This document shows, one piece after another, positions 1-64,000 of a stretch of 64,000 nt of DNA. The notes beneath the pieces were generated by a model. It saw nothing but the letters and a program-made list of their open reading frames with translations, did not search any database and was not told the DNA's origin. A program made the translations under genes and the position numbers. This DNA is from Ectocarpus siliculosus (lineage: Eukaryota > Sar > Phaeophyceae > Ectocarpales > Ectocarpaceae), in the NCBI GenBank assembly GCA_000310025.1, contig FN649740.1, positions 4,098,514 to 4,162,513 on the forward strand, read 5' to 3'. Position 1 is the stretch's first letter. Every line of letters starts with the position of its first letter.

Positions 1-60
1 CCCCCCGCGCCCTAAACGGTTTTTTTTTTCCGGGGGCCCCCCCCCCCCCCCCCCCGACGG
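1..60. other. Low-complexity edge, possible assembly artefact
   Basis: Runs of C, T and G (about 19 C in a row after T and G runs) at the very edge of the window. This looks like a gap-edge or low-quality stretch rather than biology. The first ADA2 exon in the window starts just after it. Confidence 0.4.
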
Positions 61-68
61 GTCTGCAG

Positions 69-3000
69 GTGAGCTCAAAGGAGATCCGCGGGCGCACGAT
101 CGCGGAGCTCGGAACCAACCCCCGCTACAGGTGTGTTTGTGCTGCTGTCCATTTGCAATACCTCTTTTTTGTGGGGGGGGGTACACCAGTGAAAATTAGA
201 ACTGTTGCTCTTGGCAAATTGTTCTGTTTTCGATTTTTTTTTTTTTAGGTGAATTGTGGTTGTGGCTATACCTGGCCGTCTTGGTGTTTGACGCCGTAAG
301 CACTCCCGCCGACCGCACCTCCGAACTACCCACCCAGAAGTGGGGAGGGAAGTGAGGAGGGGCACCAGTACACCGCGATCGCTCGTCTCGTTTCCGGACG
401 ATTTGTTGTTCCGCAAGGTTGTTTTCGGCGAGAAGCCACTATTCCCCGACGTCCAGAGGAACGCGCTTCAATCTCCAACCGATGAAGGCGGCGGGCTATT
501 GCTATGTTGTGCCTAAGCTACTGTGTGTCGCGTGTGTTTATTTCGTGACAAGCCTTCACACTTCACAGTGCACGATGACAACAGCAGCAACAACAGCACA
601 TCAGCCCCCCTCCCTACTCTCCCCACATCAGGCCAGTTGTTGTGGAGAAATTTTCCGATTTGGAATCCCGATATTACGCCTTTTTCATCCAAACCCCCAT
701 GAGGCCGCAGGAGTTCTGCGTACTTCGTTGGAAAAGCTCACAAAAGCGCTTTGGCAGTCAGTACTCGCCTCACAGAGACCCGTTTGCATTCAAACCTTCG
801 AGGCCGCGTAGAGCATTGCTGTGAACCTCTTCGAGCCAAGTTTGGGGAGCTGCGGTGCAGTGTGTGTTCACCATGCTTGGTAAAATAGGAATTCCAGTTT
901 GGAATTGCTGGACGATCAGGGTGGGAATTCCTCATGAATTCCCAACTGGAATTGGTTGGAATTCCAAATTGGGAATCGTGAATTTGCTTTCATATCATTG
1001 CATACTCTACGCACACTGCACTCTAGCTGCCCAAACTTTGCTCCGAGAAGCTCACAGTAGTGGAGTGCACAGCCTTATCGGTTAGATGGCAAGCAGGGGT
1101 CTGTGAGGCGAGGACGAACTTACAAAAGCGCTTTTGTGTTCTCTGCTTGCTGCCCAGTACGCAAACCTCCTACTTTTAGGGGGTGGTGGAGCATTATCTG
1201 CCGATCCCCCGGATTCCAAATCGGAACATTTCTCCATAACAACTGGCCTCAGACGAACAATAACAACAATAATAACAACAACAACAACAACAGAAAACAC
1301 TGTTCTCGCCCTTCCCTATCCCCACTTGCATCAGGTACGAGCCATCCTGGCAGGCCTTGGCGGAAAAGCAGCAGCAACGGAAGGAGGAGAGCGAAGAGGC
1401 CGCTGCCGCCGCCGCCGCTGCGAGCGCCAACGGTTTGGGCGCCGCCGCTGCCAAAGGAACTATTGGGGCCCCGAACGGCGTGGGAGGGGGAGCAGTGGGT
1501 TTTGCCTGCGCGGGGAATGGTGCGGTGGGTGGGGATGCTGCTGGTTCTGCTACTGGACAGAACCGATCCAACACGAAACAGAGGAGGCGCAGGGCGGACA
1601 AGGTGTGTGTTTCTATCATTTACTGTTGTGTGTTGTCTCTCTTGTGTGTCCTTCGTTTGTCGGCGGCGACCGGGCTGAAAATGGGAATCCCTGGTGAGAA
1701 GAAAGGGCAGCGGTTCGAGTCAGTGGGAAAAAAAATCTTCTTTTTTCTGGTTCGTGAGGTTCCCTGGCAGGCGTGTGTACAGTGCCCCCCCCGATGAAGT
1801 TCTTTCTACCTAGGCAAGTTTTGCCACGCACCCGTTGGACTGTCCAAGCGTGCAGTACTGCTCAGACCGTGTAATTTAGCAGGCCAACCGTGCCGATCCC
1901 AACTGCCTGTACCATGCCACCACTCGTATTTGGTTCTAAATCATCCAACCACCCATGGCCTTTCTGTTGGCCACGACTTTACCTCCTCGTCCTCCCCCTC
2001 GTCCTCCTCCTCGTCCTCCCCCTCCCCCTCCTCCTCCCCCTCCTCCTCCTCCTCCTCCTCCTCCTCCTCCTCCTCCTCCTCCTCGGCGAAGGTGAACAAG
2101 GCGAAGGAAGAGGAGAGGGAGATCCGCGAGTGGACGGAGAAGCTGCCCGGGGCGGACCTGTCGGTGTACGCTCCCCTCCGAGGAGACTTCGATCACGAGC
2201 ACGACGACACGGCCGAAGAGGTAAGAGCTATGTACTACATCATACTTCTTGTTGCCGTTGCTGTTGTTGTTACTGCTTTTGTTTTTGTTGTTGCTGTTGC
2301 CGCTGCTGTTGCTGTTGCTGTTGCAGTGTTATTGTTGTAGCCCAGACAGCGCATTTTTTTTAGTTTGGGCCGTCCTTCAGCGGCTGCATTCAGTGATCAA
2401 GCGCAAGACGGGAGATAGGTATTTTGTTGGTTGCTCGGCGATGATTAGAACCACAGTTGAGTCCTCACGTAGTGCTCTGAATTTTGTTATTTTTGAAAGT
2501 ATCCCGAACTCTTTGTCTGTGGATAATTGGAGATGAATCTGTCTTGATGCTGTATCGCAAGTGAATCGTCTTGAGTTGAGAGTTGAGCGAAACGCTCCGA
2601 TATTCTGTGAGGCGCCCAGAACTGAAGGTTCAGGTTGAGCTATTATAATAACAATTACCTCTATGAACGCATACCACAACGCGCGATCCGCCTTCGCACA
2701 TGCGCACGCGTAGCATAGCCTCCCCCTTGACACCCCCCCGCGGGGTCCCAGATCATGGCCTATAGAGCCATTCCGTGTTTTTAACCGCACTGAGACTGGC
2801 GTCTTTTTTATTTGTCAGCCGGTTAGCGCGGTCAACGCTAATATTGAGAAACATGCACACTTCGCAGCTGCTGGCCAACATGGAGTTCCGTCCGACGGAC
2901 CACGCTAGCGAGAAGCAGCTCAAGCTGGACGTGATCGCGGTGTACAACCACCGCCTCGACGAGAGGGAGAAGCGAAAGAAGTTCGTCATCGAGAACAACC

Positions 3001-6000
3001 TCCTCGACTACAAGAAGCCCCCCCCGGGGAGCAAGAAACGCGGCAGGGTGAGATGGATATGCGACGGCTGTGTGTGCCTGGTGTTACTCTTAGTTTATTT
3101 CTTTGTACATGTCTCTCTCCTATGGCAGCTCTCGCCGTCTCTCCCTCTCCCTCCTGCTTTGCCACTTTATTTCGATGCTCGTGGCTTCGGTCATCGTCAT
3201 GCTCTTCCTGTGTTTGTTCAGTGCATTGCCGGTCTTCAGGGTGTTGATGGAAACAATGTTTTTGGTACAGTGTCCCCGACCTGTGTGTTTGGATTCGTGT
3301 CAGCGTGTGCCAGTCGGTGTATTTCTTCCTGTTAGAGGTATCTCCTAGCATGCAGCGCGTTTTAACCGCCGGACTGAAGAAAAGTACGTCACTCCTTCCC
3401 CCCAAAGTTCATGCACGTGCTGTGCGTTGCTACATGTATCATACCATGGTTTTTGCTGACGTGTTCTGGTGGGAACCGACTATCTTCGTCGTGAACAGGA
3501 AGATCGCGAGCTGGTGGCGCGACTCCGGCCGTTCGCACGCTTCAGCAATGCCAAGGAGCACGACGAGCTGATCGACAACCTTATCGCGGCCAAGAAGATT
3601 CGGTAGGTGTACGGTTAAGGCGGAGAGGGTGCTGTCCGTCCTTTCGCTTTCGTTTGGTGGGAGGAGGAGGAGGGGGAGGGGGAGGGAGGGGACATTGGCG
3701 AGCGTTGCGGGTGACAGGTTGCAGCTGGGTTGGCCCTGTCGATGCTGTCGACGGCAGCGTTCTACAAGTAGTGTGAACGGAATGGTTTGTTCTCGTTTGA
3801 AGTGCCATCCCAAAGCTCTGGAAATGCTGTCGACGGCAGGTTATTGTGAGTGCAGATTGTTATGCGGGTAAACGGCGGTGTTATTTTGTGAGTGTAGGTT
3901 GTTGTGTTCGCCCTTTTCCTGTGCCATCCGATAGGTCAACTGCTTCTGTGCCAGGGGCAGCAGGAAAAAGACGATGCGGCCGGGTTGGACCATTAGTACA
4001 AGGTCCCACGCGAAGAACTTTTTTTCTACATACACGACTTCTTGTGTTTTTTCGTGATGTTTCTCCCTTGTGTTTTTTCGTGGTGTAGTCTGCTTTCGTG
4101 TCCGCCTTGTACATTGAAGGCCTCTGTTTTTTTCTCCGGTTTCATGCGTATGCTACAAGAACGCTCTCGTGTTCCTTCTTTTTGATAGAGTCAGCACTCA
4201 ACCAAATCCATTGGAACCCTGAATTTCGAAACTCTTGGGTGACGCGGCCTGCCTCTCACCGTTTCGTGGCACGTCATGAGAAGGTGTTTAACTGGTTCTG
4301 CCTCTCTTCTGTGTGTCGCTCGCTGCCTGCTTGCGTGCCTACCTGTCTTCTCTCTCTGCGTCTCGGTCTCTCTCTCTCTCTCTGCATCCTTCTGTCGGTG
4401 TGTTGTGGTAAACGTCGTCGCAGGGCTCGCATCGAGACTCTTCAGATGTACCGTCAGAATGGCATTACCACCATCGCCGAGGGGATAGAGTTTGACAAGG
4501 CCAGGCAGAGGCGTCAGGAGGAGGTGCGCTACTACAAATCATTTTCACACCTCGATTCCAAGGCTTCCACTCTCTCCTATTAGTCGATTCGAAGGCTTCC
4601 GCTCTCACTCCTTGTCAGGATGACGTTCTGCCTGACGCTGCCAGGCAGAGTGTTTTAGCAGCAGGAGGACTTGGCACACCCACCCCCACACACTCCCTTT
4701 GCGCTCCGTTGACTTTGTTCATTTGCATTCGAATTTGTGGATGACGTCTTGCATTGCGCGTGTTGTTTTTACAGCTGGCCTCTCAAAAGCACCGCGAGTC
4801 TGCCTCCTACCTGTACGACGGGCACGCCTCCGCTAAGGGGAGCACCGGCGACCGCAACCGGCGCTACAAGGACAGGAACAAGGTGGGGCGTTGACGCTGC
4901 CGTAGCGTAACGCTGCGACAGACGGTGCACATTGATGGAAGTATTGATTGGCTCTCTGTGTGTCTGTCTGTTTCTCTGTTGCTTGTCTTTGTCCGTACGT
5001 CTGTTTCTCTCTCTGTCTCGCTCTCCCTTCCATCTCTCCTTCTATCCCCCGCTCCATTGTTTGCTGCGTCTCTCTCTCTCTCTCCCTCTCTCTTTCTCGT
5101 CTGTCTCACATTTATCCCAACGGTACGCCCATGTAGGTATCCGTGTCTCTGCACGGTAGAGGCGATGACATGGTGGTACACAGCGGCATGACGAATGCTC
5201 CCCCCGATCTCACTCTTGAAATGTAACGCCTCTTGTTGCTACGACAGGGCGGCGGTATGTCGGACGGAAACGGGGACGACGGTCGAAACGGCAACAACCT
5301 CCTCGACGTCGAAGGGGCCCCGGGGGTGGAGTACCTATCCCCCGCCGAGCGCGCGCTATGCTCGCAGCTGCATCTTCTTCCAGGGTACTACCTCGTCATC
5401 AAGGTAATTAACTAACTCTTCCATGATGTAGGCCGCATTTCTCTGTCCTGCACGCTTCAGACGGACACTTGTCGATAGCCACATCAAGAACTACCTTGTA
5501 AACTGGCGCAATGGTTCTGCGTCCTAGTTATGCCACACGGTGGTAGTTGGCTCTTCATGGCGTCGTTTGCTCATTGTCTTTTGGCGTTGCTCGCGGGCTG
5601 TTGCCGCCTACCCTGTGTTCTTGCCTCCCGCCAACAATCGAAGGGGGCTCCAATTTAGGATTGAGTTATTGCTCGCGTAGCTTCAAACCGCACACGCGTC
5701 GTGTATGTTTTCCCTGTACTGGCCGGTCCTGTGCGTAAGTACCTCGTCGTGAGATTTTGGACTTCGGATCTGTGTTCCTCTTTGTCGTCTTCGATGTTCC
5801 TGTTTTACTTGGAATGTCACGTCTGCTCTGGTTGCTTTCATGTGTACCTCTCGTCTCTCGTCCCCACCGGTTCTTTCTTTGCATGCTGCCCCCCCCCATC
5901 CCCTGCTTGTCCTTGGTTTTTCAGAACGCCATGATTCAGGAGTGCGTGAAGTCCGGCTGTCTGAAGAAGAGCAACCTGGCCGGCCTCGCCACACTGGACA

Positions 6001-6778
6001 AGCCACGCCTAGATAAGGTATGTACATGTAGACAAGGTCGGTAGTACATTGTACACACCGAAGCCAAGGTGTCGCTTTTCGTCCCGTGCGCCCTGGTTGC
6101 GCCTCGTTGTTATGTTTCACCCCATTGTCAATTGCTGTCGCTCGCGCTTTCTGCTAAATTCCCACGGCCCGACTTGGACGTAGTTTTTGTTTGTAGATGC
6201 TGTTGTTGTGGCTGTGTTGGATTTTGTTTGGTTCGTGGCCTGTTGCTGTGGTTAGCCTCTACTCTACTGTACTTGGTCTCTATCCGTGCAAACTCGCTTG
6301 TTCACATCGTAGCGTAGGAGGGGGTGTAAGGGACACAGTATGGTATGGACATGAGAGCGACAATGACGATCGGTTTGTCCATGGCGTAACTAGTGCGTGG
6401 TTGTCGTGTGCAATACCGACGCTGTTCGTCGAAGTTGGGATGCCCAGTGTGCCGGGTGGGCTTTATCTTGGATGTTGCACCATGCGCTTCGTGTTTTCTC
6501 GTGCCCTCGCTGTCGTGACTGACTTACCATGGTACACGGGTGTTCCCACGGTGCTGGCTGGCCCCACGTATCGCCGTCTGCGGTAATTCGTTGGCAGCGA
6601 AATGGAATCAACCTCCGCCACACGAAATCCGCCTTTTCTTACACCCCCCGGTTTACTATTCCCGACTGGTCAGATGTACGACTTTTTCTCCACCTCTGGC
6701 TGGGTGACGGAGAAGCACCGAGACTTCGAGATCAGCGGTGCGGCCGCCAACGCCATTCCTGGCAGCCCCCCGGCTTGA
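69..6778 (+). CDS. ADA2: ADA2/TADA2 transcriptional adaptor, 3' ten exons (5' end outside window)
   Basis: Adaptor subunit of SAGA/ATAC-type complexes; in the family it links the GCN5 acetyltransferase to nucleosomes in the nucleus. Exons: 69-130, 1335-1602, 2092-2220, 2868-3047, 3499-3602, 4424-4523, 4775-4882, 5248-5403, 5925-6017, 6674-6778 (TGA). All junctions are GT-AG and phases agree. The joined product follows the known order: an Ala/Gly-rich linker, YAPLRGDFDHEHDDTAEEL (the ADA2 'ARGDF..E.DN.AE' motif), a basic helix with DVIAVYNHRLDEREKRKK, RLRPFARFSNAKEHDELI, RIETLQMYRQNGITT, then a C-terminal SWIRM domain (LSPAERALCSQLHLLPGYYL through YDFFSTSGWV). The ZZ finger and SANT domain should lie left of base 69. 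The first exon is assigned by phase only and is the least certain. The polypyrimidine tract before exon 2092 is an unusually long CTC repeat. Confidence 0.93.
631..1248. repeat. Foldback (long inverted-repeat) element in ADA2 intron
   Basis: The left part (631 to about 880) and the reverse complement of the right part (about 1000-1248) match over most of their length. Both ends carry GGCCAGTTGTTRTGGAGAAA and then TTCCGATTTGGAATCC. Inner matches include ACAAAAGCGCTTT, CGCCTCACAGA, CTGCGTACT/TTGCGTACT and AAGTTTGGG-AGCTG. The centre (889-977) is itself full of GGAATTCC palindromes. No protein is encoded. It is best read as a non-autonomous foldback or MITE-like element; no target-site duplication could be fixed by eye. 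Confidence 0.7.
1257..1291 (+). repeat. AAC/AAT microsatellite
   Basis: Short (AAC)n with AAT variants, directly right of the foldback element and upstream of the ADA2 exon at 1335. Confidence 0.8.
1983..2085 (+). repeat. CTC microsatellite serving as polypyrimidine tract
   Basis: About 100 bases of nearly pure CTC/CCT end just before the ADA2 acceptor (GGCGAAG then exon at 2092). The stretch has no AG, so the first AG after it is the acceptor that keeps ADA2 in phase. Frame translation gives only poly-Ser or poly-Leu, which is not believed to be coding. Confidence 0.75.
2248..2340 (+). repeat. GTT/GCT-rich imperfect triplet repeat
   Basis: Imperfect GTT, GCT and GCC triplets just after the donor of the ADA2 exon ending at 2220. 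Intronic. Confidence 0.6.
3743..3905 (+). repeat. Imperfect direct repeats in ADA2 intron
   Basis: ATGCTGTCGACGGCAG occurs twice (about 3743 and 3823). TTATTGTGAGTGCAG and TTATTTTGTGAGTGTAG follow about 30 bases apart. Local minisatellite-like duplication. Confidence 0.5.
4029..4087 (+). repeat. Two-copy minisatellite
   Basis: CTTGTGTTTTTTCGTGRTG is present twice in tandem at about 30-base spacing, inside an ADA2 intron. Confidence 0.6.
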
Positions 6779-9700
6779 GCGATATACGCCTTCCACCGCC
6801 GTGACGGACGGACATCACCGGCCGAACACGGCATATTGGGGCCATCTTTCTCAGGAGCTCACGAACGATTCTGTAAGGGGTCTAGCATGACTGTAGGTGA
6901 TCTGCGGTAGCGGCTGCTGCTCTTTCAGCAGGGGAGTTCTGGGTGCGGCGGCGTTGTTAGCGCTCGGCGGCGGTGGTTTCTCTTCCCGTTGCAGCAGCCC
7001 TCGGGTTGTGCGATATCACAGCGTAGACTTGGTATATGTCTTATCCTTTTGGTTTAGCCAACCAACGCCATCGCCGTCGGCGCTAGGTGGAGGGCAGTAG
7101 GTGGAGGCCATGCCGCGGCGTTACCAGGTACAACTTTTCTGCCAAGCCAAATGTTCCAGGGGCGTTAGCACAAGCCCCTCTCCACCGCGCAGCAGACCTT
7201 GTGGATGTTCTTCTTTTGTTTCGGATCAGGTTTCGACCGCAGCGTTGAGGCGTCAGCAGTAGCAGCAGCAGCAGCGGCAGCAGGGAGAGGTTGTTGCAAT
7301 TTTGATAGCCTTTGTGCCGGTGCATCGTGGTGTTTGATATTTTCTTTTGCGCTCCGCTTGCTTTGGCGGAGGCAGACAACGCCAAGAACCCCTTGCTTGA
7401 TCCTTGGACGTGTACTGGGTGAAGAACATTTAACGGCCGCGTGGCTTGACCTCGTCTAGTTATATCGGGGAGGGTGTATTAAATATCGCATGGAATAATA
7501 AAAAATTGGGAAGAGAACAAGAACCGTCATTATTTTTCGGCCGCTGCATCATCTACGAAAAGTTTGCCGGTTGTACCAATGTCATGCAGGGTAATCATAT
7601 TGTGTCGGGCTTCCTGGGGGCGGGGGCGGGGGCGGGGTAGATCAGTTTGTGTCTGGCGGCCGAGTCTGTCTGTGTTCGCTGCAGTTCTAATATGAAAGGA
7701 AGGAGTTTCAACCTATGGCACCGGGTACGCCCGGTAGTCGTGCACGCAGTAGCTCGAGCACAGAAATAGTAGTGGAAGTGCGGATTTTTGGAAAGTCTTC
7801 GGTGTGGTTGGCAGTTCGGCGTTTTAGTTCGGTCCCTTGTGGTGCCTCAGGCCGGTAGATACATGTCACCAGCGCGGTGCCATGTTATGTCTCAACACGA
7901 TAGTAGGTTTTCATGTTGTTGTGTTTGGTTGTGGATGGTGGTATGTACATTCCACGTCTCGATGTGGACAAAGAATGTGGCAAGTTGCCGCCGCCAGGGG
8001 TTCTTGTCCTTATCTGGTTCACAAGTTGTGAGAGCACTCGCTTGCGGTGTGTTTTTTTTGTGGACGATTCGCTCTTTCGTGAGATTTTTTTGTTGTTGTT
8101 GAAGGCGTTCCCCCTTGCTGACCTCGGAGTGGACAGAGCTGCTTCCCACCTGGTCGTTCTGATGGGTACGTCGGGGGCGTCTCAGTTAGTTGACTGCACG
8201 GCTTTGGTGCGCGCGTGCGCTTGTAGGGAGCGTTTGATGGTAGTATGCGGGTTGGTCTGCAATCGTGGGGAATCGAACGAGTAGGAATGAGCACCTGGTG
8301 TTTGATCCCGATTCTGTTGGTGGTTCGTGATTGGTTCGGTTGTCCGGTAAGCCCCCAAGTGTGCCAAGCGAAGTTCGTCGTATGTATGGTAGCAGCACGT
8401 GTCATCGCCCGGAACGCCCTAATGCGTACAAGGAAAGGGGGACGATTGTCGTCGTTGCTACGCAGGTGTAGTGTCTCATGGTAGACTACAATGGACGATG
8501 CCAGTGCTTTTTGATGCGCAATATTTCTCTGTTATTTTGTTAGGCTTGTCTGGGGGTCATGATAGGTGTAGTGCCAGGGACTTAGTTGAGGGGAAAATTC
8601 GAGAACCGTAGTAGTAGGTGGTCGTGCGCAACAAGGGTGCCGGTTTCACGGGAGATATGTTATGCGTAGTTGGCGTGTTGTGTGGTCAAAATGTTGGAGA
8701 AGAAGTGCCGTGGCAAAGGTATGTGAGTGAGCGGGGCGGACTGCTTGGAGAGATGCGTCCGTCACAGCCCAGTTCAATCAACTGTTGTTCCCGAAAGTAA
8801 ACCTTTTTGAGGCTTTTATGGGTTGTTGAGGGGTACGCCCTTTGATATCTTGAATGCTGGTAAGGAAGGCGTGATGAAGTACTAAGTATGAAGTCATGTC
8901 TGAAGAGTATGGTTTTGCCAGGCGCTATCACCAGCAATGTGTTAGTTTGCTATTTTATATTTAATTTCCTCTGTTCCCCTATTGTCTTATGGTGAAAATG
9001 GATGCGTGGCTCCGTTCATCGAAGGCTCCGTTCATCGAAGCACAACGAGAGAGGCACCTAATAACCTTAAACTGGAGTACATGAAACGATGAATATCTCA
9101 AACACAACATACAAAAAACATTCGGAAGTTGAGAGTGAACACTGGTGATGGCGAGTGTTACTGGGTGCCCCGACAGTCCCATATAGCTGGATATGCCTGT
9201 AGATTTGCCCCAACCTCAATCCAGCGTGGAAGCGGGCGGCGTCGTCGAGAGAGTCATGGACGTCAGCAAGAATATGGTTGCTCAAGTTCGGCATGTACCC
9301 GAGGCGGCAGTCGTCAAGGGCGCGTGTGTGGACGTTTTCATATTTCAGTGACGCCTGCTGAAGACCCTTGAACAATGTGTTGGGCCTTCTGGTACCCGGC
9401 GGGACTACGTTCAACACCTCATAAGTCGCGAGGTATGAATGAATATGAAATCATTCGTCGAACTTGGGTGGCTTCAACGACAAAATCTGGAGACACGATA
9501 CTACGATGGTACAGCTGACCATTGGGTGAATTGATCCGTGGCCGCGGAAGGCGTCCGCGACAGTTGGACCGGTACGTAGGAAGACCTGCGCAGAGACCGG
9601 GACGGTTTTACTCACGATGATGTGTACACCACTGACAAAAAACGGCATGTACCAGCTGTGTAACTGCCGCGAATGTGATTGGCGCGCTAGGGAGGGGCTG

Positions 9701-9863
9701 ACAGTCTTTTCGTATCGCGGAGCCCCCTACACTGCCCGAGAAGTGTGGAGCAGCAGCACAGCAACGTAGGTCTCTAATCTCTCACGGCGTCGACAGCAGC
9801 CGCAAGACAGGGATCACTCATTCTGCTGGCAAGCTGCACGCGTTGGGGGCAGATAGAAGGGCG
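6779..9863. other. Gene-free stretch after ADA2
   Basis: 3' flank of ADA2. I see only short open stretches without splice-consistent neighbours or family signatures, a few GCA/GCG-rich runs (about 7255-7280) and a short (GGGGCG)n run near 7617-7637. No gene is supported. Confidence 0.5.
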
Positions 9864-10552
9864 ATGAGCGGGTCCTTGGGACAGTACACGGGTGTGATTG
9901 CGGCGGTCGTGTGCGGCCTCGTTGCCGTTGCTGGTACTACAGCTGTCGCCCGCAAGTGGAAGAGTGGGGGCACCAAGAGACGCATGCTGGGGGTGAGCAA
10001 ACGGAGGTCTTGCAGGCGGGAATGGTGATGAGTAGCTGCTACATCACGCCCCGCATTGTGCGTACTAGTACAGCACTGGCGGCAACAGCAACGACGAGTT
10101 TATTCAGCGGTTGGATGCGGGGCAATTGCCCCGCCCCTTGTCAACCAAGCAACCAATATGACTGTCCGTGCTGTCTTCATCTTCTTGTACGTGCAGGTTT
10201 CCCGCCGCGTAATCCGTCGTAGCCCACGGCCACGGCTGCTTTGGAAAACAGCTTCAAAGAATACAGCTTGCACGTGTCTGCAATCCCTCTAGGAGACTGC
10301 TGTGAAATGATTGCTGCAACGATCGTTTTCGCGCGTCGTGGAGTGGATCACCCCCTACACTGACGTTAGTTCTACTTGCACATTGGTCACCATGCTGTTC
10401 CTGTCCTCCTGTGTTATCGCCGTAACTGGTTGCCTCAGAACATCGCTAGTGGTCGCGAATTTTTAGATGCGCTATCGGCAGAGGTGGCGGATTTGGAGGC
10501 TACAATTGCTCTGGCAGCCGAGGCTTCCGACCTCGACACTGCACGAAAAGAA
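9864..10552 (+). CDS. Possible small membrane-anchored protein (two exons seen)
   Basis: Not recognised. Exon 9864-9992 starts with ATG and encodes 43 residues: a short polar start, a hydrophobic helix (VIAAVVCGLVAVAGTTAVA) and a basic stop-transfer end (RKWKSGGTKRR), then a GTGAGC donor. Exon 10439-10552 follows a TTGCCTCAG acceptor and ends at GTAAGC; it is in the same phase and encodes an acidic, Ala-rich helix (residues 44-81) of the coiled-coil type. A single-pass signal anchor with a helical tail is the simplest reading. The 3' exon is unclear; an open stretch after the acceptor near 10808 is in phase but has no convincing composition. Evidence is splice phase and composition only. Confidence 0.35.
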
Positions 10553-13020
10553 GTAAGCCGTTCAGATGTAAACACAAACGTGTTGGGGTTCATGTCACGC
10601 TGGGAATTTTTGGGTTTGAATCCAGGGGATTTGCAGCCGCCAGCCCTTTTGCCAGCTTCACGTTGCTGCAAGCTAGCCTGGCCCCTTCAAGGTTCAAGTA
10701 GGTCAGGCGGGGGTAGCCCTGTAGGATTGTTGCTACTAGTATTGATGTTGGTCTGTTCTTGTTCTTGTTCGTTGTGCGTAAAACAGGGATAGCGCAAAGA
10801 CTGCACAGTTGATCGGTCTCTTCGTCTCATTATCTCACGTTTCTGGGAAATTGCGGCTCGTCTCATCACAAGGTACCTCTGGCTTTGAGCATCAAACAAA
10901 CACCCACCCGACCACTCTCGCCCCTCGTTCCCGCCGCGGCCCTTCCCTTGCCTCCAAACCTCCACGAAGAACGAGAGAAAAAGCAGAGAGCATGACGAGC
11001 ACGTGACTCAGGTTTTGACGCACCTGGACAAGTGCACGGGGGGTGACGAAATAGGCGTCGCCCGAAAAAAGCAGGTGATTATTGAACCCAGCAATTCTGG
11101 GGAATGGTTTCAGTCTTCCTTTTCGACCCGGGCAAGCCATACCGTTGTTCACGCTAGTTTGCCTACACCTGTCCCCGAGCCATGGTGCGGTAGGCAGCGG
11201 CCATGACGGAACCACATGAATTGCCCGTCGATTGTGACACTTTCTTGACCGGCAATATGCGTTTTAAGCGGGCTAACCGCTTTCATGAAACCATTTGAAG
11301 CACAATCTGCGTATCTGCTCATCATGTGTTGTCGGCCAACGACCCGGCGCTTGTATTCCACGTGGCGCACTCTTGTGGTCGTTTCTGCCAAGACGTTTTA
11401 GCTACTGTAGCCTTCGACCAATTCCAGGCGTTGAAACATCATGTCGTGCTGCCGCCGCCGCCGCCGCCGCTAAACCCGCTCCCGAGCTCTAGAAGTTGGA
11501 CACAGTCGAACACGCAACTTCCTCAAACCAACAAGTGAACGGCCGTTCCACCAGAGTTTTTGTCGCGGGCGATCCACACAGCGTACAGTATTCCCCTAAT
11601 TGTCGAGTGATGGTTTTCATCCTTGTGTCCGACGTTTTTTGGCAGATCCATCGAGCAGAGGTGTTGGGGCTTCGCATCAGCAAAATATTGCCTGGGGGAC
11701 CCGTGGATGGATGATCAGAGGAAAATGAGGCGCAATGCGTCAGACCCATCTGCGTCTCCCCGGGATATTCGAACCTTTTGCACACTTGTATGGACGGGAG
11801 CGCTTCTGCGTCTGCTGGTGTTTTGCATCACTTCCTTGGCAAAGGTCCATCAAGTGCTTGCATTCTCAAGAATATCCTTGTATAGGGTGCACAGCAGTAT
11901 TGTTGTTGCTGTTGTAGTTGGTCATGTTCGTCATGGGCGCTGCATGTTAAAGAATATACTGTAGTCGGTTTATGGTGGATGGGTCTGCCATTTTCAGGGC
12001 CGGTAGCGAGCGCACCTTCACTGTGCATTGAACAGCAAATGACATGCTCAGCAGCGGTCAAGCAAGCACCACATTCAATTCACGGATGGAGGTCAGAGGC
12101 CTAAATCGAGCCCGATCCCCCTTTCCCCCTTTAGAGATGTGTGTACATTCTGTGTGTTTCCCTACGATTTACGTTCGTGCGCCTTTGGTTTTGAGCCGGT
12201 GTTGTTCGTTTCATCCGTGTTCGTGCAGTTTTCATAACGTTTGGCGCTCTATCACGCGAGGCTTTTGTCAAAGGCGGCGCGCGAGAATTGGTAGATGTGT
12301 TTTGCACTACTTTGTTCCTCTCTCGGGGATCTGGCTATTCATCTGTTTAGCATGTTCAAGCTCTTCCGGCCGTATCCCCCACTTTTTCAAGAAATTGGCA
12401 GCTTCGTGAAACAAACATGGTACATCCCTTCTGTTGTGAAAAAAAAATCAATTTGGTGTGACCAGCTCGATCTGTTTGAGGACCGACGCGTTTTCCCCAA
12501 CCGTCGAGCCTGTTTTTCCGCATCTGGTGAAGCCTACGTGGTTTTCACTGCAAGTTTGATATAGCACGGAGTTGGCGCAGAATCCGTGTTACTCCTCCGA
12601 GGCGGTACGCGTCAGGCCGGGTTAGCATCTGCGCGGGCAGGTCGTTCCGCAATGCGTACGAACGAAACCGCCTCTGCGCGCGCCCACGCCCTCAACTTAT
12701 TGTGTCAGCAGAGGGCGAACAAGAGAGCCAAGCACTTCCTCAACTTACGTCATTTTAGCGGGTGGGACTTGTGCCCGTTTTATTTTTGCCCGACCTCGAC
12801 ATATTTTAGCGCCTGGTACACGTATCGTACCCCTGTACTACACGAGGTTTCCTTTTCCTGTCTGGTTGCACTGCATGATGTATGTATTTTCCGCGTTCAT
12901 TTCGAGTTCATATTCCCGCGTGAACTTTCCCCGTCGTCTTTGACAACAGTAGTACCTGGTGAACGTTTCGTTGCGCTCGACTACACGAGGATTCAATTGT
13001 TAGGCAGACGCTTTCCCGCC
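10553..13020. other. Gene-free or undeciphered stretch
   Basis: Several open stretches of 60-150 codons on both strands, none with a family signature. A (CCG)n run lies near 11450-11470. Any 3' exon of the small gene starting at 9864 would lie in the first part. Confidence 0.4.
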
Positions 13021-14547
13021 TTATTTGTCCTCGCCTAGTTTTGTTGACTGGTTGGACTGCATTATTTCCCGCGTGTATTTCACTCGTCGGACTGCATTGC
13101 ATGCCACTTTCACCTTGCGCGTTCTATGAGTGGTCTGCGTACTGGATGCTGTAGTTCGTGAGTTTACCCTTGCAAGAGACCCAAGCGAGGAGGTGGAGCA
13201 TAGTTCGTCGAGGGCCGTTCCTGGAGGCGCGTACCACGTCTTGAATTCTGACATTTTGCCCCCATGCTTCCGCTTTTCTACTGGCTGTCGGTTGTGGTCC
13301 TCCGCCGTTTGGTTGATGGCCATGATATCACTCACAATGTCAGCGACACACGAGAAGGTCTTGGTGCCAAAACCAGTCGTATCTGGTTCCTCTTCTTCCT
13401 CGATCATCTCAGAAATTCGACGGAACTTACGGTAAGTTCGTACGTTGCGCTCGATTGCCAGGTCTAGAGACGATCCAAACCTGTCTCTCCAAGGCCCCTC
13501 GAGCACAAGCCGGTACACGTGTCCCTCACGAACCCCAACGTGTACTGTGGGCGGTCGGAGGTTCGTTTTCCCGTCGGATGGTCCAAGAATATTGGCACCA
13601 GTGCCCCGATGTGACCACACCACCACGCTGGCCTTGGTCGTATAGAGCCACTTTTCGAGATGGAATAATGTCAAGGTGGGTGGTTCTGTATCCCCCGAAA
13701 CCCATTTGTCGGACTCTAATGCCCCGATGTCTCGCTCCAGTAGAATCGAACCGAGGTTGCGGAAGTAGTTCCCACCATCAGGCGCGCCCTTTTTTGGTCG
13801 ACCACTACGGGATGAGATCGTAAACGCACCCGTAGGATCTACATCGCGGAATCCAAACCTTGTCCTCTCCCGTGCTTTTAGCAGGTCGACTTGACTGTCG
13901 CGCCAAGCGTCGGCGATGAGGACAGCGAGACAGGTTCCGGGAAGCTGATTTTGCCATTTTTTACCGAACGCAGTGATGGGGGCATATCTCACAACTCTAT
14001 GCCCGAAGTTCCCTATGTTAAGCAGTCTGAAAAAGAGGCTCTGTGAGTCGATACCAGATCGGACCTTGAGGCTCACAAGAGAGATCGGGATGCCGGAGTC
14101 GACGTCGATCCTCCTGCCAGCTGACGCCCAGCAGAGGATTACTCGCCAGGTATCGTCGGCCGCTGACACAACCAGCTCTCCAACGCCACCACCCTCTACA
14201 TCTACAATCGCTGTGCGCCAAGCCTCGGCGTCACGCGGGTGGACCATGCCTCTCTGCAGCACCGTCCTCGCCCAAGTTTGGAATTTGTACAGGTTGGGAT
14301 CTCCTCCGAGGGGGTGCGAGTTGAACCACATGTGTCCCGGCCCCGGCGAGGAAGGGAAGGACATACGAACCCTAAAACCCGTGCCGAAGACGGCCTGGCG
14401 CCTGTAGGTGACCCCTTTAGGCCCCATGTACCGCCACCCGTTGCTCCTGCCTGCGCGAGGTGCGGCCTGGTCTACCTGCTCCACGTAGCACCACCGGTAG
14501 CTGGTGGCATGTGATGATGGTAGAGGTGCCGTGGTTGCCCGTGCCAT
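13021..14547 (-). CDS. Intronless 508-residue ORF of unknown role, possible mobile-element fossil
   Basis: The longest single open frame in the window. The first ATG in frame is at 14547; the open frame itself reaches 14616 from a GTG. It ends with TAA. A 1.5-kb uninterrupted frame is out of character beside genes with 100-200 base exons. No catalytic motif is plain to me. The middle (about residues 300-360) has a strand-rich pattern (ASVVVWSHRGTG, then TVHVGVREGHVYRL) that recalls the region before the exonuclease domain in B-family polymerases of some large DNA mobile elements; this is a weak resemblance. Then comes an acidic patch (MIEEEEEPD) and a basic tail. No capsid, integrase or polymerase partner was seen nearby. 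If it is an element remnant it is incomplete. Confidence 0.45.
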   Translation of the reverse strand: MARATTAPLPSSHATSYRWCYVEQVDQAAPRAGRSNGWRYMGPKGVTYRRQAVFGTGFRVRMSFPSSPGPGHMWFNSHPLGGDPNLYKFQTWARTVLQRGMVHPRDAEAWRTAIVDVEGGGVGELVVSAADDTWRVILCWASAGRRIDVDSGIPISLVSLKVRSGIDSQSLFFRLLNIGNFGHRVVRYAPITAFGKKWQNQLPGTCLAVLIADAWRDSQVDLLKARERTRFGFRDVDPTGAFTISSRSGRPKKGAPDGGNYFRNLGSILLERDIGALESDKWVSGDTEPPTLTLFHLEKWLYTTKASVVVWSHRGTGANILGPSDGKTNLRPPTVHVGVREGHVYRLVLEGPWRDRFGSSLDLAIERNVRTYRKFRRISEMIEEEEEPDTTGFGTKTFSCVADIVSDIMAINQTAEDHNRQPVEKRKHGGKMSEFKTWYAPPGTALDELCSTSSLGSLARVNSRTTASSTQTTHRTRKVKVACNAVRRVKYTREIMQSNQSTKLGEDK

Positions 14548-14616
14548 CCTCTCTTTAAAATGAGCCAACGTATTATTTCTCTTTTTTACCCGAAGCGTCA
14601 ACCACGGTGGTGGCAC

Positions 14617-16375
14617 CGTTGACTGGTGACCATAATATATCTGTCTCTCGATGACTCCGTGTGGTGGAGACGCGATTGGAATGTAGAAAATGCCTCTTCT
14701 TCTGTGAGGGAAGAACGTAGTTGTGAGCGTGTGGGTGTTTCCTGGCGACGATTGTTTCCCGTCAAGATTTGTCCCTGCTGTGTGTGCCTTTTTTACTCAA
14801 AGAGCGTCCGTCCATCGTGTGGATGCGATAGATAATACCACGAGAAGAGGAGAGAAAGTGGTGGGTTCAACACTCAGCCCAGGTATTTTTCGGTGCGGCC
14901 AGGTGATAAATAAATGCGTTCGTCCAGGACACGAACGATTGTACTATACGTGTGGTCGGCGGTTCTCGCGAGTGACTGAGCCCATCAACCAAATCAGTCG
15001 CCCACGGCGAGTGTAAGGTTTTCGAGTTTTCCCCCGAGAGAAGAAGTCATGATCGTGGCTGACGTCATCGGTCGACCATGGAATTTTCCGAACACTTTCA
15101 AAACAATTGGCCAATCAGAAAACTGCGGGCACCTTCTCTCTCTCTCTCTCTCTTCCCGGATATCAAAACCATTTGTCTACTGTACACATGTACACATGGA
15201 ACTATTCTTTTTTTTACGTTGTTGGCTTTGTTTCCCCTTTATTTGAAATCTCCCACCTCAAGTATTTTGTCTCTTTCCTTGAAGTTGTACATACCACCGT
15301 TTCTTCGAAGGATGCCCCCCCCCCCCCCCCAACAACTTTGGCCTGGAAAACAACTACGTCGGAAGTTTTGTCCCGGGAGGTCGAGTGCCAGAGACGTTGA
15401 AAAACGGTGCCACCCTTGTCTCGACGAGGTGGCCCCGGTGTTCTCATATATTCGCATGGCATGGCAATTAGTCTTTAGACCGTGGAATTTGCATTCCTGC
15501 AATGGGACGGAGTTTTTTGCCGGCCCAGTCAAAGTTTCACAAGGATGAGAACCAGAAGCTGGTCATCACCCTTCCTAAAGTTTGCTGTGCCAAACCAGAC
15601 ATGCCATGGGTCGATTGGGATCCCAGCTTACAAAAAAATCATATTCGGTAGGCAGGACTATACTTCAAGTCTTTGGGGGGGGGCGTCTTTGGGATCTTCA
15701 CTAGAAGCAGCAACGTTCTTATTGTGTCTTATTGTAACTTCCCACTCCCGGCCAACGTTCAATCTTTCTCTCTTTGAAGATAACGACGTACCGACCTGCC
15801 CGTGACGTCGCCCCGTTGGCAAAGGTGCATCAAATGTGCGCTCGTCGTGAGTATACAGCAATATTTCTGTGAACATCCAACTTCGAGAGCGCAATTGAGG
15901 GTTGGTAGGTTTTGGTTCCCCAGGACAAACACTTTTTCTTGTGGTGATCTCAGGGTTTGACCACGTGGGATGGGCAGTCGAAAACGAAGAATAAGGCCAT
16001 CCATGCAGAATAAAAAAAATCCGGCGAACTAAACGTGTCCCAAGAGTGCCGGCGATTGGCCACTTCGCTCAATTCGGTTCTTCTGCAGGACGGGCCTTAG
16101 AATGTACCACTTACAAGGACGACTTATACCAGCGCGTGATCGCACATCTGTCGGGCACACCCCTCCCACGAACACGGCAGCCCGACACACAATGGCCGTT
16201 TGGATGTTGTACTGCAGCATGACAGGATCATGCAGTCATGAAGCGTACACAGTATTAGGAAAAATAAATTAAGGAATAATAAAAACACATACAAACACAG
16301 AAAGCTGCCCGTTCGAGAGATAACCACAGTCCGAAGGCACGGCGGTAGACTACTGCAGTCTACTACTGTTTCTGC
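14617..16375. other. Gene-free stretch
   Basis: Noncoding as far as I can see. Holds a short CT microsatellite (about 15139-15155) and C and G homopolymer runs near 15317 and 15676. Confidence 0.45.
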
Positions 16376-17032
16376 TTGCTGTCATGCCTCGGCGAAACGA
16401 CACCTATTCCGCCGTATTTTTCTGTTACCACACACCGTACCGTATCCATCCTCAGATCTTCAGGGACCTTGGTCCCACTCGACCCCACAAGTTTTCGTTC
16501 GAGCGCTGTACAGTTCTTTTCACAACAGAGAATCGACAAGTCTTCTCCGATGTTTTGGGAACGAGTTGCGGAAGTTCTAGAGATTGATCGTCGCACGTCG
16601 CCACGTGAAGCATTGGCTCTGGACGAACAGCAGGGGACCAAGCGTGCAAGAATGAAGGCCTTCGGTTATTCAGCCGCAGCAGCATTGCGTTTGGCCAAGA
16701 CTAACGCACGCACACTGGGAAGAGCTATGAAGGGGTATCCCCACCTAACAATCCTGTCCTTTGCTTTGCTTTGTGAGCACCGGCGCTTGTGCTCATGGGC
16801 TCAAAGAGTGTGGTCTCAGAAATCCCGCCTCCACCGGCTTTCGCAGGTGACGGAAGCACACCTTCTTGCCGTGATTTTCTCTTTCTTTCCGAGCTCTTCA
16901 GTTTTTGCTCATTGCTGCACGTGCCGATCCGAGCCTCGAAGGCCCCCCTTCATCCCGCCGGAGGGCTCATCATTGTTACTTGCCAACCACGACACCGAAC
17001 CAACACATACCCGTAGCCACACAGTCACATGA
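16376..17032 (+). CDS. Unrecognised ORF, 218 codons, doubtful
   Basis: Open on the plus strand. The central part (about residues 55-125) has a plausible helical, charged make-up (MFWERVAEVLEIDRR, then an Ala-rich helix and ARTLGRAMKGYPHLT). The ends look random and no splice-linked partners were found. It may contain one real exon or be chance. Confidence 0.2.
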   Translation: MLSCLGETTPIPPYFSVTTHRTVSILRSSGTLVPLDPTSFRSSAVQFFSQQRIDKSSPMFWERVAEVLEIDRRTSPREALALDEQQGTKRARMKAFGYSAAAALRLAKTNARTLGRAMKGYPHLTILSFALLCEHRRLCSWAQRVWSQKSRLHRLSQVTEAHLLAVIFSFFPSSSVFAHCCTCRSEPRRPPFIPPEGSSLLLANHDTEPTHTRSHTVT

Positions 17033-20000
17033 GATATTTCTAGCAGCAGGCCCGGCCGAGGGCTCAGCACTTGTACACGCTAGACTCTGTTCGACCCCGA
17101 CTCTTCGAGATAGAGTGAGTTGTCGATGGAACGACGAACACCACATATAGTCAGTCACTATATGAACGGACTGGCGTGTCAGCAAGAAGAGAGGGCGAGA
17201 GAAATGGATATTCTCCATGTTATACGGTTTCACGTTTTGTTGCAATTGGTTGGCACATTATATGGGAAAGACATGTTGTCTGTACGGGATAAGCACCCTG
17301 TTGTTTCAAGTAAGTGTGGCTACTCTTCGCGTGAACCTTTGTGAAAGGTTGTCATGAAAAGCTGTGGTTCTCACATACCTCCCAGATAAATTGCAGAACG
17401 GATGAACGAACTCTTCTATCTCATGCTGGAACTCCAACAAATGGCGTGCGATGTACACTGTTTTGTACATTGTGAACCTGTGCTGTCGAGATGCACCGTT
17501 ATATTGTCTTCACCGTCTCGTGCAAAATAACAGTTAGTTGCAGAATTACACAACCTCTCCTTCCGTCGCTCGTTCGTCGTTATTCGTTCACGTCGTCTTG
17601 AAGGAGATAGGCCGGCACAGCGCCACGTTGGATGGAATTGATATCTCTGGGCTGGAGGCCGACGTAGGCGTGGCACCACAAGCGCAGGTACATGTTCTAC
17701 AAAATGAATACAGAGCACGCGCCGCCAGAAAAACAGTCACGAGTCATGCTGTTCTGTGGAGACTAACGTGAAAGGCACGTGACGAACCACGAAAGCCAGT
17801 ACCGATGGAGATGCCCCGAACGCCTCTTCTACTGTACGTGACACCCGTGATCAAATTCCCCCGTTGGCAAGCGCGATCAAAGATCAGAATGATACGCATA
17901 CGCGAACAATCGCTACACACAATGCACCGACCACGACTTGAACGAAGCTCGTCCAATATGTGAAGATACACATTCACTCCATGCGTCTCATGTTGATCTC
18001 TTTAAGGACAGGACGCGCCTTGCTCGCTATCATCCACGCAATCGTGATTGAACTGTTTTCATACGTTTGGTAGCCTTGCGTGCTTCTGGGTGGCGCCCGA
18101 AGAAAACGCCACGACGAACCGACGTCCAAGTCATTACGCCAGCGCGTTAACCTTGGACTTCGGGAATGCCCACTTGGTTCGCACCATCACCAGCCGTTGA
18201 AGCAAGAATTTCCCGGATTTCTTGATCACGTTCTTGCTCCTACCACTTACTTCCGTTCCGGGGCAACAGATTTCGTCCACGATGTTGATAGCTTCCCGAT
18301 AGCATTGTAACACAACGCATAAACGTGTCATAAACGGCGGTATTGTCGTGGAGTTGAACCTACCTCCAACGTCCATCGGACGTCAAACGTGTACGCAACC
18401 ACTGCATATTTTAAGCAAGGCACGCACTCCACCAGCACTACGGCGACTTGCGGTATCGATCGAACGATACATCGTCGTATCTGAGCCTTGGCGCCCGAAC
18501 TCCTCATATACCCCTGTTGTCCTGCTTCCTCTATGTGCCGCCAATCCGTTTAGTTAAGGGATCGTTGCGCGACACTGTTGGTTGCTATCATCGGGGCAAA
18601 CAATTGTTTGGACGACATGCCTCGGGTCGAGGAATTGCGCGACCGCCAAAAAGTTGAGGTAGGTGTCCTACATTTTCTTTAGGCTTACAAGGGTTCTTTG
18701 TGCTCCACAGGCAGAATGAACATGTATGTCTGCTCGTTCGCTGACAAAATAGATTTGGTACGTTTCTCTTCGACGCAGAACCTAAGGATGACAAACATCA
18801 GATCGGTTGAGGTCCTGCCGAGCTCCCCTTCTGCAGTAAAGCACGCCGTTGTATAAGCTCTCCGCACTGCAGTACACCACATTCCTTGTATTACCCCCCG
18901 CGACGCCTGGCTCCCATCATGGCGTCTTGACGCTGCAGCACGAGTGAGTACAACAGCATACAGTCTAGTGTGAAAGTCTTTGCCCTGTCGTCCGGCGTTA
19001 TGTACATGCATGCATGCATGCATTGGCATGAATGCACGTTCAACGAGGCAGGTCGACCGGGCAACAGCCATGGAAGATCGTGTTCGGCAAGTCCTTGGCC
19101 GGATAGGATAGACCGAGGCCGTGAAGACAGTCTAGAGACAACAGGGTTGTGTGCGGGACGACGGCAGGATTTCGAGACCAAGGTTTCGTAGATCAGGAGA
19201 ACCGGCGCTTGGAAGAGTTGTGCAGGCGAACAACGTGGTATGCATCGCCAAAGAAGGAGCGTGGTATCTGCATACACCAGTATTTGTTCGTGAACCGCAC
19301 GACTTCAGCCCTAGAAGACTCGATTCCGGCCTGTTCCCATGGGTCATTTTCTCGCTTCGAGATGTTCGCGAGTTGAGGTTGAAGAACCAGGCCCCCCTAC
19401 TATCGAATGTGCCGAGTGGAAGTGAAAGCTCCGTAAAACACTTATGGTGGCACAGCAGCAGTGCCGACCTGTTCATATTGATTGCCAGTTCTCGGGCAAG
19501 GGGTCGAATCGCTGGCGTTGCGGTTCTTTGGTGTCGCCCTGCTTCCATTCGTTTGTCTCCATTTACGGGCACTTGCATGAGGTTAAACCCGACTCGGAAA
19601 GAGCAGTGATCACAACGACCGGCTGCCTTCCCGAAAAAGGCAACCTCAAGAGCAGAGACAGCGCAAGCTAAGCGTCGCCTACCCTAGCCAAGACAATACA
19701 GAGGTTGGCTACCCTTTACCCGGGGAGGGGCGTAGCGCAGCGACTGTCTCCTAGTGAAAACAAAAAGGGAGGAATGAATGTGGTACAGAATGTAGGCACA
19801 CAAATAAAATGGGCAGGCAAAATCATTAAAAGACACACCCAGCGTGCGCCCAAACCGCGGCACTAACGAGAGCCAAACGCGGACTACAAGGCACCTGACT
19901 GAGTGCACGAAAAAAAAGAAGAAGCTACAGCTACAGCTGGCACATCAGTGGTGGCACCAAAAAAGAGCGGTAGCAGCGGCGGCAATCACAAAAGCTACAG

Positions 20001-20345
20001 CCGCAGAAAGAGACGGGAGACACTCATGATAAGCAAGCTCCCAGCATTCCCCAAACCGGACCAAACATTTCGTCGCTCTGTTGTAGCAACACCCCCAGCA
20101 ACAACGCTTGAGCGTACATGAGAAGACACCACGATAAGCCACCGCCCACGCACACGGGTAAATTGCGCATTTTTTCGGCACTTCCCCGCCTCGGTTCAGC
20201 CTCGAAGCGTGGAGTGGTATTACACGTGAACACGAAACCGACCGCCTCTGCGCTTGGATGTCCAAGACGTGATTGATCTCTCCTAGCTCCCCACAACGCC
20301 CGCCTGATAGACGAGACATGCTGCGAGACTGAAGGTCAACAAGCC
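17033..20345. other. Gene-free stretch
   Basis: Only short chance frames on both strands. A short perfect hairpin CATATAG-TCAGTCA-CTATATG lies at about 17150-17165, and TGCATGCATGCATGCAT at about 19008. No genes are supported. Confidence 0.4.
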
Positions 20346-20588
20346 TTGTTGATGTCGGAGCACGCCATGCCGGCCAAAAACCCGACATTTCCGAACGAAG
20401 ACAAGTTGCGAAACCCCCTTTACAAGATGGGTTGGTGGTTCCCTATTGCCGAACTCATGACAGCAAAAACAAAAATGAAGCAAATCGACAAGGGCGTTGC
20501 CGGAGACATGCGGGGATTTCGCGGGACCGAGTACTTCGTACGAAGCCTCCCCAAGCCAAAATTGCACAAACGCAAGGTGGGACGTTGA
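20346..20588 (+). CDS. Unrecognised short ORF or exon
   Basis: Eighty codons with a natural-looking make-up: MPAKNPTFPNEDKLRNPLYK, an aromatic patch (MGWWFPIAEL), then Lys/Arg-rich sequence ending KLHKRK before a GTGGGA that could be a donor. No family was recognised. It lies tail-to-tail with the nucleotidase gene, whose stop is at 20996. It could be a small basic protein or one exon of a larger gene. Confidence 0.27.
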   Translation: MLMSEHAMPAKNPTFPNEDKLRNPLYKMGWWFPIAELMTAKTKMKQIDKGVAGDMRGFRGTEYFVRSLPKPKLHKRKVGR

Positions 20589-20995
20589 AACACCGTCAGG
20601 AGGCGGTACCCAGACCTTTAAAACAGCGAGAGGGGTCATGAAAATTCAACAGCGGTGCTCTCCCCCCCCCCCACCCCCCGCCTCTTCCGTTGCGGCAAAG
20701 TTCGCCTACAGACCATAAGCACTAACACCCCTTCCCCTCCCCCATTGCTACTGTCGCGGGCCTCGACTAGAACAAAACCGCGCCGAACGACAACCTGATG
20801 AGCTAGCCTTCCCGCCGATTTCTCTGCTGAATCGAGATACAGAGCCCCGAAATTTACAGCGCAACTACTGCTGTATCTCCCGCGCAACACGGTCGGACGG
20901 TAAAACGGACGAGGAGGGCGGGGCTTCGTCTTTGCCTTGGGTTGTTGACCATTTCGAGAAAAAAAAGGCGGCAGCGCGAACGCGTAGTTGGTGTT

Positions 20996-23900
20996 TTATC
21001 TGTTGCCTCCCTTCGCCACGGCCACGTCTGCCCTCGAAGCGGGGATCGGGAAGATTTCCAGCCCTTCGAACTTGAAACCGCCAGGAATCTGTTCGGGTGG
21101 ACATCCCACGTTGCACAGAAAAGGAAAGGGAAAACGGGCGGCGAGAGTGTAAATTGGCGACAAGAAGCTTGACACCAAGTCTGGTCTTAACCGATGCAAA
21201 ATGTAATCTTTAGAAACGCGCGAAAAATGAGCATCTGACTAGGCATGTTCCCCGGCCGAAGGTGGCGCTCTATTGGGGAAAACAGGCGCTCGAGTTTGTG
21301 TGTGTGTGTGTCTTGTGTCATTTGTGAGAGAGGGCGCTTTCCGTTTTCAACGGCGAACCCAGCCATGAACAACGCAATCGCTTACCGCAGTAATAAACAC
21401 GCCCCAACAGCAACAACATCAACACCTAGGGAGGGGGGCAAAAACAAACAGGGTACACGCCCTTTTGCGGGTCAGGATTCTTGACCGATACGCACGGTCA
21501 CGTAAAAAACTCCCCCCTCCCATATCTCTTCCCTTTTCGCAGTCTCGACTCTCCAACTCAGCCCCACCCCCCTGCCACACCTCTCAGTGCGTACCAAGAA
21601 GAAAAACCTCACCCCGTCCCAACTACCGCTGCAACCCAAAACAACTTTGTACTGTACTTCCAAGTCAAAATGCCACCAGGAAACCGCAAGGGGCACCATA
21701 TACTGCGACGACAAAAAACAACCAGAAACAAATCTCACCTCGTTCTCCTCGAGAAGAACCTCCCCGTCCAGGGTAAAGACCATCACGAAGGTGGTCTGGG
21801 TCTGCAGCTCCTCGATCTCCTCGCTCTTGAGGGCCACCACTACCTGGTCCCCCGTTCCGGGAACAAACTTGTATTGTTTTTCATTCGTTCGCATCGGACG
21901 GGGACGGAGGACGAAGCGGAGCGAGACGCGAGAGACGGCGGGGGGAGGGGGTTACGCAGCGTTGAAGCGGGTGGGGTGTGTACCGTCAAAGGTCGGGATT
22001 GTGTCCCACGCCCTCGCATCCTGCGACCACACCGGACGCGGACCTCACAAGCGTTGGTTCGCTTCGTTTCACACGTTATACTGCTGTAGGTGACACAAGA
22101 TGTCACAACCCCTGGACCATTATTCAGAGTGCTAATTCTCCACTCCACAGATGAGGTTGGCGGTGCTGAAAAAGTGGGGGCGTTGGAAGCATCTCATCGA
22201 GAGCTTTCCGAAAACGCATCAAATAATTCAGACACCCTTCTTCGTCGTGGAAGAAGCGCAATGTTGAGGATTGGTCCAGGGGGTCCGATATCCTGTGTCA
22301 TGTCTTGCGCAGGGATAGTGGAGCGGTGTTTTTTTCGCGAGACTGTAACACGGGCAGCCCCAGCAACCCGAGGCAGCCCGCAGGAGACACCCGTGTCATC
22401 TTACAACGCATCGCTTCCGTCGAAAATCGTATTGCCGCCACCGAACACGCTGCGCCGTTTGTGGCAGTTGCGGCTGAGACGGGATCGACAAATGTGCGCC
22501 ACCAAACTGGGGAGAGGGGAAGCGTTACTCGAAACGTTTCTAGGAACGTTTCTAGGAACGTTCCCCCTCTCCCATCTTCGTGGCACTCTTTTGTGGATCC
22601 CTTCTGGGCCCGCCTGACAGCCGCCACATACCACCGCCACAGACGGCGCGAGGTGTTCCGGAGTGGGAAACAATCCCCGGGCGGCATTGTTGACGCAAGG
22701 GCCATACCGACCGCAGCCTTGGGTCTCTGGGCCGCCCCCATGTTACCGTAATCCCGATTACTTGGCACAAAGGATGATGGGACCAGAGAGTGCCACCGAC
22801 CACATGCACAGCGCGACGGCATGGGAGATAGCCAGGCACCACACCAGCGTTGCGCTAACAGCACAAGGTACAGAACGGGAAGAACAGAACCATCCCCCCC
22901 AACGCACGCACACCTTGAAGGAGGAGAACCCGTGAGTCTCGACGATGTCACCCACGTGTCTCACGTCCACTTTTCGGAAGTCTTCGTCCACGATGAGGAT
23001 CGTGTTCGACCCCATCTGAAAAAAATATAAAGACAAACGAGCACCGTTCATGAACAACACGGTGCCAATGCTTCAACAAGAGGGGGGGGAAAAGCCAGAA
23101 GAAATAGAGCTGGTGCCAGAGCCTATCGTATTTCAATAAATAGGGAAACGTGGGGTAGGAGATTTTTATGCACAGAGGGGGCAAGTGTCGATGTCCCTCT
23201 CCGTGTGCAAGTGGGGGTCGATGGCATTGCGACGATCTACATAGGAACAATATTGACAATTTTCGGCAGCACAAGTGAGGTTTGCCGGCGATACAAAGAC
23301 AGACCGACCGGAGTCGGCGTCCGGCAAAAAAAAAAAAGAAGGGATTTCTTGTTGCGAGCGACTGGCGGGACCTGATGAATGAACTATGTACATAGGCAGC
23401 GATCAGAACCCATTCAGCAAGCCAACCCATCAAACCATGTCAAGACCGACATCAATTTTAACAACAAAAACCACACAGCATCGGATAAAAAAACACGACA
23501 GGCAACAGCAGCAGCGGCAGCAGCAGTATCCCTCTTCTGCGCCTGCTGCCGCGTGTCGATCGTCGCCATGCGTCGTTCGCACCTTCTCGTCCCTAACGTC
23601 GTCGTACTTCTCCGAGCTGATGCGGCGGGGCAGGAAGACCCACTTGTTGAGGGCGTCGCTCCAGGCGGCGGACTCGTGGATCATGTACCCGGGGAAGGTC
23701 GCCCCAACCTTATCGCGCAGCGTGCTGGTGGTGTTAGCCCAACAGCGCAAGCCCACGGAGAACGGAGCACGCACACGCAGCACGAACAAAAAACACACAC
23801 ACGCAAACGCAAGGCGCGGGGGGAGAACAGCCAAGGGTTGGAGGAGGAGATGGGGTGGTGTCAGAGGTAGGGGTGAGGCGGGGCAGCTAAATAGCTCGCT

Positions 23901-26900
23901 GGTCACCACGTGAGCACACGAACGAAAACCTCCCGACCCACGGGAATGAGTCCAGAGGGTGAGTTGCGTGCTTTGTGCATTTGGGGGAGAGCTCCAACAC
24001 TCAGCATAAGACGAAGGGTACACAAGACGAAAAGCACACGAACGCTGCTGGGGTGCTAGTATGGTGTGATCGGCGATACGCTTATTTGTGTCTACCCCCG
24101 CCCCCCGCCCCACAATACAAGGGAGGTGTCTGCTTAACGTTTGTTGTATATTAGTTTCTCGATTTTGGGGAGGACATCCAAGGGGAACTCTGTAGAGGGG
24201 GGTAGGACAGAGACACAAAAACACGGGCGAGGGTGTTCCCATTCGGGCGAGGCAAACAGGTCGGGCTGTGATGTCGCCACGCCCATCCAAGCAATCCCAA
24301 GACACGCCGTGTACCTGGCGGTCATCATGTGTCATGCGTCATGTGTCATGCATCACCCGAGGAGAAGACAGCACCGCGTGTGCTAGAGGAAAGCTATGCT
24401 ACAGTACAAGAGAGGGCGAACACAAGGTCGGTTGGCCTCCAGCAGGTAAGCAAAACGCTCGCACATCTCGGGCTTCAATTTCGTTTCGTCCTCCGAAAAA
24501 AAAAGGAAAAAAACAACAACCGACACACGACAAAAAAAACTAAAATAAAAACACGGCGCAAATGCAAAACAGGCACACCCCGAACAAAACAAAGCGCCAA
24601 CGCAACGCCTTGCTGTATGCACTGACTTGTATTGCTTGGTCCAGTCCTGCCGGCTGATGACCCCGTGCGGGTCTATGGTGATGATCCAGTTGTTATTTGT
24701 GTTGACGATGCGGCCGTCGTTGTCGGTGTACTCCTTCCCGAAGCTGCCCACCACCAGGGAGCCGTCCTTCTCCGTGGCCCACTCGAGCTTCATGCCCTTG
24801 TCCAGGTTGCCGTCCCCCTCGGGCAAGATGTACCTGACGAGGGAAGAGAACGTCAGGCGTGCAGACGTGCATGCATCGACATAGGTTGAGCGCGATTCAT
24901 GGTTGGTGAAAGCGATCGTAAGGCGGTAGTTGCACTATTGTATCCTGCTGAAGACAGACAGGACTGGCTTCTTGTCGGCCAGCTGCTTTCCGCGAAGCGA
25001 TCGATCTCACTCAACGAAGCGCCAAGACACAAGCACACACACAAAGCACGAAGGGGTCCCCTCTTCCGAAGCCCCTTCGACAACTTCGACCACCTTTGTT
25101 GTGCTCGTCACAAGTAACACATACATCAAGTCACCGTCAACAAGTGTGCTAGAAATGCTATTCAGGCGTGTATCAGCAGCGTCCCCAAACAGACCACACC
25201 TATTGGCCCTACCTCGTCCTCATCAGATACCGAGAAACATCCTCATCAAATGGACACTGGACAACTGAAGGGGTGGATATATGTCTGCCTCCTGGCGAGA
25301 GATGGCTGGGGTATCAATCTCGGGACCGTCTTCGCGAGAAATCAAGTTGATAAGTTTATGAGGAAATAGAAAAGGTACGGGATATGACCACCATAAAAAA
25401 TACCCTAACGAAAACTCTCACCCAACTTCCCCGATTGCATGTCTTATGCAACATGTGTACTTAAAACGACAACCCTGCGAGGGCTACAATACTATAATAG
25501 TACTGCAATCTCGTATGGTTCTGCCAACAGCTCTTTACCTCGGAGCCATGTGTCGCTCCCCCTGCTCCTCCAGGATCTCGAAGACAATTCCCGTGCGGTC
25601 GTCCACCGTCAGCAGCGACCTGATACACACGTGGCGCACGACACAGGGTGCATGTGCACGTACGTCAGCATGAGTGGCACATCAAATCCGACTTTCTCTC
25701 GCGAGTGAGGAAATTTCACGCAACTTGGAGGAAACACCGTTTGTCGCCACAGCAAAGTTCTCCTGGTTTCATCAAAAGTTCCAGTGCCGGGTGTCCGCAG
25801 AATGAGCTATTGCGACCAACCTGGGTACTGCTGTCCACGTGATGTTTACATATTTACGTAAGACCAAGACTTCGCATATATAGGTCGTCGTGCTGCATGT
25901 CGCCCTACACGCAACGTCAAACATCCCCGAAGGTCATACTCGCCAACAGGTTGGTTCGTTCAAAAAGCCGCCCTCGTTGTCGGGCCAGCAGCAAAAACAA
26001 CACCGTTTCTACCACGCGTCTCTAGAGACCCGTCCGGTCGCTTGCTGAGCTACCAAAAACATGTACCTGGTAACGTTTTCCCCAAACGTCAGTTTCAAGC
26101 AAAAAAATAAAATACACACGCCTCCCGACAGAGAACATTAATACCCACCCTCGGTAGTTGATGAGCTCGCTGAGCTCCATCCCCCGGCCTGCTTCGTTGT
26201 GTCCCGAGAAAAGGTCGGTGGCCTCCCCCATCTCCACCGAGAACTTCTTGGTAGCGGGGTCGCGGGTGAGCGCCGCCGCCTGCAACACGCTCCGGTACTG
26301 CTTGCCCTTGTCGTCCACCTTGGACTGGTAAGGTGTCGAGGGTGTCGCGGTAGCAGGAAGAGGGTTACGATAATTCGTTCGAAGGGGTCAGTGATGGACT
26401 GGACGTGTGTCAAGGTTTCAATGGTGTGGCGATTCAGTAAGACCGTTAAAGGAATCAAAGGGGTCAGTCATGGACTGGACGGGTGTGGAAATTTGAAGGG
26501 TGTGGTCAATCAAGCAAGAGCGTTACAAGATATTTGAAGGGGCCGGCAATGGTTTCTGAGAGGGTTGTCGTTGCGTCACATGTGAGTGGCCTAGAAGTGC
26601 CTGCCCTGAGCGGGCTCGACTTTGCCGCATCCCCCATTTCTTCCCAACCGCCCGCAGCGAAACAACGAACTCGTGCTCGCAGCTAGCACCAAACGTGCGG
26701 TCTTGTCTTCTCGGATGAGAAGCTGCGATCCGACCTTACGCAGACAAATATGGTACGTTACGAACAAATGTCTCTTACCACGCACGCCTGCAGATGCATC
26801 TCATGTTCGTTCAGCAATTCTACCGTCAGACCTTGAACATTCACCAACCACAGCGCGTTTCAAACAGAGTCAAGGCAGGATCCGATGCCTGTACCATACA

Positions 26901-29630
26901 TGTGTTCATTCAGGCGTACCCTCTTTCCTCTCAATAGAAGCACTGTCAGACCTTCAACGCTCACCAACCAACACGCTTTATTAAGACCCTCATGAACGGA
27001 TTTGAACCCACACCTTTCTCGCCATTATCCCAACGAAACTTTCAAGACCAAGGCGGCAAAAGCCTTGCATCGCATGTGCAGCAACTCTGAATAAAGCCTT
27101 CCATTCTCTACAGGTTTGACTCCTTGTGAAGCTGGCCGCGACCGAGTGGCCATACCTTCTTGTCCAGGTCCGAGATCAAAAGAATGTCCCACGTGTCCGG
27201 CTTGAAGGGCCCTCCCTCCGCCAGTGAGCTAGCCGTGGAGCCCCTGAGCTTGCCGCCGCCGCCGCCTGCGAACCTAGGCATCACTGCAGCAGCAGGGGGA
27301 TGAGAGAGATAATAGGCAGAGGGAGTAATCGTCAGGAGACAGACCGACAGACAGCAGTGCGTGCGGAAAAGAAGCAGACATAGACCGCCTACTCATAGCC
27401 GTGCATGCCGTATTCGAAATGACCTCTCATCCCCACAACGTTGGGACGGAGCACGCCGGGTGTTCACGGGATAGGGCTAGCAAACCGCCACGCGCAAAGC
27501 GCCGTGAGGTATTCGGCGAGTCGCATGACTAGGGGGTACAGAAAAAAGACGGAGACAGAGGCAGCCGTAGAGGCAAGCAGGGTAGGGAGGGGGCCCTGTT
27601 GAAACCGCCGGAGGTAAAACCTTTCGCAGGGGTAGGTGCTGTCTGCAGAAGCTATGTAGTTGTTCATGGCATAGATGACTCGGGGGCTAAGACCACCCCA
27701 TTCCAGACCGACCTTGTAGGATCTTCGTCACCAACCACAAAAGTCTTCCGGTTCTATTGAACGGGACGGAACGGCACTCTGATACCGGGCCGACACCGGT
27801 CCGGTCGCCCGGAAGAAGGACTCGCCTTTCTGTGGCGCTTGCTTTCCACATCTAAGACGGCAAGCACCATTCTGGGAAATGAAGCACGTATGCTTCGTGT
27901 TACTCTCTCAAAGCAGCCCAACTCTCCTGTTTTGTTTCACGAGTTCTGCCCAGTTTATTCTCTTCCCCCGTTGACAGAAAAAATAGTCTTGTTTCCGTCT
28001 CATGGCTCCAGATCTCCAGATACATGGAACACCCATCCGCGTGAGGCTGTGCTACAGAACAAAGAACAATTGATTGCACCCCAAGTTTCGCACGGAGACG
28101 GTGACATAGATAGCACGGCCGCCGGGGCGCGTGGAAAACGTGCGTGTTGTGAGCGCCCGCGCTTTCGTCCCAGCAAGGACAGTCTACACCTTCCTCGCAC
28201 CAGCCGGGGAAACAAGGGACGGATTTACACAAAAGCAGTTTCGTTTCGCCGGTGTTAACCCCCTTACCACGCACAGAAAATTCGGCGGTCTTGCGAAATT
28301 TCTGAAATGTAAGAAAAAGAGCGAACGACGCCTGCTGATTGGATGGTGCAGAAGTTCCATCCCTGGGCGCAAGTGCAAAGCTGCCTTCCCACTTGAGCCG
28401 TCTCTTGTCTATAATCCCTATCAATTGTCCCCTCGATTCGAGGGGACACGAGGGGACAATTGATAGGGATTATAGACAGCAACTGGCAGGAGCGTGGTAA
28501 ACGGGGCACGAAAAGGAGGTTTTCAAGACATTTCTCTAGAGGGAAAGCGAGACCTTCTAACTCAAGCCCTAGGGTGCTTGGTGCCTCCTATCAACGGTGG
28601 TCTAGGTACTTCTTCCGCGCTTGCCCCTAGTAGCGCCTTCCACCCAAGGGTAAACAGACGCGGCGCAACTTCGCTGTTGAACCGGCGGCGTAATCGCCCC
28701 GCGATTCGACCTGTTAATTACCCTCATACTCCTCCACTCTACAAGGCATCCATACTAGACTAGAGTCGTCCCTGTGTACCCTGGCACCCCCCTGGTCGAG
28801 TAGTGCAAAGGAGGAGACAATCATGCCAGTCTTCGCGAGGTAAAGCAGGTGAAGAAGATGGGGACAAAAGTGTCCCCAAAACGCGATCCAGCCCTAAAGG
28901 GGTTAATGGGAGGAACACCAATGTTTCTTCCTTTCTGACAGTCTTTTTTCTTTTTTCGGTCTGGCGAGCTGTCGACCTCGCCAATGACCCGGAAAATCGA
29001 GAAACAAGTTGCAGCTGTGTATGGATCCGGGTGTCTGCACATCACTCACCCATCCGTTTCGGCAGGGTCGACATGTGTGTTTTTTCGGCCATTGCGGCAA
29101 GATGTCGTCAGAATTCTCGGCGCAAGGTTGTCTGTCTCCGAGACACATCTCTTCCGTGAGAGAGAGCGTCTTGCGGGGAGATTCTGACGACTCTCGCTCC
29201 AACGACAACTGAAAAAAAAAGCTTGATGTCCTGACCTACTGTACCTACCGTACACAGTATCTCGGTGGCAGCCTGACAACTTTTACCTAAGGCCGGGCAG
29301 GTGGTTGTCGGAGACGTTCGCAAGACAGACAGACAGACTGCCCAATTAACAAAACTCTACTAAATGAGTACTGCCCAACCAAAAGGTCCCGCACATTGCT
29401 ATCTAGAATTTGAGAAATTGATCTGGTGCGTATTTCGCTCTCTCACCGAAAATGCCGGCGACGATGAGCAGCACGACGAGCAGGATCGTCCACTTCGACC
29501 GCACGGCCCCGCCCCCCGCCCCCGAGCCCCCGAGAGCACCCGTCCTGCTGGGCGTGGAGAATGCCCCCCTCGGTGGCGGCCTGTTGACGAACATGCTGTC
29601 GCTCTCGCCCTCTCCTTCGCCGGCTTGCAT
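20996..29630 (-). CDS. CANT1: Calcium-activated nucleotidase (CANT1/apyrase family), nine exons, complete
   Basis: Hydrolyses nucleoside diphosphates and triphosphates with calcium; in animals it is a type II membrane protein of ER/Golgi that clears UDP after glycosyl transfer. Exons (minus): 29630-29447, 27283-27156, 26324-26149, 25619-25539, 24833-24627, 23724-23583, 23015-22914, 21867-21739, 21088-20996 (TAA). Phases agree throughout and give 413 residues; human CANT1 has about 400. The start is the ATG at 29630, with an in-frame stop just upstream. A signal anchor lies at residues 47-63 (WTILLVVLLIVAGIF). Family blocks in order: WDILLISDLD, GRGMELSELI, LLTVDDRTGIVFEI, EGDGNLDKGMKLEWA, GSFGKEYT, FPGYMIHESAAWSD, FLPRRISSEKY, ETHGFSSFKF, QVVVALKSEE, MVFTLDGEVLL, GFKFEGLEIF. 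The Glu of HES, Ser of FSSFK and Glu of EGLE are positions tied to calcium in the human enzyme. The acceptor before 21867 (ACAAG) is weak but keeps frame. Confidence 0.95.
22425..22678. repeat. Foldback (inverted-repeat) element in CANT1 intron
   Basis: The left arm (22425 to about 22525) resembles the reverse complement of the right arm (about 22565-22678). Shared blocks are GCGCCGTYTGTGGC, GGGATCSACAAA, GTGCGCCAC or close variants, and GGGAGAGG. The centre is a short tandem of AACGTTTCTAGG units. The element lies in the intron between the nucleotidase exons at 21867 and 22914. It is MITE-like, with no coding capacity. Confidence 0.5.
26381..26545 (+). repeat. Minisatellite, about 76-base unit, two to three copies
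   Basis: GAAGGGGTCAGTGATGGACTGG at about 26381 recurs with few changes at about 26457, and a decayed start (GAAGGGGCCGGCAATGG) follows near 26536. Intronic in the nucleotidase gene. Confidence 0.6.
26807..26985 (+). repeat. Imperfect direct repeat in CANT1 intron
   Basis: GTCAGACCTTGAACATTCAC-CAACCA near 26824 recurs near 26945 as GTCAGACCTTCAACGCTCAC-CAACCA. This gives two copies of a unit of about 120 bases. Confidence 0.55.
27401..27528 (+). repeat. Dispersed repeat, copy 1
   Basis: Shares GACGGAGCACGCCGGG, TAGCAAA and TCGGCGAGTCGCATG, in the same order and spacing, with 54029-54168. Lies in CANT1 intron 1. Too short to classify; possibly a SINE or MITE fragment. Confidence 0.6.
28406..28478. 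repeat. Perfect 30-base inverted repeat
   Basis: Arms 28406-28435 and 28449-28478 are exact reverse complements, separated by 13 bases. An alternative inner hairpin (CCCCTCG-ATT-CGAGGGG) overlaps the loop. Intronic in the nucleotidase gene. Another short GGGGAC-GTCCCC hairpin lies at about 28859. Confidence 0.9.
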
Positions 29631-29633
29631 CAA

Positions 29634-31292
29634 TCAGTTTTTCCGCCGCTGAATCGAGTTTTTTGTGTAGCACGGCAGGCAAGCAGCACACGGGGGCGGA
29701 TTGGTTCTCTGGTTCTCTACGTGCACCCACACCACTTCTGGTGAGGAAGAGAAAGCAGAAAAAATGTCCCGCAGCGGCGGCGTGTCTGGCTCCTTGTTGT
29801 CTTCGTCGGCTGGACTTGTCTGCAAACTCCTCCTCTTCCGTTACTCCCTCCCGTTAGCAACGGTTGTTTGTTGCCCGCTTACTGTTTTGGTGTGCTGGTC
29901 TGCTGCAAGACACAGCAGCAGCGAGCGGGAGTGCAAACATGCATATGATAGTAGACAGTGATACGCATATATGCATATATGCCATGCATATGCATATATG
30001 TCATTATGCATATGCATATGCATGTATTTTTGCAGAGTCAGGGCGGGTAGGCATAGATGGTCTTTCAGGACGGAAAAACATGTAGTGTCTGCAGTGCGCC
30101 CGTCATTCGAGCCGTGCTATTAAAAGGCGGCACCATCATGGCATTGATCACCACCGCAGCGCTCTCGTCTGGTGTGTAGCGGCTAAATAAATGGTAGTGG
30201 ATTACACAGAGAAAGATAATACAGGGGTGGTCTTGCAAGATCCCACAAAACCCACGCTCTCGATCTCTCATACGCATACTGAACGCCATGTACATACTGC
30301 TGTAGCTTGGAGAGAAATGTGTTGTCGCAAGACTATGTAGATATCATTGCACGTATCGATTGGACGTCGCACCCTCTGGGTTGTGTAGTACTCGAGCTTC
30401 GGAGTTCAGCCTACATAGGAGGGTGTGCGACCACGCGATCATCATCTCCGGACATGAAATCATAAAAATAAAAAAACAAGGACATTTCGGCCGCAAAATT
30501 CCTCCGCCCTTTCGTGCGAATCTCGCGTGTCACGTGGCCTCTAAAATAGTACACTGCAGCAGCGTTCTCCAGGGACATACACCACCGCTTCCACTTCAGA
30601 GACGGGTTGGCGAGCAAGCCACGTGCCTCACAAGAGCTATCGCAGTACCAACAATGTACCGTGCACCGACACCTTTACAGTGGAGGTGGCCTTGTGTGTG
30701 CCACACGGAACATCGATCACCCCAAAATCGTGATCTTGTTCCCAAATGATTTTGCATTCGAACGGATTGATTCGAAAAGAAGTCATGCTCGCGCTCCTCT
30801 CTCGCACAGCCAGTTGGATGCCGATTGTCCATCAACATGAAAAATTCTACACCACGAATGAATCCCTCACTCTCACCTCGATGCCGCTGCCTTAGCTGCT
30901 CCACACACGACGAGCAACGCGGGTGGCGGGTGCGTGATTGGTTTCATCACACCAACCAACCTGGAGCGGACGAATAGGGGCTCCGCGAGTTTGTGTACCC
31001 TATGCATCATTACGTATCTCTCGTTGGGCGCCCAACCACCCCCAACAACCCCCAACCCCCTGACCACAGAAAACGCCTCTGCAGTAGCCGCCGGTTCGGG
31101 GTCATCGAAATTCCACCGCGTTTTCCGTTTTGTCCTTGTCCCGCCCTCTCCTCCTTTCGGCTCGTCTCCCTATAACCCATCGTAAGCGCCCAGGAGATCA
31201 AGTGCAAGTAGAAGCCGCCATACCTTCCACGCTTTTGCTGCGTGTACTTCCGAAGTTGTTAGGCTTCCGTAATCGAACTGTCCTGGGATAAA
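29634..31292. promoter_or_regulatory. Shared upstream region of two divergent genes
   Basis: About 1.66 kb separate the start codons of the minus-strand nucleotidase (29630) and the plus-strand C2 membrane protein (31293). The region must hold both promoters; no clear TATA or initiator could be assigned. It contains an ATGCATATGC-type repeat at 29963-30024. Confidence 0.45.
29963..30024. repeat. CATATGCA/ATGCATAT alternating repeat
   Basis: About 60 bases built of GCATATATGCATATGC-type purine-pyrimidine alternations, self-complementary. Confidence 0.7.
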
Positions 31293-34200
31293 ATGGCCCA
31301 GGACCACGAAATGCTCCAACTGCTGTTGAGATCCGGAGCGATGTGGGCATCCAGCCTCAACATTCCTTGGTTCCTTGCCGGAGCCGGCGTAGGCGTACCG
31401 GCTGCCGTGGGGACTGTGACCACCGGAAACAGCAAGCTTTTGAGTCTGGTGAGTGCGTGCTGCGTGTCTTGTGCTTGTAAGGTGTGTGTGTATTAATGTA
31501 CTTGATGGGTGGTACGAACGCCCACGGCGGTTGCACGAACAATAAACACAAAAAACACTCGTCACAAGCCTTTCGATGTCCCATCATCCCCACTGTGTTT
31601 AGATCCCGCACAGCTGTATCAGCACGCCATGGGTACAGAGGAAAGCCTGACAGTTCCAATCGCGTCGCTCAGTGATGCGGCCGTTTGTGGCGTGGCTCCC
31701 TGAACCAGTTAAGCAACTATTACGAAGTACCTTTTTGGTGTCTCGGGTGAATACTTGCAATGCTGTAAGCTGGGATATGCGACCACGGAAGGCGCCCGCG
31801 TCAGTTATGGTCCAGAACGGATGTTGGAAGGCACTGAGCAGAGACCGGAATGCTATTCTATTGCGAAGACACAGCAACAACAACGAGCGTCGCCGATGTG
31901 TGATTCGGCAACCTGTGTCAGCGATCTTCACCTCCCAACAAGGGCAACGCTGCCTTGGTTTGGTACAATCACCGCCTGCCATCTACCGTTGCCAAACGGT
32001 AAAACGATTGTTGTTCGTTGTTGTTTTTCTTCACATTAAACTCGTGTCAGTTGCTAATCCCAAAATCTAGCGAAGACTCGGCCCGTGGTCACAAAAATAC
32101 TAAAGCCATCAGAAGATCTAAAGAACACGCACACTATTAGCAAGAAAAGGGTACACAAGCCCGAGGAGGTACACCTACAATCCCGGCAGCACGTTTGCGT
32201 GCTCACAACTGAACTACACGCCCACACACTACAATTCGACTACAGCAGGCGGCATCACCCCCCTTGTCCCGCACTTCACCAAAATGAATGTTTGTCGACT
32301 ACAGCGTACTGCTGTCTGAAGTGCTGCCTGTACAAAAATAACACCATGGTGTATGGTGCACAACAAGCTCGGGGCATGCAGCTGCTGTCTGAAGTGCTGT
32401 CAGAATGGGTCCGTGGACATACAATGAAGAACAACCAACCAAAGCCATCATTGCAATTGACAATCGCCCGAATCTATCCAGAACATCTGTGTTAGACACA
32501 GCAGTGTAAACATCGACACTGACTAGGAATCGTTCCACATTGAAGGGGTCTTCCACGATGCAGGTACACAATTAAGGCACCCGGGTTATCGGCGCCATCT
32601 CTGCCGCGTCTCTCTACAAAACCAGTGACGTCATCACATATATCCAACACTTATTTTCAGGAAAAAAACGGAAAATATTTGACAACACAAGAGATGTTAG
32701 TCCGTGCGACACGGTTCGATGCCGTCCGCATGCTCCCGTTCCGCTGCTGCTCCGGTGCCGCTGCTCCGGTGCCGCTGCTCCGGTGTCGCTGTGGCCAGTC
32801 CTAGCACGACCAAACTCGACCCGCTCCGCTTCATACACGCTCTCGTTGCTGTCCTTCCCAGTCGGTTCCTCGCTTTCTCCCTCGTTGCACTTAGGATTCT
32901 TGGTCTGAAAATTCTCACGCCGAAGGGTCAACCAGTCCAGTCAGCTCGTCACCACCTGTCCCCTCCTCATTTGATGGCAAAACCAGGTTACTGAGACAGT
33001 ACAGCTCCCTCTAGCAAACATAGGGCCGTGTACATAGTGCCCGTCCACCTTTCTGATGGCGTCTGCCTCCGCGCACAAAGATGAGATGGGCATTGCTGCC
33101 TGCACCGACGGCCTCGAGGCCCGCGCATCTGCACCTTGTTACCTGACGCACCAGTGCCGACCCAACTCCACCACTACGCACGCCTCGCGGCGGGTGCGCC
33201 GTAGCAAGAAGGTATCGGTCCCTTGAGGGTGAGTCTAGCCCTGCTCGCTAGAAAGACCCCCCCCCCTCGCTTTGGGTCATGCCCAAGCAAAACCTTCCAA
33301 AACGATATGTCGCGCGAGGAGGAATCTCGGGGACGAGTTCTCGGGTGTTGGGTGTGGGCGCGTTTCCCCCCCAAAAGCATGAAATATTTGCAGGTGTTAC
33401 TGTTTTCTCCAAGTAGAAGTGAAGGCTGTGCACAATATTATTGCTCCAAACAGCAGCATGGCGAACCCGTAGCACACAGCCCTGTACAGCAGTAGTTCGA
33501 ACTGAGGGGCGACCGCTGTCTGTGTTTGTTCGTCCCAAAACAACAAAAGAACCACGCGGATAGGGAACCTTCTCTGTCACATCGTTGCCGTCGACTGGGC
33601 GCTTTCATTTTCCACTCTATGGAAATATATTTCAAGGTGCTGCCTGGTCTTTTTTTTTTCTCTTGCGCATGATCCGCGTTTCGTTTGCCAAACAAACACC
33701 GCCCCTTACGCCCCTACATACCCTTGTGCCCCCCCCGTCATATTTTCTTTTGCTCTCTCCTCCTACTCACCTACGGTTGCTGGTGGTCGCCTGCCAACCC
33801 GGCCGACCAACACCAACCGCAATGCATCTTCTTATCTTGCGCTATTGTTACTCAGGCCACAACCTTGGGGGGCGTGTTGGGCGGCGTCGCGGCCGACCGA
33901 CTTTCGACCACGATTTCGGAGTAAGTGGGTCACACACGGCGTGAATTATAGTGATGGTCGCTGGTCCTGTTGTACTGTAGAATTGGTGCACACCACCATG
34001 TCGAAGCGGGGCTCACGTTCTGACGTGCAGCACCCAACAGGAACTTCTCTTAACACCTGCTTATGTTTTGGTCGTTACGTATTTGTCCTTTCCGAACATC
34101 GTAGCTTGCACTCTGGAGCCCTCAATAAGACCAACTTCGGCCCTCGGTTTCTTCCGGATTCGATTATTGATAGCACCCAATTCGTGTTGATCTCTAACTT

Positions 34201-35965
34201 CGCTCATCCCTTTCCCACAGGAGCTTAGCGGGCAACGATGTCGGCGGCGGCGGCGGCGGCGGCTGCGAGTTCACCTGCTACGACGTCCTCACGAAGGGCG
34301 TGGGCCCGGCCTGCCTCCTGCTCGTCGTGCTCAGCAGGAGCATCCGCTCGGAGCCCTCAGTGGCCGTCAAGCCTGCCGCCGCCGTCGCCCTCGCTGCCCT
34401 CCTCCTGGAGCCCCTCTTCAGCGCCTACGTCCTCGGGGGCGGGGGCGCCAGCAACAGCACCGTCGCCCCTGCTGCCGCTGCCGCTGCCGCTGCCGCTACC
34501 CGGTCCGGCTTGGCCCGCTTGCTCCTGCTCCGCGACGTTCCGCACCGCGTCTTGGGTCAGGTCGGCGGCGGCGGGGGGCGGAGGAGGAGCGCCGCGGCAG
34601 CGGCGACGGCGGCTTCGGCTTCGGCGGCGGCTTCGGCGGCGGCGGCGCTGGTGGCCCGGGCGCGCTGGCTGACGGCGGGCGCGCAGCTGGTGCTCTGGGC
34701 GGCCGTGGTCCTGGCCTACGCCAACGTGTCCCTGCGGCTCTCCCGGGGTCCCCCCGGGAAGACGGTGGGCGGTTACATGTCCGCCCTACGCTCCCTCGCG
34801 GCCAAGAAGCGCGGCACCGGCGGCTGGGTGAGGATAGACCAGTGGGGCACCGGCGGGGGCGGGGGGGGCGGCGGTTGTGACGGAAGCGGCGGCGGCGGCG
34901 GGGGGGCGCGGGCGAATGGCTTGCTCGGGTCTCTGTACGAGACGCTGATGGGTGGGGGAGGGTGGGGGGGAGGCGGCCGCATCTGCCCCGAGGCTATGGC
35001 GGTGAGTCGGTAACCATGAGCGTCACACTTGTCTTGTGGAATTATAGTTGTCCTTTTATGCCTGCAGCCTCCCTCTCTCCCCGAGCGTGTGCTGGACAAT
35101 AATGGCACTGATCCAGCGGTGCTGTCCCATATAGGTACGTAGGGTCACTTATATATATATATATATAGGGGATGCTGTTCAGGTGCAGTGCTACCCAAAA
35201 TTGCTGCAGGGACTATGGCCCCGCCTATGTGTCTTGCGTGGCGTCGCGTGCGGTTCCGGAAGAGTTTTAACGGCTGCTCCTGGGCTCTTGGTATGCTTGG
35301 ATACCATCCCGACACACGTCAAAGACAACCAGAACAATCGATGTCCCAAGAGTTTCCAATGCGAAAAGAGATTTAAAAGTTTTGATGCAATTATTCAAAC
35401 CACATGGTGCTCTCCTGCCCGTCTTCTCGGCACGCCCTTGTCCGCTTGTTTGCCTGCCAACTGTCGAAAACAACGACAGCTTTGTCAGCACCAGAAGAGT
35501 TACGATGGCCCCCCGTTCGAACGGGGTGAGGTAACCGTCCGCAGCATCTACTGCTCCGGACTCGACGCCTCCATCACAGGCCGGCCTCCCTCCAACGGCA
35601 ACAGCGTCGGCGGCGTCGGCGTCGGCGGCGCGAACGGCGCCGGCGCCGGCGGTGGTTTCGCCGGAGGGGCTGATGGCGGCGGCGGCGGACTGATCGCCGG
35701 GGGTTCGTCTCGGCCGTTTTACGTGACGGTATCGCTGGGCGGCTTGACGGCGAAGACGTCTGCACGGCAGGGGTTCTCTCCGACGTTCACCGAGGTGTTT
35801 CCTTTGGGATGCGACTGTCCGATCAGGGGGGCGTATCTCACCATTGCCGTTGTCGACAGGTGAGCAAGAAGAAAATGATGGAAAGATGTTGGGGTTAGTG
35901 TTGGTGATGGTGGCGGCGGTGGTGGAAAGATGGGATAACAGAGAGAGGGAGGGAAGGAGAGAGGG

Positions 35966-36005
<40 letters not shown>

Positions 36006-36563
36006 GATAAATTGCATGCCGCGAAGGGGAGCATTCCAAATGGATTGTACACCACTCACAGTTATTATTGATGGCCGTTTGTTTGTCTCGGTGGACGGAG
36101 GAGCTCCTGGTTGTCGTGTGAATATTTCAGCCGAGCCGTAAATTGTTCCACCAACACAGCTGCTTCGTGACACCACCATCTCCCTTGAACCTAATCCCCC
36201 CCCTTTTCCCCACCGCCAACCCAACTACCCAGCTTCGAAACAGGCCGCAGCGGACGCGGTGACCGCGTTGTTGGCGAGGTACATCTCCCCCTTGAGGCGG
36301 CGCAACTAGTTCCCGGGACGTCCGGCCTCGATGACAACGCTGACATGTTTTCCTCCTCGTCGTCCAGCGGCGGTTGGGACGGGGGCAGCGGGCCCGCCTA
36401 CCGCCTCCGCGGGGACTGGGAGCTGCAGGGCGCTCTGGGAGGACCGCTCTGCGGTGCCAGGGTGGGGGCGGACATCATGGTGCACGGCCCGCCGTCGCCG
36501 AGCTCGGCCGCTGGCCGGCTGAGGAGGAGGAGGAGGGAGTCGGTCGGGTGGTACGCTCGGTGA
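31293..36563 (+). CDS. Multi-pass membrane protein with C-terminal C2-like domain, five exons
   Basis: No named family recognised. Exons: 31293-31448 (ATG), 33856-33920, 34221-35001, 35495-35859, 36233-36563 (TGA); phases agree and give 565 residues. Exon 1 and exon 3 carry hydrophobic segments (NIPWFLAGAGVGVPAAVG; VGPACLLLVVLSRSI; AVALAALLLEPLFSAYVLG; LTAGAQLVLWAAVVLAYANV), with Ala and Gly runs between and a Gly-rich linker after. From about residue 346 a beta-rich unit reads EVTVRSIYCSGLDA, RPFYVTVSLGGLTAKTS, FSPTFTEVFPLGCD, AYLTIAVVDR, VVGEVHLPL, which fits a C2 fold (lipid or calcium-dependent membrane binding in known members), with few of the usual calcium Asp residues. The tail (SSSSSSGGWDGG, then YRLRGDWELQGAL) ends in an Arg-rich stretch. 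The start of exon 4 is the least certain; more small exons could lie in the 2.4-kb intron 1. Confidence 0.68.
35149..35167. repeat. TA microsatellite
   Basis: Short (TA)n run in the intron before the C2-domain exons. Confidence 0.8.
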
Positions 36564-36817
36564 GATTGGAAGACGAACGTACACAAACATTCAGCTCAGG
36601 CGAGCAGCCTACCGCCTCCGCGGGGACTGGGAGCTGCAGGGCGCTCTGGGAGGACCGCTCTGCGGTGCCAGGGTGGGGGCGGACATCATGGTGCACGGCC
36701 CGCCGTCGCCGAGCTCGGCCGCTGGCCGGCTGAGGAGGAGGAGGAGGGAGTCGGTCGGGTGGTACGCTCGGTGAGATTGGAAGACGAACGTACACAAACA
36801 TTCAGCTCAGGCGAGCA
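36396..36817 (+). repeat. Exact 211-base tandem duplication
   Basis: Copies 36396-36606 and 36607-36817 are identical as far as I can read. The unit covers the last coding segment of the C2 gene, its stop and about 43 bases beyond. A shorter, diverged third piece follows at about 36818-36877. It is either a very recent duplication or an assembly duplication. Confidence 0.9.
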
Positions 36818-36877
36818 GGAGGAGGAAGGAGTCGGAGGGGTGGTAGCTGCGCTCGGTGAGATAGGTAGACGTACGTC

Positions 36878-39800
36878 CTCGAGAACTCGGCTCATTCCGC
36901 CAGAGGGAAGGCTGAAGAAGACGGCTAGGAAGTCGGTTTGAGTAGAAGTAGGCCATCGTCTACACAATGGACTGGACTGAAGGCAAGTGGGGGCAGGGAG
37001 AGGAAGCTGTTTATGGTCTCGGGCCTTTGCCTGTGTGGCCGGACGAGGAGAGACTGTTGTCGAGAAGGAGGAAACGGGAAAAGAAGGAGAGGAGGCCGGA
37101 CAAATTCGGGGCTAGCAGGACTTGGAGAAGAAAGGGCGTCCGTCTGGTGGGGGGTGCGACACTCGTAGGTGCTAGGCTAGGCTCCATGCACTCGACTCAA
37201 GCCGGTCGATTAAGATTCGCCTGGTTATTGAAGCAGATAAGAGGGTTTGTGCCAGTTTTTGGCTAGACCAGACCAATTGAAAGAAGGCGTTGTGGTTTGT
37301 TGATGATGCCGAGGCTGCGTATCTATCCTGACCCTTGATGGCTGGTGGTTGGCAACGCCTTGAACTAAGGCGACGTCAAACATCGCTGGGTGCCATCGAT
37401 CAGAGTTGTGTGTTGTGTGTTTGGTGGTTGTGAAGAATGACCGTGTACATTATCTGGATCTCGGTTGAAGTTATGTAGATAGATACGTGTGATGAAAGCG
37501 ATGCGTGGCTGGCGGGGGCGGCGGCGAGAGAGTGATAGCGGACTCCGAAAGATGCAAGCCGACCAACGTTGTCCAAAGCATGCGTGATGCATATGTAGTG
37601 CAGGGTTTGAAGGAGAGCGTGTACAAAGACCTGGTGTCCTGATGCGATTGAACAACCCCCAAAATTAGTGTCTGCATGTGAGGTGCACGTGCGACATGTT
37701 GGGGTCGCATGTACTGGGATGCACGAAGAAAGTGAAGCCGATGCCTCTTGGATGAAAATCAAATCAGTCATGCAGTATTTATTGCGCGGAGTAACAAGAA
37801 TGGTTGTGCTTTTTTCTTTTTTCGAAGCCCATTTTTTCACTTGTTTTTAGCACGCCCTCCCTTCAAGGTCCTGTTTGGATACCTAACGAAGGTATGAATG
37901 TGTTTCTTCGTTCGTGAACCCTTGTGGGTGATGGTGTAAGTAGGTGTAAGGAGGGACTTGGTGTGTGCCGCCGAGAAGGATGTGCCTATGAGTAGCAGCA
38001 TTGCTGTAGAGACGCGCTGTTTGCTTTCATTTGCTTGCTGCTTTCGGGTACGCCGTGCGTGAGGCGGAAGGGACATTCTGGCGGCATGTCTTGGTTCAGT
38101 CCAAGCAGCCCAGAGCGAGACCGTGTTTCGACTGCCCGGACCCCAGCCTTGAGCGGCATTTTGGGCCCACCTCACTTTCGTACGGCCCTTGCTAGAGTTG
38201 GTGTAGTTGTGAGCAGAGGAAAAGTATCGGACGTACAATGGTTGCAAGGAGCAATGAATCGAGCAATCCGTTGGTGAGGAACAGATACACAACATGGCTT
38301 GCTTTCTATGGACAGGATCAACTCATGACACGGCACCCCTGGCAGAGTGTTTTTTTGCATGTGGTACTGTCGCCCTATATAGCTGCGGAATGTAACCCAG
38401 TTGCACACTCCAGTACATAGTTGAAACAGGATCATGGTTGCTGCAGTGGTGCTTGAGTCGTCCGTCTCCCTGCCCTTGTTTCCTGGAGCTGAGACAAACA
38501 GGTTGGTTCTAGCTTTTTGCTTTGCGTTCGGATAGAAGGGCAGTCACCAAAATTTCATGCTGTAGCTGGCGCTTCCGCTGAATATGCTTTCGCCCGACTC
38601 AATCTCTCGATCTTGGTCGGCCTCATGCGATCACAGTTCACAGTGGCCCTGCGGTAACGCCCCCCCCACTTGGAAGGAAACACAAGCCACCCACGCTCAG
38701 GTCGACTTTCTTGTGCGAGACAAACGAGCATTGATTGCGTCTGATGTGGGTCTACATAAGACAATCAATAGGTATTGCGCGCACTATACAGTGTCATCGA
38801 TGTATATTCTCGCCTTCGTGGATCCCTGATCCCCTCCCCAGAAGAGACAGCAGGGGAGTATCCAAACCCCACACCCAGGTTGATCCATTAATTCACACCT
38901 ACTGACGCAATAAATGCAAAAGTACAGCCAAAGCCAATAGATTGTGGCATACGATGGCTCCAAGTGGCTGGGGGTAGGTGGGGCAGCTCTCGCTTCGATC
39001 TGGTGATTTTTCGATTTGGTGAGTCATTGTGATTCATTGTGTCAGACGCCATACCTCGCAGAAGCATGCGCATGCTCATTCACCTTGCAATGCGACACGC
39101 ACGTCAACCAGATATTTTGGGTTCGATGGTCTTGAGCACCACAACGTTCACCTTTCCACTACCCTCTCACGCCTCTGCGTTCATTCGCTTACGTCTCGCT
39201 AGAAGACCTCATTCAGAAGACTTACGTCGGACGGATGTTTCCCGCCCCCTCCGATCGATGTCGACAGCGCTTTTTCACTCCAAAGCAGAAAGTGGTAGGG
39301 ACCTGCAAACGTTTCTGGGAGACCAGGAGAGTCCCAATCGACTCTCAACCATAGTAGCCAGATATCCAGGTTTGTTTCAAGAACGGATGTCCGACGAGTG
39401 CCGGACCCGTCGAAAACTGCGTCGATAGGCGCGGGAGGTGGGCTAGGGTTAGGCCCTACCAAAAAACTGTGTTGCAGATTAGATTCAACTCCTATCTGCC
39501 ACCTGTGTGGAAGGTCTCTTATCAAGGTACGGGTCTGCGATCGATACGGAGTATGTTTGGTCTGTGTAAGACTCACATGGTCTCGTCACAAGTTAGACGC
39601 CCTGCAGCTTGTCGACAAATGCTTCTACACTTGACTTGCGGCAACACTTGTTCCTTGGGTGGCAGTTTTATGTACATGTAGTTTGGGTGTGGTCCAACAT
39701 TCGCTGGCCGCCACTGCTGACACTCTCGAAGTACTGCGATACTGCTGTAGTCCAGCAACGAGAGTCTGTCTGTGTTTCGTATGCATACAATGCTGTCAAC

Positions 39801-40260
39801 CATGGTCGCATGCAGCACAGCGTGCCTTCCGATAGATGCATTATACTACAGTATGTCCCGCTGCAGGATTTCAACATGCGACAGGGCCCCTGACATGCAC
39901 TGTGTCAAGTGATCAACGCTTCGACCCGCATCTCATCCGTCCTTTGAAAGCGAGCAGGTAGTCTCTGCTGGGGTAGAACGCAAGTCATGAATTGACCTCC
40001 TGCGCCATGCAGACAAGAACCGGAAGTTCAAAAATTGGTTTGAGAGGCATTTTCCCCCAAACATTCTCTCGTCCCCCCCGTCTCTCCCTCGTGCTGCTTC
40101 CCCCCTCCCGTCTCACTCTCATTCGTCCCTCCACTCCATCCACACTCTCTCCCCAGACACTCAGCCTGCGACAACTAGTTTCGCCTGCAATAATCTCTGT
40201 CCTAGAGAGAGAAAGAAAACTCCAGCGACCGCAACTCACTCCTTGCATTTCAAGTACCAA
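36878..40260. other. Gene-free stretch
   Basis: Downstream of the C2 gene. Only short frames without splice-linked partners on either strand. No genes, RNAs or element ends were recognised. Confidence 0.4.
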
Positions 40261-40270
40261 GAGGTCATCA

Positions 40271-40488
40271 TGGACTTCACTCAAGGCGTCAAGAAATCCC
40301 TTCCTCTAGATGCCGCGTCGCTTCCATCAGCATTGGCCTCGTATTTCTCCTCCACAGGCACCTGACTTCGTCGCATCCCGTCTTGTTACACCTGCTGCCG
40401 GCGTGGAGGTCATCTCACTCAAGAACAGGAGGAGAAGCCAGCGCCTATCTAGCCGCCGCATGAAGACCTGCGCACGTGTCGGTGAGGG
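40271..40488 (+). CDS. Possible exons upstream of the FNIP-type gene
   Basis: ATG near 40270 opens MDFTQGVKKSLPLDAASLPS and runs to a TCTCCTCCACAG that would also serve as an acceptor. The next frame reads APDFVASRLVTPAAGVEVIS, then an Arg-rich end before GTCGGTGAGG. Composition is natural, but the two pieces are not joined by clear splice phase and no family is recognised. They may be the start of the repeat gene further right. Confidence 0.25.
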
Positions 40489-41447
40489 TTGGCCTGGAAT
40501 GTCACGGACGGGTGATTTGGCACCTTCCAAGGGTGTGAAGAGGAGCAGTGGTGTGATACTTGCCTACATATGAAAACTACTATTGCTGCTACTGGTGGGG
40601 TCTACGGGAGCCTTGCAGCCGCGATGGTGTGAATCTTCACTTCTCTCCTGGACTGTCAGAATCTCTTTGGTGTGAGGGTTCGGCCGGGGAAAGTTCAGCT
40701 GAGTCAACGAGCCCTGGCATAGCGCATCGAACATGCCAGGATGTACGCTGCTCCCAATGTACACAACTGTTGATGCTGATCCCCGATACCCCCGAAGGCA
40801 TCCTTGACACACACCATTGTCCATCACACGAAACATCTCTCCCTCACTGTGATTTCCGATGCGGCGCAATTTCCGGTGTAATTTTCTCTTCGTACACCCT
40901 CAAGCACTCACGAACTCTCCAGACGGTCAGCGATGCTTTCCCATGCTACATTTTAAGCGGTATGCACCCAACGCGGCGATTCAAGCATGAAATGCAGAGT
41001 TAATGGGTCATGTCCTGTGCGCAGTTACCGGTGCTCATCGGTGGAGCAGCAGAATCATGGACCACCTCCACTTTCTGTCCAACAGCTAGCGGCAGTGAAA
41101 AACAGAACCGTGCCACATTTCATACGCATTCAGGCGGACCAGGTGTAGACGGTTCAGAAAGAAGAGACGACAATGCTGACATCGCCACCGACAGCAGAAC
41201 AACAACGCAGCCTCTCCTCTCGGCCGCCTTGAGGGTTGTTCTTCTCTCCGAATTGGTACCCCTCATGATCATCAAGCAGCTACAACTGGCCTCTTCATCG
41301 GTCTGCGGCGACTATCGCGAGTTGACCGAATTCCACGTCAACTTGAACTCCTGGACTCCCCGGCGCCTTTGGACAGCTAGCCGAGACGCACGTGGCCAAC
41401 GACGCAGCCGAAAAGCGGCAGGAGTCCCCGGGGTACCTCCCGTGCTC

Positions 41448-42770
41448 GTGAGGCAGCTGACACTGAGTGACTGCTTCAACCCAAAGGTGACCGGCATGCG
41501 CTGGCCCGAACGATTGAGGGAGATTGCCTTCGGCACGCAATTCGACAACAGCCTTAGCGGCGTCGAGTGGCCACGGACGCTGGCGCACTTCCGTTTCGGG
41601 TGCTCATTCGACCAGCCGCTAGTCAGAGTGGGGTTTCCCGAAGGTGTGAAGAGCCTGGCCTTCGGGTGCGGTCGCTCGGGCTCGGTGAGGCCTTTGACCA
41701 GCCGTTGGACGGGGTGGAGTTTCCCGATGGACAGCAGACACTTGCTCTTGGTGGTGTCTTCGACCAGCCGTTGTGTGGAGTGAAGTGGCCGGTAGGTCTC
41801 GAGAGACTGGCGTTGGGCAGAGAGTTCAACCAGCCCATCAGTGATGTATCGTGGCCTCAGAGACTTCGCCAGATCACGTTCAGCCAAGATTTTGACCGCC
41901 CGATCGAGTCGGTGGCGTTCCCGTCCTCTGTGTAATGGTTGGAGTTCGGGGCGAACTTCAACCAAGTGGGTGTTGCGAAGTGAAAGATTGGGAAAAAGCA
42001 TGATACCATGTACAGCTTGTCTTGGAAAAGGTAGTGTAGTTTATGATTAACAATGGTTGGGCCTGCTTCGTGTGCGGAAAATTGATGGATTGGTTCCTCA
42101 GCGGCGATCTCTACCTCTGCCCACGTGACAGCTTGCCAGCATTTCTATTCTTCTGCTGACTGCGGCTGTGATCGTCTCATTTGCCTGCCGGTATTCTCGC
42201 CTCGTTGTTGTTTCTCCTACTCCTGCTCTTCTTGTGCGTGGTTTTCTTTCGTGGACGTGCAGGATGTTGGCGGTGTCAAGTGGCCCGCAGATCTCGAGTA
42301 CCTCAAGTTCGGCTGCGGGTTCAACAAGACCTTGTAGCACACACGGCTTCCCCGTGGACTAGCAGTGTTGAAGTGGTGCTGCCTGTGGGACCACTCTCTT
42401 GCTCTAGTAGACTTGCCCCGAGTCTTTGAAACTCCTGCGCCTAAGCGATGGACTCGATCAGCCGCTAGAGGAGATTCGCTTTCCTCCTAGCCTCGCCAAT
42501 CTGTACCTTGGCGACAACTTCGGCCAGCCGCTGCACGAAGTGAACTGGCCGGTCAACCTGAAGGCGCTGTACTTGGGAGATTTCGTTCGATTACCCGCTT
42601 GACAAAAAAAAGTGGCCGGAGCGGCTGGAGTCCCTCTTCTTGGGGCAGAGCTTCTCCGAGGACCTTGACTATCGATGTGCCGGCGAGCTTGACGATCCAA
42701 GTTATTGGCGGCTCGCCCGAGGATACCGAGGACGTGGAATGGCTTTTTTGGGCAGTTCTCGGGGGATAAT
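41448..42770 (+). pseudogene. Decayed FNIP/LRR-like repeat gene
   Basis: About 22-residue repeats of the FNIP type (pattern W/FP..L..L.FG..F.QPL..V) run through three frames. Frame 1 (to about 41665) has MRWPERLREIAFGTQFDNSL and VEWPRTLAHFRFGCSFDQPL. A shift near 41665 leads into frame 2, with VEFPDGQQTLALGGVFDQPL, VKWPVGLERLALGREFNQPI and VSWPQRLRQITFSQDFDRPI, stopped by TAA at 41933. An intron is still legible: donor at 41966, acceptor AG at 42261-42262, joining ANFNQ to DVGGVKWPADLEYLKFG, which then stops at about 42338. A third block (about 42424-42600) has FPPSLANLYLGDNFGQPL and WPVNLKALYLGD and shifts again before KKWPERLESLFLGQSF. FNIP repeats form solenoids; their role in algae is unknown. 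At least two shifts and two stops argue for a pseudogene. The open frame extends left to about 41010. Confidence 0.75.
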
Positions 42771-42949
42771 TGGGAGATGATCAATTTATAGAGCGGTGAT
42801 GATCACCATTTTTGGACCGCGCGGGCGAGGGTTCGGCTATGAACGAAAGTTCCACCCACGGATACTGGTCTGAGAAGCTGAAGCTAAAGCTTCCGACCAT
42901 TTTCCCATCGTTTTGGCTCGTTCCGAGTTCTATATACAGTAGGCATCAC

Positions 42950-43355
42950 ACGAATCTCAGGTTAGCTCTTCGCCCACCCTGGGAATCATCCAGAGGTGGC
43001 ATATCCAGTTTGTGCGACCTTCCGCTTGGCATGCCACCCCCTATACTATGCCGAAAATGAAATGAATCTGCTGATTACTGCCACTTTCCATATTTATTTT
43101 CGCATACCACTGCTGGTGAATCCTTTCCCACCCAAAAATGGCTTGCCGGGGCCCGTCTCTCCCAGTCTCAGATGGTCCTTTTCCCACCCTGGGCGCAATC
43201 GAGAGGTGGAATTTATCCGCTTTAAAGGACCCTTTGCTTGTTATGCCACCCCCTGTGTCGAAAATCATAAAGGCCGCATCGTTTAGGTGGGGGGTCGCAA
43301 ATCATGACCCCTCCCTAGATTTGAGCAGCTATTGCCCAGGGTGGACGAAAAGCCG
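42950..43355. repeat. Repeat element with direct and inverted CCCACCCTGGG blocks
   Basis: Segments at about 42970-43060 and 43176-43266 are imperfect direct repeats (CCCACCCTGGG, AGAGGTGG, ATGCCACCCCCT, CGAAAAT in order). The end at 43334-43352 (GCCCAGGGTGG-CGAAAAG) is the reverse complement of the start of the second segment. It looks like a small nested or foldback repeat, with no coding. Confidence 0.45.
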
Positions 43356-44219
43356 AGCTGAGATGGTGAGATGCCCAGTTCAACTCGAAATGCACCAAAA
43401 CTGTGTGAAAAAGTCTCGCAAAACATTTTCAGTACATCTATAGATGAGAGTACGCATCGACGCGGTGTGCCTTTCTACAACCCACACCTAATGAAGAGGC
43501 GTTTGTTCGCCTTCGAAGAAGCTATGACGAACCGCAACACCGAAACAGCTACGAGGGCTACCTTTTCGTTGGGGGGTTTCGGTAGATGTCGCCCTTGGCG
43601 AAACATGACAGAAGAAGCATCACGAACACGCGGGAAGGAAGGCCAAGTAGGTATCGTGTTCGGCACGGAGGCGGTATATTACTGTTGGAGACACGGTCGA
43701 TGACGTCGGTGTCGCCGGAGAGGGCAAGAATGTGATAGCCCCAGCAGTGTTCTGGTATCCCCATTTGTTCTTTTTTACCGCTGCCGCGATGAAGGCTGTT
43801 TATCATTCACTCGGCACGGAGCCTTTTGTGGTTGTCGTTCTTTTCGGTAAATTCATCACACATTAAAAAAATCACAGATGTAAACATATCTGTGGGGTGA
43901 TGGAGAGGCGTTGACCACCATGGACGACGATGACAGGAAATTTCATGCCGAGTAAATGGACAAGACAACAACGTTCATCATGGCGGTGGAAAGAAGAGAT
44001 GGGCCAGAACTGCTGGGGCTATCACACTCTTGCCCTCTTCAGCGACGCCAAGGCCATCGACTGAATCTCAAACACCTCTGTGCCAAACACGATCTTTACC
44101 TGTCCTCCCCTCCCGCACTTCCTTTTTTACTCCTCTACAAGCGCAAGTCTCCGGGCACGTCGAAGGGACAGGGGAAGAACGGCAAGCTCCCCCGCCGTTC
44201 CGTGCCCGCACAACTCTAG

Positions 44220-44402
44220 GATGACGACGACGACCGCAGTAGCGACTCTGCTCCCAACGGCGACGAAGACGATGACGACAAGGACGACGACAACAATGGC
44301 GAATTCACTCCCGGTAGCGGAGACAGCGACGACGACGAAGACCACGGCAACAACGAAAACAACAGCGAATTCACTTCCCACAGCGGAGAGAGCGACGAGT
44401 AG
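44220..44402 (+). CDS. Possible Asp-rich terminal exon
   Basis: After a CTCTAG that could be an acceptor, the frame reads a tail of mainly Asp, Asn, Ser and Glu with two related blocks (NNGEFTPGSGDSDDDED and NNSEFTSHSGESDE), then TAG. A second acidic stretch (DDNDRDIESIDDADNEEHD, at about 44599-44702) follows. Both could be low-complexity chance from GAC/GAA-rich DNA or acidic tails of an unrecognised gene. No upstream domain was found. Confidence 0.25.
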   Translation, partial: DDDDDRSSDSAPNGDEDDDDKDDDNNGEFTPGSGDSDDDEDHGNNENNSEFTSHSGESDE

Positions 44403-46703
44403 ACGACCGTGGCGGATGCTACGGTAGGGGGGTGAACGTTTGGGGTGAAATCTCACACGCTTGTGAAAACATGCAATGTAGCCCAATTTCGGTGACCGTA
44501 CGGCGAAAGAGGGACGCGGCCACCAGGTTCACCTGGAGTGTGTCTCCCCGAAAAGAGTATAATGAAGTGACGCCCCCATCCTAGCATCACTCGGCAACGA
44601 GACGACAACGACCGCGACATCGAATCCATCGACGACGCCGACAACGAAGAACATGACGAAAAAAATGACGGCGAAAACGATAGCGAAAAATATTGTTCGT
44701 GAAAGCGATGGTATCTGTTCGTGTTCCTCGCAATGGGTCTCTTTTGGAAACAATTACACAAACCACACTTGTCTTCTCTGTTCTTCCGGGTATGAAGATA
44801 GAAAGCAAGAAAACAAAAATCGTCTGCTTCAGACCTGCTTAGTTATGCGGTGGGAATGTACCCTGTACCTCATGTTTGCCAATACTCTAAGGCCAAAAGG
44901 AAACGAGCTTCCACGGTCACGAACAGTACAGCTATGACGATGGTGCTTGCGCTGGGATGTGCCCTAAAAAACGCTGCCGGGCCGTCGTCGTCGTTGTTGT
45001 TGCTTTTCCGTTATCAATCGTTGGGCCTCTGCTGCGTACTTTCTATCACTCGTAGACGTCCAAAGATTTTGCGGACGCCTTCCGTCGTCATAGGTTCAAT
45101 AATCCAAAGGGGATAAACTGCGTACACATATACGAAGACCAGGCAATAATGGACCCAAAACAATCAACCCACACCCGCGAACAACATAGAATAAAATATA
45201 CAAAAAAGAGAAAAAATATAGGAGAAAAAAAAAAGAAAACAAAGGTCCCAGACAATCGGACACCTCCGAAGGTTGTGTTCGAAAAACGGGGAAAGGCCAC
45301 CGTTGTTCCTTGTGTGCGTAGGGAACGTGCAACAAGCTGAACGCGTGCGGAGGGTTTGCAAACTACCGTACTACACTGTAGCATCTGTCAAGGGGGGAGC
45401 ATCGAAAAAAAAAAACGTCGAGGTAGGGTGGTACGTCCCTTCCACCACGTATCGCCAACTAGAAATCCGCTATCGATCACACAGCGTGCTTGCAATGCGA
45501 CGCACTAGCACTGTCGATCGAATGAATGATACGCCATTGGTGGGCGTCTCTAGCCCTGTCTATCGCCGGTCCGCGTGGTTATTCTGCTTACAAGGCGGCC
45601 TTTGATGATCTCTGCACAACATGTCGACTACAGGAAAATACACCCCCCCAACAAGCAGAGAAACCCGGGCAATTGGAACGGTAGACACCATGGCCCTTAA
45701 ACCCGCATCTCCCTACCCCCCACGCCGAGAGCCGAACCTCCGAGTGCAGGGTTCCAAAGGACACAATTTCAGATGATCATTCCTTTGAAACAGAAATCTG
45801 CTCTTCCCCAAGCACTGTTGAGCAGGATGGCAATCACGTCGCAATTCCCCTCGGCCACAACGAGTGGCTAACAGCGAGAGGCCCGGGGACACGCTCAGCC
45901 GAGCTAGTCAGGGCGGCATCACCACAACAAAACAAAAGGTTTTTGACGCATAGGGCCCGAAAAAAACCTCTAGCCTCCGCCCTTCCTAACACTGAAATGC
46001 CGTAAAGGTCGTTCTGGGCTCAAATGGAGGACGACGGGCTCAATCTTGATCGCTCCCGCGTGGAAGGTTGCGGTTAGACTTCGCTTGGGTCACGCGGAGT
46101 ACCTGGCTCCTGGCAGGGGTAATTTGGTTGATTCCCCCCACCTCACGCAAGGGCGATCAAACGAAAGCTCTACGACACGAGAAGCACGACACAAAAAGGG
46201 CAAAACCCACACAACACCTTCCGCACTTGCAGATAAACGCACACTCCGGTGGATGCGAATGCCGGGCCTTCGTCGAGCTCTACCCCGCTGAGCTTCTAGC
46301 GAGGGGTTCAGCGATTTCTGCTTTGAAGCTCCTCGTTCAGGTTGAATCCCAGCCTAGCACACAACAACACACACCCTAGACAAACAACGCACTTGGATAT
46401 GTATCCTTCTTGGTATGCATGCAGAAAAACAAAATCGATTGCAACGGCAGCAAATAGCGGCAGGCTTTGGCCGTCCAGGCACCCCGAAACACTCGATAGG
46501 CTTGCTGCCAACTTGCGCTACTATGCAATGGCTCATCGCGAAATACGCACCGCCTCCGTCAGAAGAATGGGCTCCAGCAGAGAACGCTCGGATTCAGCAT
46601 CACTCGCCACGAGGCTGTGTAGACTGCCATGTACATCATGCACAATCGAACACCGACGGCAGCACACACGCAGAATATACTATAAAATGTAGGGAGAGAG
46701 ATA

Positions 46704-46839
46704 TCATTCGAAGTCCAGATACAGGCCCATCCACGCCTCCTCCTTGCCTTCCAGTCGAACCAGGAGGAAGCTCATGACGATATCGCGACCGTTGTTGAGG
46801 TCCCCACCCAACACTTGTTCACTCCGACCCTCTGGCACC
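46704..46839 (-). CDS. Possible C-terminal exon of an unrecognised minus-strand gene
   Basis: A pyrimidine-rich acceptor (GTTTTTTTTGAGAG) is followed by an open frame of 45 codons ending in TGA: VPEGRSEQVLGGDLNNGRDI, a hydrophobic stretch (VMSFLLVRL) and EGKEEAWMGLYLDFE. Codon use and composition look genuine. It lies 3' of the TPR gene stop (47158) on the same strand, so it could be an alternative last exon of that gene or belong to a separate small gene. Confidence 0.33.
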
Positions 46840-47157
46840 CTCTCAAAAAAAACAGCGAACACACCACAAGATCCCATTCTATTTGCTCTCTGGCGCATGC
46901 TTGGAAACATTCTCATCAACTCACAAAGAGCACCCGGACCATGTGATTACTTTGCGGTGGTGATGCTGTGCGGGAAGGAGCTCTCAGACGCCAACGATCT
47001 TCTGCAGTGCGAACGCGTTCATCAGAGAACGCTTGGCACGCTAGAATGTCATCGTAGGGTCCAAGAGCCAACGTTTTACTGCGCAGGTGGCCCCGGTCGC
47101 CAGCGCCTACTTGCGCAGCTGCGGTGCGTTCGTTGAAGGCCGTGGCCGACAATCCAC

Positions 47158-50100
47158 CTATATTGCCTGTCCGTGGCTGGCGTTCAATGCCTTCAGCGCT
47201 TTCGAAGAGGCTACCGTGTCCTCATGCTCCTCCCCGAGCGCGTTCCGCCGAATGGCTAGGGCTCGCTCCAAGAGCGGATTCGCCTCGGCGTGATTCCCCT
47301 GCAGAAGGCGGCGCACGAGGGAGAAGCGAAGCGGGGCCCGTGTCGGTGGATCCTATGGGCCTCGAAGCGTATGCATACGTGAATGAATAACTATCGACCG
47401 AGAAACGACTCACCCCGGAGGGACGTGGAGGGGGAGGCAAGGAAGGGAGGCAGGTGATGACGACGGTGTTACTGCCAGTCTCCGAGGCTTGGAAGGGGTT
47501 TCGACTTGCCAGATACCTCGAGGGGAGTCTCTACAAACCATGTAAGAGGTACGCGTTCCCATGTGCCGACCCCCTCCGAAATGGCTCGACATGGGTATGC
47601 ATGCCGCTGCTCAATATCACAGGATCGATCAAATCGCTTCAAGAACCAAAACGGAACGACCCAAAAAATACAGCGCATCTTGGAAGAATCCTCAAACTCT
47701 CGTCGGTATGTCGGGGACTTAAGCGGACGGGTGCTTGAAGGGAAATATATTGCATTGGGGGGGTTTCATGAACGGAATGTGATCGCCAACGAAACTCGAC
47801 TTCGGAGGGAAGTATCATCTGTACAGCCAATATCCCTGTCTGGGTGTGGAGTGGAGGGGTTCTGCCATGACCTGGGTGGTGTGGATCAGGCCACTTCTCC
47901 TTGAGGTTGGCAGCTTGCGGATAGGATGAGGTGGGGCATCATCGACAAGGAATTCGCTGATGCGGGTTGAAAGCTAATTACGAATCGTTAACATGGCGAA
48001 AGTGCTGTCTCCCTGTGCAGGACGGGCTTTCGTCGAGTCCGCGCCGAACACTCTGGTGCGGGTTGCGTGAACCTGGCCGGCAAAACCCATCACTGACAAC
48101 GAAATCACGGAACGGGGAGTCACCTGTGCTAGCAATGCGAATACCCGATTGTTCAGGCTTTCAGCAAGACTAGGGTCGTCGGGACCGAGCGCTTTCTCCC
48201 TGATCTCGAAGGCCCTCAGGTACAAGGCGTCCGCCTCCTCGTGCTTGTCCTGCATGGGGGTATCCATGGCGCGCAGCAAACGCACGGCATATGCTGTCGA
48301 CCACATTCCGCTACCCTTTCCGTAGCCGATGAAGACTTAATCACAGTTTCTCAGCACGCCAGACCCTCCAACCGCCTGCGGCCGGCGCAACTCGGCGCCT
48401 TTGCGATACGATTCAACGTTCAGATTGACAGCCGTCGCGATGGCCCCGCCGACATGCGCTTGGCTCAACTTGACACAACAACAGCTATCTATCTGCTTCT
48501 ACGAACTGCTTCTAGGAGGCCTCCGACAGGGAGTGAGCTCTCGCCTGTGCTGCTGCCAAGTTACCCCGGGTGTTGATGGCCTTGGCAACCTCCAGGTCGT
48601 CCGGGCCGAGCAATTTCTCAGAGGTATCGATGGCCCTCAGGTACAAGGAGTCCGCCTCCTCGTACTTGCCCTGTACGAAAAAAAAGGTTCCATGGTGCAG
48701 GGGGTATGTTGACCACCGGGAAAAGTTGTCAAACAGCATCCCACTACCGTTAACGTTACCATGTGAAGATTTCGCGCATAGTTCACAATAATCAAACCTA
48801 CCTGCGGCAGTTGGAACTCGGCACTTTGGCGTCACCGTCTGCGTAGCGATGGTCGTGATGAGATGACTCCACTCAACAACATCCGAAACCGATATATCGA
48901 CGAGAATGCCTAAAAGGGAACAGGCTGGCACCTGTGCTTGTAACATGAGGCCCCAGTTGTTCAAGGCTGTGGTAACCTCCGGGTTGTCAGGACCAGGCGC
49001 ATTGTCGTAGATATCGACAGCTCTCCGGTACAAGGCGTCCGCTTCCTCGTAGTTGCCCTGAAAGGGAAGATGCATGCGGCAGTAACAACGCACGGGACAG
49101 GGTTTCCATCTGCATCCCGCTACTATTTCCGTCATGAACTGGTGAGGACTCACATAGGACCTCAGCTCATCAAGCGTTCAACGACCTGCGGTAGGTGCGA
49201 CTCGGCATCTTGGCGACACCATGAAACCATCAGATATGCGACGGCAACGGTGAACGGCCTGAAGACGCGCTTGCCTTTACTTGGCCCAACACCAGCTGTT
49301 CCATACACGTGGAACTGAGGTGGCTCAAAAGGCAACATGGCTCACCCGTGCTTGCAACGATCTCGCCCGGTCGTTTAGGGTTCTAGAGAGCTTCGGGTTG
49401 TCGGAACCGAGCTCTTTCTCCTCGATCTCGATAACGCGCACGCGGAGGGTGTCCGCCTCTTCGTAGTTTCCCTGCACACGAAACAGCGAAAGATCAAGTG
49501 AAGCCCCCCGTGGGAAACACTTATCAACTACACAACTCAGTCCTACTTCCCTTCATGGGGCCGACCGCGATATTGCTACGGCTCACCGAACCCTTCCACG
49601 TCATGAGGTAACCTATTCAGCACATTCGAGCGCCGGTCGCTCCATGGCCGGACCTCGGCAGCAAAGATGCCCCGAAAAACAAGCTGTGCTCGACAGTTAC
49701 GTCCGCCCTCCCGGACCACGGTACACCGACCGGAGCAAACGCTTCAAGGGACGACCGCAATACCTGTGCTTCCAACCCCGTCACCCGGCTGTTCAGGCTT
49801 CTGACAACCTCTGGGTGCTCGGGGCCGAGCGCTTTCTCGTTGATGTCGATTGCTCTCTTGTACAACGGGTCCGCCTCTCCGTACTTGCCCTGCACGAAAA
49901 AGGAGCCGTTGCCAACCTCATCCCACCACCATTTTCGGAGCCATCGGTGAAGATTCGCAGGCGGCTTACCGCACCAACCCCGTCAAGACGTGCGGGTCAT
50001 ACTTGAACTACTCCTTCTGCACGGTAGGCTAAACTGCTAGCAGTGAGGTGGGGTTCAGATCGCCCCCGAAGTCATATGATTCAATAACTACTACAGGAGA

Positions 50101-53100
50101 CGGGCGTGCTTCTGAAAAAAAAATAAAAGGACCAGAAACGCGGGAGTGTCCTTGATTTTGGTGTCCTGAAGGGGAGAACGATAGGGACACGTGCCCGGGA
50201 ACAGGCTCATACTTGTTCTTGTAACGCATACGCCCGGTTGTTGAGGGTTTTAGCAAGAGTCGGGTGGTCTGGGCCAAGCGCTTTCTCCTCGATGGCGATA
50301 GCCCTCAGGTACAAGGCGCCCGCCTCCTCGTACTTGCCCTGTACGGCGATGTCCAGCGGGGACAGCAGAAGGCAGGGTAGATGTTTTCAGCCACGTCCCA
50401 TGCTTTCCTTTCCGCAGCGGTTGGTGAAAACAGTTTCACAGCTCTCATCAAAACCCTCAAGTACCGACAGCAGATGCAACTCGATACTTTTGTTGGCGGC
50501 CCCATATGCCCTGCAGATGGACTGCCGTGGCGATGGCCCTGACGACACCCTTGACGCGAGACCCATCGATGGAAAATGACGCCTAGCAGAGAACAGGCTA
50601 TCACCTGCGTGTCTAACATGACCCCCCAGTTGCTCAGGCTTTGGGCAACTTCCGGGTGGTCGGAGCCAAGCGCTTTCTCCAGGATCTCGGTAGCTCTCAG
50701 GTACAAGCCCCCCGCCTCCTCGTACTTGCCCTGCACGAAAGGGGTACAGTAAGGGTAGCAACAACCCAACCGGTGTCAAACCACATCCACACACCTTTAG
50801 GCTTTGGCCAAATGGTAGGCGAAATGGTAGACCAATTGGTGAAGGTCTTTCAACTTCTTAAAGGGGTTATTTTACGGCGAGAGGGTACGTCGAAGGACCG
50901 ATCCGCGGGCGGCGGTCTATTGTGTAAGACTTAATGCAATATTAGCGGATACCGTCACATAGACTCCGATGAGATAGTATATGGTCGGGCGTATATCAAG
51001 GCCTACACCTTCAATATTGTTTAGGACTTTTTATATTCATAAGTTAATCTTACACGTCCGCATCGTGGGGGCTCGAGACTGCGATACGAAGGCCGTACAA
51101 CACAGAATATGTTTTTAACACGAACAAATTGAGATTTAAACTGCTACAAGATACCCATGCCTTACACAGAACATCTAAAGTTTTTGCAACAATAGGATGC
51201 CAATTTTATACAACAGACACTCATCCAAACCGGGTGAATAGGAAGAATATATGGGTGAGGCAGGAAGTCCGAACTCCCGCTACACGTGCCTTCGTGTCTG
51301 CCAAGACGGAATGTTCCGTGGTATGGATATCATGGTAGGGTGTGTACGTTGTGTGTTAGAGGACATACAGGACCCTTCTCAGTTTCGCTTCGTGGTGTCA
51401 CTTTCTCCGGTAGTAATCGAAGGAGTTTGTGCTTGATCACGTCAACGTGCCACCAACCCTTGCAGGGACACGGAAGTCTTTGACGGCATCGACAAGGTGT
51501 ATCTGGTAAGGGCTTGTCGCGATGGGTTCTGGAGGCAGTGTGACGGTCATACTAACAAGACAAGTCGAGACAGACTCCGACAACATGGACAAGTGATCTC
51601 AGCGAAAGTAAGATATTTAGACTACGACTACAAGTATGACCTCCGAGGAGGAATGGGACGCCCTTTGGGCGCTCGTTTCTGTTCCGATTCCGAGCTGGAG
51701 ATTGCTTCCGAAAGTCTTTTTTCATGCTGTCTGGCACTCAGTTACACAGGATGGAAGCACTGGTGATATGGGAGAAGCTCATGACGGCTCCGGGTACGTG
51801 TCCGCCGGGCTGCTTTTCGAAGAGGACAGAGATACATGGGAACCTCCCGAAGAGACACTTTGGGGACGACAACACCGCCATCCGTCGAACAGGAGATGTG
51901 AGGAAAGGGATTGGCACGGAACATGAGGCTAGATCATAAAGGAGGGTGGTGCACCTGTGCTTGCAGCGCGTTCGCCTGGTCGTGAAGGGTTTCGGCAAGC
52001 GTAGGGTCGTCGGAGCCAACCGATTTCTCCTGGATGGCGGTAGCTCTCTGGTGCAGGGAGTCCGCCTCCTCATGCTTGCCCTGTACGACGTAGGGATAGC
52101 AACGCACGGCAGATGTTGTCAACGACACCCATCAGGTTATTTTACGTAGCCGATGAAGATTAACGTACAGCTCACCACATCAAAAGTATCAACGACCTGC
52201 GGCAGTTGCAACTCGGACCTTTGGCGACACCATTCATTTTTTTAGGAGGACAGTCATCGTTGTGATGGCCTGACGACATGCTCCACACAACAACAGTTGC
52301 GGACCGAATCGACGGAGACTCTCAGCAAGGCATGGATTCTCACCTGTTCCCGTAGCACATCCCCCTGGTTCATGAGGGTTGATGCAAGCTCCAGGTCGTC
52401 AGGGCCGAAGGCGTTCTCCAGGATCTCGATGGCCCTCTTACACAAGGGGGCCGCCTCCTCATGTTTTCCCTGTACGGTAGACAAGAGTGAGGAAAGCAGC
52501 GCACGCCAACAACGTTCCACTACCCTTTCCGCAACCGCATGGATGAAGATTTACTCATGGCTGGCGCAACCTGTGGCGACACCATGGAGCTTGTAGATCT
52601 ACCGAGCCGCGGCGATGACTCCGACGACGTGGTTGGCTCGATACAACACAGCTGAGACTTACACCGACGATTACGCCTATCGGGAGACAACATATCACCT
52701 GGGCTGCCGCCACGTTCCCCCGGTTGTTGAGGACCCTAGCAACCTCTGGGTGGTCGGGGCCGAACGCTTTCTCCAGGACGTCTGTAGCTCTCAGGTACAA
52801 GGCGTCCGCCTCGTCGTATTTCAACTGAATCACAAGGGCGGCAACGACAGGGAACCGTTGTCAACTACACTTCTATTCCGGGGCCATTGGTGTGTGAAGA
52901 TCCGCGCGCAGGTCAACGCATCACACCTTCACAGACCTGCGACAGGCGCAACTCGGCACTTTGCGGACCCCATCCAAAGCTGACGGTTGGCGGTCATGAC
53001 GATGGTCCCGACGACATGCTCGACATGACATACGTAACACCCGCGGTAACCCCTTGATCGAAGGAGCCACATCCAGCAGGAAAAGCGCTACTTACCGCTG

Positions 53101-53224
53101 CTGCTAAGTCATCCGCCGAGCTTTTGAGGCATCGTCCAAACACCGGGTGTTCAGGACCCAGCGCTTTCTCCTGGAGCTGGATGACTTTCATGTATACGGG
53201 GGGCGCGTCCTCCTTCTTTTGTTC
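47158..53224 (-). CDS. TPR-array gene of the NB-ARC-TPR type, twelve TPR exons, head missing
   Basis: Exons (minus): 53224-53096 (diverged), 52824-52699, 52469-52344, 52080-51955, 50730-50605, 50338-50213, 49889-49764, 49471-49346, 49057-48932, 48670-48545, 48249-48124, and last 47298-47158 with TAG. All internal exons but the first are exactly 126 bases, phase 0 at both ends, one 42-residue kinesin-light-chain-type TPR each, beginning GKYEEADALYLRA and carrying EKALGPDHPEVA and LNNRG..L.AQ. Such symmetric exons can be added or lost without breaking frame. The last exon (GNHAEANPLLERALAIRRNA to NASHGQAI) has its own cap-like sequence. In Ectocarpus, TPR arrays of this kind follow an NB-ARC domain in candidate pathogen receptors; TPRs would bind a ligand or partner. 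No NB-ARC, signal or start exon was found up to 60 kb, so this is a truncated receptor or a stand-alone store of TPR exons. The exon ending at 48545 is followed by GC, not GT. Confidence 0.88.
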
Positions 53225-53430
53225 CTTAAGGTGCAGCAGTGAGGGCAGCAAACGCAACACACATGTTGTCAGGGACATCCGGCTAGTTTGTTCCGGGGCC
53301 ATCGGTGGAGCCGCATCACACACCCTCAAAAGGACGAGCGGCAGGCGCAAATCGGCACGTCGTCGTACCGTGTAATCTTTAGATCGACAGCCGTGGCGAT
53401 GGCCCCCGCGACATGCTTGTCTTCACTTGA
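48124..53430 (-). repeat. Tandem exon-plus-intron duplication units of the TPR array
   Basis: Introns share blocks near equal distances from each exon. On the plus strand these are a CTGCGGCAGGYGCAACTCGG-like block (about 48368, 48795, 49190, 50467, 52195, 52933, 53338), a GCCGATGAAGATT-like block just before it, and a GCGATGGCCC-CGACATGC-like block after it. Units of about 400 bases therefore include exon and flanking intron. Homology ends near 53430. Confidence 0.7.
50731..51954. other. Long spacer inside the TPR array
   Basis: Between the exons at 52080-51955 and 50730-50605 the spacing rises to about 1.2 kb from the usual 270-400 bases. The inner part (about 50770-51900) lacks the shared intron blocks and is more AT-rich around 50930-51240. 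It looks like an insertion or unrelated filler; no ORF of note. Confidence 0.5.
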
Positions 53431-54028
53431 CACAGCATCCGTGGCTTATCACGCAAACCAACAGTCAGGCGGACAAGAGAAGACGGCTCGCTTGTCTTGT
53501 TAACACCCTCGTGTGGGGGACCACATTGTTTTGCTCTCCTTTTCACTTTGGCGCCTGACAATCATTCCCATGCAGGCCATTTCTACCACGAACAGAGACA
53601 CCACCTACATTCGTGTGCGATTAATGTTCGGCAGATGCTTACACTCGCAACTCCAACTCATCGCATCCCTCTGCTATACATGTGATGGCCAGCATTTCAT
53701 CGCCACAACGAAGCGAAGGTCCTTGCTCATTAACCCGTGCTTCAAGCGCATATGCCGGCGACGGACAAGAACGTGGTACTGCAACTACGGTGGCACAAGA
53801 GGATGACAAGCAAGCGAAATCGGGCCATATTGCCGGTGTATGTACAGGGGTCGGGGCGGGGCAGAGAGAACCAAGTATAGCAAAAAAAACACCGGTTGTG
53901 ACAAGTCTTGTTCGAAGTCACTTTGGATATGCAGCAGTGTTGTGACCAATCGGTACATGACGTTCAGAGGCATGGAGCAGTGACGAAGATACATCGATGA
54001 ATTTGGCGGGGTATATGTAATCATGGCC

Positions 54029-54168
54029 GTGCATGGGGTAGTCGTTAGACCATTGACCTCGCACCCCTACAAAGCCGGGACGGAGCACGCCGGGGTTTCA
54101 CCGGACCAGGGTAGCAAATCACATCTCACCAAGCCCGAAGCGCTGCGAGGTAGTCGGCGAGTCGCATG
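54029..54168 (+). repeat. Dispersed repeat, copy 2
   Basis: Matches 27401-27528 in the same orientation (GTGCAT start, GACGGAGCACGCCGGG, TAGCAAA, TCGGCGAGTCGCATG end). About 0.6 kb upstream of the TPR homology breakpoint. Confidence 0.6.
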
Positions 54169-55499
54169 GAGGGTGCGCTGCATCCAGCTAAGCGTGTTCG
54201 GCATCTCTTGTGCCTACGTCCTTGCATACTGATGACAGCTGCGAATGACTTATTATTGTATTTTCTGGTGCTTTGACTTCCAGAGACAGAAAAAAGTACT
54301 GTGTAACTGCTTCGAGGATGATTGGACCAATTAATCACAACGTGGTGCGATCATCACCTTTGCGCGGAGTGAGGGTTCTCGACCCCGCGTGGCATGATCT
54401 ACTGCACCACCATTATGGTTACCGTACCAAGAAACAAACCAAAGGCAAAACCAAAAAAGGTAACCTGGTTGTAGAGCTCACCAAGCGATTGGCGTGTTTT
54501 ACAACGCCGGTGCCAAGCGAACAAAACCCACGGCGCGTGGGTGGGAAACCAACCTCACGTTTGCTGTTTCCTTGTCCCTAGCGTCACGACAACGCTCGTG
54601 GTGCCGGGTCGGCGGTGGGGAAACCCAAGTGACACGCAAGCATAGGACCCCAATCAACGCAAGAGATCCGGGGGACGATATGATGCCGGACCGGAGTTGT
54701 GCGGACGTGCACGTGTCAAGTGGAAACAAGATGAAAACTTTCGTCCGTGCGACGGGATAGCAACCGAATTTCAAAGTTGTTCGGCCGCCGTATGTACAAA
54801 AAGCTGTCGGAGAAACTACAATACGTTTACCGGCGCACGTTCTTGAAACGCAGCGGCCGTATCATCAACACGTCCCAAAATCTGTATAAAGGAAGCACGT
54901 TTTCTCGAGCTCAGAGGTATTCAACCCAGAGCTGAATTGGCTGGCAGTTTTGGATCGGTACTAACAAAATAATAAACGTGAAGACAACAGAAGTCTTGGC
55001 CGACATCAACCACGGTCGCAGAAAGGTCTGTCGGGTCCAATTCCGACAACAAATAACGGCATCAGATCAGGGCAGGCTCAGTGACGGGGCTTTCTGCAGG
55101 GTGTTGAAGCGAGAGGCAAGAGCACAGACGCGGCGGACGAGCAGCGACGGACCGTGCAGGGTTTGAAGCTTCTCTCCGCTCTCCACCCGTCTCTTATTAT
55201 TAGCCCATATCCAACGTGTGTGCGGGGCGCACACGCTGAAGAAAACTTGTCTTCGATACATCTGATGGTCACCCCGGTGGTCTATGACAGACAGTGGTTA
55301 ACCTCGCGAACCTACAAGTACAGGGTTGTGGTTTCGGTTCTCTCTAAGCGGGTATGTTTCTTTGTCCACAATCTTGGGGTGGAAGCGATCAATTTCGTGT
55401 GCGTGCAAGCCTCGACTTGACGGTCGACGACGGAAGGGGACGGCTGAACCCTGCTCGTGAACAAAAATCTAAGGAAAGTGCCACAGGTGGCAAGGCGGG

Positions 55500-55570
55500 G
55501 CAATACATATATTTACAAGGATCCCCTTCTGGAGTTTGGTGCCTTATCTCCCGGGGGTGACGCACGATGA
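55500..55570 (+). repeat. Short segment similar to 57285-57355
   Basis: ACATATAT..ACAAGG, CCCTTC-GGAGTTTGGTG and TCCCGG-GGTG occur in order at both places, about 1.8 kb apart. In one plus-strand frame both give YIYKxxLxEFG...PGGD. This may be two decayed copies of one exon. Confidence 0.4.
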
Positions 55571-57925
55571 CATCCATAGATCGATCTATCGATCCATCGA
55601 TCCACAGTTGGCCATATCTCAACTCTCGACGTTTCACTTTCCGTATGACACACGGTAACGTATCGCATCATTTCATGTACCAGGTAGTATAATCTAAGGT
55701 GCGCTTTGCGAATGCGGGAGTGTGTGCGTGTGGGTTGCTGCTGCTCTGTCGTTTTCGCCGCAGGCCCTTCCTCTGCATCTTGGTAATAAGCTTGCAGCGG
55801 TAGCGCGTCGCGGTGAGTGGCTTTCGAGACCTTTCCGCAGGTGCTCGCTGAAAAGCAAGACAGCCTGCTGAATTGTGAGAGGTTGCACACCGCTGAGCGC
55901 TAGTGCGAAACTCGGCGACCCTCAGGACGTTGAGGTATGATATGTCATTGCTACTGGCTGACCCCAAGGCCCGCTTTCGGTGGTAAAAGATGAGAGTGAG
56001 GAGGGGGCGTGTGCGAGCTCATCCTCGAAATCATGGAACCACACAAACCCAGCAACGCCAACCAATCACACGCGTGCAGAATACGGTACTGGTAAGCTAA
56101 GCTACGCCACTGAAAAAGTATGACATCGTGTTTTCGAATTTACGCATATGTATGTATTTCTGGAAGATCAACAAACATCATATCATCTGCCTCCTTGAAA
56201 CGTTCCTTGAAACGTTCCTTGTTTGCGGGAACGAACCATCCTGTCTCTGGAACCGCGCTTTCCAGAACACAACGCTTCTGACTATTTCATCCTTTGCTGC
56301 TGCGCCACGTGTCGAAGACTAAACGGTGTGTCACACGCAAACCCTCGTTGAAAAGCCACGCTGCAGAGGAGGGCAGCATCTAGCTACATCGAAGGTTGGA
56401 CCATCGCCAGCAAACATGTCGTAGCTTTTTCCCGCCCACCCACCCCCTTTTCTTTCGAAGGTGGGGGGTAGGAGAGAACGCTACGAGTGACGGCTCACTT
56501 AGGAGAGGCCACTGAACACTTTCTGTGACTCGGAGTTGGAGCCACCTTCGTTATCTAGAAGTAAGAACAGCGAGCATGTGGTGCTTTCTGAATGGTGGTG
56601 TGTACAATTGGGAGGCCGATCGTCCGAGACTGCTACTGTACAACACTTTCGTCCCGTCTGGTGGTATTCGGAGGGATATGCCGCGTTCAAGTAGCAGAGA
56701 CACGTTAGGATACCGCGGAGGCTTTGTGCCGTGCGGAACGCGTAGTACGGGGGAAGTCTCCCGCCGAAGCCCACAAAAAATATTAAATGAAGGAAATTCG
56801 AAAGAAAAACAATAAAAAAGAACTTGGGTATATTGGTGTCGAAGAAAGGGTTTTCGTGCACCGTTGAATCGTCTCTAAGAGGTGCTGTCAGGACAGACAC
56901 ACATTTGTGTCCATGGAAAAATGTCCTAGTCAGGAGGAAAATGTGCCTAACCGGAGTATCGAACCAGTGTCCTTTCGACGAGGCCATCATAGGCGAAGGA
57001 CCAGGTGTGTCGGATAAAGGCAAACGTCAATTCACGGGAACCTTGGGGAATCGGTCCCTCCGTATTAATCGTGTATATTTGTACCTGGTTGCTCAGGTGT
57101 GTGGGAAAGTACGTGCTGGTGTTGCGCAGTTGTGCCTGTCGATGGAAACGTGCGTAAGTACTTCCTGCGGAGTCTTTCGTGTTATGGAAAGCCTCCCCTT
57201 CTCAGCGCCTCTCAGAAAGAAGAGTGAGAAAAGATTCTTCTACCCGAGAGAACGATGTGCCGAAGCACAAAACACATCCAGGTGACTTATTCACATATAT
57301 ACAAGGCAGCCCTTCGGGAGTTTGGTGGCCGGCTTCCCGGTGGCGATCAAGAAGACATAGCCATCATGGTCATTGTACCTCGACCTTCGGTAGTGCCGCG
57401 GTTTCGTACGTTAATCTGGGACCGTATTGCGGGGAAACGTTATTTTCTCACCGTGACGCTTCGCGTGCGCGCGTTGAAAGATTGAGTGCTTGGTGAAGGC
57501 GATAGTGGCGGCGTCACCGCAGATTCTACTACGGAAATGAATGCTGCTGTGTTTCTTGAGTTACACGTACATTCTCTTCGACGGTTATTTGCAGCTGGTT
57601 ATTCTAGCATCATCGCTCGAGACTTGGAGATCGGGTTACTGGGGCCCACTTTAAGTGTTTAAGTTTCCTCAAGTTATTATTACACTTTCCTCGATTTAGA
57701 CCCCGGAGTATTCGGGAAATGACTGTCTCGCATTGCGGAGGGCCGGTGGCTGCGCATTTATGGGCGTGTTCTGCTGTAGCTGGTGATCCAATGTAGTTGT
57801 GTGCATTTCCTGTGTCGGCAGCGCGGAGGTGTGTGCAAAGGGTTCCAAGTTTTATCTCTCCTCCTGATCGTGCTCTCCGGTGTCGTTGGTCTAGACTATA
57901 CAATCGTGCTTCTCGGATCTGCTCT

Positions 57926-58204
<279 letters not shown>

Positions 58205-60684
58205 TCTCTAGGGTCACCCGCCTTCACTCCTCCACGACGAGTCCACTCTTCCTCTACCCCCACTACACATTGCGGACTCGTTCTTGGCCTTCGACTGCTG
58301 TCCACCGAGAACCACCCGTCATGGACTCCTTCTCGAGCTTCAGATGTGCGATGATTTGCCCTACATGTAGTTTAGTCTCTTTTGGTCGCTCGGCGTATTT
58401 TCGTTTCGAGCCCTGCCGTGACATTTTTGTGGTTCGGAATTCCGAGTTCCTTCTCTCACTACATAGCTATATACACGATCTGTCCCTCTCTCTCTTTCCG
58501 TGTTTCTGTCTCCCTCGATGGGCACACCCGCCCATCACGCCACCAATCCCTCCAGTCCCGTCAACTGCTATCGGACCCCCTCTATCTGCAGTCTTGGGAT
58601 ACTGGGTCGCTTCACTTTTCCCATGGCAAACAAAGGCACTGCAGCATTTCTTTTTCACCGAGCTGCTACATGAAATCACTTTTTTAAGTCTGATTGATCA
58701 TGTTGCTGGAGTCAGCTGCTAACACTCTATCGATTGACATATTGACATACCTCTCATCTCCCTCCATCTAGTAATCTTATTCTACCGTCTATCGGACTCC
58801 TTTTCTAGCCTCCGATTCACCCATGTCTCGTTGCCAACTCTTCGGCCCTTGCGTTTCAGGTCCACAAATACTTCGCTTGATGCTCGCCGTCGATGAGCTC
58901 ATCAACGTTCAGAATGTCCCTTCATCAAACGCACATGCAAATCTTGCAAATTCTCATTTTTTTTCGTTGAGAGGATTTTGCTGGGTGGGTCGACTCAAAA
59001 ACACATTATGTTGTGTGAGCGGCTGAGCTTGGGAAACGTCACACCGCAGCTGGACACCAGCTGTGGGTCGGTCCTGCCCCCTGCTCTTGTTTTCGTCTTG
59101 CATCACCCCCTTTCTTTATGCAACTGCTGTGGGCTCATGCCCGGGGGGATCACTTCGAGGGTATTGTGCATTCTGTGTGGAATGTATGTACATACACGTC
59201 GTATGCAACGTCACATGCACCTGCATGTACAAAGCATGCACACACAACTTCGTGTGGAAAACTATGAAGAGAAGTGAACAACAACAAGGCCGGTTGTGGG
59301 TACTCGCAACACTGCTGGTGGCCAGAGATCAGGCTGCGGGTTGGTTGGGCACCATTGGCCTACAACCTGGGGGGGGAAGGTTGCACCCCGAAGGGCAAGT
59401 AATCTCGCATCTCGGAGAAATGGGTTATTCCAACTGGCGCGGCAGGCTGGCAGTATTGACGAAGCACGTGTTGAGGTTGATCCCGGCCTCCCAACCTCCC
59501 AACCTCCCACCCAGCGCAGGCTGTGATCCACCTAGACTAGTCTACACCTCTGGCCACCAGTGAACGACCTAAACTCCACACAGACTTTGACTCGAGAAAC
59601 ACTCGAAATATTCGCGTTCTTCCTCCGGCACGGGAAGGGCCAAAGCGTCTCGAGCTATTGCACTCCCGTAGATGCTGTTGTCAATGAACGAAGTACACGC
59701 ACTTCCTTTGCAATATTCGTGGTGTTTCAACCTACCGCCAAAGATCCAAACGCAGGAGGGCCTGTAGACTAATTTGTGGGTCTTTCCAAGTCTCTCTGAT
59801 CAACTTACATATTATCATAATGACAATATGCTTGTGCTACCCTGTTGGCCTTGGGATCGCTCCAGTTTGGGCAGCAGGGCAAAGCGCTAACAACCTCTCT
59901 ACTCTGGTTCCTTGACATGCAGGCTAGACATCAAGAAGGCATGTCGTAGCAACATCTGCTGGTGCCATCCGCAACAAAGTAAATTCGCCTAACTTCGTCT
60001 TGAGAGCGGGATAGATCTTACCTGCCCATCTGTGACGGTAGCAGCAGAAGAAGCAGGGGACGCCATCAGAGCAAACCAGGGGCGGAGGTTGCGTCGTGTG
60101 TGAGAGGTGACCTGCTGTTGATGTCCAGCACTCTGCTTCAGGCGTCTGCGATGGATGTCGCTGCTTGACGAACAGACCAGGAGTGGGTGAACTTCTTTCC
60201 GCTATGCGGGCATATGGACCCACCTGCCACACAATGATGCAAAGTGACAAGTAGCGCCATGGTAAATTCAACCAAGGGCCATCGGCAGGTCCGGCAATCG
60301 ACTACTAGATACTTGTCACATGGCGCCCATCATGATGACATCATAATGCATCATGTGGATATGCCGATATGCCAATATGCCGAGGAGATATGCCGCCCGC
60401 ATCTCCAGTGTGTAAAAATAGTAACATGCGGTCGGATCGCTCCCCCCCCCCCCCGAGATCCACCGAGTTGCGTCTCCCCCACCAAGTTACGCTGGTTGCG
60501 CCAAGTTCAATTGCGTTAAAACGTACCTTCTGCACGCTCTCAGCTTAGGAGGGACCTTGAGGTATAGACCTGGTGTAGGGCCGCGTGAAAGGGAAAAGGG
60601 AAAAACTCAAGAAGGAAGAGAAGTCGATTTCACGGTCGGCGGATATAGTCCGTGGTGACCGGCAGGGCGGGCGCGCCGAACAGC

Positions 60685-63600
60685 ATGTCGTACTTGCTGC
60701 CGCACTTGAGAACAGGGTGGGCTGTGGACCAAGCCATCATCAACGAGGAGGAGAGGGTGGTGTGCCTGAGGTTCGGGCACGACCATGACGTGACATGCAT
60801 GCAGATGGATGAGGTCCTTGCGGGCATTGCGGAGGACGTCAAAAACTTTTGCGCCATCTACGTCGTTGACGTTTCGGAGGTACGCACACAGGGAAGAGAG
60901 AGCGGGGTTGACGTGGTACAATAGGTTGTTGGGGGCGATGAAAAAGAAGCAGTGTACAGCAGCGGTTACCCCTGTCCGCCCTCTGTACCCGAGATTAATC
61001 ACAACGCTTGTGGCTTCTATGGTTGAAACAATACGTACCATGAGGTACATATGTTTGTACACAATTGTTGCCCGCCACCGTGCCGACAACTGGGTTGTGG
61101 TGAACTGCATTTAAATACTTGGGTAGCTGTTGTATGTAGTCACAACGCAGGCAGTGCAGGGCGAAGGCATTTCTTCGGCCCATCCCCCGCCTACGTATAC
61201 ATATATGTATGTATAGCTAATCTACGTTGCTTTGTCGTTATTTTCAGGACTGCCTTTGTTAACGGCTTTTCATGTCGGCACCATTTGCCGCGTTAGCCAG
61301 AAACCACGGTACAGGCAGTACAGTAATTTTTGGGCGGTAACAGGCCACTACGGTAAACTCCGGACGTGACTGTTCACCACCACGATAATTTTCTTGCGGT
61401 ACAATGTACAGTATAGCAAAATCACCACCGCCGTGCAGAAATGTGCTACTCTCTTACCGTTACTGGTCACCACGGTATAAATTGTACAGTTAACCACGCC
61501 ATGGCACGTCGGGCCTTGTTCGGTTTGCTTGCTTTTAAGTGTTCCTTACGCGTGTGGTCACCACACAACAAACGTGCGCGACACGTTCACCAAGCATCAC
61601 GTCCGTCAACCGGTCGCATGAAAAGGTTGAAAACCAGGCGGCATGTGTACATACCCACTTTACTGCAGGCAGGCTCTCGTGGCCTCAAGACGACGACGGA
61701 AGTCCAGCGCTGCGCGAATCAATTATTATGTCATCGGCAGAAAGGGCAGGCGAAACAAGCAAGCGTCGCCTTCCTCATCCAGAGAAACGGTGGAATTCAA
61801 CGGTTCAAAAACAAACCAAGAAAACAACCCTTACGCAACAGGCCCCCACATCATTAGTCCTCGAGAAGTCAATCACTGCCCGAGTGCTTGCCAATTGCGT
61901 AGAGGGGCACATGGCCATTTTACTGGGCCGTGTAACGCGCTTGGTGTTTTTTCTGTGCGGTAGATGGGATTTTGTTTTTATTTCGGTAATGTTCTCCGCG
62001 GTAATTCGAAAACACGGGAATTGCGATTTTGCCCTGAATTTTTTGTACGGTAATGGCGCAATTCAATTATTTTTTCGTTAACGGCTTGGTCGTTTATCTT
62101 AAGACCAATTTATCACGGAAACGATTTGGATGTGAACGGTAATTCTCATTTTTCACGGGATCACGGGAAATGGTAACTACCGTGGTTCTACCGCAGTACA
62201 ATTACAGCTCTGATTATTTTATACCCTAACCCAACCCTTCTGCGGTGTCTCAGCGGAGTTTTTGCAGCCGCAATGGGGTTCAATTGTGGGCGAGAACGGG
62301 GCTACAAGCTAGTGACCTTTTTTTTATTTTTTCCTTCCGTGCTGTATGGGGACATGGAAAAGGCCAGTATCGACGGGCACAAATACGGGCGACCGTTCCA
62401 CACAACAGCGCCCAGACCCGTCGTCGGCAACCACAAAGTCCCTTTAGTAGAGCAGAATAGACCACTGGCAAGTGCGGGCTTGGACCTCGGTACTTTTGTC
62501 CATTTGGTAACAATTTCGCACCTGACTCTTTCAAGTCTACCTCGATGACGTGTCTGCCACTTTCGTGTGCTGTCCTTTCGCCAAGCGCGGGATAGACGTG
62601 AAAAATATGTACCTCCGGGTTGGGTTCGCATCGTTCGAAGCCTCGGAAACGACTCGTGTTGTATGACACCAAAGCGCAGGCCGAGGGGGGGGGGGGGGGG
62701 GCAGGCAGCGCCCCTACATGATGGGTTTCGCCGCAAAATACTCCGCGCGGAAACGGTTGCGTGATTCATTAAGTCTTGTTTGCACCGACCTCGCCAACCG
62801 GGTGACCAATGAAACGGCAAAACTGTCAGCGTTTAACGATCAAGGTCCTCGGAAGGAAACTAAACATGGGAATGAGCATGCCGCAGTATTCCCCACACAA
62901 ACCCGTTGCGAGAGCAACACACCAAAGCTTAAGCTTCATGCTAGCCCCCCCCTGAAAGTCAGTATTGCAAAGGGTGAAGGACGGCAATAGGGTCACTTCA
63001 GGGGTTTTGTGTGTTGTGTGGGTCCAGGTAGTGCCCCGATCAGCCAAACGCGAGCAAGAGCCCGGGCGACATTTTCGCCCCGAGGGCGTTTTCCCTCTGT
63101 AATTGCAACGACCCACCCATTACCTTTTTTGAGAACGCACCCGGGCGTTCATTTTTTCCTAAACAAGTTGCGCAACAGTAGTCTTGTTCGTGCCTTGGCG
63201 ATCGCGATCGTGCTTGGTTGCCATCACGATGCTCTGTAACGAACTGTTTGTCGTTGGTCGATGTAGGGTTGCTTGCCTTGGGATACCTTTTGGAGAGCAC
63301 CGCCAATGCATGACCACGTTGCCGAGTCCTCTCAATACCCGTACGTTCTCGGGGCGAATTTCGAACACCCCGCATATCCGTAATCGAGGCACCGCCTTCC
63401 CGAATCTTTCGTCAGTGTTTCCAACCCGCTGCCTCCACCAGCCTGTGCCTCACTTTCTGTTGCTACATGTTTTTTTCTGCTTTTTTTATCTCACATAACA
63501 AATCCATCTATATCCATTGAAAAGAGTCTAGGATATCCTGGTACATGAATTCATAGAGTTAACGGAGTGTTATAGTACCTGTTTCTACGATTCCCCAAGC

Positions 63601-63791
63601 ATTTATTTATTTATTTATTCATTTTTGGTGTTCGCCTTTGTCCCTCTTCGCAGGTGCCGGACTTCAACGACATGTACGAGCTCTACGACCCTTGCACCGT
63701 GATGTTCTTCTTCCGCAACAAGCACATCATGATCGATCTCGGCACGGGAAACAACAACAAGATCTCGTGGGCGTTCAACAACAAGCAGGAG
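60685..63791 (+). CDS. DIM1: DIM1/TXNL4A, U5 snRNP 15-kDa protein, first two exons (3' end outside window)
   Basis: Thioredoxin-fold component of the U4/U6.U5 tri-snRNP, needed for pre-mRNA splicing in the nucleus. Exon 60685-60879 starts MSYLLPHLRTGWAVDQAI (family MSYMLPHLHNGWQVDQAI) and includes RFGHDHDVTCMQMDEVL and NFCAIYVVDVSEV. Exon 63654-63791 follows TTCGCAG and reads VPDFNDMYELYDPCTVMFFF, RNKHIMIDLGTGNNNKISWA, FNNKQE, then a GTGCGC donor. Both exons are phase 0. They give 111 of about 142 family residues; the last 30 or so should lie right of the window. Identity to the animal and yeast proteins is obvious throughout. The intron is 2.8 kb, large for a gene this small. Confidence 0.97.
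61300..62190. repeat. Possible repeat element in DIM1 intron
   Basis: AACCACGGTA near 61303 and TACCGTGGTT near 62178 are inverted copies. The stretch between is rich in CGGTAA/CGGTAC words in both orientations, unlike the rest of the intron. This suggests a small inserted element or decayed repeat; ends are not firmly fixed. Confidence 0.35.
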
Positions 63792-64000
63792 GTGCGCTCA
63801 ATTGTCCATCTGCAGCCGCGTTTTCTGAGGATTGGTGCGATTGTTTGTAAGGGTACATCACCGCCGTAGTATCGCGCCCACCAGCGCTGTGTTTGGGTTT
63901 GTCAAACAGCGATGGAAAGGGCTGGCGCGATGTTTTGTTCGATGATGTCAAACGCCCCGTTGTCGACCTGAGCGCACACGAGAAACAACGGCATGCCTCC

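Follow-up and report, generated by a model that had tools for sequence, protein, structure and literature searches.

The twelve TPR exons on the minus strand between positions 53224 and 47158 of the 64,000-nucleotide window of Ectocarpus siliculosus DNA (C15:4098514-4162513) are best explained, with a probability of about 0.55, as the 3′ part of a brown-algal split-TPR gene which is nearest to the NB-ARC-TPR genes in its DNA and has lost its 5′ head. The exons themselves are ordinary for the family. In brown algae, split TPR arrays have been proposed as the variable part of the immune receptors, and one TPR per exon is reportedly the layout of the brown-algal NB-ARC-TPR genes described by Zambounis in 2012 and Teng in 2023. 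The 42-residue TPRs would stack as a superhelix, the inner face of which would differ between repeats and bind the ligand, and in the headed relatives an N-terminal NB-ARC or RelA/SpoT-like domain would convert binding to a signal. This signalling step would be missing at the window array, and what is left may be a TPR-only protein or a young pseudogene. We infer the type of the lost head from exon similarity alone; no remnant of any head was found at the locus.

Exon structure and protein identity of the array

The features of the array and of its upstream region are listed in Table 1; all genome searches covered the 189.5 Mb assembly. The exon scan found all ten exons E2-E11, between 52824 and 48124, to be exactly 126 bp long, open and in phase 0-0. 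Each of them has an AG acceptor, and the donor is GT in nine and GC in E10. These ten exons on the minus strand, the terminal exon with its stop (TAG at the end of 47298-47158) and a single diverged first exon had all been proposed in the first-pass annotation and were found here; its total of twelve exons was also correct, although its breakdown into eleven exons plus a terminal and a first one would make thirteen. Spliced in silico, E1-E12 give 510 codons with a single stop at the end, that is, an open frame of 509 residues.

Table 1 Features of the TPR array and of the region upstream of it (window coordinates)
Feature	Position	Strand	Remarks
Stretch with two exons of DIM1-like gene	60652..63797	+	Right-hand boundary; gene start at about 60.7 kb
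Second dispersed repeat upstream	56304..56817	.	Identity of copies mostly 77-87% (40 scored out of 495 candidates)
Dispersed repeat next to array end	54016..54530	.	Identity of full-length copies mostly 83-86% (40 scored out of 2,462 candidates)
Sequence 5′ of E1	53225..53453	-	Homologous to array introns: 60 bits by held-out profile, shuffles no higher than 1.1
E1, diverged first TPR exon	53096..53224	-	129 bp; acceptor AAG, donor GTAAGT
TPR exon E2	52699..52824	-	126 bp; exon scan and profile
TPR exon E3	52344..52469	-	126 bp; exon scan and profile
TPR exon E4	51955..52080	-	126 bp; exon scan and profile
TPR exon E5	50605..50730	-	126 bp; preceded by 1,224 bp intron
TPR exon E6	50213..50338	-	126 bp; nearest to array consensus
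TPR exon E7	49764..49889	-	126 bp; exon scan and profile
TPR exon E8	49346..49471	-	126 bp; exon scan and profile
TPR exon E9	48932..49057	-	126 bp; exon scan and profile
TPR exon E10	48545..48670	-	126 bp; GC donor
TPR exon E11	48124..48249	-	126 bp; exon scan and profile
Possible further TPR exon relic, last intron	47820..47919	-	Weak, 12.6 bits, DNA profile
E12, terminal TPR exon	47158..47298	-	46 residues and TAG stop

The protein joined from E2-E12 matched TPR_12 in Pfam with 5e-109 and, among PDB entries, kinesin light chain 1 with 2.3e-64 (6fv0 is one of the matches); the array is therefore not a chance pattern, and its TPRs are, judged by sequence, of the kinesin-light-chain kind. This TPR type is common to the array and to the TPR domain of kinesin light chain, whereas the layout with one repeat per exon is a feature of the array. 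E12 bears a weak resemblance, of up to 32.8 bits, to TPR stretches in arrays with an NB-ARC head and in arrays with the second head type described below (RS).

Two of the introns contain sequence of other kinds. The stretch 50985-51954, before E5, is unmatched by any other DNA of the genome. A segment of 169 bp in the last intron (47360-47528) differs by one mismatch from C24:2883925-2884093 and has sharp ends; the pair looks like a recent copy, in either direction, and no TPR exon was found in the 3 kb examined at the C24 site.

E1, at the array edge, has diverged further than any other non-terminal exon. It is better delimited as 53224-53096, its acceptor AAG stands against CAG at all eleven others, and it scored 25 bits with the exon profile, compared with 77-90 bits for E2-E11, the training set of that profile. 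E1 alone matched no Pfam family and was detectable only by the array's own profiles. Its open frame and perfect donor are unlike a rotting edge, which counts against the loss of a head.

A working TPR-only gene of about 535 residues, translated from a start in the former intron with E1 as its present first coding exon and yielding a putative free binding subunit or decoy, is rather unlikely in our estimate. The degraded E1 acceptor and the intactness of every exon downstream of E1 would suit it, as would the 66 open in-frame codons before E1 with ATGs at 53302 and 53278; 10 of the 11 other exons are preceded by 12-40 open codons, and E10, where the frame reads back through E9, by 169. However, in-frame upstream ATGs are also present at E9, E10 and E11, so that the ATG before E1 is not special, and the codon usage of the extension is not coding-like. 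In the search with the extension included, the TPR-type matches listed began at query residues 5-29, and the first residues had no separate match of their own among them. Further upstream, at about 53438, an ATG out of this frame was seen by eye.

Constraint and variation of the exons

None of the twelve exons has a broken frame, the only oddities being the E1 acceptor and the single GC donor. Ten stop-free exons were reached in 3 of 20,000 neutral star simulations, an approximate figure as substitutions were uniform. The protein-profile scan revealed no broken or partial exon matches in the window array or in the array on contig C27, compared with 1-13 in each of the other eight arrays. Decay is not entirely absent from the array, given the weak signal of an exon relic in its last intron (Table 1). 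Since the frames are intact, any loss of constraint is argued to be recent.

Among E2-E11, pN was lower than pS in 44 of 45 pairs. Their pN/pS of 0.67 was the highest of ten arrays (0.34-0.64 in the other nine); prolonged relaxation of constraint or diversifying selection would account for it as well. Exon positions 30, 33, 37, 40 and 41, which we take to be the canonical concave TPR positions 2, 5, 9, 12 and 13, had a pN of 0.47 compared with 0.27 at the other non-signature positions (P = 0.023). An excess with P < 0.05 was found in seven of the ten arrays, the window array included (the exceptions were L051, L053 and L058); thus six of the nine headed arrays sampled vary more at the ligand-facing positions, as the window array does. 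At these five positions pN about equals pS (0.48), so that the variation shows either freedom or diversification and positive selection is not proven.

Heads of TPR arrays in the genome

When 119 TPR matches among those listed (frames of at least 300 residues excluded) were grouped on one strand with gaps below 12 kb, and a head was assigned if it lay within 25 kb upstream, at least 37 clusters were obtained: an NB-ARC head precedes 13 of them, an RS head another 13, and 11 have neither. The cluster and head counts are lower bounds with only the best candidates scored. The window array is one of the 11 and ten others are likewise without either head; its headlessness is unusual, not unique. 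Several of these 11 clusters are single exons, and one, C24:1953, has RS exon A interrupted by a stop.

In the NB-ARC cluster at C25:1899 kb, the matches cover almost two TPRs in one frame. A 16,827-residue "open frame" on C25 was set aside, as it may stem from a run of N (the locus L005 has 1,153 N). At the C21 and C6 loci, TPR_12 and NB-ARC occur in the same long open frames of about 780-1,080 residues; these are NB-ARC-TPR genes whose repeats are not split by introns, and they exist alongside the split-exon kind.

Of four other arrays without NB-ARC, those on C20 and C30 were seen by eye to have an upstream exon in common, and a search with this exon returned 16 places, the query included (C30:672257, C20:1141644, C33:11719 and 13 more). 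At the eight RS loci that were read, exon B lies upstream in all eight and exon A in six. The RS exon joined by hand to the exon before it matched Pfam RelA_SpoT with E 0.00098 and 19.8 bits (the curated cut-off is 27), single RS exons gave no RelA_SpoT match, and this family was matched by four of six RS relatives within an E limit of 0.1, the best value being 0.0098. Compared with solved structures, the RS head profile matched Tas1 (0.0011 over 62 positions), which is presumably RelA/SpoT-like. The second head is probably RelA/SpoT-like on these sequence matches. No RelA/SpoT-TPR gene of brown algae was recognisable among the papers listed in the literature searches, most of which were swamped by other meanings of the terms. 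The 13 RS-headed clusters share the 126 bp TPR exons with the window array and many of them are intact, but the upstream head exons A and B are theirs and the window array is without them. As a by-product, these RS-headed arrays are more surprising than the headless array itself.

Search for a head upstream of the array

The genome has 27 NB-ARC matches at E up to 0.001, and none of them is on contig C15 (5.8 Mb). A profile made from the genome's own NB-ARC exons likewise found none in the window, so that the absence of an NB-ARC exon upstream, which the first-pass annotation had noted, was confirmed by both searches. Over about 19.6 kb past the window end, the two matches in L036, which scored 3-6 bits (E 0.7 and 0.08), were taken as noise and L037 gave none. 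The missing NB-ARC alone is insufficient to show headlessness because a second head type exists in the genome. RS head exons A and B were also absent near the array, the best match in the window having E 0.70.

A distance of 7.2 kb separates the array from the next gene, which is DIM1-like and lies on the opposite strand. The codon-usage scan of the sense strand from 53230 to 60680 was judged against 100 shuffles (95% at 12.6 bits, maximum 15.7) and revealed nothing over this null save a CT repeat; the next best score was 11.1. A long CT simple repeat with several open frames occupies 57922-58209 of the window. Of the controls, two RS head exons scored 52 and 25 bits and a DIM1 exon 26.5 bits, and all three were detected; a second DIM1 exon was missed at 10.9 bits, under the 95% point. 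One held-out RS exon, scored whole, reached just 0.03 bits per codon. A head of short exons or odd codon use could therefore escape the scan.

This leaves some room for another undescribed head, the third of its kind, that lies between 53.5 and 60.6 kb and is invisible to the searches. Two different heads already precede TPR arrays in this genome, and one of them, RS, is barely recognised by Pfam. We regard such a head as improbable. Besides the lack of a coding signal, the five minus-strand ORFs of at least 120 residues tried in this region remained without a Pfam match up to E 0.05, and dispersed repeats are all that its DNA matches elsewhere in the genome. One 128-residue sense ORF has 25 other matches, which are mostly short and 12 of which contain stops.

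A bolder proposal is that the TPR array is a sensor independent of its head, be it NB-ARC, RelA/SpoT-like or none, and that the headless array acts in trans as a sensor, a decoy or a trans-spliced partner. We mention it as a speculation of low probability.

Origin of the array and its relation to other arrays

The introns were compared using held-out profiles, trained without the stretch under test. Homology was recovered in nine of the twelve stretches 5′ of exons, the profiles failing on those before E5, E8 and E12; pairwise global alignment was uninformative, with an intron identity of 0.746 compared with 0.741 for shuffled sequences. The homology extends 5′ of E1 and stops near 53453, from where unique and repeat DNA follows, and the putative break would lie at this point. 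The profile scan of the whole window found no exon-like sequence from 53453 to 60.6 kb, and a repeated exon search of 53454-54015 and 54531-60600 gave 0.4 bits at best. An apparent exon relic at 53735-53790, noticed by eye, was rejected, as it matched neither the exon, the unit nor the exon-plus-intron profiles.

When ten arrays were compared, the best nucleotide match of each of E2-E11 was in their own array. The window exons fell into one clade with six C27 exons in the nucleotide tree and formed a group of their own in the midpoint-rooted protein tree. The intron homology, the within-array best matches and the trees indicate that the array probably expanded at its present site, by tandem duplication of a unit made up of an exon and an intron; for most units this duplication is shown. 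Owing to the symmetric phase 0-0 of E2-E11, any subset of them could be spliced or skipped without a frameshift.

Outside the array, the DNA matches that come closest while covering nearly a full exon are to TPR exons 2-6 kb downstream of the NB-ARC exon of a gene on contig C27. Among the ten arrays, the best outside match was C27 for eight of E2-E11, C2 for one and the RS array on C33 for one. The kinship with NB-ARC-TPR exon arrays that had been proposed for these exons is thereby upheld, and of the two origins suggested at the same time, the better fit is a receptor severed from its head.

The exons of the C6 and C9 arrays had no best matches in their own arrays (0 of 6 and 0 of 7), so exon exchange or cross-locus duplication may occur in the genome. 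The other suggested origin, an orphan cassette of interchangeable exons copied from the array into receptor genes by shuffling, is highly improbable because the array exons match each other best among the ten arrays compared and, in the genome-wide DNA search with the whole array, no match covering nearly a full exon exceeded 79% identity, although C6 and C9 hint at exchange, LRR-only exon arrays of Saccharina japonica are called a possible reservoir for shuffling in PMC11378527, and one decayed fragment of 83 bp, 89% identical to E6 and followed by a TTG repeat, is present at C29:487.7 kb (L060 1407-1489). Near-identical copies of the array exons were not found in receptor genes, this C29 fragment being the only trace.

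Comparison with known systems

Like the brown-algal NB-ARC-TPR genes, the window array has one 42-residue TPR per symmetric exon of 126 bp, and the NB-ARC genes of this genome have 126 bp, phase 0 TPR exons too, the C27 gene being the nearest; NB-ARC 5′ of the TPRs is theirs and is absent at the window array. Work on the brown-algal NB-ARC-TPR genes is cited in PMC7317505 and PMC11378527. The latter describes brown-algal LRR-ROCO arrays with one LRR per 72 bp exon in phase 2 and a ROC-COR GTPase. The LRR-ROCO and LRR-only arrays resemble the window array in having one repeat per exon, symmetric exons and repeat-only arrays, whereas the window array consists of TPRs in 126 bp, phase 0 exons.

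The intact headless array, together with the half of the counted headed clusters that carry another, possibly alarmone-type head, suggests that the sensor and signalling parts evolve separately. RelA/SpoT domains are listed among the N-terminal domains of fungal NLRs in PMC10197012 and PMC9815663, and the RS-headed arrays may be a brown-algal parallel, which is directly testable. Elsewhere in the window, a unit of 211 bp is present in perfect tandem duplication at 36396-36818.
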